Source: Acetomicrobium flavidum (GTDB lineage Bacteria; Synergistota; Synergistia; Synergistales; Acetomicrobiaceae). Taken from it: DNA of 64,000 nucleotides. The stretch covers positions 186,001 through 250,000 of the forward strand of contig NZ_FSQZ01000001.1 in the NCBI RefSeq assembly GCF_900129645.1, read 5' to 3'. Shown here piece by piece: positions 1 through 64,000 of this stretch. The notes under the pieces are model-generated. The model did no database searches. It had not been told where the DNA came from and saw nothing but the letters and a program-made list of their open reading frames with translations. The first letter of the stretch is position 1. Each line of letters opens with the position of its first letter. Both the position numbers and the translations under genes were made by a program.

Positions 1-22
1 TAATAACATCTTAAAAACAGGC

Positions 23-1288
23 TTGTTGTCAAGTAAAAAGATTAACTGGCTCGATATAGCTGGCTTATCTTTTCCTCCGGCTCCGCCAACGTACGAGCAG
101 GTAGCAGCTGAAGTAAACATTCCCAAAAAGAGCTTTTGGGAGCTGTTTTTCCCTAGTTGGAAGGCAAGGCGTAAAGCAAAGGAGCAAGAAGCACGCGAAA
201 TATATAAAGATCGCCTGGAAAAACATGAACTTCACATAAAGGAAATGAAAGAACGAGAGCTCAAACTTCGAACCGATTTCGAAAATGGTGATCCGCTCGC
301 AGTTGAGAAATACGTTTCGCTCGTACTTAAAAAATCTTGTTATCCTCCTGAAATATCCAAAAAGTATGAAGTGCAGTTTGACCCATTAAGTAAGACTGTC
401 ATTGTAAATTACCTTTTGCCAAACCCAGAACAGATTCCGAGAATAATAGAATTTAAATATATAGCAAGTAAAAGAGAAGTGAAAACTGTCGAAATGAAAC
501 AAAAACAATTTGAAGCTTTTTATGAGTCTGTGCTCTACCAAATAACTCTACGCACTATTCACGAGGTGTTTCAGAGTGATTACCCAAATAATGTGCAGTC
601 TGTGGTCTTCAACGGATGGGTAGATGGTATAGATCGGGCAACGGGTACAGCTTTTAGATCATGTGTTTTATCATGTCAGGTTTTTAGAGAAGAGTTTCAA
701 AAACTCAATTTATCTCAAGTGGATCCAAAACTGTGTTTCCGCAATCTAAAGGGACTTAACGCTGGGCCGTTAGCCCAGTTAGCTCCGGTTAAGCCTGTGA
801 TGGAGATAAAGCGTGACGATGTCAGATTTATCGAATCCCGGCCCATCTTAGATGAAGTGGAATCCATACCTAATCTAGCTACAATGGATTGGACAGACTT
901 TGAGCACCTGGTTCGTGAATTGTTTGAAAGGTTCTTTTCGAAAGACGGAGGCGAGGTGCGCGTTACTCGTGCCAGTCGTGATTGGGGAGTTGATGCCATC
1001 GCCTTTGATCCTGATCCCATAAGAGGAGGCAAAATTGTAATCCAAGCTAAACGTTATAACAATGTAGTCCCAGTATCTGCCGTTAGAGATTTATATGGCA
1101 CCGTAATAAACGAGGGGGCAACGAAAGGTATCCTTGTAACCACAAGTTACTTTGGTAATGATTCCAGAGAATTTGTCAGAGACAAACCTATTACTTTAAT
1201 TGATGGTTCTAATCTGATTTCTTTATTTCAACAACATGGATATAAAGTTAGAATAGAACTGCAAAAATCTAGAACAAATGGGTCTTAA
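23..1288 (+). CDS. Mrr-type restriction endonuclease-like protein (5' end uncertain)
   Basis: Predicted nuclease of the Mrr_cat (PD-(D/E)XK) superfamily, which usually cleaves modified or foreign DNA. From the TTG at 23 it has 421 residues. Residues 40-85 are charged and helical, 110-260 form an unrecognised middle domain, and 288-410 form the Mrr-like domain. That domain shows E294 in DFEHLVREL, D324 in WGVD and the QAK triad (Q341-K343), followed by a KGILVTTS strand. The reading frame is open to the first base of the window, so the true start may lie upstream. No methyltransferase or specificity subunit is nearby, which fits a type IV or solitary enzyme. The sequence is AT-rich, like the rest of the island. 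The fold call is good; the biological target is unknown. Confidence 0.75.
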   Translation: MLSSKKINWLDIAGLSFPPAPPTYEQVAAEVNIPKKSFWELFFPSWKARRKAKEQEAREIYKDRLEKHELHIKEMKERELKLRTDFENGDPLAVEKYVSLVLKKSCYPPEISKKYEVQFDPLSKTVIVNYLLPNPEQIPRIIEFKYIASKREVKTVEMKQKQFEAFYESVLYQITLRTIHEVFQSDYPNNVQSVVFNGWVDGIDRATGTAFRSCVLSCQVFREEFQKLNLSQVDPKLCFRNLKGLNAGPLAQLAPVKPVMEIKRDDVRFIESRPILDEVESIPNLATMDWTDFEHLVRELFERFFSKDGGEVRVTRASRDWGVDAIAFDPDPIRGGKIVIQAKRYNNVVPVSAVRDLYGTVINEGATKGILVTTSYFGNDSREFVRDKPITLIDGSNLISLFQQHGYKVRIELQKSRTNGS

Positions 1289-1475
1289 ATTGAACAATTT
1301 TAAGATGTCTCGCATTTTTTTATCCAGAGAGCAAAACCCTTTTACTTTTATAGGATAGAGTCTAAAACAAAATTTATAGATGTCCAAACCTTTAACGCTG
1401 ACTTTATAACTTTATATTTGATACCTCAACAAGCACTATGCGTAATAAAAACTACAAGGGTTTACTTCCTTATAG

Positions 1476-1682
1476 CGCCGTGAACGTAGAATATTTTTAC
1501 ATTATAGCGCATGGAATGGTTACGTGAGGTATAAAGAGATTCTGTTGGGTATAAGTGATCTCTGCAAACGTATTGGCTTAACAGTACAATAGGATCCATA
1601 TAAGATTGAAATAATTGGCAGGCGCAAATATCGGTATGATCTTAAAGACATCTAGTTTGCCATGTTGAAATGGATGGACTGA
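1476..1682 (+). pseudogene. Decayed small HTH-like protein remnant
   Basis: The 431-base gap between the Mrr-like gene and the Ntn hydrolase has no intact gene. One plus-strand frame reads as a plausible helix-turn-helix or excisionase-like peptide (ISDLCKRIGLTVQ, then IIGRRKYRYDLKDI). It is broken by TAG at 1590-1592 and TAG at 1653-1655 and ends with TGA at 1680. No start codon with a ribosome site is convincing. The call rests on sequence character only and could be chance. Confidence 0.3.
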
Positions 1683-1719
1683 TAAATTATTTTAAAGATT
1701 AAGAAAAAGGGGGGTTAGA

Positions 1720-2532
1720 ATGACTATTTGCGTGAGTGTAAGAATTCCTGAGGGTTTAATATTGGCTGCTGATAGTATGGTTACTATCGAAGGGTCGATT
1801 AATACACTGCAAGGCCGACAAAAAAAGGTATTGAAGACATTTGAGTTTGCTAATAAATTGGTGCGTATTAAAGATTACCCTATAGGAGTAATGACGTGGG
1901 GAATATCTAGTTTAAGTGATAGGTCAATCCCAAGTCTAATAATGGAATGGGAACATGGTTTGCCCCCACTTAAAGACAATCAGCCTTACACCGTAGATGA
2001 TATGGCTTATGTTCTGCAATCATTCATTGCTGAACGATATGATAACACCTATCCTGCTACAGGAGAGCGTCCTAATTTGGGCATTTTTATCGGGGGATAT
2101 TCACACAGCCAATTCTTCAGTGAGCAATTCTTTTGTGAGTGGCCAAATGTAACTGCTTGGCAAACAGTTCAACCTAATAGACCAGATGGCAGCCAAAGTT
2201 TTGGTGCTAACTGGTTTGGACAAACAGACGCTTTAAGTAGGTTAATACACGGTTATGACAGAGGAGGTCTCGACGAATTAATCAAACGAGGTGTCAATAA
2301 AGAAATTGTCCAGAAGTGGATGGATGACAGGGTTTCTGAGTTACCATTGATATTTAATGGAATGCCCCTCCAAGATGCTATTGATTTTGCTAATTATGCT
2401 GTTCAATTGACAATAGGTAGATTCAGATTTGCAGTTGGTTTGCCCACTTGTGGGGGTAACGTTGATATAGCAGTTATTACACCAAGCACTTTCCAGTGGG
2501 CACAACGGAAACAATGGGCTATAAAGGAATAG
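1720..2532 (+). CDS. Proteasome-beta-like Ntn hydrolase, stand-alone
   Basis: A 270-residue protein whose N-terminus follows the pattern of proteasome beta, HslV and Anbu subunits: Met, then Thr2 in TICVSVR, then GLILAADSM with Asp18, and a Lys-rich strand near residues 33-40 (KKVLKTF). In that superfamily Met removal exposes Thr as the nucleophile, and an Asp and a Lys complete the site, so Thr2 is the predicted nucleophile. It is longer than HslV (about 175) and close to the length of Anbu-type proteins. The AAGGGGGG ribosome site about 7 bases before ATG fixes the start, so Thr2 is not an annotation artefact. No ATPase unfoldase (hslU, clpX) is adjacent. It lies in the AT-rich island between two Mrr-like nucleases. 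The substrate is unknown, and amide hydrolysis other than proteolysis is possible. Confidence 0.65.
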   Translation: MTICVSVRIPEGLILAADSMVTIEGSINTLQGRQKKVLKTFEFANKLVRIKDYPIGVMTWGISSLSDRSIPSLIMEWEHGLPPLKDNQPYTVDDMAYVLQSFIAERYDNTYPATGERPNLGIFIGGYSHSQFFSEQFFCEWPNVTAWQTVQPNRPDGSQSFGANWFGQTDALSRLIHGYDRGGLDELIKRGVNKEIVQKWMDDRVSELPLIFNGMPLQDAIDFANYAVQLTIGRFRFAVGLPTCGGNVDIAVITPSTFQWAQRKQWAIKE

Positions 2533-2796
2533 GAGAAATGAAATGGTAATAAACAATATCTTGATGCAATTGATATCAGGAAAAATAATTATCGTCTGAA
2601 AAGCAGAACAAAGACTAGGCTTGTATAAAAGCAGCAAGGATAATGTTTAGTTGAAAATCGGAAAGGGCTAATTTTAACTTAACCGATGGAGGTGAGTAGA
2701 ATTGCAACCGATATTGACACATATTTGATGACATGAGGAGACCGCAATCTCAGATGGGTTAGGGATTATTACCTCAAAGTGTTTATCGGGAACTTT
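2533..2796. other. Intergenic, no gene seen
   Basis: About 260 AT-rich bases. A good GGAGGTGAG ribosome-like site near 2686 is followed by only a few codons before a stop, so it may be the front end of a lost gene. Nothing else is supportable. Confidence 0.4.
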
Positions 2797-3261
2797 TTAA
2801 TTCCGCCTTTCCAGCATGCTTGATATCACTAACTCAAACTTATAAGGCTCCATCAACTTCATATTTTTCTTCGACAGGTTTATTCTCTTCCCTGGCTTAC
2901 TTTTCAGGCCTTCGTAATTGCGGCTCATAGAAAGGACGTTACATTCCTTATATGCAAGAGAGGGTATCAGGTACAGTTGAGGAGGGCAAGTATCGATTAG
3001 AAAACCAAAGGCTAAAAAGTGGTTCTCGTACAATTCGAATTTATCTTTGGGAATAAATGCGTAACCCTAAGAGCGAAAGGACTTCACCTGTACCTCAATA
3101 AAAGGGCGGTGCTCATTTCTCGCGATAAAGTTGATGTCACGATCTTCTATTCCTGCCCCATAAACCTGAATCCCTTACATTGTGAGTTCCATCTTTACGT
3201 AATACTCTGTAAACGCCCCTATCTGCTGTTTATTTAAGCGGCTCCAAATGTATCGTTCCAT
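2797..3261 (-). pseudogene. Broken PD-(D/E)XK-like protein with two in-frame stops
   Basis: Read on the minus strand from ATG at 3261-3259, with an AGGAG site 9 bases upstream, one frame runs 155 codons to the stop at 2797. It is interrupted only by TAA at 3177-3175 (codon 29) and TAG at 3069-3067 (codon 65). Both interruptions are clean: the protein pattern continues in the same frame. The translation has GAFTEYYVKMELTM, then GIQVYGAGIEDRDINFIARN, then IEVQVKS, the layout of small restriction-like nucleases (E, a D/N-containing strand, then QVK). It ends in a hydrophobic region with LYLIPSLAYKE and LSKKNMKLMEPYKFE. Family name is not certain. The good ribosome site suggests recent decay. Confidence 0.6.
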
Positions 3262-3432
3262 ATCTTTCAACTCCTGTGGTTATGATACATGCTTATGGAT
3301 CCAGGTTAATTGTTTTCAAAAACGCCAAATTTATAGATTTTGCAGTAGTTGGAGCTACCAGCGACCAATCGTATATTGCATTTTGCTGGGACTGGTAAAG
3401 AAGGGGTAGAGAGGAAAGTGAACAATAGGGCC

Positions 3433-4467
3433 TCAAACCGTATCGTTTGTAATAGCCTCATCTTCGCCAAGTTCTATCAAATCATGGGAAACGCGAGTAA
3501 CTCCAATCCCATACTCAACCATCAGGAGAACTAGTTGTTCACCGCTCATTAATGCTACTGGCGTGGCATCCGGACGGGCAGCTTCTTTACGTGCGCCAGT
3601 ACTAAAGTCGCTGGTGGTAATTATTAAACCTTGCTCATGGGCGCCGAGGCTTCCTCTTACTTGTTGAATTATCGGTGCCTGGATATTTTGTTTCCATTTC
3701 TTAACCTGTATAGCCATGCGAGTGCGAATTACATCTCCAACTACTAAGGTGCCTCGCACATCGATACCCCCATCCCTGGTGGGGTTGGTGACTTCGATGT
3801 CTTCAAAACCCATCTCTGCCAAAAGTCTGGCAATTAAATCCTCAAATCTATCCCATTCCATGTTAAACAGGCGGTTGCGAAGTTCCTGGCGTACTTTTTT
3901 GTTATGCTGTTCAATCTGGGAAGCAAGGCCGTGTTCTGACCATCTCGAGAGGCTAATATATCCTTTGCCATGCTGGATGAAGCGCGGTTGTTCTCCGCGT
4001 GCCTTGTAGCGTTTTATCTCGGAAATGATCTGTGCGTACATAGTAGCTTCGGGAGTTTTTCCTTCAGTGGCTAACAACCTCATTTCAAGGGCCTTCTTAG
4101 TTATGTCGCGATAATGCATGGGTTCTCCGTTGCCTAAGTCTTCCAACACTTTTTCGGCTGCATTGGTAAACGAATACGTTATTGTGCGGTTGTTTGAATT
4201 AGGCTGCCCTGCTGTAACAGCTTCTTCTGGGGTTGGTTGTTTTTCGAAGGTACGCAGCCCAAAAGTTTGCGGAGCCGTTAAGAGAAAGGGGGATTGCTCC
4301 CCCTTGTTTTTGATATCCATATAAATTCGAGCACCTACAGTACGGTCCGGGGTTTTCCCCCTTGTAGTCCATAGATTTTTAGAAAGAATGCGTCGTGTTA
4401 TTTCAGTAATATGAAGCGGTTCGCCCGCCTCCTGCAATACCTGAATGACAGCATCGCGCAATTTCAT
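3433..4467 (-). CDS. Mrr-type restriction endonuclease with two HARE-HTH domains
   Basis: 344 residues with two similar N-terminal winged-helix repeats, about residues 1-70 and 98-172. Each has the HARE-HTH/ASXL pattern (PLHITEITRRIL and PMHYRDITKKAL; then GKTPDRTVGARIY and GKTPEATMYAQII). An Mrr-like nuclease domain at 203-330 follows, with F208-E209 (RFEDLIARLL), RDGGIDV (D232, D236), QVKKW (Q254, K256) and GLIITTSDF. HARE-HTH domains are known to be fused to restriction enzymes and are proposed to sense modified bases. The start has AGGAGGAAGC just upstream. It converges toward the broken nuclease gene only across a gap, and no methylase is present. Likely a type IV-like or solitary restriction enzyme. 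Confidence 0.85.
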   Translation of the reverse strand: MKLRDAVIQVLQEAGEPLHITEITRRILSKNLWTTRGKTPDRTVGARIYMDIKNKGEQSPFLLTAPQTFGLRTFEKQPTPEEAVTAGQPNSNNRTITYSFTNAAEKVLEDLGNGEPMHYRDITKKALEMRLLATEGKTPEATMYAQIISEIKRYKARGEQPRFIQHGKGYISLSRWSEHGLASQIEQHNKKVRQELRNRLFNMEWDRFEDLIARLLAEMGFEDIEVTNPTRDGGIDVRGTLVVGDVIRTRMAIQVKKWKQNIQAPIIQQVRGSLGAHEQGLIITTSDFSTGARKEAARPDATPVALMSGEQLVLLMVEYGIGVTRVSHDLIELGEDEAITNDTV

Positions 4468-4693
4468 TATTGCTTCCTCCTACTTATTATTACACGTCTT
4501 TGTCTTTGCATGAGCATTCTTAAGCAATCGACTTTTTCCGGCAAAAGTCAGATGTTTTTCATGAACGGTTTCAAAAAAAGACTTGCGGTCAAGGCCGCCA
4601 CAAGCACCAGGAACTTTTAGTAATTAATTTATCAGAAATCGTTATCCAGTAACAAGGTTTTATAACTATATCTTTAATGCTAATCTAACTAAA
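4468..4693. other. Intergenic, no gene seen
   Basis: About 225 AT-rich bases upstream of the minus-strand Mrr gene; it must contain that gene's promoter. A short plus-strand peptide frame (4561-4620) has no family resemblance that I recognise. Confidence 0.4.
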
Positions 4694-4873
4694 TTATACC
4701 GCCCCACGCAAATCTTTGCACACCAACCCCAGCTCTTTAAGCCTTATCTCCATGGCCTGCATGGAGACCAAATAGCGGTGGGCAAGGGCCCTTAGGCTGT
4801 ATCTGTGCGCCTCGCGGGCCAGGAGCTTTTTGGGCATCAAAAACTCCGCGGCGAAGGCATTGGCCAAATATTG
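4694..4873 (-). pseudogene. 3' remnant of an ImmA/IrrE-type metallopeptidase
   Basis: On the minus strand, a frame of about 59 codons begins abruptly after a TGA and ends at TAA (4696-4694). It reads QYLANAFAAEFLMPKKLL, then HRYLVSMQAMEIRLKELGL. The AN-FAAE-LLMP pattern follows the HExxH helix in ImmA/IrrE (DUF955) peptidases of phages and integrative elements. The HExxH part itself is missing, so this is only the C-terminal end. The base composition is GC-richer than the surrounding island. It marks the island's right edge just before tRNA-Arg and suggests a lost mobile element. Confidence 0.55.
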
Positions 4874-4975
4874 TCATTTTCTATAATTCCGTATCCGTAC
4901 GGGAAAATGCATGCGTTAGACACCCTTTATGACCTTCGGCCTCCCTCGATTTTCATGAATTTCCCCTCAAGGGTG

Positions 4976-5005
4976 TTGAATCCTAACTAAGGTTCATGGT
5001 AATAT
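4976..5005 (+). promoter_or_regulatory. Promoter for tRNA-Arg(CCT)
   Basis: TTGAAT, an 18-base spacer, then TAATAT. The -10 ends 16 bases before the mature tRNA. Confidence 0.5.
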
Positions 5006-5021
5006 TAATCGTGCCTAAGAC

Positions 5022-5098
5022 GGACCTGTAGCTCAGTAGGATAGAGCGACGGCCTCCTAAGCCGTAGGTCGCCGGTTCGAGTCCGGCCAGGCCCGCCA
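5022..5098 (+). tRNA. tRNA-Arg(CCT)
   Basis: A full cloverleaf can be folded by eye. The acceptor pairs GGACCTG with CAGGCCC (one A-C mismatch at the third pair). The anticodon stem is ACGGC/GCCGT with loop CTCCTAA, so the anticodon is CCT. The T loop is TTCGAGT and CCA is encoded (5096-5098). It borders the accessory island on the left. Confidence 0.95.
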
Positions 5099-5112
5099 TT
5101 TATATAATCAGC

Positions 5113-5149
5113 AATAGACAGGTTTGAATAACCTGTCTATTATTTTTAT
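5113..5149 (+). terminator. Rho-independent terminator after tRNA-Arg
   Basis: AATAGACAGG (5113-5122) pairs with CCTGTCTATT (5132-5141), followed by ATTTTTATA. Confidence 0.8.
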
Positions 5150-5192
5150 AAAGACACGCGCTTTTTAGTAAGCGCAATTCGGGTGATTTTCC

Positions 5193-5834
5193 ATGGAATG
5201 GCAAGAGAAAGCCAAGATAATGGTGGAGACCCAGATAAAAAGCCGTGGCATAAAAAATCCCGCTTTGCTGGAAGCTATGGCCGGACTGCCAAGGCACCTC
5301 TTTGTTCCAAAGCACTTAGCAAACCTTGCTTACAGCGATTGCGCTCTCCCCATCGGAGAGGGGCAGACGATATCGCAACCATATATCGTGGCCAAGATGA
5401 CGGAGTTGCTTGACCCAAAGTCCAACGATAAGGTCCTGGAGATTGGCACGGGGTCGGGTTACCAGGCAGCCCTTTTGGCCTCCATGGGGTGCGCCGTCTT
5501 TACCATCGAAAGGATTGCCGCTTTGGCGCTAATGGCAAAAACAGCTTTCGATAAACTTGAGATCTCGGATAAGATAAATGTAAAAATCGGAGATGGAAGG
5601 CTAGGCTGGCCTGAAGAAGCTCCCTTTGATTGCATCATCGTAACAGCCGCAGCACCCAAAATAGAGGAGGCCTGGATCAAGCAGCTCGCCGAAGGAGGCA
5701 GGCTGGTGGTACCGCTTGTAGTTTCGTTTAACGTTGAGCAACTGGTCAAAATAACGAAGGTAAAGGGGAAAACCGTTGAGGAACGCCATGATTATTGTTC
5801 TTTCGTGCCGCTTTTGCCGGGGGTGAAGCCTTAG
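5193..5834 (+). CDS. pcm: Protein-L-isoaspartate O-methyltransferase
   Basis: Methylates isoaspartyl residues in aged proteins using S-adenosylmethionine, starting their repair; cytoplasmic. The 213 residues match the usual length. The family motif GQTISQPYIVA is at 57-67 and the SAM-binding strand VLEIGTGSGYQ at 81-91, followed by post-I and VTAAAP motifs. The start is ATG at 5193 with a weak GGGTGA site. The stop codon overlaps the GTG start of the DUF1850 gene by one base, so the two are probably co-translated. Protein repair fits a thermophile, but the gene is widespread. Confidence 0.95.
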   Translation: MEWQEKAKIMVETQIKSRGIKNPALLEAMAGLPRHLFVPKHLANLAYSDCALPIGEGQTISQPYIVAKMTELLDPKSNDKVLEIGTGSGYQAALLASMGCAVFTIERIAALALMAKTAFDKLEISDKINVKIGDGRLGWPEEAPFDCIIVTAAAPKIEEAWIKQLAEGGRLVVPLVVSFNVEQLVKITKVKGKTVEERHDYCSFVPLLPGVKP

Positions 5835-6313
5835 TGTCGGGTAAATTTAGATTAACTTTCCTTCTTCTTTTATCTTTATTATTATCGGCTTTTGTTTACC
5901 TGGCCTTTGTCCCACAATGTTGGCTGTGCATTTCGCATAGAAATGGCACAGATATGCTTTTGATTCCACAAGGTCAAGAGATAGTTTTAAGCTACGTTCA
6001 TAGCTTGGAAAGAACTCCCGTTCGAGACCTTTTCTTCCTTCAGCATAATCAGCTATGCCTGTATGAAGAGATGGTCAAATCGCATAATGCAGGCCTTCCG
6101 ACGTTAAATCCCTATCCCGGGTCGCTAATAAAGACGAAGGATTGGCTCATATTTCGAGGTGGCAGGCGACACTGGGCCAACATCCACTGCAGGGTTGGAA
6201 ATGCCGAAATTGGCAAAAACGTCCTGTCCATCGGAGGGAGAGATTACGAACTATACGCTTTGTATCCGGGGCAGGTGATTTGCCTTTCCGTGGCCCTAAA
6301 GCCAATATTATAG
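5834..6313 (+). CDS. DUF1850 membrane-anchored protein, TRAP partner
   Basis: 159 residues from GTG at 5834, which overlaps the pcm stop (TAGTG). An N-terminal hydrophobic segment (about residues 6-26) is a signal anchor or uncleaved signal peptide. The body contains YVHSLERTPVRDLF, the DUF1850 signature. DUF1850 genes typically sit next to TAXI-type TRAP transporter genes, as here, with the fused permease 43 bases downstream. The exact role is unknown; an accessory role in TAXI-TRAP transport is inferred from context. An upstream start at 5795 would add 13 residues but would lie deep inside pcm. Confidence 0.8.
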   Translation: MSGKFRLTFLLLLSLLLSAFVYLAFVPQCWLCISHRNGTDMLLIPQGQEIVLSYVHSLERTPVRDLFFLQHNQLCLYEEMVKSHNAGLPTLNPYPGSLIKTKDWLIFRGGRRHWANIHCRVGNAEIGKNVLSIGGRDYELYALYPGQVICLSVALKPIL

Positions 6314-6356
6314 TAAAATAAATAAAGTTCTAAAATTAAAGAAAGGAGGACAGTGA

Positions 6357-8285
6357 ATGAAAGACGACAAACCGCAAGACCAAACTATCGATCTTGAAGA
6401 GATCATACGACAGTACGATACGGAATCGCAGTACAGGACCCTAATCGGATGGCAAAATGCGTTGATCGTTGCCGTTGCCTGCGCTATGTCGCTATTTCAT
6501 CTTTACACCGCGGGATTTGGCCTACTTTTAGCGATGAAACAGCGAGCTGTGCACCTGGCCTTTGTATTATTTTTGACTTTTTTGCTTTACCCGGCGACAA
6601 AAAAGTCGCCAAGCAATAAAATTCCGTGGTATGACTTCATCTTAGCTTGCGCCGCTGCCTATACTACCCTCTACATTGTGATCCACTTCAATCAACTGAT
6701 TACACGCGCGGGACTCCCAACTACCATGGACATACTCGTAGGGTTCCTTGGGATAGCATTACTGCTTGAGGCAACAAGGAGGGTGTCTAACCCCGTATTG
6801 CCAATCCTTGCCATAATTTCGCTGGTATATTGCTACTATGGACGCTATTTTCCGTCGCTTTTTGCCCACAGGGGATTTAACATCCCAAGGATAATCAATC
6901 ACATGTACCTGGGCACAGAGGGAGTCTTCGGCGTTCCAATCTCCGTTTCGGCAACCTTCGTATTCATGTTCATCCTATTTGGTTCGATACTCCAGGAGAC
7001 GGGCATGGGTAAATTTATCATCGATTTGGCATTGGCCATAGCCGGAAGATCCACAGGCGGTCCTGCCAAGGTCGCAGTTTTAAGCTCGGCAATCATGGGC
7101 ACCATTTCCGGCTCTTCCGTCGCCAACGTGTGCACCACCGGAACATTTACTATACCGTTGATGAAAAGCATTGGATACAAGCCTTACTTTGCCGGAGCCG
7201 TAGAGGCTGTCGCGTCTACGGGAGGACAGATAATGCCGCCGGTAATGGGGGCAGCAGCTTTCATAATGGCAGAATTTTTAGGGGTTCCATACATAAAGGT
7301 CGCGCTGGCTGCGATCGTGCCCGCGCTTCTTTATTACGCAGCAGTCATGGTACAGGTGCACTTGGAAGCCACGAGGTTGGGGCTGCTTGGATTGCCCAAG
7401 GAAAGGCTTCCTCGGCTTTGGAGCCTTCTTAAGTCCAAAGGGCACCTTTTAATTCCCCTTTTTGCCATCATATATTTCCTTGTAGGTGGCTATACTCCTA
7501 TGAAAGCGGCTTACTACGGCATCCTTACGACAATCGCCGTATCATTTATATCGAAGGATACGAGGCTGACGCTACCAAAGCTTATCAACGGCTTAGTTAA
7601 CGGAGCCAGAGGATCGCTGGGCGTAGCCTGCGCTTGCGGTACAGTGGGCATAATTGTGGGCATGGCCACGCTGACGGGGCTTGGGCTTCGGATCGCCAGC
7701 CTGATTATAACCATATCTGGCGGCAACTTGATCGTAACGCTGCTTTTAACCATGGTAACATGCATACTGCTTGGAGCAGGCCTTCCAACGACTGCCAACT
7801 TCATCGTTACAAGCACCATAGCGGCACCGGCCTTGCTTCAATTAGGCGTAGCTCCCATGGCGGCTTACATGTTCGTCTTGTATTTTGGGATAGCCGCTGA
7901 CCTAAGTCCTCCCGTTGCTCTGGCCGCTTACGCCGGAGCAGGTATCGCCGGGGCTGACGCGATGAAAACGGGCATAACAGCAGTTAAGCTGGCCTTGGCC
8001 GGATTTCTCGTGCCCTTCATATACGTCATGAACCCGATGCTCGTCTTGGTCAACGCGACGCCTTTGCCGTTCATTCAGGCAATTGTTACAGCGATGCTAG
8101 GCGTCTTTTTGCTCGGCATGTCGACGATAGGCTACTTCAAGACTCACATACCCTTTTGGCTTAGGGTAGTGGTCTTCTGCGGTGCCCTAGGTCTACTTAA
8201 GCCGGGCATCTATTCCGACGCCTTTGGATTGGCAGTATTAACCTTTACTTACTTTTTCCAAAAGAGACGAGCGAAAAGGCAATAG
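6357..8285 (+). CDS. TRAP transporter fused permease (4TM/12TM, TAXI type)
   Basis: Inner-membrane permease that moves a substrate with an ion gradient. The 642 residues fuse the small DctQ-like and large DctM-like subunits, as in TAXI-TRAP systems. The N-terminal part (to about 190) has several membrane segments. The large subunit carries ISGSSVANVCTTGTFTIPL and STGGQIMPPVMGAAAFIMAE near 245-300, and GLPTTANFIVTSTIAAPAL near 475. An AAGGAGG site lies 9 bases before ATG. No TAXI solute-binding protein is adjacent or elsewhere in the window, so the substrate cannot be inferred and the receptor must be encoded at a distance. Confidence 0.92.
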   Translation: MKDDKPQDQTIDLEEIIRQYDTESQYRTLIGWQNALIVAVACAMSLFHLYTAGFGLLLAMKQRAVHLAFVLFLTFLLYPATKKSPSNKIPWYDFILACAAAYTTLYIVIHFNQLITRAGLPTTMDILVGFLGIALLLEATRRVSNPVLPILAIISLVYCYYGRYFPSLFAHRGFNIPRIINHMYLGTEGVFGVPISVSATFVFMFILFGSILQETGMGKFIIDLALAIAGRSTGGPAKVAVLSSAIMGTISGSSVANVCTTGTFTIPLMKSIGYKPYFAGAVEAVASTGGQIMPPVMGAAAFIMAEFLGVPYIKVALAAIVPALLYYAAVMVQVHLEATRLGLLGLPKERLPRLWSLLKSKGHLLIPLFAIIYFLVGGYTPMKAAYYGILTTIAVSFISKDTRLTLPKLINGLVNGARGSLGVACACGTVGIIVGMATLTGLGLRIASLIITISGGNLIVTLLLTMVTCILLGAGLPTTANFIVTSTIAAPALLQLGVAPMAAYMFVLYFGIAADLSPPVALAAYAGAGIAGADAMKTGITAVKLALAGFLVPFIYVMNPMLVLVNATPLPFIQAIVTAMLGVFLLGMSTIGYFKTHIPFWLRVVVFCGALGLLKPGIYSDAFGLAVLTFTYFFQKRRAKRQ

Positions 8286-8313
8286 GGGAGTACTAACTTT
8301 TAGACATTGTGTG

Positions 8314-8319
8314 TATAAT
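8314..8319 (+). promoter_or_regulatory. Possible -10 box for ileS
   Basis: A perfect TATAAT at 8314-8319, 70 bases before the ileS start. The matching -35 region is weak. Confidence 0.4.
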
Positions 8320-8330
8320 GCACTTTAATA

Positions 8331-8360
8331 GGTGCCGCTAGATATAAGCGGCACCTTCTT
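8331..8360 (+). terminator. Strong hairpin between TRAP permease and ileS
   Basis: GGTGCCGCT (8331-8339) pairs perfectly with AGCGGCACC (8347-8355) over a 7-base loop, followed by TTCTT. It may terminate the permease operon. If the TATAAT at 8314 is used, it would form the extreme 5' end of the ileS mRNA. The T tail is short, so both roles stay open. Confidence 0.55.
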
Positions 8361-8388
8361 AAACAAAGATGCTGGGAGGTTTTGCAAA

Positions 8389-11175
8389 ATGCCGGACGAC
8401 TACAAAGAGACATTGAACTTGCCCAAGACTTCATTTCCGATGAAGGCCAACCTTGCAAAAAAGGAATTGGATATCCTCAAGTTTTGGGAAGACATCGATA
8501 TATATCGAAAGCTCATTGACAAAAGAAAAGGAGCAGAGCACTTCATACTGCACGACGGTCCTCCTTATGCCAATGGCAATATACACATAGGGACTGCCTT
8601 CAATAAGATATTAAAGGACATGATCCCAAAGTATAAATGGATGAGGGGTTATTTTTCACCCTACGTTCCGGGTTGGGACACGCACGGGCTCCCAATAGAG
8701 CTCAGAACGCTTAAAGACGAAGGAGTAGACAAGGACTCTCTTCACCCTACGGAGTTAAGGGCTAAATGCAAAGCCTATGCCGAGCGCTTCATAGACATAC
8801 AGCGTGAGGAGTTCAAACGCCTGGGAGTGGTGGGGGATTGGGACGACCCTTACATCACCTTCAAACCCGAATACGAGGCCATCGAACTTGAGGCATTTGC
8901 TGAGATGGTGGACCGCGGTTACGTATATCGCGGGCAAAAGCCCATATATTGGTGCACAGATTGCGAGACTGCCTTGGCTGCGGCGGAAATAGAGTACGAG
9001 GATATTTACTCGCCGTCCATCTATGTAGCCTACCCCCTGAACAAAGATGACTTTGCCTTCTTGAACGGAAGAGAAGCCTACGCCATCATCTGGACAACGA
9101 CGCCGTGGACCTTGCCGGCAAGCCTGGCCATTGCGGTTCATCCCGATTTCGAATACGTCTTTGCAAGCTGCGGGGATAAAATTTATCTTTTGGCAAAGGG
9201 ATTGATGGATAAGGTTCAACATGACACCGGCATTACCTTCGACAGCGTGCTCTATGAAATCAAGGGCAAGGAGCTGGAGGGCCGAAAGGCCGTTCATCCC
9301 TTCTATGACGACAGGGAAATATTGTTCGTCCTCGGGGAATACGTCTCCCTTGATGACGGAAGCGGCTGCGTACATACGGCACCGGGCCATGGCGTGGAAG
9401 ACTTCGAGACGGGAGTAAAATACGGCCTAGAGATATATAACCCGGTAGACGATAAAGGGTACTTCCTGCCTGAAACGCCCATCGTCGGGGGCTTGAGCTT
9501 GGACGACGGATCCAGGAAAGTGCTGGAAATCTTAAAGAAAAGCGGCAGGCTTTTGGGAGAAGGAAAGATAATGCACTCCTACCCCCACTGTTGGCGCTGC
9601 AAGAAACCTGTAATTTTCAGGGCGACGAACCAGTGGTTCATAGCCGTATCGCAATTTAAAGAGGATTCGCTAAGGGCTATCTCCTCAGTGCAATGGATCC
9701 CCTCTTGGGGACAGGAAAGGATAGCCAACATGGTGCGCGACAGGTCCGACTGGTGCATAAGCAGACAGAGAATATGGGGCGTTCCGATACCTGCCTTTTA
9801 CTGCAACGACTGCGGAGAGCTGATACTTACGAGCGATAGGATCAGGAAGGTTAGTGCCAGGGTTCGCGTACATGGCAGCGACTGCTGGTGGCAGATGAAG
9901 CCTGAAGAACTGCTCGACGAACTGGCCTTCTGCCCCAAGTGCCACTCTAAGTCTCTTAGGAAAGAGACCGATATCTTTGATGTTTGGTTCGATTCCGGAA
10001 CGAGCCATCTGGCCGTGCTCACCACGCGCCCCGAGCTTAAATGGCCGGCTACCATGTACCTGGAAGGAAGCGACCAGCATAGAGGATGGTTTCAGACGTC
10101 ACTGCTTACCTCCGTCGCCACAAAGGGACGCGCTCCCTTTGAAATGGTCTTAACCCACGGATTCATCGTAGACGGAGAGGGGCGAAAGATGTCAAAGTCC
10201 CTCGGAAACGTAGTGCAACCTCAAGAGGTCATCGAAAAATATGGCGCCGACATACTGCGCCTGTGGGTGGCATCTACCGACTACAGAAACGACATCAGGA
10301 TATCCGAGACGATCCTTAAAAACCTGGTCGAGTCTTACAGAAGGATCAGGAACACCATGAGATACATGCTTGGCAACTTGAGCGATTTCGATCCCCACAA
10401 GGACAGCCTCCCTCCCGATGAGATGGAGGAGATGGACCTTTGGATATTGTCCAAGCTTCAGGGCGTGATAAGCAAGGTTACAAAGGGATTCGAGAACTTC
10501 GAATTTCACGTGCCAACCTTCACGATACATCAGTTTTGCGTAAATGAGCTTTCGGCCTTTTACCTCGATGTCAACAAAGACAGGCTTTACGTCGAGGCGG
10601 CAATCTCAAAGCTTCGAAGGAGCTGTCAGACGGCAATGTGGGTCATGGCTAAGACGTTGACGCAGATGCTTTCTCCAATCCTGAGCTTCACGGCCGAGGA
10701 AGTATGGCAATATTTAAGGCAAATAGACGCCACATTACCTGAAAGCGTATTCTTGACGGATTGGCCAGATTTGGATTCGAAGCTGTATCACGAGGCCTTG
10801 GAAGCCAAATGGGAAAGGATATTATGGTTGAGGGGCGCGGTGAGCAGGGCCCTTGAGGCAGCGCGCAGCCAAGATCTAATAGGACAATCCCTGGAGGCGT
10901 GCGTCAACATTAAATTGGACTCTCAAACTCAAGACCTGAAGGATTTGCTTTCTTCTTATTGGTGGAAGGAGGTCTTCATCGTATCGGACGTGAAATGGGT
11001 AGAGGAGCTGCCTGAGGCACCTGTGGTCCATACAGACGAGGATACGGGCGTGAAGATCGCAATAACCATGGCCGAGGGAGAGAAATGCCCAAGATGTTGG
11101 ATGTATGCACCTGAAGTGGCACATAAAGGCCTCTGCGGCAGGTGCGCTTCAGTGCTTGCAATGCAATCTCGATAG
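8389..11175 (+). CDS. ileS: Isoleucyl-tRNA synthetase
   Basis: Charges tRNA-Ile with isoleucine and edits misactivated valine; cytoplasmic class I enzyme. 928 residues from ATG at 8389, chosen over an earlier frame start because GGGAGG lies 9 bases upstream and the product begins with the typical LNLPKTSFPMKANL. It shows the HIGH motif as ANGNIHIGTA, the editing domain with WTTTPWTLPA, the KMSKS motif in GRKMSKSLGNVV, and a C-terminal zinc finger (CPRCW, then CGRC). The length fits the bacterial IleS type. No T-box leader is visible. It is followed closely by the DksA-like and RluD-type genes. Confidence 0.97.
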   Translation: MPDDYKETLNLPKTSFPMKANLAKKELDILKFWEDIDIYRKLIDKRKGAEHFILHDGPPYANGNIHIGTAFNKILKDMIPKYKWMRGYFSPYVPGWDTHGLPIELRTLKDEGVDKDSLHPTELRAKCKAYAERFIDIQREEFKRLGVVGDWDDPYITFKPEYEAIELEAFAEMVDRGYVYRGQKPIYWCTDCETALAAAEIEYEDIYSPSIYVAYPLNKDDFAFLNGREAYAIIWTTTPWTLPASLAIAVHPDFEYVFASCGDKIYLLAKGLMDKVQHDTGITFDSVLYEIKGKELEGRKAVHPFYDDREILFVLGEYVSLDDGSGCVHTAPGHGVEDFETGVKYGLEIYNPVDDKGYFLPETPIVGGLSLDDGSRKVLEILKKSGRLLGEGKIMHSYPHCWRCKKPVIFRATNQWFIAVSQFKEDSLRAISSVQWIPSWGQERIANMVRDRSDWCISRQRIWGVPIPAFYCNDCGELILTSDRIRKVSARVRVHGSDCWWQMKPEELLDELAFCPKCHSKSLRKETDIFDVWFDSGTSHLAVLTTRPELKWPATMYLEGSDQHRGWFQTSLLTSVATKGRAPFEMVLTHGFIVDGEGRKMSKSLGNVVQPQEVIEKYGADILRLWVASTDYRNDIRISETILKNLVESYRRIRNTMRYMLGNLSDFDPHKDSLPPDEMEEMDLWILSKLQGVISKVTKGFENFEFHVPTFTIHQFCVNELSAFYLDVNKDRLYVEAAISKLRRSCQTAMWVMAKTLTQMLSPILSFTAEEVWQYLRQIDATLPESVFLTDWPDLDSKLYHEALEAKWERILWLRGAVSRALEAARSQDLIGQSLEACVNIKLDSQTQDLKDLLSSYWWKEVFIVSDVKWVEELPEAPVVHTDEDTGVKIAITMAEGEKCPRCWMYAPEVAHKGLCGRCASVLAMQSR

Positions 11176-11199
11176 CAAGACGGGGGCAGGCGTTTTGAA

Positions 11200-11568
11200 A
11201 TGGGAGTAGATTACGAAGAGACAAAAAGAAAATTGATTGAGAAAAAGCAAGAGCTTGGCAAGATGATGGAAGATTTACTTGCGGATGCAAGCGACGTCGA
11301 TGTAAATGAACTGTCATCGTTGGATACAAACCATCTTGTCGATTCAGCTACGAACATGATCAACAGAGAAGAAATATCCGGGAAACTGGAAAGCATCAAG
11401 GTCATGTTATTGGACATAGAGCATGCCCTTGCTAAGCTCGAAAAAAACAAGGAAAAGTTCGGATTGTGCGAGCTGTGCAATAAACCCATTGAGGAACAGC
11501 GCCTCGCTGTCATACCCTGGTCTCGTTATTGCATAGCATGCAAGACGAAGCTCGATAAGCGGAGATGA
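11200..11568 (+). CDS. DksA/TraR C4-type zinc-finger protein
   Basis: 122 residues: a helical coiled-coil N-terminal part (1-85) and a C-terminal C4 zinc finger with C90-x2-C93 and C111-x2-C114 (GLCELC, YCIAC). This is the DksA/TraR architecture. DksA acts in the RNA polymerase secondary channel and mediates the stringent response. The protein is shorter than E. coli DksA (151), as in many Gram-positive-like YteA/TraR homologues. It lies 24 bases after ileS and 15 before the pseudouridine synthase gene, probably in one transcript. Whether it binds RNA polymerase here is inferred. Confidence 0.85.
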   Translation: MGVDYEETKRKLIEKKQELGKMMEDLLADASDVDVNELSSLDTNHLVDSATNMINREEISGKLESIKVMLLDIEHALAKLEKNKEKFGLCELCNKPIEEQRLAVIPWSRYCIACKTKLDKRR

Positions 11569-11583
11569 GCTCGTTTTAGCGAG

Positions 11584-12498
11584 ATGTCCGAAAAAATAGA
11601 AGTAGTGGTCACGAACGAATTTATCGGCGAAAGGCTCGATGTGGCCTTAAGCAAGATTTTGCCCAAATCTCGAAGCAACATTCAACGCGCGCTAAAGGAG
11701 ATGGGCATTAAGCCTTCGATGAAGGTTAAAGACACCATGAAGTTTGAGTTGACCTTCACGGAAGAGGAGAGCAAGGCCGCGATCGAGCCCCGGCCGATAC
11801 CGTTTAAGGTGCTTTATGAGGACGATGACATAATAGTTATTGACAAGCCTGCCCCCCTGGTCGTACATCCGGCAGCAGGCCATTGGAACGATACGTTGGT
11901 CCATGGCTTGCTTTACCGATATCCGGAGCTAGCTTCGTCGGATTTAAGGAGGCCCGGAATAGTGCATCGTTTAGATGCCGGGACGTCAGGGCTCATGGTG
12001 ATCGCAAGAAACTTATACGCAAAGCAACAGCTTATGGCTTCCTTTAAATCCCGATCCGTGAGAAAGGTATACCTGGCCTTGGTTGAAGGTCGACCAAGGG
12101 AGCCGAAGGGGCACATTATAAGTCCCATCGGAAGGAACCCGAAAAACAGGCTTAAGATGGCCGTTGTCTCCCAGGGCAAAGAGGCAATTACGGAATACGA
12201 AGTGCTTTGGACTACCGACACGTTTTCCTTCCTGCGATGCATCATACACACAGGCAGGACACATCAAATAAGGATACACCTGAAGGAGCTTGGCTGTCCC
12301 ATAATAGGCGACAAGCTATACGGAGCTAAGTTCAAGGCCCCGTGGGTACCAAATGACCGCTTCTTCTTGCATGCCTGGAGGCTCGCCTTTCCGCACCCCA
12401 GGGACGGTAAGATAATGTCCTTTAGGTCGCCGCTTCCCGATGAGCTTATTGCAGCTCTTCGAGAAGTTCGATCCACAGCGACGGAGAAACGCGTATAG
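11584..12498 (+). CDS. rluD: RluD-family large-subunit pseudouridine synthase
   Basis: Converts uridine to pseudouridine in 23S rRNA. The 304 residues have an S4-like RNA-binding segment at 14-60 and the RluA-family catalytic core with HRLDAGTSG, Asp131 being the predicted catalytic residue, followed by RTHQIRIHL. The length and S4 domain favour RluD or its B. subtilis counterpart over RluA. Its last 53 bases overlap the 3' end of the convergent rqcH gene, so the two transcripts must be antisense there. The precise target uridines are not deducible. Confidence 0.9.
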   Translation: MSEKIEVVVTNEFIGERLDVALSKILPKSRSNIQRALKEMGIKPSMKVKDTMKFELTFTEEESKAAIEPRPIPFKVLYEDDDIIVIDKPAPLVVHPAAGHWNDTLVHGLLYRYPELASSDLRRPGIVHRLDAGTSGLMVIARNLYAKQQLMASFKSRSVRKVYLALVEGRPREPKGHIISPIGRNPKNRLKMAVVSQGKEAITEYEVLWTTDTFSFLRCIIHTGRTHQIRIHLKELGCPIIGDKLYGAKFKAPWVPNDRFFLHAWRLAFPHPRDGKIMSFRSPLPDELIAALREVRSTATEKRV

Positions 12499-14089
12499 AG
12501 GCAAATTCGCTGTAAGTGACATGTCCCGGGCCTGCCTTGGGCAATGCCTTTACGTGCTTTCTTTGCGTATAGTCCACGACGTGATAGGAAGCTTCATGTG
12601 CCTTGCTGTAATAAACGGCCACGGATGCAGCAAACTCGATCAACTTATCGTTTGAGGGCTTTCCTTGCAACTTCAATATGACGTGAGAGCCGGGCACGTC
12701 TTTGGCGTGAAACCATAGGTCTTCGGGAGATGCTACCTCAAAGGTGACGTACCTGTTGGCCTTGGCGTTCAAACCTACGTAAACTATGAAACCATCCTTT
12801 AAATCAAACCTTCTGCAGGGCGGCACGTATTTGCCCTTCCTCTTGGCATTCGCACCCTCATCGTGGCGATAAAAGTCGTCAAATATCTTCTTTACATCGC
12901 TAACATCTGTCAGAAGTGATATAAACTCACGGTATTCATCGAGCTCGTTTAACGAGTTTTTGAGCTTGTTCAGCTCCTTCAACAGGACCTCCTTGTTCCT
13001 TTGGTACTTCTTGGCAAGTTTGAAGTATTTCTTTGCATTGTCTATGGCAGAAAGGCTTGGATCCAGTTCTATTTTTACTTTACCGTAATGTTCATCCCAG
13101 CTCCTAAGGCAGACCGAAGATGCGCCTTCCTTAACCTCGTGGGCGTAAGATATGAGCAAGGTCCCGTAATGATTCCACTTTTCCGCCTCTTCGACCTTGG
13201 ACAAAAGGTCCGACAATCCCTTTATTTTGTCCCTTATCCTTCGCCTTTCGGAGTCGATCGACTTGTAAATCAGGTCTAGCATCTTCTTTTTTTCTTGCTC
13301 GAAATAATGCCATAACAGCTCCTTTGAGGCCTTTAGGGGCGAACTGAACGTCTTTGCCTCCTCGCTAACGCGGGCAGGAAAAACGGTCAAATAATCGTCT
13401 ATCTCCTGGCAAATCAACTCCTGCAGGGATGAGGAATAAAGCCTTTTTAGGCAAGGCTCAAGGTCGAACATTTGTGTCTCCCACTTTTTCAAGAGAAAAT
13501 CGGCCAGAGGACGACCTATCCCCTTGTAACCTGACAGGTTTGTCACGTCGTTCATGATGAAGGAATCCACATCGGGACCCTCAAAAGGCGGTGGAGGAGA
13601 GTAAAACAGTCCCGGAAGCAAGGACCTGTACCTGTTGATCTCGGGATGGACGTGTTTTGCTGCCTCGATGATCCTTTGTCTGTCGTCCAAAAGCAATAAG
13701 TTCGCTTGCCTGCCCGTTGCTTCGAAGATCAAAAACCTGGAGACGTCCACGCCTGCGCCCAAAGGCCTCGAAAATTCAAAGGCTACCACGCGGTCCCTGT
13801 TTATCTGAAAGGCGTTGACCAAAAAGCCTCCGACAAGGTGGCTTTTTATGGCGCCAAATATGGGATGGGTCTTATCTTTGAGCTCTTTTAGGGTGTCCGT
13901 CTCCCGTTTGTCAGCCAAACACATACCACAACACTGGCTATCCCAGCTAAACCAGAGCCAGTCGCCGTTTTGAGACAGCTGAATCGCTAACCACTCAGGG
14001 CCGGCTTCACAGCGAACTATCTTTTTGCCCTTGTAATGCTCGTTTACGTCCAAGATCCAACCCAAAACCAGTTCAGGTCCGTATCGCAC
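12446..14089 (-). CDS. rqcH: NFACT-family ribosome quality control protein RqcH
   Basis: Binds obstructed 50S subunits and adds C-terminal alanine tails to stalled chains, marking them for degradation. The 547 residues include an NFACT-N domain with NRDRVVAFEFSRP (D99-R100, matching the Asp-Arg pair essential in B. subtilis RqcH), a long coiled coil near 240-390, and the NFACT-R domain at about 425-530 (DLWFHAKDVPGSHVILK). It was formerly annotated as fibronectin-binding protein. It is the last gene of the minus-strand group ttuB-ttuA-rqcH, 45 bases after ttuA. The mutS2 gene (RqcU) is also in this window, so both RQC factors are present. Confidence 0.9.
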   Translation of the reverse strand: MRYGPELVLGWILDVNEHYKGKKIVRCEAGPEWLAIQLSQNGDWLWFSWDSQCCGMCLADKRETDTLKELKDKTHPIFGAIKSHLVGGFLVNAFQINRDRVVAFEFSRPLGAGVDVSRFLIFEATGRQANLLLLDDRQRIIEAAKHVHPEINRYRSLLPGLFYSPPPPFEGPDVDSFIMNDVTNLSGYKGIGRPLADFLLKKWETQMFDLEPCLKRLYSSSLQELICQEIDDYLTVFPARVSEEAKTFSSPLKASKELLWHYFEQEKKKMLDLIYKSIDSERRRIRDKIKGLSDLLSKVEEAEKWNHYGTLLISYAHEVKEGASSVCLRSWDEHYGKVKIELDPSLSAIDNAKKYFKLAKKYQRNKEVLLKELNKLKNSLNELDEYREFISLLTDVSDVKKIFDDFYRHDEGANAKRKGKYVPPCRRFDLKDGFIVYVGLNAKANRYVTFEVASPEDLWFHAKDVPGSHVILKLQGKPSNDKLIEFAASVAVYYSKAHEASYHVVDYTQRKHVKALPKAGPGHVTYSEFASIRVSPSLWIELLEELQ

Positions 14090-14134
14090 GACAAATTTCT
14101 CCTTAAAAAATTAGTTTATCTCGACTGCAATTGA

Positions 14135-15049
14135 CTATATCTCATCAACATGAAGGTCCCACGTGGAGCAAAAGGAACATACCTCGTTCCAGGAAGGCGT
14201 CCCGCAAACCCTGCAGGTCAACGGAGGTACGTCTTCCTTTTCATCCTTACCGGCAAAGAGATCTATGTTTTTCACGTAACCGAAATAAAAAGCCTGCTTT
14301 GCCCCGGGGGAGCTTTCTTCCATTTCAAACAACGCTCGCTTCCATCGAAGCGACGTCGCACCCTTTGAGTAGGGGCATTCGCGTTCTATGTATGCAATAC
14401 CTCTAAGCAGGCAGTAGACCGTATCCTCCTTCTCGGTGCAATAAACCATGGGCTTGGCCTTGGCAAATTCCCCTGCCTTCATTGGGGGAGAGTAGGGAGC
14501 ACCTTTTGCAAGATAATCCATCTTCCAGAAAAGCATATTGCCAAGAAGGGCTGCGGCTTGATCATCCAGGTTATGCCCGGTGGCGATGACGTCAAATCCC
14601 ATGTCTCTTGCGATCTTATTCATATAATATCTCTTCGTCACCCCGCACAGAGAGCATGTCTTGCGTTTCTTTGTGTATGCTTTATCTGGTATGGACATAC
14701 CGTGAAGTTGTTCAATGTTTACTACATATAGCTTGGCATTCGCGCGATTTGCAAAGGCCGTAGTCAACCTTTCGCTTTCGTCGGAATAGTCGCCTTCCTT
14801 TATGCCCAAATTTATGTAAAGGCCGCTTGAGTCGTATCCCAGGCGAAGCAGTATATCCCATAAGGCAAGGCTGTCCTTGCCACCAGAGACGGCGACAAGT
14901 ATCTTGTCTTCCTTTGAGAACATGCCAAACTCCTCGATGGCCTTGGTGACGCGCTTTAACATCCAGGCGTCAAAGTGTTCTGCGCATAACGCCAAATTGT
15001 GCTGAGGCAACGAAATTATCGCCTTAGCCCTGCAGATCCTGCATTTCAT
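14135..15049 (-). CDS. ttuA: tRNA 2-thiolation enzyme TtuA
   Basis: Installs sulfur on tRNA uridine or ribothymidine 54, which stabilises the T loop at high temperature. 304 residues: an N-terminal zinc site (C3, C6, C22, H25), a PP-loop ATP pyrophosphatase core with SGGKDS at 55-60, and three cysteines placed like the TtuA iron-sulfur ligands (C132 and C135 in TCSLCG, C225 in RECPY). A C-terminal zinc finger (CRVC, CSFC) follows. It starts 5 bases after the end of the TtuB-like gene, which supplies the sulfur carrier. The N-terminal finger and TtuB partner separate it from TtcA. Confidence 0.9.
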   Translation of the reverse strand: MKCRICRAKAIISLPQHNLALCAEHFDAWMLKRVTKAIEEFGMFSKEDKILVAVSGGKDSLALWDILLRLGYDSSGLYINLGIKEGDYSDESERLTTAFANRANAKLYVVNIEQLHGMSIPDKAYTKKRKTCSLCGVTKRYYMNKIARDMGFDVIATGHNLDDQAAALLGNMLFWKMDYLAKGAPYSPPMKAGEFAKAKPMVYCTEKEDTVYCLLRGIAYIERECPYSKGATSLRWKRALFEMEESSPGAKQAFYFGYVKNIDLFAGKDEKEDVPPLTCRVCGTPSWNEVCSFCSTWDLHVDEI

Positions 15050-15054
15050 CCAAC

Positions 15055-15243
15055 CTATCCTCCGCTGACGGTATTTATGATGCGAACGTCGTCGTCAGGC
15101 AAAAGCAGTTCGTCTTCCGTCGTTATGGTGCCGTTTCTCACTACGACGGCTTCGCCTCTTGTCAGAGAAAATTTTTTGAGCAGTTTATTTACGGACATCG
15201 GTTCATTGAACTCAAAAACTTCACCACGGTAACGCACCTTCAC
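15055..15243 (-). CDS. ttuB: Ubiquitin-like sulfur carrier TtuB (ThiS family)
   Basis: A beta-grasp sulfur carrier ending in SGG, whose C-terminal glycine becomes a thiocarboxylate that feeds TtuA. 62 residues from GTG at 15243, chosen because GGGAGG (15260-15255) lies 11 bases upstream; an upstream ATG at 15303 would add 20 poorly fitting residues. T. thermophilus TtuB has about 65 residues. Motifs include VNKLLKKFSLTRGEAVVVRNG and EDELLLPDDDVRIINTVSGG, typical of the ThiS/MoaD fold. ThiS itself is a possible alternative, but adjacency to ttuA argues for TtuB. No activating E1-like enzyme is adjacent. Confidence 0.85.
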   Translation of the reverse strand: MKVRYRGEVFEFNEPMSVNKLLKKFSLTRGEAVVVRNGTITTEDELLLPDDDVRIINTVSGG

Positions 15244-15328
15244 CTTAAATGTGACCTCCCGTTGCACTTTAGTAAGCCCGATTTTTGTCTTCCAGCGCGA
15301 CAATATACCATATCACGTGGCATCACAC

Positions 15329-15358
15329 TTGACAAGCGACCAAAGGGGCGCTTACAAT
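15329..15358 (+). promoter_or_regulatory. Consensus promoter for tRNA-Ala(CGC)/tRNA-Pro(TGG)
   Basis: TTGACA, an 18-base spacer, then TACAAT, ending 13 bases before the first tRNA. Confidence 0.75.
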
Positions 15359-15371
15359 GAAGATCGCCAAA

Positions 15372-15446
15372 GGGGCTGTAGCGCAGAGGGAGCGCGTTTC
15401 CTTCGCACGGAAAAGGCCGGGGGTTCGAGTCCCCCCAGCTCCACCA
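15372..15446 (+). tRNA. tRNA-Ala(CGC)
   Basis: Acceptor GGGGCTG/CAGCTCC, anticodon stem TTTCC/GGAAA with loop TTCGCAC (anticodon CGC), T stem GGGGG/CCCCC, encoded CCA. Confidence 0.95.
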
Positions 15447-15458
15447 AAAAACAAACGT

Positions 15459-15536
15459 CGGGGCGTAGCGCAGCCTGGTTAGCGCACCTGCTTTGGGAGC
15501 AGGGGGTCGAAGGTTCAAATCCTTTCGCCCCGACCA
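15459..15536 (+). tRNA. tRNA-Pro(TGG)
   Basis: Acceptor CGGGGCG/CGCCCCG, anticodon stem CCTGC/GCAGG with loop TTTGGGA (anticodon TGG), encoded CCA. It lies 12 bases after tRNA-Ala, so they probably share a transcript. Confidence 0.95.
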
Positions 15537-15594
15537 AAATATAAAAAATTAATGAAATCAGTTCAGCTAAACTGTTCATGGTATTCTAAATTAT

Positions 15595-15628
15595 GCCCTG
15601 GCATTTATAACGACGCCAGGGCTTTTTA
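15595..15628 (+). terminator. Rho-independent terminator after the Ala/Pro tRNAs
   Basis: GCCCTGGC (15595-15602) pairs with GCCAGGGC (15615-15622), followed by TTTTTA. Confidence 0.85.
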
Positions 15629-15798
15629 TGTTCCTGCAGAGTATGGCTGTCGAAACAAGCTTAAGCATGACCAACAACACAAACAGCGTGACATAAATAC
15701 ATGTAATAAAATATCGTATTTGCATCGTCATCTATGTTATTTCGTACAAATATGGTATGATGATATAAATTAGTGATATGTGATCTCTTTCAACTAGT

Positions 15799-17979
15799 TT
15801 GGCCGGACAGATTGAGTTTCAAGTTTCTCGGACAGGGGCATCAAATAGACCAAGACCCGGAGATGATATTCGAGAAATGCTGAAAAATGACAGGCCAATT
15901 TTGAAATCAAGCGATGATAAGTTTAACCGGAAAAATTTCGCAGAGATAATCGCACGATCGATACGAAGTTGTTCCGAATCAAGTTCATCTAGTTTTGTCT
16001 TCGGAATTTCAGGAGAATGGGGTTCTGGCAAGACGTCAACTATAAATTTGGTTAAAGAAGTTTTGGGGGAAGAAGATAAGAAGAGTTTTAAGATTATCGA
16101 GTTTTCTCCCTTGTTTTTTCAAGGAAGTCAGGGGTTGATTTATGAATTTCTGACACAGTTTGCAATTGCTTTAAATGGTACAGGCAAACCACTTAAAGAC
16201 ACCAACTCAAAAGTGATGGAACTGGCGCAAATCCTCAAGCCACTTGAGTATATTCCCGGAGTAGGCAAAGTGTTTGGAGCGATTTTAAACGCTACTAAAA
16301 GTTTTAACCAATTTTTGCACAAAAACAAGCGAACTGTAGAAGAAATTAAAAAAAACATAAGCGAAAAAATTAAAAACAAGGGAATAAAATTTTTGATAAT
16401 CATGGATGACATTGATAGACTTCCTGAAAAAGAGACTGTTTTGATGCTAATGATTATAAGATACATTGCCAATTTTGATAATACATATTATTTGCTTGCA
16501 TATGATCATACACTTCTTTCTCGAATATGTGATTCAATACAAAAAGATCACGGAGAGGAATTTACAAAAAAAATAGTTCAATTCTCCTTTCAATTACCTA
16601 GTTTTCCTAAACAGGAATTAGCGAATATGTTTTGGAGAGAGCTTAACGATGTAATCAATTTTGATGAATTAAAAATGTCCCAGAGGGAACGCCTTGAACA
16701 TCGAGGACGTAAATATATTGAAGATTCGCTTAGGAACCCTAGAGATATTATTCGCCTAATGAACACTTATACGCTGAATTTGAACAATGCCAAGCAACAG
16801 TTGGATATTATTGACCTTCTTTATCTTTCTTTTATCGAAGTGCTGGGCTATGAGCTTTATGTACATATTCGTAATAATAGGTCAATTTATACAGGAGAAA
16901 GAATGACCTATCTATCGAAGGACGAAAGAGAAAGATACAAAAAGTCAATAAAATCGGATATAGATGATATCACTTCTAAATTAGATTGGTTTGGTCCAAC
17001 ATCAAAAAAACTGTTATCAATTCTTTTTCCCGATATTCGGGAATATTTGTTGGGAGACAAAGCCATAAGGCTTGAAGATGAAGACATAGTGTCATTAAGG
17101 TCAGATTGGCGTCTTGCGGCACCTGAATGCTTTGAATCATACTTTTCGTTACCCATACCACCAGAAACAATAGGGAGACTGGAAATGGAGACGATAATCC
17201 AAGCCTCTTTAAATGAAACAGAACTTGAGAATCTATTTAATTCTTTTAAAGACAGGGCGTATTTGTATCTGCTTTATCGTTCACTCGAGGATCTCTCAAT
17301 AAACCCAGATTTTAAGTTATCAGTAGAACAAATCAAAAACCTAAGTTATATGCTTATTAGGGCAAGCGAGGAAGCGACCATTTCCGAAGAAATCCTTTAT
17401 GAACCTCTAGATGCAGCGGCACAAATTATAGAAAACATTATAAGCAACTTAGACTCTGAAGAAAATAAAAGAGAAATCGTAGACTATATTTTTGATAAAA
17501 CAAAGCATGCTAACGGAGAGTTGATTTACTTCCTCCTGAAAGTTTTGACTTTTCTTTTTACAGGATACATAGCATTATTTCCTCAAGAAACGACTCGGGA
17601 ATACGTTAAGGAATTAGTGCATCTATATGAAGATAAGCTTGACGTAAATATTCTAGTGAAGTCGGAAAATTCCATACCGATCCTTCTTAATTGGCAATTA
17701 TGGAGCAACAAAGACGAACATTTCAACGCTTTTCTGGAAAAATTGACAGATAATAAATATTGTCTAGTCGAGCTGATAGATTCATCGGCATCAAAAACAC
17801 TAAGATCTATGCAACCTTATATTCAATATTCAATAAGTCGAGAATGTTTCGAAAGGCTAGGGCTGATAGATTTTATATACAGCAATGCACAAGATCTTCT
17901 GAACGTAGCGAAAGAGAATAAAGAAGAATTACAACATCCATTGGAAGTCGAGAACTTTCTTGAAACCTGCTTGCAATAG
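15799..17979 (+). CDS. KAP-family P-loop NTPase
   Basis: A 726-residue STAND-like ATPase of the KAP family. Walker A GEWGSGKT is at 72-79 and Walker B FLIIMDDIDRL has D203, D204 and D206. LLAYDHTLLSRI and NPRDIIRLMN follow, both typical of KAP proteins. The C-terminal half (about 400-726) is helical and unrecognised. No clear membrane insertion is seen. KAP proteins include phage-exclusion and defence proteins, but many are uncharacterised. The gene is strongly AT-rich, lacks a good ribosome site (TTG at 15799; M27 is an alternative start) and lies alone between two tRNA pairs, all signs of horizontal gain. A defence role is inference. Confidence 0.85.
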   Translation: MAGQIEFQVSRTGASNRPRPGDDIREMLKNDRPILKSSDDKFNRKNFAEIIARSIRSCSESSSSSFVFGISGEWGSGKTSTINLVKEVLGEEDKKSFKIIEFSPLFFQGSQGLIYEFLTQFAIALNGTGKPLKDTNSKVMELAQILKPLEYIPGVGKVFGAILNATKSFNQFLHKNKRTVEEIKKNISEKIKNKGIKFLIIMDDIDRLPEKETVLMLMIIRYIANFDNTYYLLAYDHTLLSRICDSIQKDHGEEFTKKIVQFSFQLPSFPKQELANMFWRELNDVINFDELKMSQRERLEHRGRKYIEDSLRNPRDIIRLMNTYTLNLNNAKQQLDIIDLLYLSFIEVLGYELYVHIRNNRSIYTGERMTYLSKDERERYKKSIKSDIDDITSKLDWFGPTSKKLLSILFPDIREYLLGDKAIRLEDEDIVSLRSDWRLAAPECFESYFSLPIPPETIGRLEMETIIQASLNETELENLFNSFKDRAYLYLLYRSLEDLSINPDFKLSVEQIKNLSYMLIRASEEATISEEILYEPLDAAAQIIENIISNLDSEENKREIVDYIFDKTKHANGELIYFLLKVLTFLFTGYIALFPQETTREYVKELVHLYEDKLDVNILVKSENSIPILLNWQLWSNKDEHFNAFLEKLTDNKYCLVELIDSSASKTLRSMQPYIQYSISRECFERLGLIDFIYSNAQDLLNVAKENKEELQHPLEVENFLETCLQ

Positions 17980-18142
17980 CAAAGCACTGAGAAGCTCAGG
18001 CAGGTGCTCGGCTGGTGTATCTGTGAACCTGTTATCCTTGCGCCTGTTGACCACCAAAACAGCGTCCTCAACATAAATCCGACATCTCGGAAAACCTGCT
18101 TTTTAGGAGCGTCGGCCACGACTGAATTTTGCCTCCAAGGTA
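17980..18142. other. Intergenic, possible gene remnant on minus strand
   Basis: GC-richer than the KAP gene. A minus-strand frame free of stops for about 45 codons (about 17960-18090) reads like protein (RIYVEDAVLVVNRRKDNRF) but has no start and no family I recognise. It may be leftover coding DNA at the edge of the KAP insertion. Confidence 0.25.
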
Positions 18143-18171
18143 TTGCGCAACCACATCCGTTATGTTAGTAT
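18143..18171 (+). promoter_or_regulatory. Promoter for tRNA-Gly/tRNA-Arg
   Basis: TTGCGC, a 17-base spacer, then TAGTAT, ending 14 bases before tRNA-Gly. The same TTGCGC -35 is used before tRNA-Arg(CCG). Confidence 0.55.
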
Positions 18172-18185
18172 TATTCGCGTCGAGG

Positions 18186-18263
18186 GGCGGGAATAGCTCA
18201 GCTGGCTAGAGCGACGGCCTTCCAAGCCGTAGGTCGCGGGTTCGAATCCCGTTTCCCGCTCCA
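18186..18263 (+). tRNA. tRNA-Gly(TCC)
   Basis: Acceptor GCGGGAA/TTCCCGC, anticodon stem ACGGC/GCCGT with loop CTTCCAA (anticodon TCC), encoded CCA. Confidence 0.95.
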
Positions 18264-18274
18264 GATTTTTTGAG

Positions 18275-18351
<77 letters not shown>

Positions 18352-18608
18352 TGATTACTGTGCTCACCCCTCGCCGACGTGGGACAACGATGGAATATTT
18401 TTTAGTGGTTGTCGTTCCCTTCACGAAAGATACCTCATGAGTGAACTTTTATTCATTCCGAATATAAAAACATTTATTGTAACAGGCACATCAAATGAGC
18501 TTGGTGCAAATTCTTTCGCATTATGCGATAATATAAAAGTTAGGATTTACTAAATATCCTGATATCCTGCGTTACGCGCAAATTTCAACCTAAAGGGGGT
18601 ATATATTG

Positions 18609-19166
18609 ATGAAAGCCATCGGAATTATCTGCAGCCCGCGAAGGAATGGAAATTCGGAAGTGTTAGTCCGTGAAATTTTAAAATCCAGCGGTTGTAAAGA
18701 TCTTGAATTTTTTTATCCCAACGAAATGGATATAAAGGGATGCCAGGCATGTTATTCCTGCAAGGAACAGGGCAAGTGTGTTGTAAATGACGACATGCAA
18801 ACCATTTATAAGGAAATAGAGAAGGCTGATATAGTCGTGTTTGGCGCACCTATCTATATGTCGGGGCTAAATGGCCAATTCAAGATAGTCTTGGATCGTC
18901 TTTTTGCCTTTCTTGGCCCTGCACCTGAGTTTAAAAGCCGCTTGCCCAAGGGCAAAAAGGCCGTTTTAGTCGTCCCTCAGGGATACGAAAACGTCAAGGA
19001 ATACGAAACTCACATAAATCAAATGAGGGATGCAGTAGCCTCTATAGGGTTCGAAGATGTTAAGGTGCTATCGGCTCCCGGCCTTAACGGCCTTGGCGAA
19101 GCAGCAACTAGGCCTAATCTGATGGAGGAAGCCAGGAAAATAGGGCAATCACTGGCACAAGCCTAA
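18609..19166 (+). CDS. Iron-sulfur flavoprotein, NADPH-dependent FMN reductase family
   Basis: A flavodoxin-fold protein of 185 residues from ATG at 18609 (AGGGGG about 10 bases upstream). It begins KAIGIICSPRRNGNS, the FMN phosphate loop. It then has a compact cysteine motif C-x2-C-x2-C-x5-C (CQACYSCKEQGKC), as in archaeal and anaerobic Isf proteins that bind FMN and [4Fe-4S], then GAPIYMSGLNGQFK. Isf proteins dimerise and transfer electrons, and some remove O2 or H2O2. It is a single gene between tRNA pairs with its own ribosome site. The electron partner and function here are unknown. Confidence 0.85.
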   Translation: MKAIGIICSPRRNGNSEVLVREILKSSGCKDLEFFYPNEMDIKGCQACYSCKEQGKCVVNDDMQTIYKEIEKADIVVFGAPIYMSGLNGQFKIVLDRLFAFLGPAPEFKSRLPKGKKAVLVVPQGYENVKEYETHINQMRDAVASIGFEDVKVLSAPGLNGLGEAATRPNLMEEARKIGQSLAQA

Positions 19167-19204
19167 GATTTGCCATGGAAAGCAAAATTCGAGACAAAAA
19201 GTCC

Positions 19205-19234
19205 TTGCTAACGACCGGCAAACTATGATATATT
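19205..19234 (+). promoter_or_regulatory. Promoter for tRNA-Ile/tRNA-Ala
   Basis: TTGCTA, an 18-base spacer, then TATATT, 10 bases before tRNA-Ile. Confidence 0.6.
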
Positions 19235-19244
19235 CATTCCCGAT

Positions 19245-19321
19245 GGGCCGGTAGCTCAGTTGGTTAGAGCACACGCCTGATAAGCGTGAGGTCGGTGGTT
19301 CGAATCCACTCCGGCCCACCA
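19245..19321 (+). tRNA. tRNA-Ile(GAT)
   Basis: Acceptor GGGCCGG/CCGGCCC, anticodon stem CACGC/GCGTG with loop CTGATAA (anticodon GAT), encoded CCA. The Ile(GAT)-Ala(TGC) pair usually sits in rRNA spacers, but here it stands alone. Confidence 0.95.
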
Positions 19322-19327
19322 TGTTTT

Positions 19328-19402
19328 GGGGATGTAGCTCAGAGGGAGAGCGCCTGCCTTGCAAGCAGGAGGTCGGCGGTTCAAGTCCGCTCATCTCCAC
19401 CA
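19328..19402 (+). tRNA. tRNA-Ala(TGC)
   Basis: Acceptor GGGGATG/CATCTCC, anticodon stem CCTGC/GCAGG with loop CTTGCAA (anticodon TGC), encoded CCA. It is 6 bases after tRNA-Ile. Confidence 0.95.
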
Positions 19403-19410
19403 TGAATATA

Positions 19411-19445
19411 AAACGGACTGCTTTTAACAAGCAGTCCGTTTTTGT
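19411..19445. terminator. Bidirectional terminator (tRNA-Ala and rsmA)
   Basis: AAACGGACTGCTT pairs with AAGCAGTCCGTTT and is flanked by a T run on one side and an A run on the other. It can end both the plus-strand tRNAs and the minus-strand rsmA. Confidence 0.85.
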
Positions 19446-19454
19446 CTTATGTTG

Positions 19455-20297
19455 CTATAAAGTCAAGATGTGTTCGTACAATCGCTGCCAATCGTCCGCA
19501 TTGAGCTCTTCTGCGCGAACGGTAGGAGATAGGCCCAACTCTTTCAAAAGCCCATAGGCCTGCTCTCTATCCTTAAAAAAGTCATAAACGCAGGCCAGGT
19601 TATTCATTAGCGTCTTGCGCCTTCTTGCAAAGGCAACTTTCAGCAGCCTCCTCCAGGGTCGCTTCGACGCCAGGTCGTAGTTTTTGTCGAGCAGTATCTG
19701 GACGATGGCCGACTCGACCTTCGGAGCGGGCCAAAATACTGATGGAGGCACTTTTTTGGCGATTTGGACTTGCCCCATCCTTTCAATGGTTATCCCAAGT
19801 GGAGAACGATCCTTTGTGCCAGGTTTAGCACACAACCTTTCAGCCAAATCCAGCTGAAGCATCAAGACCAGTTCCTTGGTGCCCATGGGCGCCAGATGCT
19901 CCAGGATCTGCCATATTAAAGGGGTTGTTATATTGTAAGGTATGTTGGCTAACACCTTAGTTGGAGAGGGCGAAAGCTCCTTTAGATTTACGGTTAAAAC
20001 GTCGGCCCATATCAAAGATGTCCTGGTCTCATGCCTTTTTAACAGCGGTTCTAGAAAAGGCGCCAAAGTTTTATCAATTTCTATGATATGCAAAAAGCTG
20101 CACGGGCTATTTAGTATCTCCCTGGTCAACATGCCCCGACCGGGACCTATTTCCAGGACAACATCTCGCTCGCTGATTTGAGCATAATCCACCATACAGC
20201 GAGTAATATTGGGATCTATCAAAAAATTCTGTCCAAGAGATTTCTTCGGACCGTGGCCTTTCCCTTTTTCTGTTTGTCTAAATGATCTGTCCCTCAT
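19455..20297 (-). CDS. rsmA: 16S rRNA dimethyladenosine transferase RsmA/KsgA
   Basis: Dimethylates two adjacent adenosines near the 3' end of 16S rRNA (A1518/A1519 in E. coli) late in 30S assembly. The 280 residues have KKSLGQNFLID (substrate-side N-terminus), the SAM motif VLEIGPGRGMLT and catalytic NIPYNITTPLI (the NxPY motif of adenine methylases). FARRRKTLMNNL follows in the C-terminal domain. Length and motif order are typical. It is transcribed toward the tRNA pair and ends at a shared terminator. The start ATG at 20297 gives the usual short N-terminal tail before the LGQNFL motif. Confidence 0.96.
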   Translation of the reverse strand: MRDRSFRQTEKGKGHGPKKSLGQNFLIDPNITRCMVDYAQISERDVVLEIGPGRGMLTREILNSPCSFLHIIEIDKTLAPFLEPLLKRHETRTSLIWADVLTVNLKELSPSPTKVLANIPYNITTPLIWQILEHLAPMGTKELVLMLQLDLAERLCAKPGTKDRSPLGITIERMGQVQIAKKVPPSVFWPAPKVESAIVQILLDKNYDLASKRPWRRLLKVAFARRRKTLMNNLACVYDFFKDREQAYGLLKELGLSPTVRAEELNADDWQRLYEHILTL

Positions 20298-20342
20298 GCC
20301 GTGTTATACTTCACCTTCCTATCCCAAGATAGAGCTTACTAC

Positions 20343-20373
20343 GAAAAAAGGCGGGGCAATACCCCGCCTTTTC
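20343..20373. terminator. Terminator downstream of tRNA-Pro(GGG)
   Basis: AAGGCGGGG and CCCCGCCTT form a perfect stem, with A and T runs on the two sides. On the minus strand it ends the tRNA-Pro transcript and lies before rsmA. Confidence 0.8.
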
Positions 20374-20379
20374 TTGCTA

Positions 20380-20457
20380 TGGTCGGGACGAGAGGACTTG
20401 AACCTCCGACCCCCTGCACCCCATGCAGGTGCGCTAGCCATGCTGCGCTACGTCCCG
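20380..20457 (-). tRNA. tRNA-Pro(GGG)
   Basis: On the minus strand: acceptor CGGGACG/CGTCCCG, anticodon stem CCTGC/GCAGG with loop ATGGGGT (anticodon GGG), encoded CCA (complement of 20380-20382). The anticodon arm is nearly identical to that of tRNA-Pro(TGG) at 15459. Confidence 0.93.
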
Positions 20458-20468
20458 GTGCAAGATAT

Positions 20469-20497
20469 ATTTTAACCTGCAATATGGACTGGGTCAA
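20469..20497 (-). promoter_or_regulatory. Promoter for tRNA-Pro(GGG)
   Basis: On the minus strand TTGACC, a 17-base spacer, then TAAAAT, ending 11 bases before the tRNA. Confidence 0.6.
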
Positions 20498-20577
20498 GCA
20501 AATTAGTGATAATATCTTTAAGATAAGCCCGTCAGAAATAGGCGTATGCCTAGAGACTTTCCTGTAGACGGTTGTGG

Positions 20578-20583
20578 TATAAT
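20578..20583 (+). promoter_or_regulatory. -10 box for thrS
   Basis: TATAAT at 20578-20583, 38 bases before the thrS start. The -35 region is not close to consensus. Confidence 0.45.
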
Positions 20584-20621
20584 TTAAAAACCTATTAAAT
20601 TAGGCATGGGAGGGGATATAA

Positions 20622-22496
20622 TTGCCAAACAGCGAACACCGTAAAAAGGCTTCTGAAGTGCTCAAGGAACGAGGTATAGATGGCGATGTAATTGCCGTAA
20701 AGATAGACGGAAAGATGTACGACCTCGATGCTTTAGTGGAGGAAGACGCAACGATTGAACCGGTTAGAGTGGATAGCCCCGAGGGCATAGAGATACTGAG
20801 ACATTCCGCCTCACACATAATGGCTCAGGCCGTTTATAGGCTTTACCCCGGCACAAAATACGGCGTCGGCCCGGCCATAGAGAACGGCTTTTACTACGAC
20901 ATGGATGTCCCGGTCGCCATCACCGAGGAAGACCTTCCGAAAATAGAAGACGAGATGAAAAGGATCGCCTCTGAAGCCATTCCCTTTGAGAGGCTCGTGA
21001 TGAGCAAAGAGGAAGCCATGCGCCTGTTCCAGGAACGCGGCGACGTCTATAAGCTCGAGATATTGAGGGACATCGAGGACGACACCGTTTCGCTTTACAG
21101 GGTGGGAGAATTTATCGACCTCTGCAGAGGGCCTCATGTACCGAACACTTCTTACGTCAAACACTTTAAGCTTCTTTCATTGGCCGGGGCTTACTGGCGC
21201 GGAGACGAAAGAAACCCTATGCTTACCCGCATTTACGGAACGGCTTTCTCCTCCGAGGAGGATCTCTTAGCTTATTTGACCAAGATAGAAGAAGCCAAAC
21301 GCAGGGATCATCGGCGTATCGGCAAGGAGCTGGATCTATTCAGCCTCCAAAACGAGGCACCCGGATTTCCGTTCTTTCATCCGAAGGGAGTAGTGATCTT
21401 AAATACCTTAGTTGACTTCTGGAGAAAGGTGCACATCCAAAGGGGATATCAGGAGATAAAGACACCCCTGATATTGGACCAAGATCTGTGGATTCGCTCA
21501 GGCCACTGGGACCATTACAGGGAAAACATGTATTTCACTGAAATAGACGAAAAACCCTTTGCCATAAAGCCCATGAATTGCCCCGGAGGAATTTTAGTGT
21601 ACAAAACTCAGCTTAGGAGCTACCGCGACCTGCCGTTGAAGCTAGCAGAGCTTGGGGTAGTGCATAGGCATGAAAGGTCCGGCGTCCTTCACGGACTTAT
21701 GCGCGTGAGGTGTTTCACCCAGGACGACGCCCATATATTCACCTCGGAGGAACACATAAAGGAAGAGATAACGGACATAATGGAGATGGTGCAGTACATT
21801 TACGGAGTCTTCGGATTTCCCTATCACATAGAGCTTTCCACCAGGCCGGAGAACGCTATGGGCGACAAGGTGCTTTGGGATAAGGCCGAACAGGCATTGC
21901 AGGAAGCTTTAGAGGACCGTGGCGTGGAGTACAAGTTAAATCCTGGCGACGGTGCCTTCTATGGCCCCAAGATCGACTTCCATCTGGAGGATTGCATCGG
22001 CCGAACCTGGCAGTGCGGTACTATACAGCTCGATTTTCAGATGCCGGAAAAATTCGACATAACATACATTGGACCAGATGGGGAGCCCCATAGGCCAGTC
22101 ATGATACACAGGACAATACTTGGAAGCTTAGAGAGGTTTTTAGGCATCCTTATTGAGCAATATGCTGGAGCGTTCCCTTACTGGCTAGCTCCTGTCCAGG
22201 TCAAGATATTGCCGGTATCGGACGAACATCTGCCTTATGCCAAAAAGGTGGCATCCGCCTTACAGAAAAAGGACGTCAGGATAGAGGTAGACCTGAAGGA
22301 AGGAACTCTTGGCAAGAAGATCCGCGATGCCCAGATGCAAAAGATACCTTACATGCTCATAATAGGCAATAGAGAGGTTGAAAAAGGCGTCGTATCCGTG
22401 CGCGATCGCAGCAAGGGGGATCTTGGAAGCATGAGCCTGGAGGCTCTAGTTGAGCTTTTGGGCAACGAGTATCATCCCTTGAAAGACGATTTTTAG
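20622..22496 (+). CDS. thrS: Threonyl-tRNA synthetase
   Basis: Charges tRNA-Thr; cytoplasmic class II enzyme. 624 residues from TTG at 20622, supported by GGGAGGGG about 8 bases upstream. It has a TGS-like N-terminal domain (about 1-55), an editing domain with HSASHIMAQAV (a zinc/editing His motif), and a class II core with PMNCPGG. Predicted zinc ligands are that Cys, the His in DDAHIF and the His in VMIHRTILGSLERF. A C-terminal anticodon domain completes it. Length is slightly below E. coli ThrS (642). It is a single gene with its own -10 box; no T-box leader is visible. Confidence 0.97.
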   Translation: MPNSEHRKKASEVLKERGIDGDVIAVKIDGKMYDLDALVEEDATIEPVRVDSPEGIEILRHSASHIMAQAVYRLYPGTKYGVGPAIENGFYYDMDVPVAITEEDLPKIEDEMKRIASEAIPFERLVMSKEEAMRLFQERGDVYKLEILRDIEDDTVSLYRVGEFIDLCRGPHVPNTSYVKHFKLLSLAGAYWRGDERNPMLTRIYGTAFSSEEDLLAYLTKIEEAKRRDHRRIGKELDLFSLQNEAPGFPFFHPKGVVILNTLVDFWRKVHIQRGYQEIKTPLILDQDLWIRSGHWDHYRENMYFTEIDEKPFAIKPMNCPGGILVYKTQLRSYRDLPLKLAELGVVHRHERSGVLHGLMRVRCFTQDDAHIFTSEEHIKEEITDIMEMVQYIYGVFGFPYHIELSTRPENAMGDKVLWDKAEQALQEALEDRGVEYKLNPGDGAFYGPKIDFHLEDCIGRTWQCGTIQLDFQMPEKFDITYIGPDGEPHRPVMIHRTILGSLERFLGILIEQYAGAFPYWLAPVQVKILPVSDEHLPYAKKVASALQKKDVRIEVDLKEGTLGKKIRDAQMQKIPYMLIIGNREVEKGVVSVRDRSKGDLGSMSLEALVELLGNEYHPLKDDF

Positions 22497-22517
22497 TTTC
22501 AGATTTTCGCAAACTGC

Positions 22518-22546
22518 TTGCTTTTGGATAGATTTCATGCTATATT
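22518..22546 (+). promoter_or_regulatory. Promoter for infC-rpmI-rplT
   Basis: TTGCTT, a 17-base spacer, then TATATT. Predicted transcription start near 22553, about 150 bases before infC. Confidence 0.65.
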
Positions 22547-22555
22547 GCATAATCA

Positions 22556-22704
22556 TTGCTTATGGCAATAAGCAGAGGGCCCATCCCTCTCACCCGGCGG
22601 CGCAGGGGCAGCTTTCCGGGTCAAAGGGTCGATAGTGTACAGACTATGAGGGACTGGGTGTGTCTTTTGCCAGTCCCCATATTTTATTGTGGAGGTGACC
22701 GGTT
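22556..22704 (+). promoter_or_regulatory. Structured 5' leader of the infC operon (five hairpins)
   Basis: Five consecutive stem-loops can be drawn: GCTTAT/ATAAGC (22558-22573), AGAGGG/CCCTCT (22574-22590), ACCCGG/CCGGGT (22592-22621), ATAGT/ACTAT (22632-22647) and GGGACTGG/CCAGTCCC (22650-22677). The last is followed by a T-rich stretch (ATATTTTATT) like an attenuator, then GGAGGTGA. L20 or IF3 autoregulation acts on such leaders in other bacteria. I cannot assign it to a named leader family by eye. Confidence 0.55.
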
Positions 22705-23262
22705 ATAGCGAAAGTTAACGAACCGCGGGTAAACGAGGAAATTAAGGTCTCCGAAGTCCTGTTGATCGACGCCGATGGGTCTAAGGTAGGAGTCGTGCCA
22801 GTTCAACAGGCGTTGCAGTTGGCCGAAAACAGGGGGTTGGACTTGGTAGAAGTTGCGCCTCAGGCCAATCCCCCGGTATGTCGTATCATGGATTACGGCA
22901 AATACAGATATCAACAGCAAAAACGGGACAAAGAGGCCAGAAAGAAACAGAAGACCCAGACGATTAAGGAAATAAAAATGCGCCCGAAGATCGACGAACA
23001 TGACTACAACTTCAAGGTAAAGGCGATCAAGGAATTCTTGCGCGAAGGACACAGGGTCAAGGTCTCCGTATTCTTCCGCGGCAGGGAGATGTCTTTCCTG
23101 GATAAGGGCAGAGAGGTACTCGAAAGGGTAGCGAAAGAATGCGACGGCCTGGGAAAACCTGAAGCCGAGCCTAAAATGGAAGGTCGATACATGCGAATAA
23201 TGCTCGTGCCCGTTCAGCAAAAAGCGGAGGCCAAGCCATCCAAGATCTCGGACGAAGATTAA
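22705..23262 (+). CDS. infC: Translation initiation factor IF-3, probable ATA start
   Basis: Binds the 30S subunit, keeps subunits apart and checks the start codon. The conserved N-terminus [17 protein letters not shown] is in frame only upstream of the first standard start (TTG 22762). The single fitting start is ATA at 22705, placed 9 bases after GGAGG; an in-frame TGA lies just before it. This gives 185 residues, matching the family (E. coli 180). IF-3 with AUU starts in E. coli is autoregulated because IF-3 discriminates against non-standard starts, so the same is likely here. C-terminal IF3 motifs include [13 protein letters not shown] and [12 protein letters not shown]. Followed by rpmI (19 bases) and rplT. 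Confidence 0.93.
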
Positions 23263-23281
23263 GGTAAAGGGAGGAATTGTC

Positions 23282-23482
23282 ATGCCAAAGCTCAAAACTC
23301 ACAGCGGCGCCAAAAAAAGGTTCAAAATAACGGCAACGGGAAAGGTTGCCTATAAGAAGGTGGGCCGCGGCCATTTGCTGCGCAAGAAAAACCAAAAGCG
23401 CATTCGTTCATTGAAGCAAAAGGGGTATCTCGACGACGTCTTCGCGAAAAAGATAAAACAACTGATGCCCTATTCCGATTAA
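23282..23482 (+). CDS. rpmI: 50S ribosomal protein L35
   Basis: A 66-residue basic protein of the large subunit. It begins [20 protein letters not shown] and continues [12 protein letters not shown], both typical. GGGAGGA lies upstream of the ATG. It is the middle gene of the infC-rpmI-rplT operon, 19 bases after infC and 28 before rplT. Length is usual for bacterial L35. Confidence 0.97.
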
Positions 23483-23510
23483 TCGTGAGATATCAAAGGA
23501 GTGAAACGCC

Positions 23511-23870
23511 ATGCCTAGGGTAAGAGGTGGAAGTGCAAGCAGAGAAAAGAGAGCTAAGCTCTTTAGGATTACAAAGGGATATTACGGCCGCAGGAGAAAT
23601 GTCTTAAAGCGGGCCAGAGAGGCAATGCTTCGGTCCTTAAGCTATGCATACAGAGACAGGCGTAACAAAAAGCGCGATTTCAGGAAGCTGTGGATAACGC
23701 GCATAAACGCCGGAGCACGTATTTATGGAATGAATTACAGCACCTTCATCAATGGACTTCGCAAATCGGGCATAGAGGTCAATCGGAAGATGTTGGCAGA
23801 ACTTGCAGTTTCCGACATTGAAGCCTTTGGGCAGCTCGTCGAAAAGGCTAAGGAGGCGTTGGTCCGATAG
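23511..23870 (+). CDS. rplT: 50S ribosomal protein L20
   Basis: A 119-residue early-assembly protein of the 50S subunit, and in other bacteria the repressor of this operon through the leader RNA. Typical motifs are [17 protein letters not shown] and [11 protein letters not shown], then [28 protein letters not shown] lies upstream. Its TAG stop overlaps a possible non-standard start of trkH (see trkH). Confidence 0.97.
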
Positions 23871-23911
23871 CTGTTAAGACTTACAGCTCTCTCAACGTAG
23901 AAAAAACCATA

Positions 23912-25186
23912 GTGCTCGGGTTCCTATCGCTCATAGCGGTGGGAACCTTTTTGATATGGCTTTTAAATCTGGAAGAAAAGCCCATTTCGTTGATCAATGC
24001 ACTTTTCACGGCAACATCAGCAGTCTGTGTCACCGGACTTTCGGTCGTTGATACGGGAGGCGATTTGACATTTGCCTCTCAGGTTGTCTTAATGTCATTG
24101 ATTCAGCTGGGTGGCCTCGGCATCATGACGGCCATGACGATTGTGCCACTCTTGGTTGGGCAACGCATCGGCCTTCGTCAGCGGTTTTATTTTGCCAAGG
24201 AAAAGGGGTTGGACTATCCGTCGGGCGCAGTTAAGCTTTTAATTCATATCATTAAGGTAACAATGTTATTTGAGGCAATAGGCTTTGGGCCGCTTTTTCT
24301 GTCATTCGCCCGCGAGATGCCCGTCGGCAGGGCCTTTTTTGCGGCAATTTTCCATAGCATAAGTGCATTTTGCAATGCAGGCTTCTCTCTTTTTTCCAAT
24401 AACCTTGAAGGCTACAGCAATACATTTATCGTGCCTGGAACCATAATGTTTCTGATAGTTTTCGGCGGATTAGGGTATCCATTTTACATGGAGCTTACAT
24501 CGCGCGTGAAGACGGAAAGAAAGCTCACCCCCTACATTAAGTTGGTCATATTGGCGACGGTGTCTTTGATACTTTTTGGCACGCTCTCGCTTCTTTTGGT
24601 CGAATGGAACAGGTCTTTAGCGGGGTTTTCTCCTTTGCTTAAGATTTGGAATGCCCTTTTCATGTCGATAACACCAAGAACAGCCGGCTTTGACACGATA
24701 GCTCCTGCAAGCCTTTCTAAGGCAGGTTACGTCATAACCATACTGCTCATGATCATAGGGGCATCGCCATCTTCGACCGGAGGTGGTATAAAGACGACCA
24801 CGGCGGGAGTCCTTTGGTGTACAGTAAAATCCAACCTGAGGGGCAAACCTCCCTCCGTCTTTGCGCAATCCATCTCGATCGATCTGATCGTCAGCGCTAC
24901 GACATTGGTGATGCTATACCTTGCGACGATCTTCGTAAGCGTAATTTTCCTTTCCATAATAGAGCCCTTTTCCTTCGAGCAGCTCCTTTTCGAAGTCGTG
25001 TCGTCGCTTGGTACAGTGGGTTTGTCGCTTGGCATTACGCCGCAGCTTTCTGAGACGGGCAAGCTGGTCTTGGTAATTTTGATGTTCTGGGGACGGGTAG
25101 GCCTTGTGACGTTCATGTACAGCGTGTTCAGGAAGAGGGAGAAGGAAAATATCGTTCTCCCGCGCGCTTATATCCCCATCGGATAA
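23912..25186 (+). CDS. trkH: TrkH/KtrB-family potassium uptake channel
   Basis: Membrane K+-translocating subunit with four MPM repeats. Filter-type strands are visible: ATSAVCVTGLSVVD, HSISAFCNAGFSLF, SITPRTAGFDT and SSLGTVGLSLG. From GTG at 23912 it has 424 residues, but no ribosome site precedes it. The frame stays open back to 23852 and would add a plausible N-terminus (VKTYSSLNVEKTIV). The only candidate start there is ATA at 23867, 10 bases after AGGAGG and overlapping the rplT stop as ATAG. Short size and the partner gene 17 bases downstream fit KtrB more than E. coli TrkH. Confidence 0.9.
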   Translation: MLGFLSLIAVGTFLIWLLNLEEKPISLINALFTATSAVCVTGLSVVDTGGDLTFASQVVLMSLIQLGGLGIMTAMTIVPLLVGQRIGLRQRFYFAKEKGLDYPSGAVKLLIHIIKVTMLFEAIGFGPLFLSFAREMPVGRAFFAAIFHSISAFCNAGFSLFSNNLEGYSNTFIVPGTIMFLIVFGGLGYPFYMELTSRVKTERKLTPYIKLVILATVSLILFGTLSLLLVEWNRSLAGFSPLLKIWNALFMSITPRTAGFDTIAPASLSKAGYVITILLMIIGASPSSTGGGIKTTTAGVLWCTVKSNLRGKPPSVFAQSISIDLIVSATTLVMLYLATIFVSVIFLSIIEPFSFEQLLFEVVSSLGTVGLSLGITPQLSETGKLVLVILMFWGRVGLVTFMYSVFRKREKENIVLPRAYIPIG

Positions 25187-25203
25187 AGAGGTGTTAAGAT
25201 ATA

Positions 25204-25860
25204 ATGAACGACAAAAATACAGTTATCGTCATTGGACTGGGCAGGTTTGGACAATCGGTCTGCAGGCGGCTTGCAGCGCTGAAACAAGAGGTGATAGGCG
25301 TAGATAACGACATGCATCGAGTCGAAGAGGTGGCTGACATTATAGATTTAGCGGCCCAGATCGATGCAACCGATGAGGAAGCGTTGATCAAGATCGGTGC
25401 AAAGGAAGCAAACGTCGCTATCGTGGCTATCGGAGAGAACATAGAGGCGAGCATATTGGCTACTTCTATATTGCGCGGTCTTGATGTAAAACACATAATA
25501 GCGAGGGCACAGAATTCGCTACATGCCAGGGTCCTGGCCCAGGTTGGAGCCCATAGGGTGATATTTCCCGAGCGGGATATGGGCATGAGGCTTGCAGACA
25601 CCATAGTTTTTCCATGGCTTAGCGAGTTTGCCACCTTGCCTGGCAGTTCTTACCTGATAGGGTCCATCGACGTTACGGACGAGATGATAGGCAAGACGTT
25701 GGCTGAGCTTAACTTTAGGAACAAATATAACCTAACCATTCTCATGCTAGAAAGAAAGGGAACAAAATTCATTCCGGGCCCCGATACGGTACTGCAACAA
25801 GGCGATATACTTACAGTCATAGGGGAGCGAGAGGATATAGATAAATTACAAAATCTCTAA
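25204..25860 (+). CDS. ktrA: TrkA/KtrA-type potassium channel regulatory subunit
   Basis: Cytoplasmic RCK protein of 218 residues that gates the adjacent TrkH/KtrB channel. It has an N-terminal Rossmann domain (RCK_N, TrkA-N) with GLGRFG at 11-16 for NAD or ATP/ADP, an acidic residue ending strand 2 (VIGVDND), and a C-terminal TrkA-C domain (about 140-218). The single RCK pair means KtrA-type rather than E. coli TrkA, which has two. It lies 17 bases after trkH, so the two form a potassium uptake operon. An AAGAGGTG site precedes the ATG. Confidence 0.92.
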   Translation: MNDKNTVIVIGLGRFGQSVCRRLAALKQEVIGVDNDMHRVEEVADIIDLAAQIDATDEEALIKIGAKEANVAIVAIGENIEASILATSILRGLDVKHIIARAQNSLHARVLAQVGAHRVIFPERDMGMRLADTIVFPWLSEFATLPGSSYLIGSIDVTDEMIGKTLAELNFRNKYNLTILMLERKGTKFIPGPDTVLQQGDILTVIGEREDIDKLQNL

Positions 25861-25882
25861 ACAACGGCAAGGGGGATGAAAA

Positions 25883-26923
25883 GTGAAACTGGAATCTGAC
25901 GCCATACTAGAAATAAAGGAAGTCTTCATGAAGGAGCTTGAAAAGACAGAAAACATTGAAGCCTTAAATGAGCTGCGCGTTCGATACCTTGGCCGAAGGG
26001 GAACAGTGACGCAGATGCTCAAAAGCCTGGGCACCTTGCCGGAAGATGAACGCCCTAAAATGGGCAAGGCTATAAACGACTTAAAAAACGACATAGAAGA
26101 CATGATCAAGAAACGTCAGCAGGAATTAATCGACCTCGAAGAGAGCAGCTTGGAGCGCCTGGACGCCATTGACGTAACTCAACCGCCAAAGGGCAGGCCC
26201 TGGGGCGGATTTCATCCGGTAGTCGAGGTTATGCACGAGCTTATAGATATATTTCTCGGCCTTGGTTTCTCTGTGGCCCTTGGCCCAGAGGTGGAGGACG
26301 ACTTTCATAACTTCGAGGCACTAAACATCCCTCCCCACCATCCGGCCAGGGATATGCAAGACACCTTTTACCTCGAGGGAAGCGAGCTGCTGCTCAGGAC
26401 TCATACATCGCCCGTACAGGTCCGATCCATGCTTAAATACGGGGCGCCTTTGCGGATAGTCTGCCCCGGCAAGGTCTACAGGCGTGACAGCGATCCCACC
26501 CATTCTCCAATGTTTCATCAATTAGAGGGCCTTTTGGTGGACACCGACGTATCCGTATCGGACCTAAAGGGTTGCATGATACACTTCATCGACAAGGTGT
26601 TTGGCAGGCCACTTAAGTCGAGGTTCAGGGCAAGCTACTTTCCCTTTACTGAACCATCGCTTGAGATGGACATAGAATGCATCGCATGTTCCGGCAAAGA
26701 CCCAAGTTGCAGGATATGCAAGGGCACCGGATGGCTTGAGGTGTGCGGAATGGGCATGGTCCATCCTAACGTCTTGCGTGCAGGCGGCATAGATCCCGAG
26801 ATTTATAACGGATTTGCCTGGGGCTTGGGAATAGACAGGGTTGCCATGCTCAAATACGGGTTAAACGATCTACGAATGTTGTTTTCAGGAGATATTGCCT
26901 TTCTCACTGGAGGTGTCGTCTAA
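25883..26923 (+). CDS. pheS: Phenylalanyl-tRNA synthetase alpha subunit
   Basis: Catalytic alpha chain of the alpha2-beta2 PheRS. 346 residues from GTG at 25883 with AAGGGGG upstream. An N-terminal coiled coil (1-100) precedes the class II core with HPARDMQDTFYLE, LLRTHTSPVQVR, GKVYRRDSDPTHSPMFHQLE and GLGIDRVAMLKYG. An insertion with two CxxC pairs (CIACSGKD and CRICKGTG) is a common small zinc-like knuckle in bacterial PheS. The stop overlaps the pheT start by one base (TAATG), which couples translation. Confidence 0.97.
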   Translation: MKLESDAILEIKEVFMKELEKTENIEALNELRVRYLGRRGTVTQMLKSLGTLPEDERPKMGKAINDLKNDIEDMIKKRQQELIDLEESSLERLDAIDVTQPPKGRPWGGFHPVVEVMHELIDIFLGLGFSVALGPEVEDDFHNFEALNIPPHHPARDMQDTFYLEGSELLLRTHTSPVQVRSMLKYGAPLRIVCPGKVYRRDSDPTHSPMFHQLEGLLVDTDVSVSDLKGCMIHFIDKVFGRPLKSRFRASYFPFTEPSLEMDIECIACSGKDPSCRICKGTGWLEVCGMGMVHPNVLRAGGIDPEIYNGFAWGLGIDRVAMLKYGLNDLRMLFSGDIAFLTGGVV

Positions 26924-29316
26924 TGCTCGTTTCATGGAATTGGCTAAACGAACTCGTATCCCTTCCGACAAGCGCTTTGGAATTTGCAGATAAGTTGACC
27001 ATGGCAGGAGCCGAAGTCGAGGAGATAAACCAAGTTGCCTGCAAGCTCAACGGTGTCGTCATAGCCAAGGTAACGGATATATCGGTTCACCCGACAAAGA
27101 AAAACCTAAAGGTCGTGACCTTATCGTGGAACGAAGGGACGGCGACGTGCGTCACGGGAGCTCAAAATGTCAAGGAGGGCGACTTCGTTCCCTACGCGCC
27201 TCCCGGGGCTGTCATAGCCGACGGCACGACACTTGGCATCGAGGAGTTCGAGGGGATCAAAAGCTACGGCATGATGTTGTCTGCCGACGAGATGGGCTTG
27301 CCGTTGCTTTCTCAGGAGGAAGGCATACTCATCCTGCCCCCAGATGCACCCCTGGGCGAAGATGCAGCCTTGTGGCTTGGCATAAAAGACACCGTATTTG
27401 ACGTATCCATAACGCCCAATAGAGGCGATTTACTAAGCATGGTGGGAATGGCCCGCGAAGCTTGCGCCTTGTTTCCGGATTCCTTGTTAAAGGATATCAA
27501 ATGTCCACCCATCCACACGCACCCTGATTGGCCCGTTAACTTCCGGGGCGTCACCTTAAAAGATCCCGGATGTCCGCTTTATGGGTTGGGCTTTGCCGAA
27601 GAATTAAACGTAATCCCTTCTCCGATTCAATATCGCGTGAAGTTGGCCTTAAGCGGCGTTCGTCCGATCAGCAACGTGGTAGACGTGACAAACTACGTGA
27701 TGCTGCTTTTCGGACAACCGTTGCACGCCTTCGACTTCGATAAATTGCCCGCTCCTGAGATAACGGTCAGGTCATCCAGGGCAGGCGAAAGGATAGTGAC
27801 ACTAGACGGCAAGGAGCACGAGCTTTCCGAAGGCGACTTATTAATCACCAGCGGAGGGATGCCCATCGGGCTTGCAGGGGTTATGGGGGGTGCCAACAGC
27901 GAGATAGACGCCACAACTAGAAGGATATTGATAGAGTCGGCACATTTCCTGCCGCCTAGAATAAGCACTACGGCCAGGCGCTTGGGGATAAACAGCGAAG
28001 CAGCTTACAGATACGCAAGGGGGGTAGACAAGGCCAAAGTTCCTCTGGCGTTGGCATACGCATTAGACCTCATGAATCAATGGAAATGTGGCAATGTTTT
28101 CTTTTCCGTGATAATGGAAGGAGATCCCAACCCCAAGGAAAGGCTGGTGCCGCTTACATCCAAGAAACTTAAGACCTACATAGGGGTAGATGATTTGACA
28201 GAAGCATCGAAGGTCCTTTCGCCCTTGGGATTTGAAGCAAGTACATCGTCGCTTGAGCGCATTATCTTTAAGGTCCCAAGCTTCAGAATGGACGTCGAGA
28301 TAGAGGAAGATCTGATAGAAGAGGTGGCCAGATTGAAAGGCTACGACGAACTTCCTGCCAGGCTGCCCGGCAAAATCCACGACTCGGCGACGATAGGAGC
28401 AGAACCCCGCGCTGAAAGAAAGATCAGGGAGACGCTGATGGCTCGAGGTTACATAGAGCTTTTAAATTACAGTTTCATATCGCCAAAATTTGCAAAGGAC
28501 CTACAGCTTCCCCTCTCCGATAACAGGGCAATGCCATTCTCGCTTGCAAATCCGATAAGCGTCGAGCAGTCGGTCCTTCGAACGTTTTTGCTACCGGGGA
28601 TGATTTACGCCATATGCGATAACCTGAGGAGGGGCTGGCGATTCGCGATAAGGGCGTTTGAGATAGGAAACGTATTCATAAAGGAAGGCGAAAGGCTCAA
28701 AGAGGAAAAACACGTAGCGGGAGCGATATTTCTCGGAAAGGATGACAGATCTCCTTATGGCGATGCCGTTAAGGATGACTTTTTTACAATTAAGGGAGAT
28801 TTGCAGTCGTTAGCCAGGGCCTTTGGGTTATCCTTTGACGTGATCCCGGGTAGCGAACCCTTTGGCCATAGCGGTCAAACCGCCGACGTGTTGTTTGATG
28901 GACGAAAGATAGGCTTTATCGCCAAGATAAAGCCATCAGTCGAACGACAGCTCGAGCTGCCGTCACCTCTTTATGTCTTTGAAGTGGCCTTTGACCCATT
29001 CCTTGCACCTCGAGCTCCGAGATTTGGCGAAACCTATCGATACCCGGCTGTTTACAGGGATATTTCCCTAGTTGCACCCGAGAACATGACGGTCAAGGAA
29101 GTCAGCTCCATAATACGGGAGCTTGCATCCGAATTGGTGACCTCCATAAGGCTATTTGACGTTTACAAGGGCAAAAACATCCCCGAGGGACATAAAAGCC
29201 TCTCCTTTACCCTTGAATATAGACACCCAGACAGGACCTTAAGCGACGAAGAAGTGGACCGCATTCACAACGAGCTCAGATCGCAAATAGAGTCCAAGGG
29301 GTTAAAACTAAGGTAA
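26923..29316 (+). CDS. pheT: Phenylalanyl-tRNA synthetase beta subunit
   Basis: A 797-residue beta chain that binds tRNA-Phe and edits mischarged tyrosine. Domains in order: EMAP-like tRNA-binding OB fold (about 40-150, ATCVTGAQNVKEGD), B3/B4 editing domain (about 210-385, ISNVVDVTNYVML), B5 (about 400-475), and the catalytic-like core. The C-terminal FDX-ACB anticodon domain has FRYPAV-like YRYPAVYRDISLV and LSFTLEYRHPDRTL. Length matches bacterial PheT. It overlaps pheS by one base and is followed 15 bases later by the coiled-coil gene. Confidence 0.97.
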   Translation: MLVSWNWLNELVSLPTSALEFADKLTMAGAEVEEINQVACKLNGVVIAKVTDISVHPTKKNLKVVTLSWNEGTATCVTGAQNVKEGDFVPYAPPGAVIADGTTLGIEEFEGIKSYGMMLSADEMGLPLLSQEEGILILPPDAPLGEDAALWLGIKDTVFDVSITPNRGDLLSMVGMAREACALFPDSLLKDIKCPPIHTHPDWPVNFRGVTLKDPGCPLYGLGFAEELNVIPSPIQYRVKLALSGVRPISNVVDVTNYVMLLFGQPLHAFDFDKLPAPEITVRSSRAGERIVTLDGKEHELSEGDLLITSGGMPIGLAGVMGGANSEIDATTRRILIESAHFLPPRISTTARRLGINSEAAYRYARGVDKAKVPLALAYALDLMNQWKCGNVFFSVIMEGDPNPKERLVPLTSKKLKTYIGVDDLTEASKVLSPLGFEASTSSLERIIFKVPSFRMDVEIEEDLIEEVARLKGYDELPARLPGKIHDSATIGAEPRAERKIRETLMARGYIELLNYSFISPKFAKDLQLPLSDNRAMPFSLANPISVEQSVLRTFLLPGMIYAICDNLRRGWRFAIRAFEIGNVFIKEGERLKEEKHVAGAIFLGKDDRSPYGDAVKDDFFTIKGDLQSLARAFGLSFDVIPGSEPFGHSGQTADVLFDGRKIGFIAKIKPSVERQLELPSPLYVFEVAFDPFLAPRAPRFGETYRYPAVYRDISLVAPENMTVKEVSSIIRELASELVTSIRLFDVYKGKNIPEGHKSLSFTLEYRHPDRTLSDEEVDRIHNELRSQIESKGLKLR

Positions 29317-29331
29317 GGAAGGTGAAGGGAC

Positions 29332-29649
29332 ATGCAGCCGTTGGAAAAGATTGAGCAGCTGATAGACAGTTTGTGCGAGAAATTTGCAGCTATCAGGGAG
29401 GAAAATGAAAGGCTTTACAAGCAGATTGAGACCTTTAAAGGACAATTGCAGGAAAAGGACTTGGAGATCATCAGGTTAAAGAAGGATCAACAGCGCCAAA
29501 TGGAGACATTGGAGCGCGAGCTGATGAGATTGAAGAAGGAGAGGTCCGAATATGAGGACAAGTTGTCGAAGCTGCATCAGAAGTTATCGGCATCTCTAGG
29601 AGTTTCAACGGAAGAAAGCAAGCGCAATAATGAAGAAAAGCAGGGTTGA
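29332..29649 (+). CDS. Short coiled-coil protein, ZapB-like
   Basis: 105 residues, nearly all a charged coiled coil (about 10-88) rich in E, K, L and Q with heptad leucines, then a polar tail. No family motif beyond the coiled coil. It overlaps the start of zapA by 4 bases and lies between pheT and zapA. ZapB is a coiled-coil partner in E. coli division, so a ZapB-like role is a reasonable guess from position, but coiled coils look alike and the assignment is inference. Confidence 0.6.
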   Translation: MQPLEKIEQLIDSLCEKFAAIREENERLYKQIETFKGQLQEKDLEIIRLKKDQQRQMETLERELMRLKKERSEYEDKLSKLHQKLSASLGVSTEESKRNNEEKQG

Positions 29650-29903
29650 TATCTGTGAGCGAAGATAGATATCAAAAGACCATCGAAGTGACGTTAGGGG
29701 GCAAGCGATACCCTGTAAAGACGAGCCTCGACGAAAAGACCATGGATAGCGTCCTTGAGGTGTTAAAGGATGCATTTTCACGAACGCCCCACCGACTCAG
29801 TCAGGAAGAAAGGCTTCTTCTGACGGCCCTGCATCTGTGCTATGATATAGTTTCTTTGGAGCAACGATTGCAAAAGGCCTTGAAAGATGCGGAGGGCAAG
29901 TGA
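29646..29903 (+). CDS. zapA: ZapA-like cell division protein
   Basis: Promotes FtsZ filament bundling. The 85 residues fit ZapA: an N-terminal beta segment (YQKTIEVTLGGKRYPVKTS) and a C-terminal helix (LTALHLCYDIVSLEQRLQKAL). The start is TTG at 29646, overlapping the upstream stop (TTGA), or GTG at 29655; the GTG may be preferred. Following genes are cvpA and mutS2, matching the zapA-cvpA-mutS2 neighbourhood of B. subtilis. ZapA proteins are weakly conserved, so the call rests on fold pattern and context. Confidence 0.75.
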   Translation: MISVSEDRYQKTIEVTLGGKRYPVKTSLDEKTMDSVLEVLKDAFSRTPHRLSQEERLLLTALHLCYDIVSLEQRLQKALKDAEGK

Positions 29904-29909
29904 TAGGAC

Positions 29910-30458
29910 ATGGCGTTTGACATTCCCAATATGGTCGACCTTGCAGCGCTAATATTTGCTGTCTTTCTCATGGCCAAGGGGCTTGTTCGGGGTTTTACCG
30001 GTGAGCTCTTTGGCTTTCTGGGAAGCGTCGGCGGATTTATCTTGCTTTGGAAATACGCGCCGGCGCTGGCAGGCATGCTCAAATATAAGCTAGGGTTTAG
30101 CGATATAGTCGCCTACATCATAGCCATTGCAGCTATATTTATCACAGCTAACATTGCAGCATCACTTTTGGGTAAGCTCGCTAAAAAGATCATCTACTTT
30201 GGCCATCTATCGATGCTCGACAAACTAATGGGAGGCCTTTGCGGTTTGATAAAGGTCTTAATAGTTCTTATTGTGGTCTATTTGGCACTGGAATTCATAG
30301 CCAAGCATACAGGTGCCACGTCGATGTCCTGGATGGACAAAAGCAAGGCCATGACGATTTCGGGCAACTTGTGGAACTACGTCAGCAGCTGGTTGCTTGA
30401 AAAAGGCATAATAGACCATATCGCGCTCCCCAATATAACGATAAAGGTACATGTGTAA
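29910..30458 (+). CDS. cvpA: CvpA-family membrane protein
   Basis: 182 residues with four predicted membrane segments (about 8-24, 30-48, 62-84 and 100-125). The CvpA-like features are KGLVRGFTGELFGFLGSVGG and LDKLMGGLCGLIKVLIVL. CvpA is required for colicin V production in E. coli and for envelope stress tolerance, but the mechanism is unknown. It sits between zapA and mutS2; the stop overlaps the mutS2 start by one base (TAATG), suggesting coupled translation. Confidence 0.9.
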   Translation: MAFDIPNMVDLAALIFAVFLMAKGLVRGFTGELFGFLGSVGGFILLWKYAPALAGMLKYKLGFSDIVAYIIAIAAIFITANIAASLLGKLAKKIIYFGHLSMLDKLMGGLCGLIKVLIVLIVVYLALEFIAKHTGATSMSWMDKSKAMTISGNLWNYVSSWLLEKGIIDHIALPNITIKVHV

Positions 30459-32830
30459 TGATATCAAGCAAGCAGACAAGGCAATTGCTCGAGATCGACA
30501 AAATAATAGCGAAATTCTACAGCAAGAACATTCGTTCCGAGATAGGCAAGACCTACGTTAGGGATATAAAGCCGCTTACCAATATTGAAGCACTAAAAGA
30601 TTGGCAGGCTCTGTACAGGGAATTCGAACGATATATCGATGTTAAAGGAGATTTTCCCTGGGACGATCGACTAATGCCCATCGGCGATCTCCTCGAGGCG
30701 GGGAAATCGCAAGGGGTGCTTTTTGGCGAAGAACTGCTCCCTTTTAAGTGCATGCTTGGCCTTGCGGTAAGGATAAAGGAGCTTTCCGGTGAACTTGCTA
30801 GAGAAGGCTACGGCAAGCTTGGGGAGATGGCACGCCAATTTGCCGATTTCGGCGACGAAGTAAAGGCGATGTCAGTAGTAGACGAGGACGGAAGGTTGTA
30901 TGACAGCGCCTCCGTCAAGCTTGCCGAGATAAGGAATGAATTAGACGTCGCTAAAAGACAGGCAAGAAGCATAGGGCAAAAAATCATATCAGACCAGTCC
31001 TTGTCCTCAAAGCTTCAGGATCAGGTCATAGCCATGCGAAACGGCCGCTATGTTTTATTGGTCAAAAAGGACCTCGCCCCTTCCTTTCCTGGCATTTTCG
31101 TGGATTATTCAAGCTCAGGCAACTCCGTTTACATGGAACCTCATGCCTTGGTAACCATGAACAACAAGATCGCCATGCTTTTGGAAGATGAAAGGCGAGA
31201 AGAACGCAGGATATGCCAAAAGCTGACCGAGATGCTGTTGTCCAGGGAAAGGGCTATCCTTAAGGCTCAAGATTTAATCGGCCAAATCGACTTGATGTGG
31301 GGGATCTACTATTTCCTGCAGGCCAATGACTGGACCTTGCCTGAGATGGAGGAGAAAAGCTCTTTTTACCTAAACAACGCCCACCATCCCCTTTTGGAGC
31401 CAAAGGCCGTGCCCATAGATGTGCACTGCGGTAGAAATTTCAAGGCCCTCGTGATAACTGGACCTAACACGGGGGGGAAGACAGTAGCGTTAAAAACTGT
31501 AGGCCTATGCGTGTATTTAGCCTGGTGCGGCTTACCAATACCTGCCAGGGAAGGTTCTAGGATAGGTCAGTTTTCCTCGCTAGAGGCCGACATAGGCGAT
31601 GAGCAGAGCATAGAACAGAACTTATCCACCTTCAGCGGGCATGTGAAGCGCATCATAGATATGCTGGCGCAAGCTGACGACAGATCGCTATTTTTGATCG
31701 ACGAACTTGGGGCGGGCACCGATCCGGAGGAAGGTGCAGCTTTAGGCATTGCCATATTGGAGACGTTCTTGAAGAAGGGATCGCTCGTCCTTGCGACAAC
31801 GCATCATAACTCCATAAAAAGATATGCCTTACTGACGCAAAACGTGGAAACGGCAAGCGTGGATTTCGATCCCGAGACCTTACAGCCCAAGTATAAGCTC
31901 CTTTTAGGCGTCCCTGGCAAAAGCAACGCCTTACTAATAGCAAAAAGGCTGGGCATGCCCGACGAAGTGCTTGAAATAGCAAAAAGGGAGCTAAAGGGCA
32001 GCGATACCTCAATGGAAGACCTCATAGAAAGGCTAAGAGCCAAGCTGTCCGCCCTCGAAGAAAAGGAAAAGGAGCTGGCAAATGAAACTGCCAAACTGAA
32101 GGCTGCCAAAAGGGAGCTCGAAAAGCAACTTTCCGGCATAGAGGAAAGGCGAGAACGCATCCTGGCCGAGGCCGAAAGGAGAGCCAAAAAGATCGTCAAG
32201 GAGGCTCAAGAGTCCGCTAAATTATTGCTCAAGGAGCTTAGCAAGACCCATAATCTCGCAGATGCGCATAGGACCTTTGCAAAGATGCGTGAGCAGACGG
32301 ATAAAATCTTAGATGATATAGAACGGGAGGAAGCGACCCGGATAGAAAGCAAATCCTCTATAGCGGAGGGAAGAATTCCAAGGGTCGGCGATAAAGTCAA
32401 GATACTCGGCACAAATGCAACTGGCATTGTGGAAAGCGTCGACAATGAAAAGGCTACCATTCAATCGGGGCCGATTAAGGTCGATGTATCCCTCAAAAAG
32501 ATAAGGGTGATAGAGGAGAGCGACAAGAAGGAAGGTCAATCGATAAAGATCAGCATCGAAAGACCCCAAAACGTCCCAAGCTCCATAATGATACGCGGCA
32601 TGAGGGTCAGCGAAGCAATGCCTCTTGTTGAGACCTATCTCGATAAAGCTTTTAGGGCAGGATACAGGGAAGTTACGATAATCCATGGTCGCGGAGAAGG
32701 AATATTGCGCCAGGAGGTTCACGCGCTCTGCAGAAGGCTTCCTTATGTTGAAGACTTTCGCCTTGGCGGCCCGGGAGAGGGAGGTTATGGCGTCACCATC
32801 GTAAGGTTCGTAAACAAAGGCGGTTCTTAA
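30458..32830 (+). CDS. mutS2: MutS2/RqcU endonuclease-ATPase
   Basis: 790 residues. MutS-like lever and ATPase domains with Walker A GPNTGGKT (near 331-338), Walker B LFLIDELGAGTDPEEG and THH switch. A long coiled coil follows (about 515-620), with KOW-like (GDKVKILG) and a C-terminal Smr domain (IHGRGEGILRQEVHALCRR). MutS2 splits collided or stalled ribosomes and feeds 50S stalls to RqcH in B. subtilis, and inhibits recombination in other species. The rqcH gene is in this window. It ends the pheST-coiled-coil-zapA-cvpA-mutS2 run. Confidence 0.96.
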   Translation: MISSKQTRQLLEIDKIIAKFYSKNIRSEIGKTYVRDIKPLTNIEALKDWQALYREFERYIDVKGDFPWDDRLMPIGDLLEAGKSQGVLFGEELLPFKCMLGLAVRIKELSGELAREGYGKLGEMARQFADFGDEVKAMSVVDEDGRLYDSASVKLAEIRNELDVAKRQARSIGQKIISDQSLSSKLQDQVIAMRNGRYVLLVKKDLAPSFPGIFVDYSSSGNSVYMEPHALVTMNNKIAMLLEDERREERRICQKLTEMLLSRERAILKAQDLIGQIDLMWGIYYFLQANDWTLPEMEEKSSFYLNNAHHPLLEPKAVPIDVHCGRNFKALVITGPNTGGKTVALKTVGLCVYLAWCGLPIPAREGSRIGQFSSLEADIGDEQSIEQNLSTFSGHVKRIIDMLAQADDRSLFLIDELGAGTDPEEGAALGIAILETFLKKGSLVLATTHHNSIKRYALLTQNVETASVDFDPETLQPKYKLLLGVPGKSNALLIAKRLGMPDEVLEIAKRELKGSDTSMEDLIERLRAKLSALEEKEKELANETAKLKAAKRELEKQLSGIEERRERILAEAERRAKKIVKEAQESAKLLLKELSKTHNLADAHRTFAKMREQTDKILDDIEREEATRIESKSSIAEGRIPRVGDKVKILGTNATGIVESVDNEKATIQSGPIKVDVSLKKIRVIEESDKKEGQSIKISIERPQNVPSSIMIRGMRVSEAMPLVETYLDKAFRAGYREVTIIHGRGEGILRQEVHALCRRLPYVEDFRLGGPGEGGYGVTIVRFVNKGGS

Positions 32831-32849
32831 ACTTAAGCGCAGCAAGACC

Positions 32850-32878
32850 TTGCGCATTTTACAGCCGTTAGCTATAGT
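32850..32878 (+). promoter_or_regulatory. Promoter for tRNA-Arg(CCG)
   Basis: TTGCGC, a 17-base spacer, then TATAGT, 17 bases before the tRNA. Confidence 0.6.
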
Positions 32879-32895
32879 ATATGAGCAACTGTTAA

Positions 32896-32971
32896 GTGCC
32901 CGTAGCTCAGCGGATAGAGCGTTGGACTCCGGATCCAAAGGTCGGGAGTTCGAGTCTCCCCGGGCACGCCA
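32896..32971 (+). tRNA. tRNA-Arg(CCG)
   Basis: Acceptor GTGCCCG/CGGGCAC, anticodon stem TTGGA/TCCAA with loop CTCCGGA (anticodon CCG), encoded CCA (32969-32971). Confidence 0.95.
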
Positions 32972-33004
32972 TGATTTTGTTTTTGCTTGATGGAAACATA
33001 ACAA

Positions 33005-33050
33005 ATACTCCCTTGTCGTCAACAGAAGACGAAAGGGAGTATGTTTTATA
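33005..33050 (+). terminator. Terminator after tRNA-Arg(CCG)
   Basis: ATACTCCCTT pairs with AAGGGAGTAT, with an inner GTCGTC/GACGA stem, followed by GTTTTAT. Confidence 0.8.
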
Positions 33051-33338
33051 AGTCCCAACCTTTCATTTGCACGAATTTTGAAACAAGTCATTGATGGCCA
33101 AGACGCGTCTGTGCTAATATCTTATGGGCCTTATTTTAGGCATTCGACCATCATGTTCAGTATGACTTTCCTGATAACTTTGCGAATTTTTTTAAAGTAC
33201 ATACGCTGTCCTTGCGCCAAGGACTGAACCATTTGACAGGGCTCAGCAAAATCAGTAGACTGTATTTCGATTGTGGCAATCGTAACAAGTTTTTTAAGTT
33301 CATGTTTTCTGCATAATTTTGGCAAAGGGGTGAATAGG
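33051..33338. other. Intergenic upstream of V-ATPase operon
   Basis: About 290 AT-rich bases that should carry the operon promoter. CATAAT near 33313 is a candidate -10, but no good -35 is seen. No gene is supported. Confidence 0.35.
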
Positions 33339-33665
33339 GTGCCAACGGATATTGCTCAAGAACTTAGACAAGCCGAAGAAACTGCAAAGAAGTTGGTGGA
33401 GGATGCCAAAGTCAAGGCCAACAGCATCCTGGAAGAAGCTCGGGCCAAGGCGGATGAGATTCTTAAGGACGCTAAGGCCAAAGCGCGAAATCATTACAGA
33501 GAGATAGTCCAAAAAGCCCAGGCTGAAGCTGAAGAGAGGGCACGCACGCTGATAGAGGAGGGGAAAAAGAGGATCTCTTCACAAAGAAATGACTATGCCG
33601 CTAAAGTTGATAAGGTTGCAGCTTTAGTCGTGGAAGAGGTGATGAAGAGGTATGGCAATAGCTAA
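33339..33665 (+). CDS. ntpH: V/A-type ATPase peripheral stalk subunit H (G-like)
   Basis: 108 residues from GTG at 33339, chosen because AAAGGGGTGA lies just upstream; an earlier ATG at 33273 would add 22 unrelated residues. It is a long right-handed-type coiled coil rich in A, K and E (AEETAKKLVEDAKVKANSIL and repeated EEARAKADEILKDAKAKA), the pattern of AhaH/NtpF stalk subunits that pair with subunit E. First gene of the operon; its 3' end overlaps the subunit I start by 14 bases. Confidence 0.85.
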   Translation: MPTDIAQELRQAEETAKKLVEDAKVKANSILEEARAKADEILKDAKAKARNHYREIVQKAQAEAEERARTLIEEGKKRISSQRNDYAAKVDKVAALVVEEVMKRYGNS

Positions 33666-35685
33666 GTTCTGCAAGCTCGACTTGGTAGTCCATGAGTCTG
33701 TCAGGGATGATGTCATACGAGACCTCCAAAAATTTGGCTGCTGCGAGATAATTAAGGTTCAGCCCTCCGGCGAGGATGTCCAGGAATTGGGAGATTTGAA
33801 ACATCTCGAGGACAAGCTATCTGAAGCGAGATTTGCGATACGTTTCCTTGAGCCTTATTACGAATATGAAGGCGATAAAATTGCGAGGTTATTGGGAAAT
33901 AAGCCTAAGGTCAGCTTGAACGAAATGGCCGAGCTGGACAGCAACTTCGATATACATAAATATTCAGCCAAGCTTAGGGACATCGAAAGAAAGCTGTCTG
34001 AGATCAGAGCAGAATTATCAAGGCTCAAAACCCTTGAGGAAATCCTAATCAAGATCAAGGATTTTCCGTTGCCGCTTTCCCTCCTGACCAGAGGTACGCA
34101 ATATGTCTCTGGCGTGGTCGCCGTGGTTCCCGTGGAACAAATTGGAGTCATCAGGACTCATTTGGAGGAATCCATCAAGCCTCAAGAGGGAGAATTTTAC
34201 ATAACTAAGCCGGCCGAGAAGGACAAGGAAGTCTATGCGATGGCCACATTCCTAAAGAACAAGGAAGAAGAAATACGCAATATATTTATTGCCAATGGAG
34301 CTTCCATAGTTGAACTTGACAGAAGGCTTACGGAAACTCCATTGGAAGAGCTGGCAAAAATTGCCAACAGCAGGGAAGATCTAAACATTCAGGAAAAGAA
34401 GCTGTGCGACCTTGCAGCCGAGGAATCCAGAAGCAACTTCGCAAAGGTGCAGCTTCTTCACGATTATTACGATCTAATCAAAAAGAAGACCGAAGCATTG
34501 TCTTCCGGCCTATCTACCGATCATGCCACTTGGATGCAAATGTGGGTCCCTAGGGTCACTGTGGACTTAATCAAGGAAGCAATATCCCCATATGGCAAAC
34601 TGGTAGACATGGAGTTTACCGATCCCGGAGAAGAAGATGAACCACCGGTATTTCTTGTCTCGAAAAAATGGGCTTTGCCCTTCGAGCCACTAACGAAGCT
34701 TTATGGCCTTCCCGAATACGATGCAATAGATCCGACTCCCCTTTTTGCTCCCTTCTACTTTGTGTTTTTTGGCATGTGCTTAGGAGATGGGGGATATGGT
34801 ATCGTCTTAGCTTCCTTACTTTTGTACGCAATATTAAAATATCGCCCACGCAGGGATACTTTTAAATTCTTCACTTTATTGTTTTTAGGGGGAATTGCAA
34901 CTATATTGGTTGGCCTTTTGACGGGATCCTGGTTTGGAGATATGATCGACTCTTTTCCCATTTTTGAGGCTATCCGAGATATAAAGAATTCGGTAAAAAT
35001 CACCGACGTAATGTACAATCCTATGCCATTTTTGGGATTCTCCTTGTCCCTTGGTTTCGTGCAGATTATATTTGGGCTTTTCATAGCCTTCTTCGATAAC
35101 CTTAGAAGAAAAGATTACATTGGAGCCATAGGAGATCAAGGGGGCTGGATCACCTTCCTCTTGGGATTGGCAAGCTACATATTGGTGCGATCCGGAATGC
35201 TGCCTTCTGCCTTCTCCATGCCGAGCATAATACTTTCATTTGTTGGTGCAGGCATTTTGGTCGCTACTCAAGGAAGAGAAAAGAAAAACATCTTTTCCAA
35301 GATCCTCTCGGGTCTATTGAGCTTATATTCTGTAACATCCTATTTGGGGGACGTGTTAAGCTATAGTCGACTTCTTGCTCTCGGTCTAGCTACATCGGCA
35401 ATTGCCATGATCATCAACACTCTTACGTTGCAACTCTCTCACATTCCCTATATAGGTTGGCTATTGGGGATTGTTTTATTTGTGGGAGGTCATGTATTCA
35501 GCCTGGCTGTCAACGTACTCGGAGCTTTCGTTCATTCCTTGCGTTTACAATATGTTGAATTCTTTAGCAAGTTTTATAAAGCTGGAGGCAGACCCTTTCA
35601 TTCTTTCAACATGGATGCGCGCTACGTAGAAATATCAGAGGCTCATGATTATGAGGCATTGATTAGAAGTAGAGTTTTTGGTTAG
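33652..35685 (+). CDS. ntpI: V/A-type ATPase subunit I (a subunit)
   Basis: Membrane stator that forms ion half-channels next to the K ring. 677 residues: a cytoplasmic N-terminal part (1-345) with coiled coils, and a C-terminal membrane domain with about seven helices (from about 360). It includes FGMCLGDGGYGI and the conserved helix around SYLGDVLSYSRLLALGLATSAIA, where the essential Arg (SR) faces the rotor. Length fits NtpI (664 in E. hirae). It follows subunit H with overlap. Confidence 0.95.
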   Translation: MAIAKFCKLDLVVHESVRDDVIRDLQKFGCCEIIKVQPSGEDVQELGDLKHLEDKLSEARFAIRFLEPYYEYEGDKIARLLGNKPKVSLNEMAELDSNFDIHKYSAKLRDIERKLSEIRAELSRLKTLEEILIKIKDFPLPLSLLTRGTQYVSGVVAVVPVEQIGVIRTHLEESIKPQEGEFYITKPAEKDKEVYAMATFLKNKEEEIRNIFIANGASIVELDRRLTETPLEELAKIANSREDLNIQEKKLCDLAAEESRSNFAKVQLLHDYYDLIKKKTEALSSGLSTDHATWMQMWVPRVTVDLIKEAISPYGKLVDMEFTDPGEEDEPPVFLVSKKWALPFEPLTKLYGLPEYDAIDPTPLFAPFYFVFFGMCLGDGGYGIVLASLLLYAILKYRPRRDTFKFFTLLFLGGIATILVGLLTGSWFGDMIDSFPIFEAIRDIKNSVKITDVMYNPMPFLGFSLSLGFVQIIFGLFIAFFDNLRRKDYIGAIGDQGGWITFLLGLASYILVRSGMLPSAFSMPSIILSFVGAGILVATQGREKKNIFSKILSGLLSLYSVTSYLGDVLSYSRLLALGLATSAIAMIINTLTLQLSHIPYIGWLLGIVLFVGGHVFSLAVNVLGAFVHSLRLQYVEFFSKFYKAGGRPFHSFNMDARYVEISEAHDYEALIRSRVFG

Positions 35686-35749
35686 TTCCGCTTGATAATT
35701 AGGTGATTAAACTAAATTTACATTTTTTGAAAGGAGTGTGTCGTTTAAG

Positions 35750-36223
35750 ATGGAGTGGGGATTAGTTTTGTCAATATTGGGTGCTGCTTTAGCTGCTGGT
35801 TGTGCCGGATCTGGTTCCGCTTTGGGCGTTGGGGTTGCAGGAGAGTCAGGAGCAGGGGTCATGACTGAAGACCCAGGAAAGTTCGGATTGGTCTTGTTGC
35901 TTCAGGCCATACCGGGGACCCAGGGCATTTACGGATTGCTGACCGGCTTTTACACCATCATGAAAGTCGGTTTGCTTGGAGGTTCTCCTATGTCAGTAAC
36001 ATTAGCACAGGGAATGGCAATTTTATTTGCCTGTCTTCCCATTGCCATTGTTGGCTATATATCCGGCTACTCACAGGGAAAGACATCCGCTGCTTGTATT
36101 CAATTGATAGCAAAACGTCCCGAGGAAACCGGTAAGGCAGTTATACTTCCAGCTATGGTCGAGACCTACGCCGTATTAGCCCTTTTGATGAGCATTATAT
36201 TGTTGAACGGCATCAAACTTTAG
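35750..36223 (+). CDS. ntpK: V/A-type ATPase proteolipid subunit K, Na+-type
   Basis: Rotor-ring subunit with two hairpins (four membrane helices) in 157 residues. ATG at 35750 is chosen over GTG 35738, which sits right on the AAGGAG site. Only the second hairpin has the ion carboxylate (E138 in MVETYAV); the first has Q52 at that place, as in Na+-pumping E. hirae NtpK. Residues placed like its Na+ ligands are I54, T57, Q58 (AIPGTQG), Q109 (YSQGK) and E138. This supports Na+ rather than H+ coupling, by motif comparison only. Confidence 0.93.
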   Translation: MEWGLVLSILGAALAAGCAGSGSALGVGVAGESGAGVMTEDPGKFGLVLLLQAIPGTQGIYGLLTGFYTIMKVGLLGGSPMSVTLAQGMAILFACLPIAIVGYISGYSQGKTSAACIQLIAKRPEETGKAVILPAMVETYAVLALLMSIILLNGIKL

Positions 36224-36234
36224 GGGTGTGGGAA

Positions 36235-36825
36235 ATGGCTCTAGCGGATGTAAAGACCAAAATCGAGGAAGATGCTAAAAAGCAAGCCGATGATATCTTA
36301 AAGAAGGCTAAAGAACAGGCAGATGAAATCTTAGCAAAAGCTAAAGAGGAAGCCCGACAAATACAGGAAGAGTGGCTTCAGCGAGCCAATACAGAAAGAG
36401 AGAACGTCTTTAAGCGCAGGGAGATAGTGGCTAATCTAGACTTGAGGAAGCTCGAATTGGCCATGAAAAGATCTTTAATTGAAGAAATCTTGAATCAGGC
36501 TCTCGTGAAGCTTTGCTCACTGAATAAAGAGCGCTATTCGACTTTTGTCGAGAAGCTTTTAAAGCTGGCCGTCGAGGAATCGGAAAGTTCCGAGGGCATC
36601 ATATATATCGGAGAGAACGAGAAAGTCATAACGCCAGAATGGGTAGCAAACTTCAACAAACAACACAATGCGAAGATTATATTGGCCGGCGAGCCCATGC
36701 CCTTTAAAGGCGGTTTCGTGCTTAATGTTGGTGATATAGACATAAACTGTTCCTTCGATATGCTTATAACCAACATCCAGGACGAATTGGAATTGGTCAT
36801 TGCAAAGGAACTTTTTTCAGATTGA
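36235..36825 (+). CDS. ntpE: V/A-type ATPase subunit E
   Basis: Peripheral stalk subunit that pairs with H. 196 residues from ATG at 36235 (a GTG at 36226 overlaps the ribosome site). The N-terminal half is a long coiled coil (KIEEDAKKQADDILKKAKEQ). The C-terminal domain has ALVKLCSLNKERYSTFVEKLL and GGFVLNVGDIDINCSFD, which anchors to subunit B in related enzymes. Follows K after 11 bases and precedes C. Confidence 0.9.
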   Translation: MALADVKTKIEEDAKKQADDILKKAKEQADEILAKAKEEARQIQEEWLQRANTERENVFKRREIVANLDLRKLELAMKRSLIEEILNQALVKLCSLNKERYSTFVEKLLKLAVEESESSEGIIYIGENEKVITPEWVANFNKQHNAKIILAGEPMPFKGGFVLNVGDIDINCSFDMLITNIQDELELVIAKELFSD

Positions 36826-36852
36826 TCAGCATAAATAAGGATTTTAGGGTCG

Positions 36853-37869
36853 GTGAGACAGTTGGAAGCTAAAGGCGATTACACCTATGCTGTATCTCGC
36901 GTTAAGGCCATGGAAAGCAGGATGGTCGATCAGGCTACTATGCAACAGATGGCCGATGCGGACAGTTACGATAGTGCCTGGAAGTCGCTCATAGAAACAT
37001 GCTATGGACAATGGGCAACCGAGATTAACACCTCCTCGTACGATAAGGTGTTAGAGGCGGAACTTACATATATTTATGATGAGTTCAAAAAGTTTGTTCC
37101 CGACCAATCGCTGGTTTATTTATTCCAAATTCCCTATGACTTTCACAACCTGAAAGTCATCCTCAAGAGCTCCTTCATGCAGAAGGCAGGAGGAAGGACC
37201 CGATGGGATCTATTGATATCCTTGGGATCCTATCCCGCTGAGGATATGATACTGGCCATCGAAAGCGATGACCTACGTCTTTTGCCCTATCAACTTCATC
37301 GGGTTATACCCTCATGCATCATGGTATGGGAGCAGAGTGGGGATGTCGTGGAAATAGAAAAGATATTGGACAGTCATATGTTTTATGTCATGCGGCTAAT
37401 CGCCGACGGCATTCCTTTTATGGGAGTAAAGGAATATGTGCGCTATCGCATAGATGGAGAGAACATCAGGACCTTGCTGCGCCTAAAAAGGATCAATGCA
37501 GATATATCGCAAACGCTAGATCTCCTTCATCCTGGAGGCACCTATTCCATACAGCTTTTAACCCAACTTTACTCCGAACCTCGGGAATCCTGGTCGAGAG
37601 CATTGGCTTTTGGTTATATGGGTAGCATTTTAAACGACATAGAAGAATTGGACGAATCCCATATATTGCCCGAAGTTGAGCGGCGTTCCGATAAGTTGAT
37701 AAGCGATTACCTTAATAAATATCAATATGATCCCTTTGCGCCCGAGCAGATCGTCCGTTATCTATGGCTCAAAGAGACAGAGGTTCGCAATCTCAGGATC
37801 ATTCTCGTCGGTAAGGCCAGCGGTGTGGAAAAGGACATGATAAAGGGGCTGTTGCGTAATGCAGCGTAG
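36853..37869 (+). CDS. ntpC: V/A-type ATPase subunit C (d-like)
   Basis: The socket that joins the central stalk to the membrane ring. 338 residues from GTG at 36853. It starts DYTYAVSRVKAMESRMVD, the family hallmark, and later has a three-fold repeated helical fold, with LKVILKSSF and RYLWLKETEVRNLRIILVGKASG near the C-terminus. Length matches NtpC (about 335). Its end overlaps the subunit F start by 11 bases. Confidence 0.93.
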   Translation: MRQLEAKGDYTYAVSRVKAMESRMVDQATMQQMADADSYDSAWKSLIETCYGQWATEINTSSYDKVLEAELTYIYDEFKKFVPDQSLVYLFQIPYDFHNLKVILKSSFMQKAGGRTRWDLLISLGSYPAEDMILAIESDDLRLLPYQLHRVIPSCIMVWEQSGDVVEIEKILDSHMFYVMRLIADGIPFMGVKEYVRYRIDGENIRTLLRLKRINADISQTLDLLHPGGTYSIQLLTQLYSEPRESWSRALAFGYMGSILNDIEELDESHILPEVERRSDKLISDYLNKYQYDPFAPEQIVRYLWLKETEVRNLRIILVGKASGVEKDMIKGLLRNAA

Positions 37870-38197
37870 AAGTCATCCTGTAGCGGCTGTGGGCGATTAT
37901 GAGAGCGTTTTGCCCTTTCAAGCAATAGGCTTGAAGCAATATGCGATAGATGATCCAAACGACGAAGAAGGCCTAAGAAGGATCATGCTCGATATGATCA
38001 ACGAAAAGTTTGCCATTTGCCTGATGACAGAAGATCTTTACCAAAGATACGAACAGCTGATAGGCGAACTCACGCATGATGAAGCCTTAAACGTGATTCC
38101 AATCCCAACTTTGAAGCATTCGACGGGTTACGGGACATTGCAGATAAGAAATTGGGTAGAAAGGGCAGTGGGAATTGACATATTTGCCAACAAGTGA
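37859..38197 (+). CDS. ntpG: V/A-type ATPase subunit F
   Basis: Small central-stalk subunit of 112 residues with a CheY-like fold. It shows AAVGDYESVLPFQAIGLK, a hallmark opening, followed by KFAICLMTEDLYQRYEQL and VIPIPTLKHSTGYGTLQIRNWVERAVGID. It overlaps subunit C and is followed after 27 bases by subunit A. In E. hirae nomenclature this position is NtpG. Confidence 0.92.
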   Translation: MQRRSHPVAAVGDYESVLPFQAIGLKQYAIDDPNDEEGLRRIMLDMINEKFAICLMTEDLYQRYEQLIGELTHDEALNVIPIPTLKHSTGYGTLQIRNWVERAVGIDIFANK

Positions 38198-38224
38198 AAA
38201 TTTTGGATTTGGAGGGAAGCTTTC

Positions 38225-40027
38225 ATGAGCGAAGCGGCTCGTAAGCAGATAAAAGGATCAATTACCAGAATATCAGGACCATTGGTAGTTGCTGGCGGAA
38301 TGTCAGGGGCTTCCATGTACGACGTGGTCCGTGTGGGCAACTTAGGTCTTGTAGGGGAAATAATAGAGCTAAAGGGAGACAGTGCTTTTATTCAGGTATA
38401 TGAAGAGACCTCCGGCTTAAAGCCCAAGGAGCCCGTCGTAAGTACGGGGGCGCCCTTGAGCGTAGAACTGGGCCCCGGTCTGATCGAACAGTTCTTCGAT
38501 GGAGTCCAAAGACCTCTTAACATAATTGAAAAAGAAGCCAAAAGCCCCTTCATAACGAGGGGAATCGATGTTCCGGCACTAGACAGGAAGAAAAAATGGG
38601 AGTTCATACCCAGGGCAAAAAAAGGAGATGCCGTTGTATCGGGTGATGTGCTTGGAATAGTACAGGAAACAGTATTGGTAGAGCATCGTATATTAGTTCC
38701 TGCAGGCATAGAGGGCAAAGTTAAATCCATACAGCAGGGAGAATATACCGTGGAGGACGTCATAGCCGAGATAGAGGACGGCAATGGCTATGTGCATAAG
38801 GTCACCATGATGCAACGTTGGCCCGTCAGGTTTCCCAAGCCGGTAGCGAGGAGGCTTAAACCGGAAGTGCCCCTTTTGACTGGACAGCGCGTGGTGGATA
38901 TGTTCTTCCCCATTGCGAGGGGAGGCACCGCCTGCGTTCCAGGTCCCTTTGGAAGCGGCAAGACCGTAATCCAACACCAGTTGGCCAAATGGGCTGATGC
39001 CGAGATAGTGGTTTATGTCGGATGCGGCGAACGGGGCAACGAGATGACGGACGTCTTGTTGGAATTCCCGGAGCTCCAGGATCCTCGCTCCGGACAGCCC
39101 TTGATGAAAAGGACGGTCCTGATAGCCAATACATCCAACATGCCCGTTGCAGCTCGCGAGGCCAGCATTTACACGGCAATTACCATTGCGGAATATTATA
39201 GGGATATGGGATACTCGGTCGCCTTGATGGCGGATTCCACGAGCCGTTGGGCAGAGGCACTGCGCGAGATATCGGGGCGATTGGAGGAAATGCCCGGCGA
39301 GGAAGGTTATCCGGCGTACCTTGGCACAAGGCTTGCATCTTTCTATGAACGTGCGGGAAGATGTATATGTCTGGGAAGCGATGAAAGAGAAGGAGCCATA
39401 AGCGTCATAGGGGCGGTATCGCCTCCAGGAGGAGATCTTTCGGAACCTGTTAGCCAAAACACGCTAAGGGTCACAAAGGTCTTCTGGGGGTTGGACGCTT
39501 CTCTGGCCTATCAGCGTCACTTTCCTGCGATCAACTGGCTTAACAGCTATTCCCTTTACACAGATGTGCTCGGAGAATATTGGGACGAACGTTATGATGG
39601 CGAATGGAGCGCCCAGCGAATCGAAGCAATGTCCCTTTTGGAGGAAGAGGCTCAACTCAGGGAAGTGGTAAGATTGGTTGGAATTGACGCCCTATCCAGG
39701 GAAGAACGCTTGATCCTAGAGACGGCGAAGTCCATAAGGGAGGACTTCCTCCATCAGAACGCCTTTCATGAAGTCGATACCTATGCTTCCATGGATAAGC
39801 AGTTTAGGATGTTGCGCAATATTTTGACCTTCCATCACATAGCCATGGATGCCATTAAGCGTGGAGCTGACATAAAGAAGCTCTTCGAACTTCCCGTAAG
39901 GGAACAAATAGCCAGGATGCGATACGTAAAGGAAGAAGACCTTGACTCTTTAGATAGACTGGAAGCTGAGATTCGCTCCCAAATAACCAAGATAATCCCA
40001 ACGGGAGGCGATAACTATGCTGCCTAA
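38225..40027 (+). CDS. ntpA: V/A-type ATPase catalytic subunit A
   Basis: Hydrolyses or makes ATP. 600 residues with a beta-barrel N-terminus ([14 protein letters not shown]), the bulge (non-homologous) region near 115-190, the P-loop GPFGSGKT at 240-247, [37 protein letters not shown] and a helical C-terminus. Length fits A-type subunits. The ATG start has GGAGGGAAGC upstream. It overlaps the subunit B start by 11 bases. Confidence 0.97.
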
Positions 40028-41441
40028 GGAATACAGAACAATAAGTGATCTTTCCGGCCCCTTGATGATAGTCGAAAAGACGATAGACGTAAGATACGAT
40101 GAGCTTGTCGAGATCGCATTGAGCAACGGCGAAAAAAGGCGGGGCCGTGTGTTGGAGATATCCACCGATAGGGCACTGGTCCAGGTCTTCGAAGGAACCA
40201 CCGGAATAGATCTGGAAAATACAAAAGTGCGCTTCATGGGCAAGGTGCTGATGATCCCGGTCTCAAGGGATCTATTGGGAAGGATATTCAACGGGCGGGG
40301 AGAGCCCATTGATGACGGCCCTGCCATAATTCCGGAAAAACACTTGGATATAAACGGTTATCCGATCAATCCCTATTCCAGGGATTATCCTTCGGAGTTT
40401 ATCCAGACCGGGATATCTACAATAGATGGCATGAACCCCATAGTTAGGGGCCAGAAGTTGCCTATCTTTTCGGGCAGCGGCATGCCGCACAATAAGATGG
40501 CCGCACAGATTGCTCGTCAGGCGACCGTTTTAGGATCCAAAGAAGGTTTTGCCGTGGTATTTGCCGCCATGGGCATCACCTTCGAGGAGGCCTCCTTCTT
40601 CATGGAGGACTTCAGGATGACGGGCGCCATAGACAGAACGGTGATGTTCCTTAACTTGGCCGACGACCCTGCGATCGAGCGTATAACAACGCCCAGGTTG
40701 GCCCTCACGTGTGCCGAGTACTTGGCATTCGAGCTAGACATGCATGTCTTGGTCATACTTACCGACATGACCAATTACTGCGAGGCACTTCGGGAGATAT
40801 CGGCTGCCAGAAAGGAAGTCCCCGGAAGAAGGGGCTACCCCGGATACCTCTACACTGACCTTGCAACGATGTACGAGCGCGCGGGGCGATTGCGCGGATA
40901 TAAGGGTTCCATCACTCAGCTGCCAATACTTACAATGCCGGAAGACGATATAACTCATCCTATACCTGACCTGACCGGTTATATCACGGAAGGCCAAATT
41001 ATATTGAGCAGGGGCTTGCATCGTAAGGGAATTTACCCACCTGTTGACGTCTTGCCCTCGCTTTCCCGTTTGAAGGACAAGGGAATTGGAAAGGGCAAAA
41101 CGAGAGAGGATCATGCCGACCTGCTCAACCAGCTCTTTGCCGCATACGCAAGAGGCAAGGAAGCCAAGGAGTTGGCCGTCATATTAGGTGAAGGCGCATT
41201 GACGGAAAACGATAAAGCCTTTGCAGAGTTTGCCGATAAATTTGAGGACAGATATGTCAGACAAGGTGAATACGAAAACAGGAGCATACTTGATACTTTA
41301 GAGCTCGGATGGGAGCTCTTGGCTCCGCTTCCGCTGTCAGAACTTAAGCGAGTCAGGGACGAGTACATCGACAAATACCTTAAGCCCAAGAGGCGGGGCG
41401 GCGAATCAAGTGATGAGGTGGTCGTATCCTCTGCCACGTAG
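40017..41441 (+). CDS. ntpB: V/A-type ATPase regulatory subunit B
   Basis: Non-catalytic partner of A in the hexamer. 474 residues; no GxGKT-type P-loop is present at the equivalent place ([18 protein letters not shown]), which is typical of subunit B. Other motifs are [33 protein letters not shown] and [22 protein letters not shown]. It starts inside the 3' end of subunit A with GGGAGG upstream and is followed after 20 bases by subunit D. Confidence 0.97.
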
Positions 41442-41461
41442 ACGCAGGAGAGTGATCGAAA

Positions 41462-42094
41462 ATGGCCAATAAGTTAAATGTAAATCCCAACAGGATGATG
41501 TTAAACGTCATCAAGAGGCGTCTTGTGGCAGCAAAAAGAGGTCATAAGTTGCTTAAGGACAAACAAGATGCCCTTATAAAGGAATTCCTACAGAAGGCCA
41601 GAGATGCAACAGAATTGCGAGAAAAGGTCGAAGCTGCCTTAATTGACTGCTATCGAAGCTTTTTGATGGCACGAGCGCAGATGGTGCCGGCAATACTGGA
41701 GCAATCGCTCATGATGGCCGGGGGCGGAGAAACGGGCGTTGAAGTGACGATGCGAAATTTAATGAGCGTAGTCGTGCCGGAATTCTCCGTGGAGGAATCA
41801 AGGAGCAAAAGCAAGGGGTATGGTTTCGCCATGACCTCTGGAAGCCTTGATTTGGCCTTGGAGCAGTTTACGGCATTGCTCCCAGATTTAGTTCGCTTAG
41901 CCGGCGAAGAAAAAGCCCTTCGCTTGATGGCAAGCGAGATCGAACGAACGCGAAGAAGGGTAAACGCCCTAGAATATGTACTGATCCCGGCCTTTGAAGA
42001 GACGATAAGGGATATAACGATGAGGCTTGACGAAATGGAACGTTCTAACTTGAGCAGGCTGATGCGGATCAAGGAGATCGTTCGTTCGCATTAA
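41462..42094 (+). CDS. ntpD: V/A-type ATPase central shaft subunit D
   Basis: Long antiparallel coiled coil of 210 residues that rotates in the A3B3 barrel, equivalent in position to F-ATPase gamma. It begins VNPNRMMLNVIKRRLVAAKRGHKLLKDKQD and ends with EIERTRRRVNALEYVLIPAFEETI, both family hallmarks. It is the last gene of the operon, which closes at a strong inverted repeat 33 bases downstream. Confidence 0.96.
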   Translation: MANKLNVNPNRMMLNVIKRRLVAAKRGHKLLKDKQDALIKEFLQKARDATELREKVEAALIDCYRSFLMARAQMVPAILEQSLMMAGGGETGVEVTMRNLMSVVVPEFSVEESRSKSKGYGFAMTSGSLDLALEQFTALLPDLVRLAGEEKALRLMASEIERTRRRVNALEYVLIPAFEETIRDITMRLDEMERSNLSRLMRIKEIVRSH

Positions 42095-42126
42095 GCGTTA
42101 ATAAGCAACGATAGCGAAGACCTTAC

Positions 42127-42190
42127 TAATAATATACCCCCCATGGATTGTACTATGGGGGGTATATTATTAGGGCAATTTTTTTCGGTA
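42127..42190 (+). terminator. Perfect 18-bp inverted repeat, operon terminator
   Basis: Bases 42127-42144 pair without mismatch with 42155-42172 over a 10-base loop; the core is six Cs against six Gs. A run of seven Ts follows at about 42180. It ends ntpD, and its right arm overlaps the last bases of the minus-strand cheR gene. Confidence 0.85.
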
Positions 42191-42973
42191 TAAGAACTGC
42201 CCCAGAGACTCCAACCCCAAGTCACGGTAGTCGTATATCGTCTCCGTTGCACCTACCATCAGAATACCTCCAGCCCTCAGTGCCTGGGCAAATTTTTGGT
42301 ATAGGACTTTTTTAGTATCAGGCGAAAAATATATCGTGACGTTGCGACACAGTATGAGATCGTATGTGTTTTGTGAAAATGGCGTATTCAATAAATTTAC
42401 CAGTTTGAATTGAACGCGCTTTTTGATCTCTTCCTTTATCTGATAATAATCATCCTGCAATTTCACAAAATACCTTTCGATCCAGTTTTGTGGGACATTT
42501 GTCAGCTGTCTTTTGTGGTATATACCCTTCAAGGCAATGTTGGTTGCCTCTTCGTCTATATCCCAAGCCTCTATGTAAGGTGGGCATAGCAGATTTAACT
42601 CCTGTGCAAGGATTGCCAGCGAGTAGGCTTCCTCTCCGGTGGCCGAACCGGCGCTCCACATCTTCAACCTTTTGCCTCTCTCATTGACCAGGGAAGGCAA
42701 GATCTTGTCGCGCAAGAGCCACCATATGGACGGATTTCTAAAGAACTCCGATACATTTATTGCCAGATAATCGAGGAATTCCTTGCGTTTATCGGGGTTT
42801 TTTCGCAATATATCTATATATTCATCGTAATTCGAGCATTTCCATCGTTGCATCAACATATGAACCCTTCTATGAATCTGCTGTTTGTAGGCATCTAAAT
42901 CGATGTTCATAAGGGTTCGTACCTTTCTTTTGAATTCCTCGTATCCAGGCATTGGAGAAAATTGCGATTCCAT
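42170..42973 (-). CDS. cheR: CheR-type chemoreceptor methyltransferase
   Basis: Methylates glutamates of chemoreceptors using S-adenosylmethionine. The 267 residues have a helical N-terminal CheR domain (1-80) with INVSEFFRNPSIWWLL, then the methyltransferase core with MWSAGSATGEEAYSLA, EAWDIDEEATNIAL and DLILCRNVTIYF. AGGAGGAGC precedes ATG. The usual WSAGCSTGEEPYS Cys and Pro are replaced. No other chemotaxis gene is in the window, so this is an orphan in position, and the receptor partners are elsewhere. Confidence 0.93.
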   Translation of the reverse strand: MESQFSPMPGYEEFKRKVRTLMNIDLDAYKQQIHRRVHMLMQRWKCSNYDEYIDILRKNPDKRKEFLDYLAINVSEFFRNPSIWWLLRDKILPSLVNERGKRLKMWSAGSATGEEAYSLAILAQELNLLCPPYIEAWDIDEEATNIALKGIYHKRQLTNVPQNWIERYFVKLQDDYYQIKEEIKKRVQFKLVNLLNTPFSQNTYDLILCRNVTIYFSPDTKKVLYQKFAQALRAGGILMVGATETIYDYRDLGLESLGQFLYRKKLP

Positions 42974-43022
42974 CCAGCTCCTCCTAACTTTTCGGTTATA
43001 ACAGGTCTATTGGCACAACCTA

Positions 43023-43051
43023 TTGCAGGGAAGTGTCTATGATGATATCCT
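43023..43051 (+). promoter_or_regulatory. Promoter for RNase P RNA
   Basis: TTGCAG, a 17-base spacer, then TATCCT, ending about 20 bases before the predicted RNA start. Confidence 0.45.
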
Positions 43052-43071
43052 TAAATTGAAATCATAGCAAG

Positions 43072-43412
43072 GAATTCGAGCATCTCAGATGACCGCGTCC
43101 CCCAGCGGGATGAGGAAAGTCCGGGCTCCACAGGGCAAAGCGCTGGATAACGTCCAGCAGGCGCGAGCCTCGGGAGAGTGCCACAGAAACATACCGCTCT
43201 CTTTTGAGAGTAAGGGTGAAAAGGTGGGGTAAGAGCCCACCGGTCATTGGGCGACCAATGAGCCAGGCAAACCCCGCTTGGAGCAAGATCAAATAGGGAG
43301 GAATGAGGTGGCCCGCTGACCTCCGGGTTGATCGCTGGAGAAGGGGCGCAAGTCCCTTCCAAGAGAAATGGTCATCTTTACACAGAACCCGGCTTATGAG
43401 ATGCTCGAGATT
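43072..43412 (+). ncRNA. rnpB: RNase P RNA (class A)
   Basis: Catalytic RNA that removes tRNA 5' leaders. The conserved elements appear in order: GAGGAAAGTCCGGGCTCC (43110 region), ACAGAAA, AGGGTGAAAAGGTG with GGTAAGAGCCCACCG, a GAATGAGGTGG element, and terminal ACAGAACCCGGCTTA. The two ends pair as P1: CGAGCATCTC (43077-43086) with GAGATGCTCG (43398-43407), extended outward. Length about 340 fits bacterial class A. Ends are estimates to within a few bases. Confidence 0.95.
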
Positions 43413-43423
43413 CCATCAAACTT

Positions 43424-43470
43424 AAGCCCCGGGACCCATACAAAGGTGAAACTTTTGGGTCCTGGGGCTT
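43424..43470 (+). terminator. Hairpin after rnpB
   Basis: AAGCCCCGGGACCC pairs with GGGTCCTGGGGCTT with one internal mismatch. There is no long T tail, so termination may be partial and read into the mraZ region. Confidence 0.6.
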
Positions 43471-43493
43471 GTATTGTGTGGCAACTTGATGGT

Positions 43494-43529
43494 AAAGTGG
43501 TAGAAAGTGTCTTAAAGTGGGATGAAGTG
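43494..43529 (+). promoter_or_regulatory. Four MraZ boxes upstream of mraZ
   Basis: AAAGTG at 43494, 43504 and 43514, then GAAGTG at 43524: an exact 10-base period ending just before the mraZ start. This matches the known MraZ operator of tandem AAAGTG(T/G)N3 or GTGGG-N5 repeats. It predicts autoregulation of the dcw cluster by MraZ. Confidence 0.85.
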
Positions 43530-43533
43530 AAGG

Positions 43534-43962
43534 ATGATGATAGGCACTTACGAACACCGCTTAGACAAGAAAGGACGACTAGTCTTGCCGTCAAAGTTTC
43601 GGCAAGATCTAGGAGATCTTATTGTCGCATCCGTCGGAGTTGAACAGTGCATATCACTATATTCAAAGAATGAATGGGAGAAGTTGCTAGAGCGCTTCCA
43701 AAAAATGCCATTTTTCAGAAGCAAGTCGAGGGATTTTTTAAGGGTGTTGCTGGCAACCGCACATGAACTTCCGGTGGACACTGCAGGAAGGATATTGCTC
43801 CCGCAAATACTGAAATCCCATGCTTCTTTAGACGTAGAGGTTTGCATAATTGGGGTGGGAGATCATTTGGAAGTATGGGATCGCGACATATGGGATAAAT
43901 ACAGAAGAGACGTAATGGCAAACCTTCCTTCCATAGTGGAGGGAGTAGAATGGGATCAATAG
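43534..43962 (+). CDS. mraZ: MraZ transcriptional regulator
   Basis: 142-residue DNA-binding protein with two SpoVT/AbrB-like domains that forms rings and represses the dcw cluster. It has GTYEHRLDKKGRLVLPSKFR in the first repeat and HELPVDTAGRILLPQIL in the second, both containing the DxxGR motif. The ATG at 43534 or 43537 may be used; GTGAAGG lies upstream. Four operator-like repeats sit just before it. Its 3' end overlaps rsmH by 13 bases. Confidence 0.95.
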   Translation: MMIGTYEHRLDKKGRLVLPSKFRQDLGDLIVASVGVEQCISLYSKNEWEKLLERFQKMPFFRSKSRDFLRVLLATAHELPVDTAGRILLPQILKSHASLDVEVCIIGVGDHLEVWDRDIWDKYRRDVMANLPSIVEGVEWDQ

Positions 43963-44852
43963 ATCACGTTCCAGTAATGTCTGATGAAATTATTGATATA
44001 TTATCTAAGATCGATAGATTGGATTTGTTGATAGACGCCACCCTAGGGCTAGGAGGACATGCCTTAAGGATATGTTCCACGTTCCCAAGTGTGGTCATCT
44101 TAGGTGTTGATCAAGACGAAGAGGCGTTGGCGGTAGCATCAAAAAAGCTTGCAGACTTCAAAGATAGGGTAATGCTGGTCAAATCCAATTTTAAGTTAAT
44201 AGACGATATAGTGATGTCACATTTGTCAGGTCGGTTAGCTGATGCAGTGCTCTTTGACCTGGGTGTTTCGTCGATGCAAGTGGATGACGAAGAGAGGGGA
44301 TTTTCCTTCAACAAAGAAGGACCTCTAGACATGCGTATGGACAAGCAGGGCGCAATATCAGCATATGATTTGATTAATAAGTTGACCGTCGATGAATTGA
44401 CCGAGATATTTTACAAATATGGAGAAGAGCGTTATTCACACCTCTTGGCTAAAGCTATTGTACGCTACCGCGAGCGCCATGGTCAGATTTCTTCGACTAC
44501 AGAGCTTGTTGAGATCGTTCGCAACGCCCTGCCTGCCAGAATACAAAGGCACATGGGCAAACACCCGGCCAGGAAGATCTTTCAGGCTTTAAGGATTGTG
44601 GTAAACGACGAGATAAATGCATTGAAGCAAGGCTTAACGAAAAGCGTTGATTGCGTGCGAAGCGGTGGTGTCATCATAGTGCTGAGCTATCATTCTCTGG
44701 AAGATCGCCTAGTCAAACATACATTCAAGCAGTGGGAAAGCGATGGACGGGGAAGATTATATTCTAAAAAACCCATATTGCCTAAGCCCGAAGAGGTGGA
44801 ACGCAATCCAAGGTCCAGAAGTGCTAAGTTGAGAGCTTTTATAAAATCATAA
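43950..44852 (+). CDS. rsmH: 16S rRNA (cytosine-N4) methyltransferase RsmH
   Basis: Methylates N4 of C1402 in the 16S P site. 300 residues: HVPVMSDEIIDIL, then DATLGLGGHALRI (SAM loop), FDLGVSSMQVDDEERGFSF and PLDMRMD, followed by an inserted helical domain and ALRIVVNDEINALKQGL, with SYHSLEDRLVKHTF and NPRSRSAKLRA near the end. This is typical RsmH (MraW). Overlaps mraZ, and is followed by the FtsL-like gene. Confidence 0.96.
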   Translation: MGSIDHVPVMSDEIIDILSKIDRLDLLIDATLGLGGHALRICSTFPSVVILGVDQDEEALAVASKKLADFKDRVMLVKSNFKLIDDIVMSHLSGRLADAVLFDLGVSSMQVDDEERGFSFNKEGPLDMRMDKQGAISAYDLINKLTVDELTEIFYKYGEERYSHLLAKAIVRYRERHGQISSTTELVEIVRNALPARIQRHMGKHPARKIFQALRIVVNDEINALKQGLTKSVDCVRSGGVIIVLSYHSLEDRLVKHTFKQWESDGRGRLYSKKPILPKPEEVERNPRSRSAKLRAFIKS

Positions 44853-44875
44853 AGGCAAGGAGGAGGCGAAGAAAG

Positions 44876-45274
44876 ATGTCTGGATGGAATGGGAAAAGGG
44901 GGGTGTATTCTTATATTATATTGATTTCCCTGGCTCTCCTCGGACTTGCTGGCCTTCGTTTTTATAGTTTATATCTTGAAAATGAACTAATGACGCTCAA
45001 TAGCCAAATAGATGAGCTTCGACAAAGGGATTTGCTTCTGTCCCAGCGTCTTCTTTCTTTAATGGCACCCGATCGTGTGGTATATTACGCAAGCAGTAAT
45101 CTGGGAATGGTTAGAGATACGGAATGTGATATGACCATACGACTTGCAGTTACACCAAATGGCGGAGATTCACCCATTACATCTACTATGTCCGTAGCGG
45201 CAGAAAATAGGGGAATCTTGAGATTTCTTTATCCTGCCGCCAGTGCCAAGGAGGAGCGAAGGGATAGATATTGA
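44876..45274 (+). CDS. ftsL: FtsL-like divisome membrane protein
   Basis: 132 residues with a short cytoplasmic tail, one membrane helix (about 11-31) and a heptad coiled coil (LENELMTLNSQIDELRQRDL), then an Ala/Pro-containing region with MAPDRVVYYASSNLGM. This is the FtsL/DivIC topology and position (between rsmH and ftsI). Sequence identity among FtsL proteins is low, so the name is from topology and synteny. A polar tail of about 50 residues is longer than usual. Overlaps the ftsI TTG start by 4 bases (TTGA). Confidence 0.75.
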   Translation: MSGWNGKRGVYSYIILISLALLGLAGLRFYSLYLENELMTLNSQIDELRQRDLLLSQRLLSLMAPDRVVYYASSNLGMVRDTECDMTIRLAVTPNGGDSPITSTMSVAAENRGILRFLYPAASAKEERRDRY

Positions 45275-46932
45275 GGGGATCTAGAAGCATCTGGTTTGTG
45301 CTTTATTTGGCCTTTTTAATTGTATCGTTTAAGGTTTTTCAGCTTTGTCTTTTTCCTGATTCCAAAGTCGTTACATGGGCGCGGAGCCAATATTGGCAGC
45401 AGATTTTAGCGACGTCGTCACGGGGAATCATAGCCGATAGAAACGATGTCACGTTGGCTTTATCTGTCCCAAAGTGGAGCTTATTCGTCGACCCTGCCTT
45501 TTGGGAAGCAAGCCAATTGCCAGTCCTGTCAAGGTATTTGCCCAAGGGTGTAACGGACAAGCTTAAAAGACCCTTGGAGGGAAGGTTCATTTGGTTGGTG
45601 CGTAAATTGTCTCTATCTGAGGGCGAAAAGGTCCTTTCGCTAAAGCTGAAAGGAATTTACGGAATAAAGGAAATGGAGCGCTCCTATCCCTTTGGAAGGC
45701 ATATGGCCCACCTGCTTGGCTTCGTTGACATAGACGAGAAGGGGCTTGCCGGAGTGGAAAAGCAATGGGACGTATTTATATATACGCCTCCGGAGATCAA
45801 AACCCTGGTTAGGGATGCAGCTGGCAACCTATTCGAAATGGCTTCAACTTTATCAGCCGAGGAAGCCGTCTTACCTAAAAGCAAGGTAACCCTTACCATT
45901 GACTGGCGGCTTCAATATATCGTGGACAACGCCCTCCAAAATGGCGCTACCGAAAACGGAGCCGAATGGGCTGCTGCCGTGTGCATGAATCCCATTACAG
46001 GAGAGGTCTTAGCCATGTCAAGCTATCCATCATACGATCCCGAGAATAGAAGCACATTTGCAGGAGAACGACTCAGAAACAACGTTATAGGAAGGGTTTA
46101 TGAACCTGGTTCTGTCCTCAAACCCATAATGATGGGCATTGCCATGGAAAACGGTTATGTCACCTCTGGCAGCATCTTTCGCTGTGGAGGTTCTATTAGG
46201 ATAGCCGATCATACGATTCGAGAAGTTGGAGGTCGAGCCCATGGCACGGAGGACATATATAAGATAATCATAAATTCCTGCAACGTAGGCATGGCTCAAA
46301 TAGGGATGATGATGCCTGTCAACTTTACTTACAATGCCCTGAGAAGTTGGGGATTTGGGGTTCCCACGGGAATAGAGTTACCCGGAGAGGAAGATGGTCT
46401 TCTTCCGCTTCCGTCGCAATGGTGGGGAGTTGTACCGGCAAACATAGCATTAGGGCAAGGCATAGCCATAACACCCATTCAGTTAGCTCAAGCTTTTTCC
46501 GCCATCGCAAATGGAGGAGTTTTGGTTCGGCCCTATTTAACCAAAGCCGTATTCGACGGAAACGGCGAAGAGGTTTACTACGGCCAGAGGCGAGAGGTTG
46601 CCCGGGTGTTATCGCCCCAAACGGCTAAGATGATGCGAAACGCGCTTAGACGTGCAGTAGTGGAAGGTACAGGCAAAAGAGCCGATGTGGAAGCCGTCAA
46701 GGTGGCAGGTAAGACCGGGACGGCGCAAGTGGCACATAGGGGACAATATTTAAAAGACGTCCACGTTGCGTCTTTTGCCGGTTTCTGGCCATACGACAAC
46801 CCCAACTATGTGTTGGTTATCGTCTTGGGAAATCCACGAGAGAAGGGCTATATGGCTGGAGCCATTGCAGCTCCGATATTTAAATCCATTGTTGAAGAAA
46901 TGATATCGACGGGTCTTGAATTGAACAACTGA
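45271..46932 (+). CDS. ftsI: FtsI-type peptidoglycan transpeptidase (class B PBP)
   Basis: Cross-links septal peptidoglycan, with FtsW. 553 residues from TTG at 45271: an N-terminal membrane helix (about 8-24), a PBP dimerisation domain, and the transpeptidase domain with S281-V-L-K284 (SxxK, nucleophile S281), S336-C-N338 (SxN) and K481-T-G-T (KTG). No PASTA domain is present, unlike SpoVD. The overlap with the FtsL-like gene suggests coupled translation. Confidence 0.95.
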   Translation: MRGSRSIWFVLYLAFLIVSFKVFQLCLFPDSKVVTWARSQYWQQILATSSRGIIADRNDVTLALSVPKWSLFVDPAFWEASQLPVLSRYLPKGVTDKLKRPLEGRFIWLVRKLSLSEGEKVLSLKLKGIYGIKEMERSYPFGRHMAHLLGFVDIDEKGLAGVEKQWDVFIYTPPEIKTLVRDAAGNLFEMASTLSAEEAVLPKSKVTLTIDWRLQYIVDNALQNGATENGAEWAAAVCMNPITGEVLAMSSYPSYDPENRSTFAGERLRNNVIGRVYEPGSVLKPIMMGIAMENGYVTSGSIFRCGGSIRIADHTIREVGGRAHGTEDIYKIIINSCNVGMAQIGMMMPVNFTYNALRSWGFGVPTGIELPGEEDGLLPLPSQWWGVVPANIALGQGIAITPIQLAQAFSAIANGGVLVRPYLTKAVFDGNGEEVYYGQRREVARVLSPQTAKMMRNALRRAVVEGTGKRADVEAVKVAGKTGTAQVAHRGQYLKDVHVASFAGFWPYDNPNYVLVIVLGNPREKGYMAGAIAAPIFKSIVEEMISTGLELNN

Positions 46933-46948
46933 CGGCAGGTGACGATCG

Positions 46949-48460
46949 ATGGAAGTAACTCTCAAGAGTTTGGCAGAATTTCTTTTTCAAAGGCGTTGTT
47001 TGAAAGAAATAGTCTCTTCAGATTCAGGTGATTTGTCACGGATCGTTTCGGATGTTTGCATAGATAGTAGGCTTGCAAAAAGGGGTGCCCTGTTTTGTTG
47101 CCTTGACGGCACGAAAAGAAGGGGAGTAGAGTTTGCTCAAGATGCTGCTAAATCTGGAGCCATAGCTGTAATTGCAAATGAAAGAATCCTGAATTTGGAC
47201 ATACCTCAACTGATAGTTACTGACACGAAAGAGGCCTCCGGGTTGGCTGCTGCTTATTTTCATGGATTGCCGGCAAGCAAATTGCTCATGATAGGCGTGA
47301 CTGGAACCAACGGCAAAAGCACTACCGCATATTTAATTCGAAGTATTCTAAAAGCAGGCGGGATGAAATGTGGATTAATCGGTACCATAATCTACCACGA
47401 TGGAACAAGGGAGGAGGAGGCAGACAGAACTACTCCGCAGGCACCGTTAATTCAAAGCTTACTTAGTCGAATGGTCCAAAATGGCTGTCACGCCTGCGTT
47501 ATGGAAGCTTCATCCCACGGCATAGAACAAAAACGCATAGCCGGATGTCTTTACGACAGGGCGGTTTTTACCAATTTGACACCTGAACATCTGGATTACC
47601 ATGGCAACATGGACAACTACTTTGCAGCAAAGAAAGGGCTATTTGAGAGACATATGCGCGGCAGCTGGAAAGTCTCTACCAACATCGACGACCCCTATGG
47701 AAAGGCCATCCAAAAAATATTTGAGCCCTACGCATTGGAATTTGCCATTCATAATAAGAGTGAAGGAATGATTTCAGGCTTTATAATCGACAGTTCGATT
47801 CGTGGCATCGACATGGGCATTAACCTTCCGGGATCCCTAATAAATGTCTCTTTACCTCTGCTTGGAGAATACAATGCTTACAATTCTCTGGCTGCCGCGA
47901 GCACGGCTTGGTCACTTGGGTTTTCGCCTGACGTCATTAAAGCGGGCTTAGAAAGCTGTCCACCGGTACCCGGAAGGCTTGAGAGATACTTCGTAGAAGA
48001 CGGGCCAGTCTGCGTAATAGATTATGCCCATACACCCGATGCCTTAGAGAAAGTTGCTTCAACGATCAAGCCCCTTTGCGATGGCGAGATATGGCTAGTA
48101 TTTGGGCATGGCGGTGATCGCTTCAGGGAAAACAGGCCCTTACTAGGTCGCGTTGCTGCAAGCTTGGCAGATCATATCGTCGTTACCATGGATAATCCGA
48201 GAAGCGAGGATCCGGAGGATATTGCATTACAGATAGTAGATGGCATAAAATCAAGCCTCGGGAATCCCGAGTACAGGATTATCATAGACAGGAAACAAGC
48301 GGTGCATTTTGCTTTGGATAACGCCAAGGCTGGCGACGTTGTATTGATCACCGGCAAAGGACCGGAACGCCAAATTATATTCAAGGACCATACAATGCCC
48401 TACAGCGATTACGAGGCATTAAAGGATTGGTGTAATTTAAGGGGGAAAAGACTTTTATGA
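46949..48460 (+). CDS. murE: UDP-MurNAc-tripeptide synthetase MurE, DAP-type
   Basis: Adds the third peptide residue to UDP-MurNAc-L-Ala-D-Glu. 503 residues with the three Mur domains: P-loop GVTGTNGKSTTAYLI, central NLTPEHLDYHGNMDNYFAAK, and C-terminal IDYAHTPDALEKV. The specificity box DNPR (VTMDNPRSEDP) is the meso-diaminopimelate type rather than the L-lysine type, which fits a Gram-negative wall. Overlaps murF by 4 bases (ATGA). Confidence 0.95.
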   Translation: MEVTLKSLAEFLFQRRCLKEIVSSDSGDLSRIVSDVCIDSRLAKRGALFCCLDGTKRRGVEFAQDAAKSGAIAVIANERILNLDIPQLIVTDTKEASGLAAAYFHGLPASKLLMIGVTGTNGKSTTAYLIRSILKAGGMKCGLIGTIIYHDGTREEEADRTTPQAPLIQSLLSRMVQNGCHACVMEASSHGIEQKRIAGCLYDRAVFTNLTPEHLDYHGNMDNYFAAKKGLFERHMRGSWKVSTNIDDPYGKAIQKIFEPYALEFAIHNKSEGMISGFIIDSSIRGIDMGINLPGSLINVSLPLLGEYNAYNSLAAASTAWSLGFSPDVIKAGLESCPPVPGRLERYFVEDGPVCVIDYAHTPDALEKVASTIKPLCDGEIWLVFGHGGDRFRENRPLLGRVAASLADHIVVTMDNPRSEDPEDIALQIVDGIKSSLGNPEYRIIIDRKQAVHFALDNAKAGDVVLITGKGPERQIIFKDHTMPYSDYEALKDWCNLRGKRLL

Positions 48461-49869
48461 ACTGTAAACACGCTTCTTCGATTACATTGACGATTGGAAA
48501 TCTGCTGGGCTGCACATCTGTATGCGGTAAGGATATAGGCATGCCCTGTCGAGTGGAAACCGATAGCAGAAAGATCAAGGATGGGGATATATTCGTAGCC
48601 CTTAAGGGCGAAAGGCTGGATGGACACGACTTCATCCTTGATGCCGTAAGAAGGGGAGCAAGGGGAGTAATATTTAAGCAGGAAGAGATGCCCAAATATA
48701 GTGAGCTTTTGCAGGGCAAGGATGTGACGCTTTTTGGGGTGCAGTCTCCTGAACGGGCAATAGTAGACGCAGCTGTTCGATATCTTTCTTCATTTTCTTC
48801 CTTAAAGGACATAATAGCCATTACCGGCAGCGTCGGCAAGACGACCACTAAAGACGCCATAGGCAGGATATTGCAAGGGAAATATAAAGCACACGTTTCC
48901 GCAGGCAATCATAACACCTTGCTCGGTTGTTCATTGACCGTCCTGTCGGCACCTTCGGACACAGAATACTTGGTATTGGAGATGGGCGCAAACGCAAAAG
49001 GAGAGATAGCCGAGATTGCAGATCATTTCCCTCCTTCGATGGCCGTCATAACCTCCGTTGAACCGGTACATTTAGAGGGATTTGGAGATATCCGGGGAGT
49101 CCTTGAGGCCAAGCTTGAAATCGTGACTCCGCATTGTGAAGTTTTATTCATAAATGGCGATTGTTCCTTATTAGCTGAAGGAGTCGCCGCCTTGACGGAC
49201 AGGCCGTCAAGAGTGATAACCATCGGAAGAGACCCATCTTGCATGTTTAAAATTTTGGACACCAAACTACACCAGGATGGACATCAATACTTGAGAGAAG
49301 TCTTGATAGAAACCCCCCTTGGAGTTGCACAACTTGAAAGCAAATTGTGGGGCGAGCAACATGCCATGGTAGTGGCTGTGGCTACAGCTGTAGGGTATGA
49401 GATTGGCCTGAACTTCGACGATATAGCTTCAAGTTTAAGGGAGATGTCCTCACCCAAGGGTAGAGGTGCTTTGCTTAAAAGCGATGAAGGCATTATGTTT
49501 GTCGATGAATCGTACAATGCAAGTCCCGTGACGGTAAAGGCAGCCCTAAAGAACCTACTGGGCATACCATCACGGGGGCGAAGAATAGCAGTCTTAGGCG
49601 GGATGAGGGAACTTGGAGGTTTTGAGAGGGAGTTTCACCGTGAAGTGTTTGAAACGGCAATTTCTGTTGCCGATGTCACCATACTATATGGAAAGGAATG
49701 GAACAATTTAAGCGCCAATGGCAAAGAGGTCCTTCATCTACATGACATCGAAGAGATCGTAAATTATTTGAAAGGCATTCTGCGTTCGGGAGATATAGTA
49801 TTAGTCAAAGGTTCCAGGGTATATGAGATGGAGCGAATTTATGAATGGTGGTCATTAAATGAGCTGTGA
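48457..49869 (+). CDS. murF: UDP-MurNAc-tripeptide D-Ala-D-Ala ligase MurF
   Basis: Adds D-Ala-D-Ala to complete the pentapeptide. 470 residues with TDSRKIKDGDIFVALKGERLDGHDF, the P-loop ITGSVGKTTTKD, and EMGANAKGEIAEIA and HNTLLGCSLTVLS. SYNASPVTVKAAL is in the C-terminal domain. Starts in the last bases of murE and ends in the first bases of mraY. No ddl gene is in this window. Confidence 0.95.
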   Translation: MNCKHASSITLTIGNLLGCTSVCGKDIGMPCRVETDSRKIKDGDIFVALKGERLDGHDFILDAVRRGARGVIFKQEEMPKYSELLQGKDVTLFGVQSPERAIVDAAVRYLSSFSSLKDIIAITGSVGKTTTKDAIGRILQGKYKAHVSAGNHNTLLGCSLTVLSAPSDTEYLVLEMGANAKGEIAEIADHFPPSMAVITSVEPVHLEGFGDIRGVLEAKLEIVTPHCEVLFINGDCSLLAEGVAALTDRPSRVITIGRDPSCMFKILDTKLHQDGHQYLREVLIETPLGVAQLESKLWGEQHAMVVAVATAVGYEIGLNFDDIASSLREMSSPKGRGALLKSDEGIMFVDESYNASPVTVKAALKNLLGIPSRGRRIAVLGGMRELGGFEREFHREVFETAISVADVTILYGKEWNNLSANGKEVLHLHDIEEIVNYLKGILRSGDIVLVKGSRVYEMERIYEWWSLNEL

Positions 49870-50821
49870 GTATCTTTTGCTAATTTTTGGTCTATTGATG
49901 ATATTAGGGATCGCCTTGCAGAGGCTATGGATAGGACTTTTCGTTAAATTTAAGTTGGGGCAGACCCCTAAAGATTATGGGCCGAAGCGCCATATCCTCT
50001 TAAAGGCAGGCACCCCCACGATGGGCGGTGCTATATTTATCGTCCTGACCATCGTAGCATTGCTCTTTGTTAAAGAAAGTTATGCGACTAAAGGCGAGAT
50101 GTTCGTGCTATGGTGGCTGGCCTTTGGGGGTGGCGCTGTCGGTTTACTTGATGATCTCCTAAAGATAGCAAGAAGATCTAGCGAAGGCCTTACATTGCGA
50201 CAAAAACTGCTTGCGCAAATTGTGGTGGCCGTACCCTGGGCATGGATTGCAGCAAATCAGGTTCCGCTATATTTGCTTTCGAGCTCTAGCCCGCTTGGGT
50301 TTAAAACTTCATTTTTTATACTCTGTTTTTTTGCTGTAGGCCTGTATAATGCCTTGAACATAACAGACGGTTTGGACGGACTTGCGACCGGGGCTTCCAT
50401 AGCCTCAATGGTCGCCCTACTTTGGACGCTAGAAATTCCATCATGCAGGTTATCTTTAGTCATAGGCTTGGCGTGCGCTTTGTCATTTTTGTGGTACAAT
50501 TCCCATCCGGCAAGGGTGTTCATGGGAGATGTTGGAGCTCATTTTATCGCCGGTCTTTTGATGGGTAACGTCGTCATGTCGGGGTATATTTTGCTTATAC
50601 TTCCAGTATCATTTATCTTTGGTATAGAGATAATTTCCGTCATACTTCAAATCATATCCTTCAGATGTTTTGGCGGAAGAAGGATCTTTAAGATGAGCCC
50701 GTTGCATCATCACTTTGAGTTATGCGGATGGCAAGAAGAGCACATCGTAGTAAGGTTTTGGTTGATACATATCATCGGCATTTCGCTTTTAGGGGCTCTA
50801 ATTGGTTGGCAGGTGATGTAG
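49859..50821 (+). CDS. mraY: Phospho-MurNAc-pentapeptide transferase MraY
   Basis: Makes lipid I in the inner membrane. 320 residues with about ten membrane helices. KAGTPTMGGAIFIV, the catalytic-type FGGGAVGLLDDLLKI, NALNITDGLDGLATG, FLWYNSHPARVFMGDVGA and MSPLHHHFELCGW match the five MraY signatures. Overlaps murF by 11 bases. Ends 3 bases before murD. Confidence 0.96.
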   Translation: MSCEYLLLIFGLLMILGIALQRLWIGLFVKFKLGQTPKDYGPKRHILLKAGTPTMGGAIFIVLTIVALLFVKESYATKGEMFVLWWLAFGGGAVGLLDDLLKIARRSSEGLTLRQKLLAQIVVAVPWAWIAANQVPLYLLSSSSPLGFKTSFFILCFFAVGLYNALNITDGLDGLATGASIASMVALLWTLEIPSCRLSLVIGLACALSFLWYNSHPARVFMGDVGAHFIAGLLMGNVVMSGYILLILPVSFIFGIEIISVILQIISFRCFGGRRIFKMSPLHHHFELCGWQEEHIVVRFWLIHIIGISLLGALIGWQVM

Positions 50822-50824
50822 AAG

Positions 50825-52186
50825 ATGAAAATCACAGTAGTCGGAAGTGGCGTCAGCGGAAAAGCTTTGGCGTTATTTGCAAAAAATGCAGGTTTTGATG
50901 TGTTCGTGACCGAACAAAATAAGTTGGACGACGATACTAAAGAGCTATACGACGAAAATGGGATAAAGTGGGAGGAGGGTGGCCATACAAGAGGATTGCT
51001 TGATTGCGACCTCCTGGTGTTAAGTTCGGGGGTATCCGAAAAAAGCATTCCCGTCAAGATGGCTCGCCAGGAAGGGCTACCCCTGAAGGGTGAGCTGGAT
51101 TTCATATATCCCTATTTATCCGGTAAGATCATAGGCGTAACCGGCACCAACGGAAAAAGCACCACAGCTGCTTTAGTGCATCATTTATTGACAAAATTGG
51201 GATATAATGCTGCTTTAGCGGGTAATTTTGGTATCCCTCTGGCTAATTTTGCCATGAAGAAATTTGACTACATTGTCATAGAGGTGAGCAGCTTTCAGCT
51301 TCATTGGGCGACTCATTTTAGCTTCGACATAGCCATAGTGACCAATATATGTCCCGATCACATCGACTGGCACGGAAGTTTTGAGGCGTACGTTAAGGCA
51401 AAGAGGCGAATAATAGATCTTCTTGCCCCAGATGGATATTGCATATACCGCACCAAAGAAGAAGACCTCCTACAGATCGGCAATCGCAAGGGTGCTCGCC
51501 TTTATTGGTCTTCAAACACGCCGGTATATGGAAATGCAGTTCAAGACGATCTAGTGTTAAGCAACTCCGAGGTAGTTTTGATGGCAAATGATCATAATTT
51601 GAAGCTCTTTTCCCCCACGACTTTACCGCTCTTTGGTCGACATAACGTCGAAAATGCTGCGATGGCCATGGCTGCCGTATATTACCTGGGGCGCGATGTA
51701 AATAAGGCAAGCAAGTCTCTTTCAGACTTTAAGAACCTTCCCCATAGGTGTGAAAGGGTTGGCGAAAAAGACGGGGTGCTTTTTATCGATGACTCAAAGG
51801 GCACAAACGTTGCCTCAACCATTACGGCCATAACGTCAATTCCCGGCAGGAAGGTTGTTATATTGGGTGGCAGGGGCAAAGGAGAGCAATACGATGAGCT
51901 CGCTAAAGTTGTAAAAGAACACGTCAAAGCTGCGATACTATTGGGAGAGGAAAAAGAAGCAATTTCAAAGGCATTGGAAGAAGCAAAATTTTATAACTTT
52001 TATTTTGTTTCGTCCATGGAAGAAGCCGTAAGCATGGCCTTTAAAATTGCCGACCAAGGAGAGATAGTATTGCTTTCTCCGGCATGTACCAGCTGGGACA
52101 TGTACAAAAACTACCATGAAAGAGGAATGCATTTTCAAAAAATTGTCAAGGAGATTGTAAAAGCAGACACCGTGAAAAATGGATGA
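50825..52186 (+). CDS. murD: UDP-MurNAc-L-Ala D-glutamate ligase MurD
   Basis: Adds D-Glu to UDP-MurNAc-L-Ala. 453 residues: an N-terminal Rossmann domain (VVGSGVSGKALALFA), P-loop GVTGTNGKSTTAALV, NICPDHIDWHGSFEAYVKAK, and FIDDSKGTNVASTITAI in the C-terminal domain. The typical length is about 440-450. The stop overlaps the ftsW start (ATGA). Confidence 0.96.
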   Translation: MKITVVGSGVSGKALALFAKNAGFDVFVTEQNKLDDDTKELYDENGIKWEEGGHTRGLLDCDLLVLSSGVSEKSIPVKMARQEGLPLKGELDFIYPYLSGKIIGVTGTNGKSTTAALVHHLLTKLGYNAALAGNFGIPLANFAMKKFDYIVIEVSSFQLHWATHFSFDIAIVTNICPDHIDWHGSFEAYVKAKRRIIDLLAPDGYCIYRTKEEDLLQIGNRKGARLYWSSNTPVYGNAVQDDLVLSNSEVVLMANDHNLKLFSPTTLPLFGRHNVENAAMAMAAVYYLGRDVNKASKSLSDFKNLPHRCERVGEKDGVLFIDDSKGTNVASTITAITSIPGRKVVILGGRGKGEQYDELAKVVKEHVKAAILLGEEKEAISKALEEAKFYNFYFVSSMEEAVSMAFKIADQGEIVLLSPACTSWDMYKNYHERGMHFQKIVKEIVKADTVKNG

Positions 52187-53328
52187 AAGTGCGATCGAAA
52201 CCCAAAAAAAAACACGAAGTTGCATGTTTCTTTGACGTATGGTTGGCCGTGATCCCACTGCTTTTGTCTCTTTTTGGGATCATAATGATAATATCTGCCT
52301 CCGGTTACTTTTCGCTGAAAACATTTGGCTCGCCATGGACTTACGGCATAAAGCAGATTAAGTGGCTTTTGGTCTCCTTGATCTCCTTGGGGGTAATGTA
52401 TTCCATCCCCATAAGCTTTTGGAGGCGATGGTCCGCCTTTTTGTGGGTCATGGCCATATTATTGTCATTTGTCGCCTTAATGCCCTTTTTAGGGATGTCG
52501 GTTGGAGGTTCGTCCAGGTGGATCAGATTGGGCCCATTTTCCTTTCAACCGTCGGAGTTGTTGATATTTTTGATGGTCGTTCATCTGTCCAAGGTCATCT
52601 GTCAAACGGATTGGGATCCGAGAAAGGCCTTTGCACGAACGATTGGGGTGATAACCGTCAGCGCCGCTCCCCTTCTTCTTCAGCCCGATATAGGCTCCAC
52701 GCTCATACTTGTTGCGGTGGGGATGGGGATGTTCATCATGAAGTATGGTTGGAAGTACCCTTTAATGCTTTTGTTTGCCTTGGTGGTACCGATGATGATA
52801 TTCATATTCAGTGCCGCTTATAGGCTCAGGAGGCTTAGGGCGTGGTTAAATCCCTGGCAGGATCCCTTAAATGAAGGATTTCAGGTCATACAGGGATTGA
52901 TCGCCTTTGCTAATGGTGGATTTTGGGGGGTAGGGCTTGGAAGGAGCTTGCAGAAGCTTCAATATTTGCCTGCTGCCCACACCGACTTCATATTTGCCAT
53001 ATGCGCCGAAGAATTCGGCCTTTTAGGCACATTAACGATCGTGGGCGCCTTTGCGCTCATGACGTGGAGGGTACATCTGCTCTGGCTACAAGCAAATGAA
53101 GAGTATTTGAGTTTTTTGATCTTCGGCCTTTGGCTTTCTATCTTGATACCCTTTTTCATAAACATTGGGGGGGTAACTACGCTAATACCGCTTACGGGAA
53201 AGGCCATGCCTTTCTTGAGCTATGGCGGCAGCGCCATTTTGGCGACATGGATGAAGGTGGGATTGCTGCTGCGCTGTTCCGCAGATATCAAAGGGCGAGG
53301 GACACTAAACATGAGGAGCAGTTTTTAA
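52183..53328 (+). CDS. ftsW: SEDS-family septal glycosyltransferase FtsW
   Basis: Membrane polymerase of septal glycan that works with FtsI. 381 residues, about ten helices. SEDS signatures: GGSSRWIRLGPFSFQPSE, NPWQDPLNEGFQVIQGLIAFANGGFWGVGLG, LPAAHTDFIFAICAEEFGLLG and GKAMPFLSYGGSAI. Position in dcw favours FtsW over RodA. Starts within murD and ends one base before murG. Confidence 0.95.
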   Translation: MKVRSKPKKKHEVACFFDVWLAVIPLLLSLFGIIMIISASGYFSLKTFGSPWTYGIKQIKWLLVSLISLGVMYSIPISFWRRWSAFLWVMAILLSFVALMPFLGMSVGGSSRWIRLGPFSFQPSELLIFLMVVHLSKVICQTDWDPRKAFARTIGVITVSAAPLLLQPDIGSTLILVAVGMGMFIMKYGWKYPLMLLFALVVPMMIFIFSAAYRLRRLRAWLNPWQDPLNEGFQVIQGLIAFANGGFWGVGLGRSLQKLQYLPAAHTDFIFAICAEEFGLLGTLTIVGAFALMTWRVHLLWLQANEEYLSFLIFGLWLSILIPFFINIGGVTTLIPLTGKAMPFLSYGGSAILATWMKVGLLLRCSADIKGRGTLNMRSSF

Positions 53329-53329
53329 A

Positions 53330-54430
53330 ATGAGCGATCATCTTCGGATATTAATCGTTGCAGGTGGAACCGGGGGACATATTTTGCCGGCAATATCCTT
53401 TGGCCGATGGATTGAAGAAAGGAATTTGCCCGCTGAAGTCACTTACCTTTGTGGCAACAGGGAACTTGAAACGAGCATCTACAGGGCATTGGGGATAAGT
53501 CCTATCGTCATGCCCCTATCGGGGTCTCCCTTCGGGGTCAAGGGTTTTCGTTCTATTTTACGATGGAAAGAATTGTTTGTTTTTTTAGCTAAAGTGCATA
53601 AATTGGTTAAAGAGATCATGCCCGACGTCATCCTTCTTTTCGGAGGCTATCTGTCAGTGCCCTTCATCTTAGCTTCATCATTCCTTCATGTTCCTATCGT
53701 TGCACATGAGCAAAATGCCGTTGCCGGCAAGGCGACCAGGCTTTGTTCGAAGCGAGGTATACCTGTATTGGCAGGTTGGGAAGAATGTCTTTTTCTAGAT
53801 TCAGGAACCTTTACGACCGTTGGGGTTCCCATTCGAAGGATCAAGTTTATGGATAGACAGAGTGCCTGGGAATCCATTGGAGGGAAAGGCATAGTTCCTT
53901 CAAAAAAGTTTGTAATGGTAATGGGCGGCTCTATTGGAGGTTACTCGTTAAAGCAATCTATTATTGAGGTTGCAAAGCGTGATTCTTTAAAGAACCACAT
54001 ATTTGTGTTGATTGGAGGCGATGGGAGGCCGGGCATTCAGCAAGTTTCTGGCAACGTATTGAATGTACCTCCTTCTTGGGATCTGTCGGCACATTTTTCT
54101 TTGGCTGACTATGCAGTTACCAGGTGTGGGGCATCGACACTATCGGAACTTATCTGCTATGATGTACCAGGCGTGTTGGTGCCTTGGGAGAACGCTTCAG
54201 ATGGCCACCAACTGATGAATGCAAAGCTTTTTTTACGTCTTGGAAAAGGTAAAATATGGCGCGAGAACGAAAGTATCGACCAATTAGAGGATATGCTTTT
54301 GGAGGTATCTAATTTGCACAGGACTCTTAATTACGACGAGTGTGACGCGAAAAGAAACGAGATATGTGTCCGCTTCTGGGACGCTATGTCTTTTTCTATG
54401 AAAGGAGAGGGCCCCATTGGACGCGTTTAG
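53330..54430 (+). CDS. murG: UDP-GlcNAc transferase MurG
   Basis: Adds GlcNAc to lipid I to give lipid II on the cytoplasmic face of the membrane. 366 residues with VAGGTGGHILPAIS, FGGYLSVPFILAS, HEQNAVAGKATR, VMGGSIGGYSLKQSI, and TRCGASTLSELICYDVPGVLVPWENASDGHQ. These are the GT28 donor and acceptor motifs. Overlaps the murC TTG start by 14 bases. Confidence 0.95.
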   Translation: MSDHLRILIVAGGTGGHILPAISFGRWIEERNLPAEVTYLCGNRELETSIYRALGISPIVMPLSGSPFGVKGFRSILRWKELFVFLAKVHKLVKEIMPDVILLFGGYLSVPFILASSFLHVPIVAHEQNAVAGKATRLCSKRGIPVLAGWEECLFLDSGTFTTVGVPIRRIKFMDRQSAWESIGGKGIVPSKKFVMVMGGSIGGYSLKQSIIEVAKRDSLKNHIFVLIGGDGRPGIQQVSGNVLNVPPSWDLSAHFSLADYAVTRCGASTLSELICYDVPGVLVPWENASDGHQLMNAKLFLRLGKGKIWRENESIDQLEDMLLEVSNLHRTLNYDECDAKRNEICVRFWDAMSFSMKGEGPIGRV

Positions 54431-55856
54431 CAAATCTACGATTTTTGGAGACGGCATCAAGTCTCTTCATTTGATGGGAGTCGGAGGCGCCGGCATGAGC
54501 GGGCTGGCTCATTTACTGAAAGAGCTTGGCTACGAGGTGTCAGGTTGCGACGTTAGCAGGACCAGCTATATATGCAACCTCGAAAGGCTTGGCATAAAGG
54601 TCTTGAGAGGCCATTGCGCATCTCACATAGATATCTTTAAGCCGGATCTGTTGGTATACAGCAGCGCTATCGCATGGAACAACGTGGAGCTGGAATATGC
54701 CAGAAAGGTTGGAGTGAACATAGCCAGGAGGGGCGACATCCTGAGCGCCTTATTCAATCGATTAAAGGGCATCGGCATAGCTGGGGCCCACGGCAAGACT
54801 ACCACTTCATCCATGATCGCTACAGTGTTGGATGCCGCAGGCTTGGATCCCACCGTGGCGATAGGGGGCGAAGTGTCCGATATAGGAGGCAATGCGAGGC
54901 TGGGACATGGCGAGTACATGGTATCTGAGCTTGACGAAAGCGACGGATCCTTTGAGCTGTTTTCATGTCATATACCGGTGATCACCAACATAGATTGGGA
55001 TCATGTTAATTTTTATCCAACGTTTCAATCTGTTCAGGATGCCTTCGTTCGATTTTTATCGAACCGGAAGGATGGCGGGAAGATAGTTATGTGCGGAGAG
55101 GATGCAGGATGCCAGTCCGTATCGAAGCTTTTTGCCCCCCATTGCATCACTTACGGATGGGGTAAGCATTGGAACTGGGGTGCCGTGGATGTAAATCATT
55201 CCATAGGTGGAGGCGTTACGTTTACTGCAATAAGGGAAGGCAAGGAAATGGGAAGGCTTGCCCTCAGGGTATCGGGTGAGCATAACGTTTTGAATGCCTT
55301 GGCAGCTTGTGCCGTAGGGGATTTGTTGAACATAGACTTCGGTATAGTTCAAAAGGCCCTTTATAACTTCAAGGGAACCAAAAGAAGATTGCAATGCCTT
55401 GGGATCAGTAACGGCATATATTTTTACGACGATTATGGCCATCATCCCAGGGAAATTCGAGCCACCTTGGATACCTTGCGTAACATTTTCCCATCCCATA
55501 GGTTGGTAGTGATATTCCAACCGCACAGATATACGCGCACGAAAGCGATGTACGCCAAATTTGCCGAGGTGCTGGCGAATGCCGACGTGGTGTACATACT
55601 TCCAGTATATCCCGCCGACGAAAAACTCGAGGAGTCGATCAGCTCTGACCTGATCACGAATTGTTTGGTGAATGAATACGGCCATGAGCGATGTCTTTCC
55701 GTTAGCGAAGGGGAGGTTGTTACAAAGGTGGCCGACGAGTTGTTGCCGGGAGATATCCTTCTGACGTTGGGGGCGGGTAACGTTAATGTATATGGAAATC
55801 AGATATTCAATGTAATCGCCTCGAATTTAAGGAGACAAGGCATGGTGTCCATATGA
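54417..55856 (+). CDS. murC: UDP-MurNAc L-alanine ligase MurC
   Basis: Adds the first residue (L-Ala) to UDP-MurNAc. 479 residues from TTG at 54417 (AAAGGAG upstream). Rossmann opening HLMGVGGAGMSGLAHLL, P-loop GAHGKTTTSSMIATV, NIDWDHVNFYPTF, and C-terminal YDDYGHHPREIRATL. The order murG-murC is usual, but murB, which makes the MurC substrate, is not here and must lie elsewhere. Confidence 0.96.
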   Translation: MDAFSKSTIFGDGIKSLHLMGVGGAGMSGLAHLLKELGYEVSGCDVSRTSYICNLERLGIKVLRGHCASHIDIFKPDLLVYSSAIAWNNVELEYARKVGVNIARRGDILSALFNRLKGIGIAGAHGKTTTSSMIATVLDAAGLDPTVAIGGEVSDIGGNARLGHGEYMVSELDESDGSFELFSCHIPVITNIDWDHVNFYPTFQSVQDAFVRFLSNRKDGGKIVMCGEDAGCQSVSKLFAPHCITYGWGKHWNWGAVDVNHSIGGGVTFTAIREGKEMGRLALRVSGEHNVLNALAACAVGDLLNIDFGIVQKALYNFKGTKRRLQCLGISNGIYFYDDYGHHPREIRATLDTLRNIFPSHRLVVIFQPHRYTRTKAMYAKFAEVLANADVVYILPVYPADEKLEESISSDLITNCLVNEYGHERCLSVSEGEVVTKVADELLPGDILLTLGAGNVNVYGNQIFNVIASNLRRQGMVSI

Positions 55857-55869
55857 TGGACGTGATATA

Positions 55870-56655
55870 TTGAAAGGAGAAAAAGCGGCAAAGATAAAAG
55901 TAGCTTTCCTTTTGATGATGGCTACATCCTTTGTCCTTGGTTTTCTTTATGGCATTGAAGAAAGGATTTACCTTTTTAGGCTTAAAAACATCGATGTCGT
56001 TCCAAACAATGTTTTGATCGAACGGGAGGCAGCTAACTGGACAGGAAGGGCGGCTAGGTTTTGGCCATTGCTTTTTACGAGTTTCTCGTCGTGGAAGAGC
56101 GATATAGAGGCAAGGTATCCCGTTAGTGTCTCCGTGAAAGTTAATGGATGGGGTAAGATAACAATCGAGTGGATTCATCTTCAGCCATCATTCATTGTAA
56201 AATGGCACGGCATAAGATGGTTCATTACTTCTAATGGAATGGCTTGGAGCGAAAAAAATCCTTTGTGGGAAAGCATTAACGCTGATGTACGTGGGATGTT
56301 GACGCTAAAATGGGATGATTCTATGCCTCCCCTGGTGCCAAACGAATCAGATTTACTTGGAGTTCGCCAAAGCATTTTTCCGGTTAAATCCATTGTCGAG
56401 TTCGTAGAAGCAGTGCGTAATACACCATGGGTTCAAAGTTTGAATGATATAAAATTAATGAGGGTTGCCGGAGAACTTATGGTCATGATTACGGTTGCAT
56501 CCATGGGCAAAGATGTTAATATATTGTTGGAATTTTCTAAAATTACATGGACCAACCTGTCCCCAGCGTTGGAAGCAATCGTTAAATCGACCGATGCAAA
56601 CAGAATATTCCTTGATGCAACATATAAAGATAAAATTGTGATAAAGACAAAATGA
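55870..56655 (+). CDS. ftsQ: FtsQ/DivIB-like divisome protein
   Basis: 261 residues from TTG at 55870, with one N-terminal membrane helix (about 10-30) followed by an extracytoplasmic part: a POTRA-like stretch (FRLKNIDVVPNNVLIEREA), a region with WKSDIEARYPVSVSVKV and a beta-rich C-terminal domain. Sequence similarity to known FtsQ is slight; topology and position between murC and ftsA support the name. The AAAGGAG lies inside the reading frame, so the true start may differ. Confidence 0.7.
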   Translation: MKGEKAAKIKVAFLLMMATSFVLGFLYGIEERIYLFRLKNIDVVPNNVLIEREAANWTGRAARFWPLLFTSFSSWKSDIEARYPVSVSVKVNGWGKITIEWIHLQPSFIVKWHGIRWFITSNGMAWSEKNPLWESINADVRGMLTLKWDDSMPPLVPNESDLLGVRQSIFPVKSIVEFVEAVRNTPWVQSLNDIKLMRVAGELMVMITVASMGKDVNILLEFSKITWTNLSPALEAIVKSTDANRIFLDATYKDKIVIKTK

Positions 56656-56710
56656 GCCTCTTTTGAAGTTTCTTCGTTGGATTGATATCGAGGGATGGAG
56701 GCATCCGAAG

Positions 56711-58033
56711 ATGTACGAAAAGATTGATTTGATTGCAGGGCTTGACATAGGCACAACAAAGACCTCGGTAATCGTGGCGGAAAAAGATCGGCGTACCGGC
56801 GAAGCTCAGATAATCGGAGTCGGGTCGGCTCCTTCTATGGGCTTGCGCAAGGGCTTGATCGTCAACTTCGAACAGGTCGTTCGGTCCATATCTTCTGCCC
56901 TCGAGGATGCCGAGAGCATGACTGGCATCGCCGTAAATAAGGCATTCGTCTGCTTTAGCGGCGCTCTTACTACTAGTATAATTTCGAAGGGCATGATATC
57001 GCTCGGCAGCACTCCAAGGCAGGTCACCGAGGTTGATGTCCAAAGGGTGATAGATGCTTCCTTATCCGAGATAAGCATGCCCAACAATTACTGCACAGTA
57101 CATACCATACCGGTCATGTATTCCATAGACGGACAAAAAGGCATCGACGATCCCCTGGGAATGACCGGGGTGCGCCTAGAAGTCGAGGTGCAGTCCATCA
57201 TGTCTCCTACTGCGACCGTGCAAAATGTAGTCAACTGCGCCGAACGGGCGGGAGTCAGCGTAACTGGGCTGATCGTAAAACCCCTGGCAAGCGCCTTGGG
57301 GGTGTTAACCCCGGGAGAGATAACGTCAGGAGTCGCTGTGGTGGATATCGGAGGGGGCACCACTGGGGTTTCCATTTATGTGGATGGGGCGTTAAAGAAG
57401 CTTTCCGTAATTCAAATCGGGGGAGATCACATAACAAATGACGTTGCAAGGGTCTTAAAGATTCCCATGGAAGCTGCTGAGGAACTAAAAAAGCACATAT
57501 CCCTCGGGGATGACTCTGACGCCTTTGACGAAGAGCTGGAATTTCTGGTCCAGGGCAAGCGGGGAAGCTGTAGCGCTGCACAGGTGCACGAGGTGGTGTA
57601 TAATCGACTGGAGGAATTATTCGAAGATTTTGTAAACAAGGAGCTTCGTGACATCGGTTCAATTATGCTGCCAAGTGGGTTGGTGTTGACAGGCGGCGTT
57701 GCAAAGACCAATGGCATTGCCGATATGGCCTCGGAAATTCTAGGCATGCCCGTCAGAATTGCTAATCCCATTGATGGACCTAAGATGCCTCCCGGCAGAA
57801 ACGGCTGTGAATATGCATCATTGGCAGGGATCATAAAATACGTGAACATTTTGGAAAAATATCCTCTTAAATTCATAGGACCGTCCATATCATTTTCATC
57901 CAACATCATCGCCGGGCAAACCAAGGTCAAAAGGAGTAAAGTCGGCGTAGAGGAAGATCATGGACCTGGTGTGATCGTAATGTTTAAGAACCTATTGAGC
58001 ACTATTAAAAGGACGTTTAAAGAACTTTTTTAA
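56711..58033 (+). CDS. ftsA: Cell division ATPase FtsA
   Basis: Actin-like protein that tethers FtsZ to the membrane. 440 residues from ATG at 56711, preferred over TTG 56663 because GGAGG lies 9 bases before. The phosphate-1 loop GLDIGTTKTSVIV, AERAGVSVTGLIVKPLASAL, VVDIGGGTTGVSIYVDG (phosphate 2) and LTGGVAKTNGIADMA are present. The C-terminal helix (NLLSTIKRTFKELF) is a membrane-binding amphipathic tail. The next gene, 23 bases on, is ftsZ. Confidence 0.95.
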   Translation: MYEKIDLIAGLDIGTTKTSVIVAEKDRRTGEAQIIGVGSAPSMGLRKGLIVNFEQVVRSISSALEDAESMTGIAVNKAFVCFSGALTTSIISKGMISLGSTPRQVTEVDVQRVIDASLSEISMPNNYCTVHTIPVMYSIDGQKGIDDPLGMTGVRLEVEVQSIMSPTATVQNVVNCAERAGVSVTGLIVKPLASALGVLTPGEITSGVAVVDIGGGTTGVSIYVDGALKKLSVIQIGGDHITNDVARVLKIPMEAAEELKKHISLGDDSDAFDEELEFLVQGKRGSCSAAQVHEVVYNRLEELFEDFVNKELRDIGSIMLPSGLVLTGGVAKTNGIADMASEILGMPVRIANPIDGPKMPPGRNGCEYASLAGIIKYVNILEKYPLKFIGPSISFSSNIIAGQTKVKRSKVGVEEDHGPGVIVMFKNLLSTIKRTFKELF

Positions 58034-58056
58034 GTAATTTTTGGAGGAATCATAAG

Positions 58057-59208
58057 ATGGCTGAAAATGGGAAGTTATTTGAAATCGACAACTCAAAAGA
58101 AGGCAAATACAGAGAGGTTATCAAAGTTGTTGGCGTAGGCGGCGGCGGCAATAACGCATTAAACCACATAATATCGAGTGGCCTTAAAGGGGTGGAGTTC
58201 ATAGCAGCCAACACTGACGTCGCTCAATTAAACCAAAATTTGGCCAGCATTAAGATAGTGCTTGGTGAGCAACTTACCAAGGGCAAAGGCGCTGGATCGG
58301 ATCCTGAAATAGGATTTAAGGCTGCCAAGGAATCCGCTGACATGATAAAAGAAATCTTACAGGGAGCTGACATGGTTTTTATTACAGCCGGAATGGGCGG
58401 TGGTACGGGGACTGGGGCATCTCCGGTCATCGCCGAAGTGGCCAAGGAAACAGGGGCCCTGGTCGTTGCCGTTGTTACAAAGCCCTTTATTTTTGAGGGT
58501 AAAGTGAGAATTAAACAAGCCCTGGAAGGCATTAAAAATTTACAGGATAAGGTTGATGCTCTTATCGTAATACCCAACGACAAGTTGCTTGAGATATCCG
58601 ATAAAAAAATGGCTTTACTCGATTCGTTCAAGTTAGCCGATGAAGTGCTGCGTCAGGCTGTACAGGGAGTGACAGATCTGATATTGAGGCCTGGATTGAT
58701 AAACGTCGACTTCGCGGATGTAAGAGCTGTAATGAGCAACGCTGGGTCTGCAATAATGGGCATTGGCGAGGCCTCGGGAGAGGACCGTGCCGTCATGGCT
58801 GCAAAGGCTGCCATAAACAGCCCCTTGATGGAAACTCCGATGCAGGGAGCAAAGGGGATATTGTTCAATGTAACAGGCGGCAATAACGTCGGAATTCATG
58901 AGATCAAAGAGGCAGCTCAAGTAATCACTGAGGCAGCTGCAGAGGATGCTATTATAATTTGGGGTCACGTCTTGGATCCCGAAATGGATGATAAGCTTCA
59001 AATTACCGTTATAGCCACTGGCTTTTCTCCTATTTCTCAACAGAGCGAGACTTCTCGAGTAAAGAGCATGTCCGGCAAAAAGAGGTCGCGCGTAGACCTT
59101 GAAGAGGCTGAGGTTAAGGTCCCTGAGGAGGACTTGTTCAGAATAAGTGGAGTACAAGTCGATACCTTTGACCTTCCCACCGTTGTGAGGAGGAAAAAGA
59201 AGGAGTAG
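58057..59208 (+). CDS. ftsZ: Cell division tubulin homologue FtsZ
   Basis: GTPase that forms the division ring. 383 residues: N-terminal strand VVGVGGGGNNALNHI, GTP-binding GMGGGTGTG (112-120), FGxxx region FADVRAVMSNAGSAIMGIGEASG, and a C-terminal conserved peptide (DLPTVVRRKKK) for FtsA or ZipA-like contacts. GGAGG lies upstream. It closes the dcw cluster; the radical SAM gene starts 3 bases after its stop. Confidence 0.97.
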   Translation: MAENGKLFEIDNSKEGKYREVIKVVGVGGGGNNALNHIISSGLKGVEFIAANTDVAQLNQNLASIKIVLGEQLTKGKGAGSDPEIGFKAAKESADMIKEILQGADMVFITAGMGGGTGTGASPVIAEVAKETGALVVAVVTKPFIFEGKVRIKQALEGIKNLQDKVDALIVIPNDKLLEISDKKMALLDSFKLADEVLRQAVQGVTDLILRPGLINVDFADVRAVMSNAGSAIMGIGEASGEDRAVMAAKAAINSPLMETPMQGAKGILFNVTGGNNVGIHEIKEAAQVITEAAAEDAIIIWGHVLDPEMDDKLQITVIATGFSPISQQSETSRVKSMSGKKRSRVDLEEAEVKVPEEDLFRISGVQVDTFDLPTVVRRKKKE

Positions 59209-59211
59209 TCG

Positions 59212-60696
59212 GTGTCGCGAAGTAATCTTAACGAAATAACGCTTGTTGATTTGCCCAAAGGAGGAGCCCCCTTGTGGGCGTTGATATACCCCAACGTCTA
59301 CAAGGTGGGAATGACGAATTTGGGCTATCATTATGTTTATGCAGCGTTGAAAACAAGGGGTGTTGGCGCAGAAAGACTGTTTTTTGATTCCAATTGCAGG
59401 TCGTTGGAAGAAGATCGTCATCTGGGGGAATTTCCCATTATCACCGCATCTGTTTCCTATGAACCAGATTATGTTAACTTAATAAACATATTAGCTGATA
59501 GCAAAATATCGCTTAATTGGCGAGATAGGGCCCGTTTTAACGGACCGGTCATAGGAATAGGTGGAGCTGTAAGTTACATCAATCCCCTCCTTTTCTCTTC
59601 ATTGGCCGATTTTGTCTGTTTAGGAGACGGAGAAGTTGTAATAGATCATTTAGTAGACTCGCTACGTGACTACATGATCCATCAAGATAGAGCGAGGCTA
59701 TGGGATGAGTTGTCGACCTCGCCTTATATTTACGTTCCCCCTCTTCATGATGAGCTTATCTTGTCCGACAAGGATGGAATTAACAGGAAAAGGGGCAGAA
59801 TACAAGACCTTTCAAAATCCCTAGGACACAGCCTTTGGTTAACTCCTGAAGCAGCCTTTGGTAGAACTTTGCTGCTGGAGCTACAGCGAGGCTGCTTTAG
59901 AAATTGTCCCTATTGCGTTGTTCCAAACAATTTTGGCAAGGCAAGGACGAGGTCTATCGATGATCTCATATCATTTTTAGATAATTTTAAGGGCTTAGGT
60001 GATTTTAACGTAGGTCTAGTTACGCCCGAAGCGGGGGATCACCCCCATCTTGGACAATTGCTTGATGCCATAATGGAGGCAGGAAAGAGAGTAAGCTTTG
60101 CCTCGCTTCGCATTGATGCCCTAAACGAAAAAGTGCTGGAGGCTTTGGCCATGGGGGGTAAAAGAAGCATAACGATTGCCCCAGAAGCTGGCAGCGATGC
60201 ATTGCGAATGACCATAAAAAAGCACTTTACCAATGAACTCATCCTTAAAAAACTTGCTATGGCCAAGGAATATGGTATAAATTCCGTAAAGATGTATTTT
60301 ATGATCGGCCTGCCCGGTGAAAGTGATGAAGATATAAGGGCAATAGCTGAAATGTCGCAGAGCATATGGGATTTACTAAAGATAAAACTGACCCTTTCAA
60401 TAGGTATTTTTGTGCCCAAACCGGGGACGCCATTTTCAGGGGAACCCTTTATAGGTATTTCTGAAGGTAGGCGTAGGTTAAATATACTTCATAGGTCACT
60501 AAGGGGATTTGGTAAAGTCATAACGTTACGACCAGTAGATTTTAAGGGATCGTTGAAAGAATATGTGCTATCATGGTATGGTTTAAAAGAGGCCGAGAGC
60601 ATCCTGAATTTAGCAAAGAACGACGATAGAGGCTTTCTTAATTTACCAGTTTCTAGAGAATTAACTCAAGAGCAATTATCCAGGTTATATCTTTAA
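59212..60696 (+). CDS. B12-binding-like radical SAM protein
   Basis: 494 residues from GTG at 59212. The N-terminal domain (1-175) has a cobalamin-binding-like region (LIYPNVYKVGMTNLGYHYVYA, GPVIGIGGAVSYINP, LGDGEVVIDHL) but no DxHxxG motif. The radical SAM core has CFRNCPYC (CxxxCxxC) near residue 230, then ITIAPEAGSDALR and KMYFMIGLPGESDEDI. Such proteins may act in tRNA or cofactor modification; the reaction is not deducible. It lies directly after ftsZ, perhaps co-transcribed. Confidence 0.85.
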   Translation: MSRSNLNEITLVDLPKGGAPLWALIYPNVYKVGMTNLGYHYVYAALKTRGVGAERLFFDSNCRSLEEDRHLGEFPIITASVSYEPDYVNLINILADSKISLNWRDRARFNGPVIGIGGAVSYINPLLFSSLADFVCLGDGEVVIDHLVDSLRDYMIHQDRARLWDELSTSPYIYVPPLHDELILSDKDGINRKRGRIQDLSKSLGHSLWLTPEAAFGRTLLLELQRGCFRNCPYCVVPNNFGKARTRSIDDLISFLDNFKGLGDFNVGLVTPEAGDHPHLGQLLDAIMEAGKRVSFASLRIDALNEKVLEALAMGGKRSITIAPEAGSDALRMTIKKHFTNELILKKLAMAKEYGINSVKMYFMIGLPGESDEDIRAIAEMSQSIWDLLKIKLTLSIGIFVPKPGTPFSGEPFIGISEGRRRLNILHRSLRGFGKVITLRPVDFKGSLKEYVLSWYGLKEAESILNLAKNDDRGFLNLPVSRELTQEQLSRLYL

Positions 60697-60727
60697 ATAA
60701 AGAATTAATTTAAGGGGTGATAAGCGC

Positions 60728-61393
60728 ATGATGAAAAGAGATCGGCAAGGCGAGAAAAGGCCCGTCTTTTCCTTTGGCCAAATAATGATCCCCTTGGTGG
60801 GATTAATAGCCATCGGCTTGTTATATTTGGGAGTTAAGATGTTCTTTTTTACTCCGACTAGGATTGTCAACGACAAAGCAAATATACCGCCTGCAGAAAT
60901 AGAGGCACAACCTGCCCCCATATCAAACCATGCAGATACAGGCCCTGCAAAGCCTGCTTCGAAGGCTCCCGGCACGTCCGTCAAGGCAACCCCATCAGTG
61001 CCCATTGAAGAGCCCTTAGCAAGCTCTAAAAATGTCGTAGCCGTGCCATCAAGCGAAAGCCCTGCTGCAAAGTCGACGAAGGCTGCAAGTAAGACCACTA
61101 CCGATGGCCTCGAGGCCAAGACATCTCAACAACCTTCAGCAACATCTCAGCCATCTAAGGGCGGGTGGGGAGTCCAGGTTGGCTCCTTTACGGAAAAATG
61201 GAGGGCTGATGAAGTTAAAGGCAAACTTGAGAAGGCAGGATACGGAAATCAAGTCAGAATTGTCGAGGCTGTAGTTAACGGCAAGAGATATTACAGGGTA
61301 CAAGTTTATGCCGGTGGAGATGTATCTGACGCCAAGCAGTTGGAAAAGAAGATGCAGGATATGAACTTGCCTACATTTGTAGTTAAATATTAA
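60728..61393 (+). CDS. SPOR-domain membrane-anchored protein
   Basis: 221 residues: a membrane helix near 19-40, a low-complexity Pro/Ala/Ser/Lys linker (55-140), and a SPOR domain at about 145-221 (GVQVGSFTEKWRADEVKGKL, then YYRVQVYAGG). SPOR domains bind septal glycan stripped of stem peptides. Location after ftsZ fits a division role, like FtsN or DedD, but this is inferred. The next gene is moeA. Confidence 0.9.
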   Translation: MMKRDRQGEKRPVFSFGQIMIPLVGLIAIGLLYLGVKMFFFTPTRIVNDKANIPPAEIEAQPAPISNHADTGPAKPASKAPGTSVKATPSVPIEEPLASSKNVVAVPSSESPAAKSTKAASKTTTDGLEAKTSQQPSATSQPSKGGWGVQVGSFTEKWRADEVKGKLEKAGYGNQVRIVEAVVNGKRYYRVQVYAGGDVSDAKQLEKKMQDMNLPTFVVKY

Positions 61394-61411
61394 TTTAAAA
61401 GGTGTACAGTT

Positions 61412-62650
61412 ATGGCTGGAGTAACAGAAGAATTGATCGGAAGGCTGGAAGCATTAAAGATGGTTTGCGACAAGTTAGCCTTCCCGATCGCCTTAAAACA
61501 TGACACGGTTTCCATAAAAGAAGCCTTTGGGATGCGTTTGGCCAGAGAGGTTAAATCGCCTGAACCCTTTCCCTCCTTCTCCCGCAGCTTGCGCGATGGT
61601 TATGCGGTGAGAAGTGCCGATGTCATAGGTGCATCGACATCATCACCGGTTTTTTTGAAAAAATGTGGCACCATACCCATGGGACGCCTGACTGATGAAT
61701 CGTTGCCCAAAGAAGGAGCAATGCAAATTTTTACCGGGGGCATTTTACCTCAAAATAGCGATGCTGTAGTAATGCTCGAAGACACAGAAGAAAGCGGACC
61801 TTGGATCGAGATAAGGAAAAGCGTCATGCCAGGAGAGAACGTAATTCTTAAGGGCGAAGAGGTAAAAAGCGGTGACATCGTCGGAAGCCCAGGAGAACTG
61901 CTCGATTTTAGAAATGTGCCGGCAATTGCCGGATTGGGCGTAGATCGTATCGACACGGTGGGCCTAAATATCGGCATTTTAAGCACCGGAGATGAGATAG
62001 TGGATATAGGAGCTCAATCTGTCCCTCCAGGATGCGTCAGGGATGTAAATAGCACTATGCTTCAGCTGATGCTCAAATCTTACGGATATAGGTCAACATT
62101 TCTTGGGATAGTGCCCGATGACCTTGAAATGCTGGAAATGGCCGTAAAAAATGCATTACCTGAAAACGACGTGGTAATCTTGAGCGGAGGCTCTTCCGTA
62201 TCCAGTAGGGACTTTTGTCTTGAGGTAATGGAAAATTTGGATGCTCCCGGTTTGATAGTAAGAGGAGTAAACATGAGGCCGGGCAAGCCTACTTTGATAG
62301 GAGGAATCAAGGAAAAGGCAAAACTGATCATATCATTGCCAGGACATCCCCTATCATGTGCCATTGTGGCAAGGGTAATTTTGGTTCCATTGCTGGATAT
62401 CATGATCGGTGGCATGGAATTATACGAGAAAAATTTCATGCCCGTCAAAATGAAGTGTCTTGATGATTTCATTGGTACAAGCGGAATTGAGGAATACGTG
62501 CCCGTTATATTACGAACAGATGGCGTCCTTCCCGTAAATTCTAAATCGGGCTATATATCTGCCTTAAGGGGGACCGCTGGCTTGGGCATGCTGCCGATAA
62601 ACACCGAGACGTTGAGAAAGGGAGAGGAGATAGGAGTAATTCTATGGTAA
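61412..62650 (+). CDS. moeA: Molybdopterin molybdenumtransferase MoeA
   Basis: Inserts Mo into adenylylated molybdopterin. 412 residues: an N-terminal MoeA_N domain with FPSFSRSLRDGYAV and FTGGILPQNSDAVVMLED, a MoCF/MPT-binding domain near 185-325 (GILSTGDEIVDIG, DVVILSGGSSV, NMRPGKPTLIGG, SLPGHPLS), and a MoeA_C domain. The last 7 bases overlap the start of the next MoeA-like gene. Confidence 0.93.
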   Translation: MAGVTEELIGRLEALKMVCDKLAFPIALKHDTVSIKEAFGMRLAREVKSPEPFPSFSRSLRDGYAVRSADVIGASTSSPVFLKKCGTIPMGRLTDESLPKEGAMQIFTGGILPQNSDAVVMLEDTEESGPWIEIRKSVMPGENVILKGEEVKSGDIVGSPGELLDFRNVPAIAGLGVDRIDTVGLNIGILSTGDEIVDIGAQSVPPGCVRDVNSTMLQLMLKSYGYRSTFLGIVPDDLEMLEMAVKNALPENDVVILSGGSSVSSRDFCLEVMENLDAPGLIVRGVNMRPGKPTLIGGIKEKAKLIISLPGHPLSCAIVARVILVPLLDIMIGGMELYEKNFMPVKMKCLDDFIGTSGIEEYVPVILRTDGVLPVNSKSGYISALRGTAGLGMLPINTETLRKGEEIGVILW

Positions 62651-64000
62651 AAGAACATTTGCCCCTGGAAGAGGTTTGGCAATTATTAAGAGCGAGATGG
62701 ACCGGCAGACGGTTACCAGTCGAGCGCATTCCATTGCAACAGGCACATGGAGCATTGTTGGCCGAAGACATAGTTTCGCCGATCAATGTCCCTCACTATC
62801 CTGCGTCGGCCGTAGATGGTTATGCAGTGTTATCATCCTCCACCTCAATGGCTACAGCAGCTACTCCCGCAATTCTCGACGAAGGTCAATACCAATGGGT
62901 AAATACTGGCTCTTTCGTTCCGCCCGATTTTGATTCAGTTGCCATGGTAGAGGACACTTCCCTCAAGGACGGGAATTTATACGTATATGTTTCGTTGTCT
63001 CCCGGAGCTAACCTGAGACCCGTTGGAGAAGATATCGTAAAAGGCCAGATCGTTGCACACTTTGGAGACGCGGTTGACCCAAATTTAATGGCCTTGTTTT
63101 ACGCCATAGGAATGCGTGAACTGCCAGTCCTATCGAGGCCTAAAGTTGTATTCATACCGACGGGTGACGAGATAGTTCCCAGAGGACATGTGGAAGATCC
63201 CAGCTATCTCCCGCCAGGAAAAGTGATGGAAAGCAATTCGGTCATGCTTGAATGCCTGTTTGAAAAGTGGAAGACCCCGCTATTCATAGGGCCGCACGTC
63301 AAAGATGACCTAAAGTCATTAAGGGAAGCCTTATTAAAGGCTGCCGAAGAATACGATTTAGTGTTGATTGGAGCGGGATCGGCTAAGGGAAAGAGGGACT
63401 TCACTGCTGAAGCCATTGAACATGAGGGTGAACTTTTGTTTCATTGGGTCTTGATGAAACCGGGTAGACCAGCGCTGCTTGGAGCGGTAAAAGACAAGCC
63501 CGTAGTCGGAATGCCGGGCTTTCCCATGTCTACCATGGTAGTCGCCTGGTCTGTCGTGTACCCTCTAGTGGAGCTTTTGATGAAGGGCAACTTAAACGAA
63601 GAAAAGTTCCTTGATGATGCCATGGGAACCAAGGAAAAGCTAAAGGCATCCCTACTGATGTCTCATACATCCCCTCAAGGGATAAGCGAATGGCTGAGAG
63701 TAAGGGCGGTTCAGCTTGGATCCAAGAGATACGTATGGCCCCTTTCTGGGGGTTCCAGTTCAATGCGGGCTACGGCCGAAGCTGACGGATTTGTATTGCT
63801 TTCTTCAAAGACTTACGAGTGTCCAAAGGGCAAGGAGCTGGAGGTAAGGTTGGTAAGAGACGTGCCATGGGAAAGCCGGGCATTATTTCAGGGCTCCGAC
63901 GACCCCGCGGTAGCAAAGTTGGTTTCCTACGTTAGAAGAAGGGGTGCCGATCTGATCATACGTTCCGTTGGAAGTTTGGGAGGGCTGGCGGCCCTGGCAA
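62644..64000 (+). CDS. MoeA-like protein with C-terminal periplasmic-binding-like domain (cut by window end)
   Basis: At least 452 residues; the frame runs off the right edge. The first 400 residues repeat the MoeA layout (VPHYPASAVDGYAV, NTGSFVPPDFDSVAMVED, FIPTGDEIVPRG, MKPGRPALLG, GMPGFPMSTMVV). After that it continues with a stretch FQGSDDPAVAKLVSYVRRRG and VGSLGGLAAL that matches the PBP-like domain found in fused MoeA proteins, often involved in molybdate or tungstate handling. A start ATG at 62644 overlaps the first moeA. The paired genes may handle Mo versus W. Confidence 0.88.
   Translation, partial: MVKEHLPLEEVWQLLRARWTGRRLPVERIPLQQAHGALLAEDIVSPINVPHYPASAVDGYAVLSSSTSMATAATPAILDEGQYQWVNTGSFVPPDFDSVAMVEDTSLKDGNLYVYVSLSPGANLRPVGEDIVKGQIVAHFGDAVDPNLMALFYAIGMRELPVLSRPKVVFIPTGDEIVPRGHVEDPSYLPPGKVMESNSVMLECLFEKWKTPLFIGPHVKDDLKSLREALLKAAEEYDLVLIGAGSAKGKRDFTAEAIEHEGELLFHWVLMKPGRPALLGAVKDKPVVGMPGFPMSTMVVAWSVVYPLVELLMKGNLNEEKFLDDAMGTKEKLKASLLMSHTSPQGISEWLRVRAVQLGSKRYVWPLSGGSSSMRATAEADGFVLLSSKTYECPKGKELEVRLVRDVPWESRALFQGSDDPAVAKLVSYVRRRGADLIIRSVGSLGGLAALA

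Follow-up and report, generated by a model that had tools for sequence, protein, structure and literature searches.

A proteasome-like Ntn hydrolase in a restriction island, with relatives encoded in operons beside Fic/Doc toxins

Twenty-two proteasome-like families have been described, without a genomic context that would suggest their function (PMC8665760; Fuchs, Alva and Lupas 2021). An insertion between helices H3 and H4 is listed there for the families PMI-2 to PMI-6, where it possibly prevents double-ring assembly, and an ATP-independent clean-up role is discussed for homologues that have no AAA+ partners (PMC8665760). In addition, the COG2856-Xre-RelE/PIN group has been predicted to form a protease-containing three-component module, in which the protease is a Zn protease (PMC2701414). 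Herein, a bacterial gene for a proteasome-like protein, P0001, is analyzed together with its relatives. The superfamily of P0001 is already known; what is new is the Fic/Doc operon in the relatives, and no link between a proteasome homologue and Doc was found in the open-access literature searched.

The gene lies within a stretch of 64,000 nucleotides, referred to as the window, as an intact ORF of the plus strand with an ATG start and a Met-Thr N-terminus, opening MTICVSVRIPEGLILAADSM. Its surroundings comprise the following features:

1720-2532, plus strand: proteasome-like Ntn hydrolase gene P0001, 270 aa (ORF; profile homology to proteasome beta/Anbu; AF2 and Foldseek)
1709-1714, plus strand: G-rich ribosome-binding site (sequence)
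1-1288, plus strand: Mrr-type restriction endonuclease, 450 aa, ORF start 64 bases before the window (Pfam Mrr_cat 1.8e-30; PADLOC mREase_IV 4.6e-67)
3433-4467, minus strand: HARE-HTH and Mrr-type nuclease (Pfam HARE-HTH 1.5e-36, Mrr_cat 5.3e-26; PADLOC PDC-S02 4.3e-40)
1-4956, no strand: right-hand portion of an island of 6.9 kb, which starts about 1978 bases ahead of the window (synteny gap)
5022-5098, plus strand: tRNA-Arg(CCT) at the island boundary (ARAGORN, Rfam)

The first-pass annotation, made from the sequence, had placed the gene between nucleases and away from any HslU or AAA+ partner, and both statements hold. The flanking genes, upstream on the plus strand and downstream on the minus strand, are Mrr-type nucleases (Mrr_cat 1.8e-30 and 5.3e-26), and neither HslU nor another AAA+ partner gene was seen in the island around 1720-2532. 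The host genome encodes a separate HslV with HslU beside it at C1:827413, more than 600 kb from P0001, and the identification of P0001 as the host's HslV was rejected on this basis. The island itself is absent from three genomes of the same genus (G012, G014 and G015), in which the flanks lie about 300 bp apart; synteny with them ends at about -1978 and resumes at 4957-4966. Its cargo consists of CorA (1.8e-51), a broken integrase fragment, the two Mrr-type nucleases and the Ntn gene. The integrase fragment (Phage_integrase 3e-4, under the cut-off) lies upstream of the window, at about L116:18900-19800, between CorA and the Mrr endonuclease. It resembles the C-terminus of a tyrosine recombinase, is interrupted by stop codons and is likely what remains of the element with which the island arrived.

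As a single sequence, P0001 had no match in Pfam, NCBIfam, PADLOC or PDB (phmmer). Its PHROGs match was phrog_5990, of unknown function (E 1.4e-8), and tblastn against plasmids and named phages returned nothing significant even with the limit at E 10. Relatives were found by searching DNA with a degenerate pattern that encodes the C-terminal motif D[IV]A[IV]xT..F.W, a motif that the matches confirmed; viral contigs were reached by the same pattern after seeding with the single protein had failed. This search yielded one viral contig and, among genome contigs, eight relatives of full length with 28-57% identity, one of the eight being the same contig sequence as the viral match. With profile searches added, across the surrounding phyla and viral contigs, the full-length set came to 47 rows, namely the query and 46 relatives. 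The family is sparse: the profile found it at E 0.001 in 9/300, 10/297, 19/281, 8/246 and 3/279 genomes of five phyla, counts that include many distant members, and in its own phylum P0001 occurs in one of 188 genomes, the query itself.

Several subgroups stand apart among these relatives. One, comprising L096, L097 and L099 (MTIAISLKVNDGLVLAADSA), is located directly downstream of tail genes and, in L097, also of an amidase-like gene, and is phage encoded rather than part of a host island. Another consists of relatives of about 410-470 aa that open TAEIAIMNKEAVALAADSA (L047, L086, L080, L082, L091 and L092), and contains a large insertion; this group is probably PMI-4-like or of the phrog_5990 type. 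A third, on viral contigs (L102, L103, L105 and L106; MTVCVCVKVNECMVFAADSA), has a distinct and strongly conserved C-terminus, YVSGDIDVATVTKYENFRWIKRKHYYP.

Structural evidence was obtained from an AF2 model of P0001 based on a 26-sequence alignment (pLDDT 88, pTM 0.86); a model predicted without the alignment was of no use (pLDDT 33.5). All of the top 50 PDB entries returned by Foldseek belong to the 20S proteasome, with E-values from 6e-8 to 8e-7 and TM scores, normalized to target length, of 0.55-0.71. The Ntn fold, which the first-pass annotation had proposed to verify by structure prediction, is thus present in the model. Searched against PDB, the 26-row profile gave 39 matches (best E 0.0044), all but one of which are proteasome beta or Anbu, and hhalign of the family profile with a small Anbu/HslV set gave a probability of 98.7 and E 1.7e-16, with Thr2, Asp18 and Lys46 in register. 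The Pfam Proteasome family PF00227 matched four of the 26 alignment members (best 4.5e-6) and not P0001; this missing match is a limit of sensitivity, not a structural criterion. The proposal of a stand-alone proteasome-beta-like hydrolase with an encoded N-terminal Thr is supported by AF2, Foldseek and the Anbu/HslV alignment together. The active-site residues and the main inserted element map as follows:

1723-1725, plus strand: codon of Thr2, predicted to serve as nucleophile once Met is removed (T or S in all 47 full-length rows)
1771-1773, plus strand: codon of Asp18, equivalent to proteasome Asp17 (D in 45/47, E in 2/47)
1855-1857, plus strand: codon of Lys46, equivalent to proteasome Lys33, shifted by an insertion of about 12 residues (K in 47/47; aligned by hhalign to the Anbu/HslV lysine)
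1900-1902, plus strand: codon of Gly61, equivalent to the oxyanion Gly47 (G in 45/47; end of model strand 55-61)
2251-2367, plus strand: two-helix insertion between H3 and H4, codons 178-216 (AF2 helices; mostly unmatched in Anbu/HslV)

In the model, these residues occupy proteasome-like topological positions, with Thr2 before S1, Asp18 at the end of S2, Lys46 before a strand and Gly61 at the end of one. A Thr directly after Met, and Asp18 in place, had been noted at the outset, and both positions proved conserved across the 47 full-length rows. Because Thr/Ser2, Asp/Glu18 and Lys46 are kept in all 47 rows and Gly61 in 45, the presence of Thr2 and Asp18 is more than chance. P0001 is almost certainly a proteasome-like Ntn hydrolase with an intact active site.

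Position 2 is Thr in 26 rows and Ser in 21, and the preceding residue is M, V or L in 45 of the 47, compatible with a start codon. Proteins that start Met-Thr lose the Met as an established rule, which predicts a mature N-terminus at Thr2 for P0001. Removal of Met1 by methionine aminopeptidase would expose Thr2 as the nucleophile of a site that also comprises Asp18, Lys46 and Gly61, and catalysis would require neither a propeptide nor a dedicated unfoldase. In the remaining two rows, the preceding residue is an Ala that ends a signal-peptide-like segment. Distant relatives (L007:3820-4677, L008:437-1336 and L030) likewise carry a signal-peptide-like N-terminus, the last residues of which (AxA or a similar triplet) immediately precede the catalytic Thr, with the junctions ALA/TVNIT, SKA/TVNVV and CTA/TVSMV. 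These junctions suggest a periplasmic proteasome-like protein, the nucleophile of which may be exposed by signal peptidase.

The inserted helices span residues 181-189 and 194-203, between the helices at 170-177 and 217-237, and an extended S3/S4 region of about 12 residues forms a second extra element. The H3/H4 insertion argues against the canonical stacked double ring, which makes a monomer or small assembly probable; P0001 would then probably act on a specific partner, as connectase does. A helical insertion and the probable lack of a ring are shared with connectase (PMC8665760), as is the chemistry of the nucleophile, and P0001 might accordingly be imagined as a transpeptidase or ligase that, instead of hydrolysing its partner, links it to a particular peptide. 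We regard this as very improbable, since the connectase insertion sits at S3/S4, the main insertion of P0001 lies at H3/H4, and no recognition motif was found.

In four relatives from different lineages, an ORF of 63-84 aa and then a Fic/Doc gene come directly after the Ntn gene, all three in the same orientation. These loci, with the Pfam Fic E-values of their Doc proteins, are L129 (L016, Myxococcota; 7e-16), L133 (L012, Desulforudis; 8e-13), L134 (L018, Chloroflexota; 4e-7) and L095 (a viral contig; 3e-11). The operon Docs keep the motif HxFxD[GA]NKRT, and HxFx[DE]GNKR is found in the four relatives. The L134 Doc frame (L134:1804-2230, minus strand) is broken, running out of frame near a C homopolymer, which reflects either an assembly error or real decay. 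The small ORF starts about 10-25 bp past the Ntn stop with its own Shine-Dalgarno sequence; at L129, an ATGA joins the end of the small ORF to the start of Doc. The small ORFs share 20-28% identity and only a C-terminal [WM]E[ER]L[SA] as a common element, and had no family match; the label 'antitoxin' therefore rests on position and size. After Doc, the Desulforudis locus also encodes a Schlafen/AlbA_2 protein (L133:11118-12296; 1.1e-11), another neighbour of the defence type.

Among 80 Doc relatives on viral contigs, the Ntn gene lies beside two, both of at least 41% identity and both being the operon loci themselves, and is absent at the other 78. The operon is also absent at L132 (Pseudomonadota) and at the Planctomycetes-type loci L130, L131 and L135, which belong to the same clade as operon members, and most members of the broad family are without Doc. 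In the tree, the query falls with L016 in a six-member clade (support 99/98), within which the branching order is weakly supported; L005/L018 and L095 fall outside this clade, so the operon was probably present in the ancestor and disappeared from the lineage of the query. Neither the window nor the host genome contains a Fic/Doc gene (99.87% complete, searched at E 0.1), and the present function of P0001 therefore cannot depend on Doc. No Doc or small-ORF remnant was detected between 2533 and the downstream nuclease gene. One candidate trace lies directly at the stop codon:

2531-2545, plus strand: AGGAG over the stop codon, then ATGAAATG (parallels the Shine-Dalgarno and ATG of the antitoxin-like ORF in L129, L134 and L095)

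The stretch directly after the P0001 stop, AGGAGAAATGAAATG, resembles the antitoxin start region, with no coding remnant beyond it. Judged from this short resemblance, 2531-2545 is a possible, weak candidate for a vestige of the lost second cistron.

The window copy is an orphan, probably of a lost operon. An orphan on an island whose integrase fragment is broken by stop codons could be a decaying relic with no present function. This is very improbable, given a full-length ORF, a good ribosome-binding site and the integrity of all catalytic and structural signature residues. General ATP-independent clean-up of proteins or peptides, as suggested for BPH or the uncapped 20S, accommodates that conserved active site as well, together with the host's lack of a Fic gene, the lack of a visible unfoldase partner, the many broad-family members without Doc and the role discussed for homologues without AAA+ (PMC8665760); the nuclease neighbourhood would then be accidental cargo of a mobile island. 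The sparse distribution (1/188 phylum genomes), the tight Doc operon in four lineages and the enrichment of restriction-modification (R-M) genes described below weigh against it, and we consider it unlikely.

R-M or Mrr genes account for 6/37 genes within two genes of the Ntn gene and for 2/115 farther away on the same stretches (Fisher p = 0.003), and for 4/34 near genes when the window is left out (p = 0.025); these are small numbers, obtained by mechanical calling with a simple ORF finder, and some of the ORFs are spurious. Such genes lie near five of nine independent loci (the window, L133, L134, L095 and L140), orthologous Planctomycetes-type loci being counted once. The adjoining genes encode a Type IIG enzyme at L134 (1e-203) and at L095 (3e-273) and a methylase at L133, and the neighbourhood of L140 includes a Type II endonuclease (4.5e-112). 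Together with the location of P0001 between two Mrr-type nucleases and of relatives on viral contigs and in mobile contexts, the Type IIG enzymes and methylases would also suit a stand-alone anti-phage effector, that is, a dormant Ntn protease activated by infection and cutting host or phage proteins, with the nearby R-M genes as independent systems. P0001, however, has no sensor domain and matches no PADLOC model, and beyond the small ORF and Doc no conserved partner is seen, so that this role is distinctly unlikely.

Altogether, we tentatively favour, at somewhat less than even confidence, a role for P0001 as a substrate-specific N-terminal-threonine peptidase of defence or toxin-antitoxin modules. 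Its lineage would belong to mobile modules of the order Ntn peptidase, antitoxin-like protein of 63-84 aa and Fic/Doc toxin, often located beside R-M genes. In the operon relatives, the peptidase may cleave the small protein, or something that triggers it, and thereby set the activity of Doc, as might happen when a phage infects the cell; the window copy would have lost both partner genes and been left as an orphan in a restriction-endonuclease island. A toxin-like or amidase effector, which had also been envisaged for P0001, found no support. Since the relatives share their operon with a Fic/Doc toxin gene and a small antitoxin-like ORF, a peptidase that modulates such a module is the better fit. 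A bolder version would make this an undescribed three-component defence module, in which a proteasome-like peptidase controls Doc by cutting the small antitoxin on infection, and whose solitary descendants are re-used or stranded in restriction islands; we hold this version to be rather doubtful. The Doc operon, the small putative antitoxin and the R-M neighbours nevertheless provide a concrete, testable hypothesis for the function of one proteasome-like lineage. If it is true, proteasome-type catalysis joins the proteases of bacterial conflict systems.

Compared with the described systems by their reported features, P0001 resembles the PMI families (Proteasome homologs with Multiple Insertions), above all PMI-2. 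Both have a proteasome-like core with equivalents of Thr/Ser1, Asp17, Lys33 and Gly47 and no propeptide, and the P0001 family likewise shares the H3/H4 insertion and the occurrence in many bacterial phyla. The Doc operon and R-M neighbours seen in the relatives of P0001 set it apart from the families of PMC8665760, which are without informative context. Anbu resembles P0001 in its Met-Thr start, catalytic triad and lack of an AAA+ partner, and led the profile match at E 1.7e-16. In the P0001 model, however, the C-terminus is a strand (258-262) followed by coil, without the long coiled-coil helix H5 of Anbu, and the H3/H4 insertion and the neighbours also differ; the assignment of P0001 to Anbu was rejected on this C-terminal architecture. 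HslV shares the proteasome-beta fold and the Thr nucleophile, but has an HslU partner, whereas P0001 has no HslU alongside and no Pfam Proteasome match. Connectase is likewise proteasome-beta-like, stands alone and contains two inserted helices, yet it is an archaeal ligase that lacks H1/H2 and carries its insertion at S3/S4. Phd-Doc type modules resemble the relatives in combining a small protein and a Fic/Doc toxin in one operon, while the window copy has neither toxin nor antitoxin. Finally, the COG2856-Xre-RelE/PIN modules provide a precedent for a protease inside a toxin-antitoxin operon (PMC2701414), with the difference that the protease in the relatives of P0001 is a proteasome-like Ntn hydrolase rather than a Zn protease.
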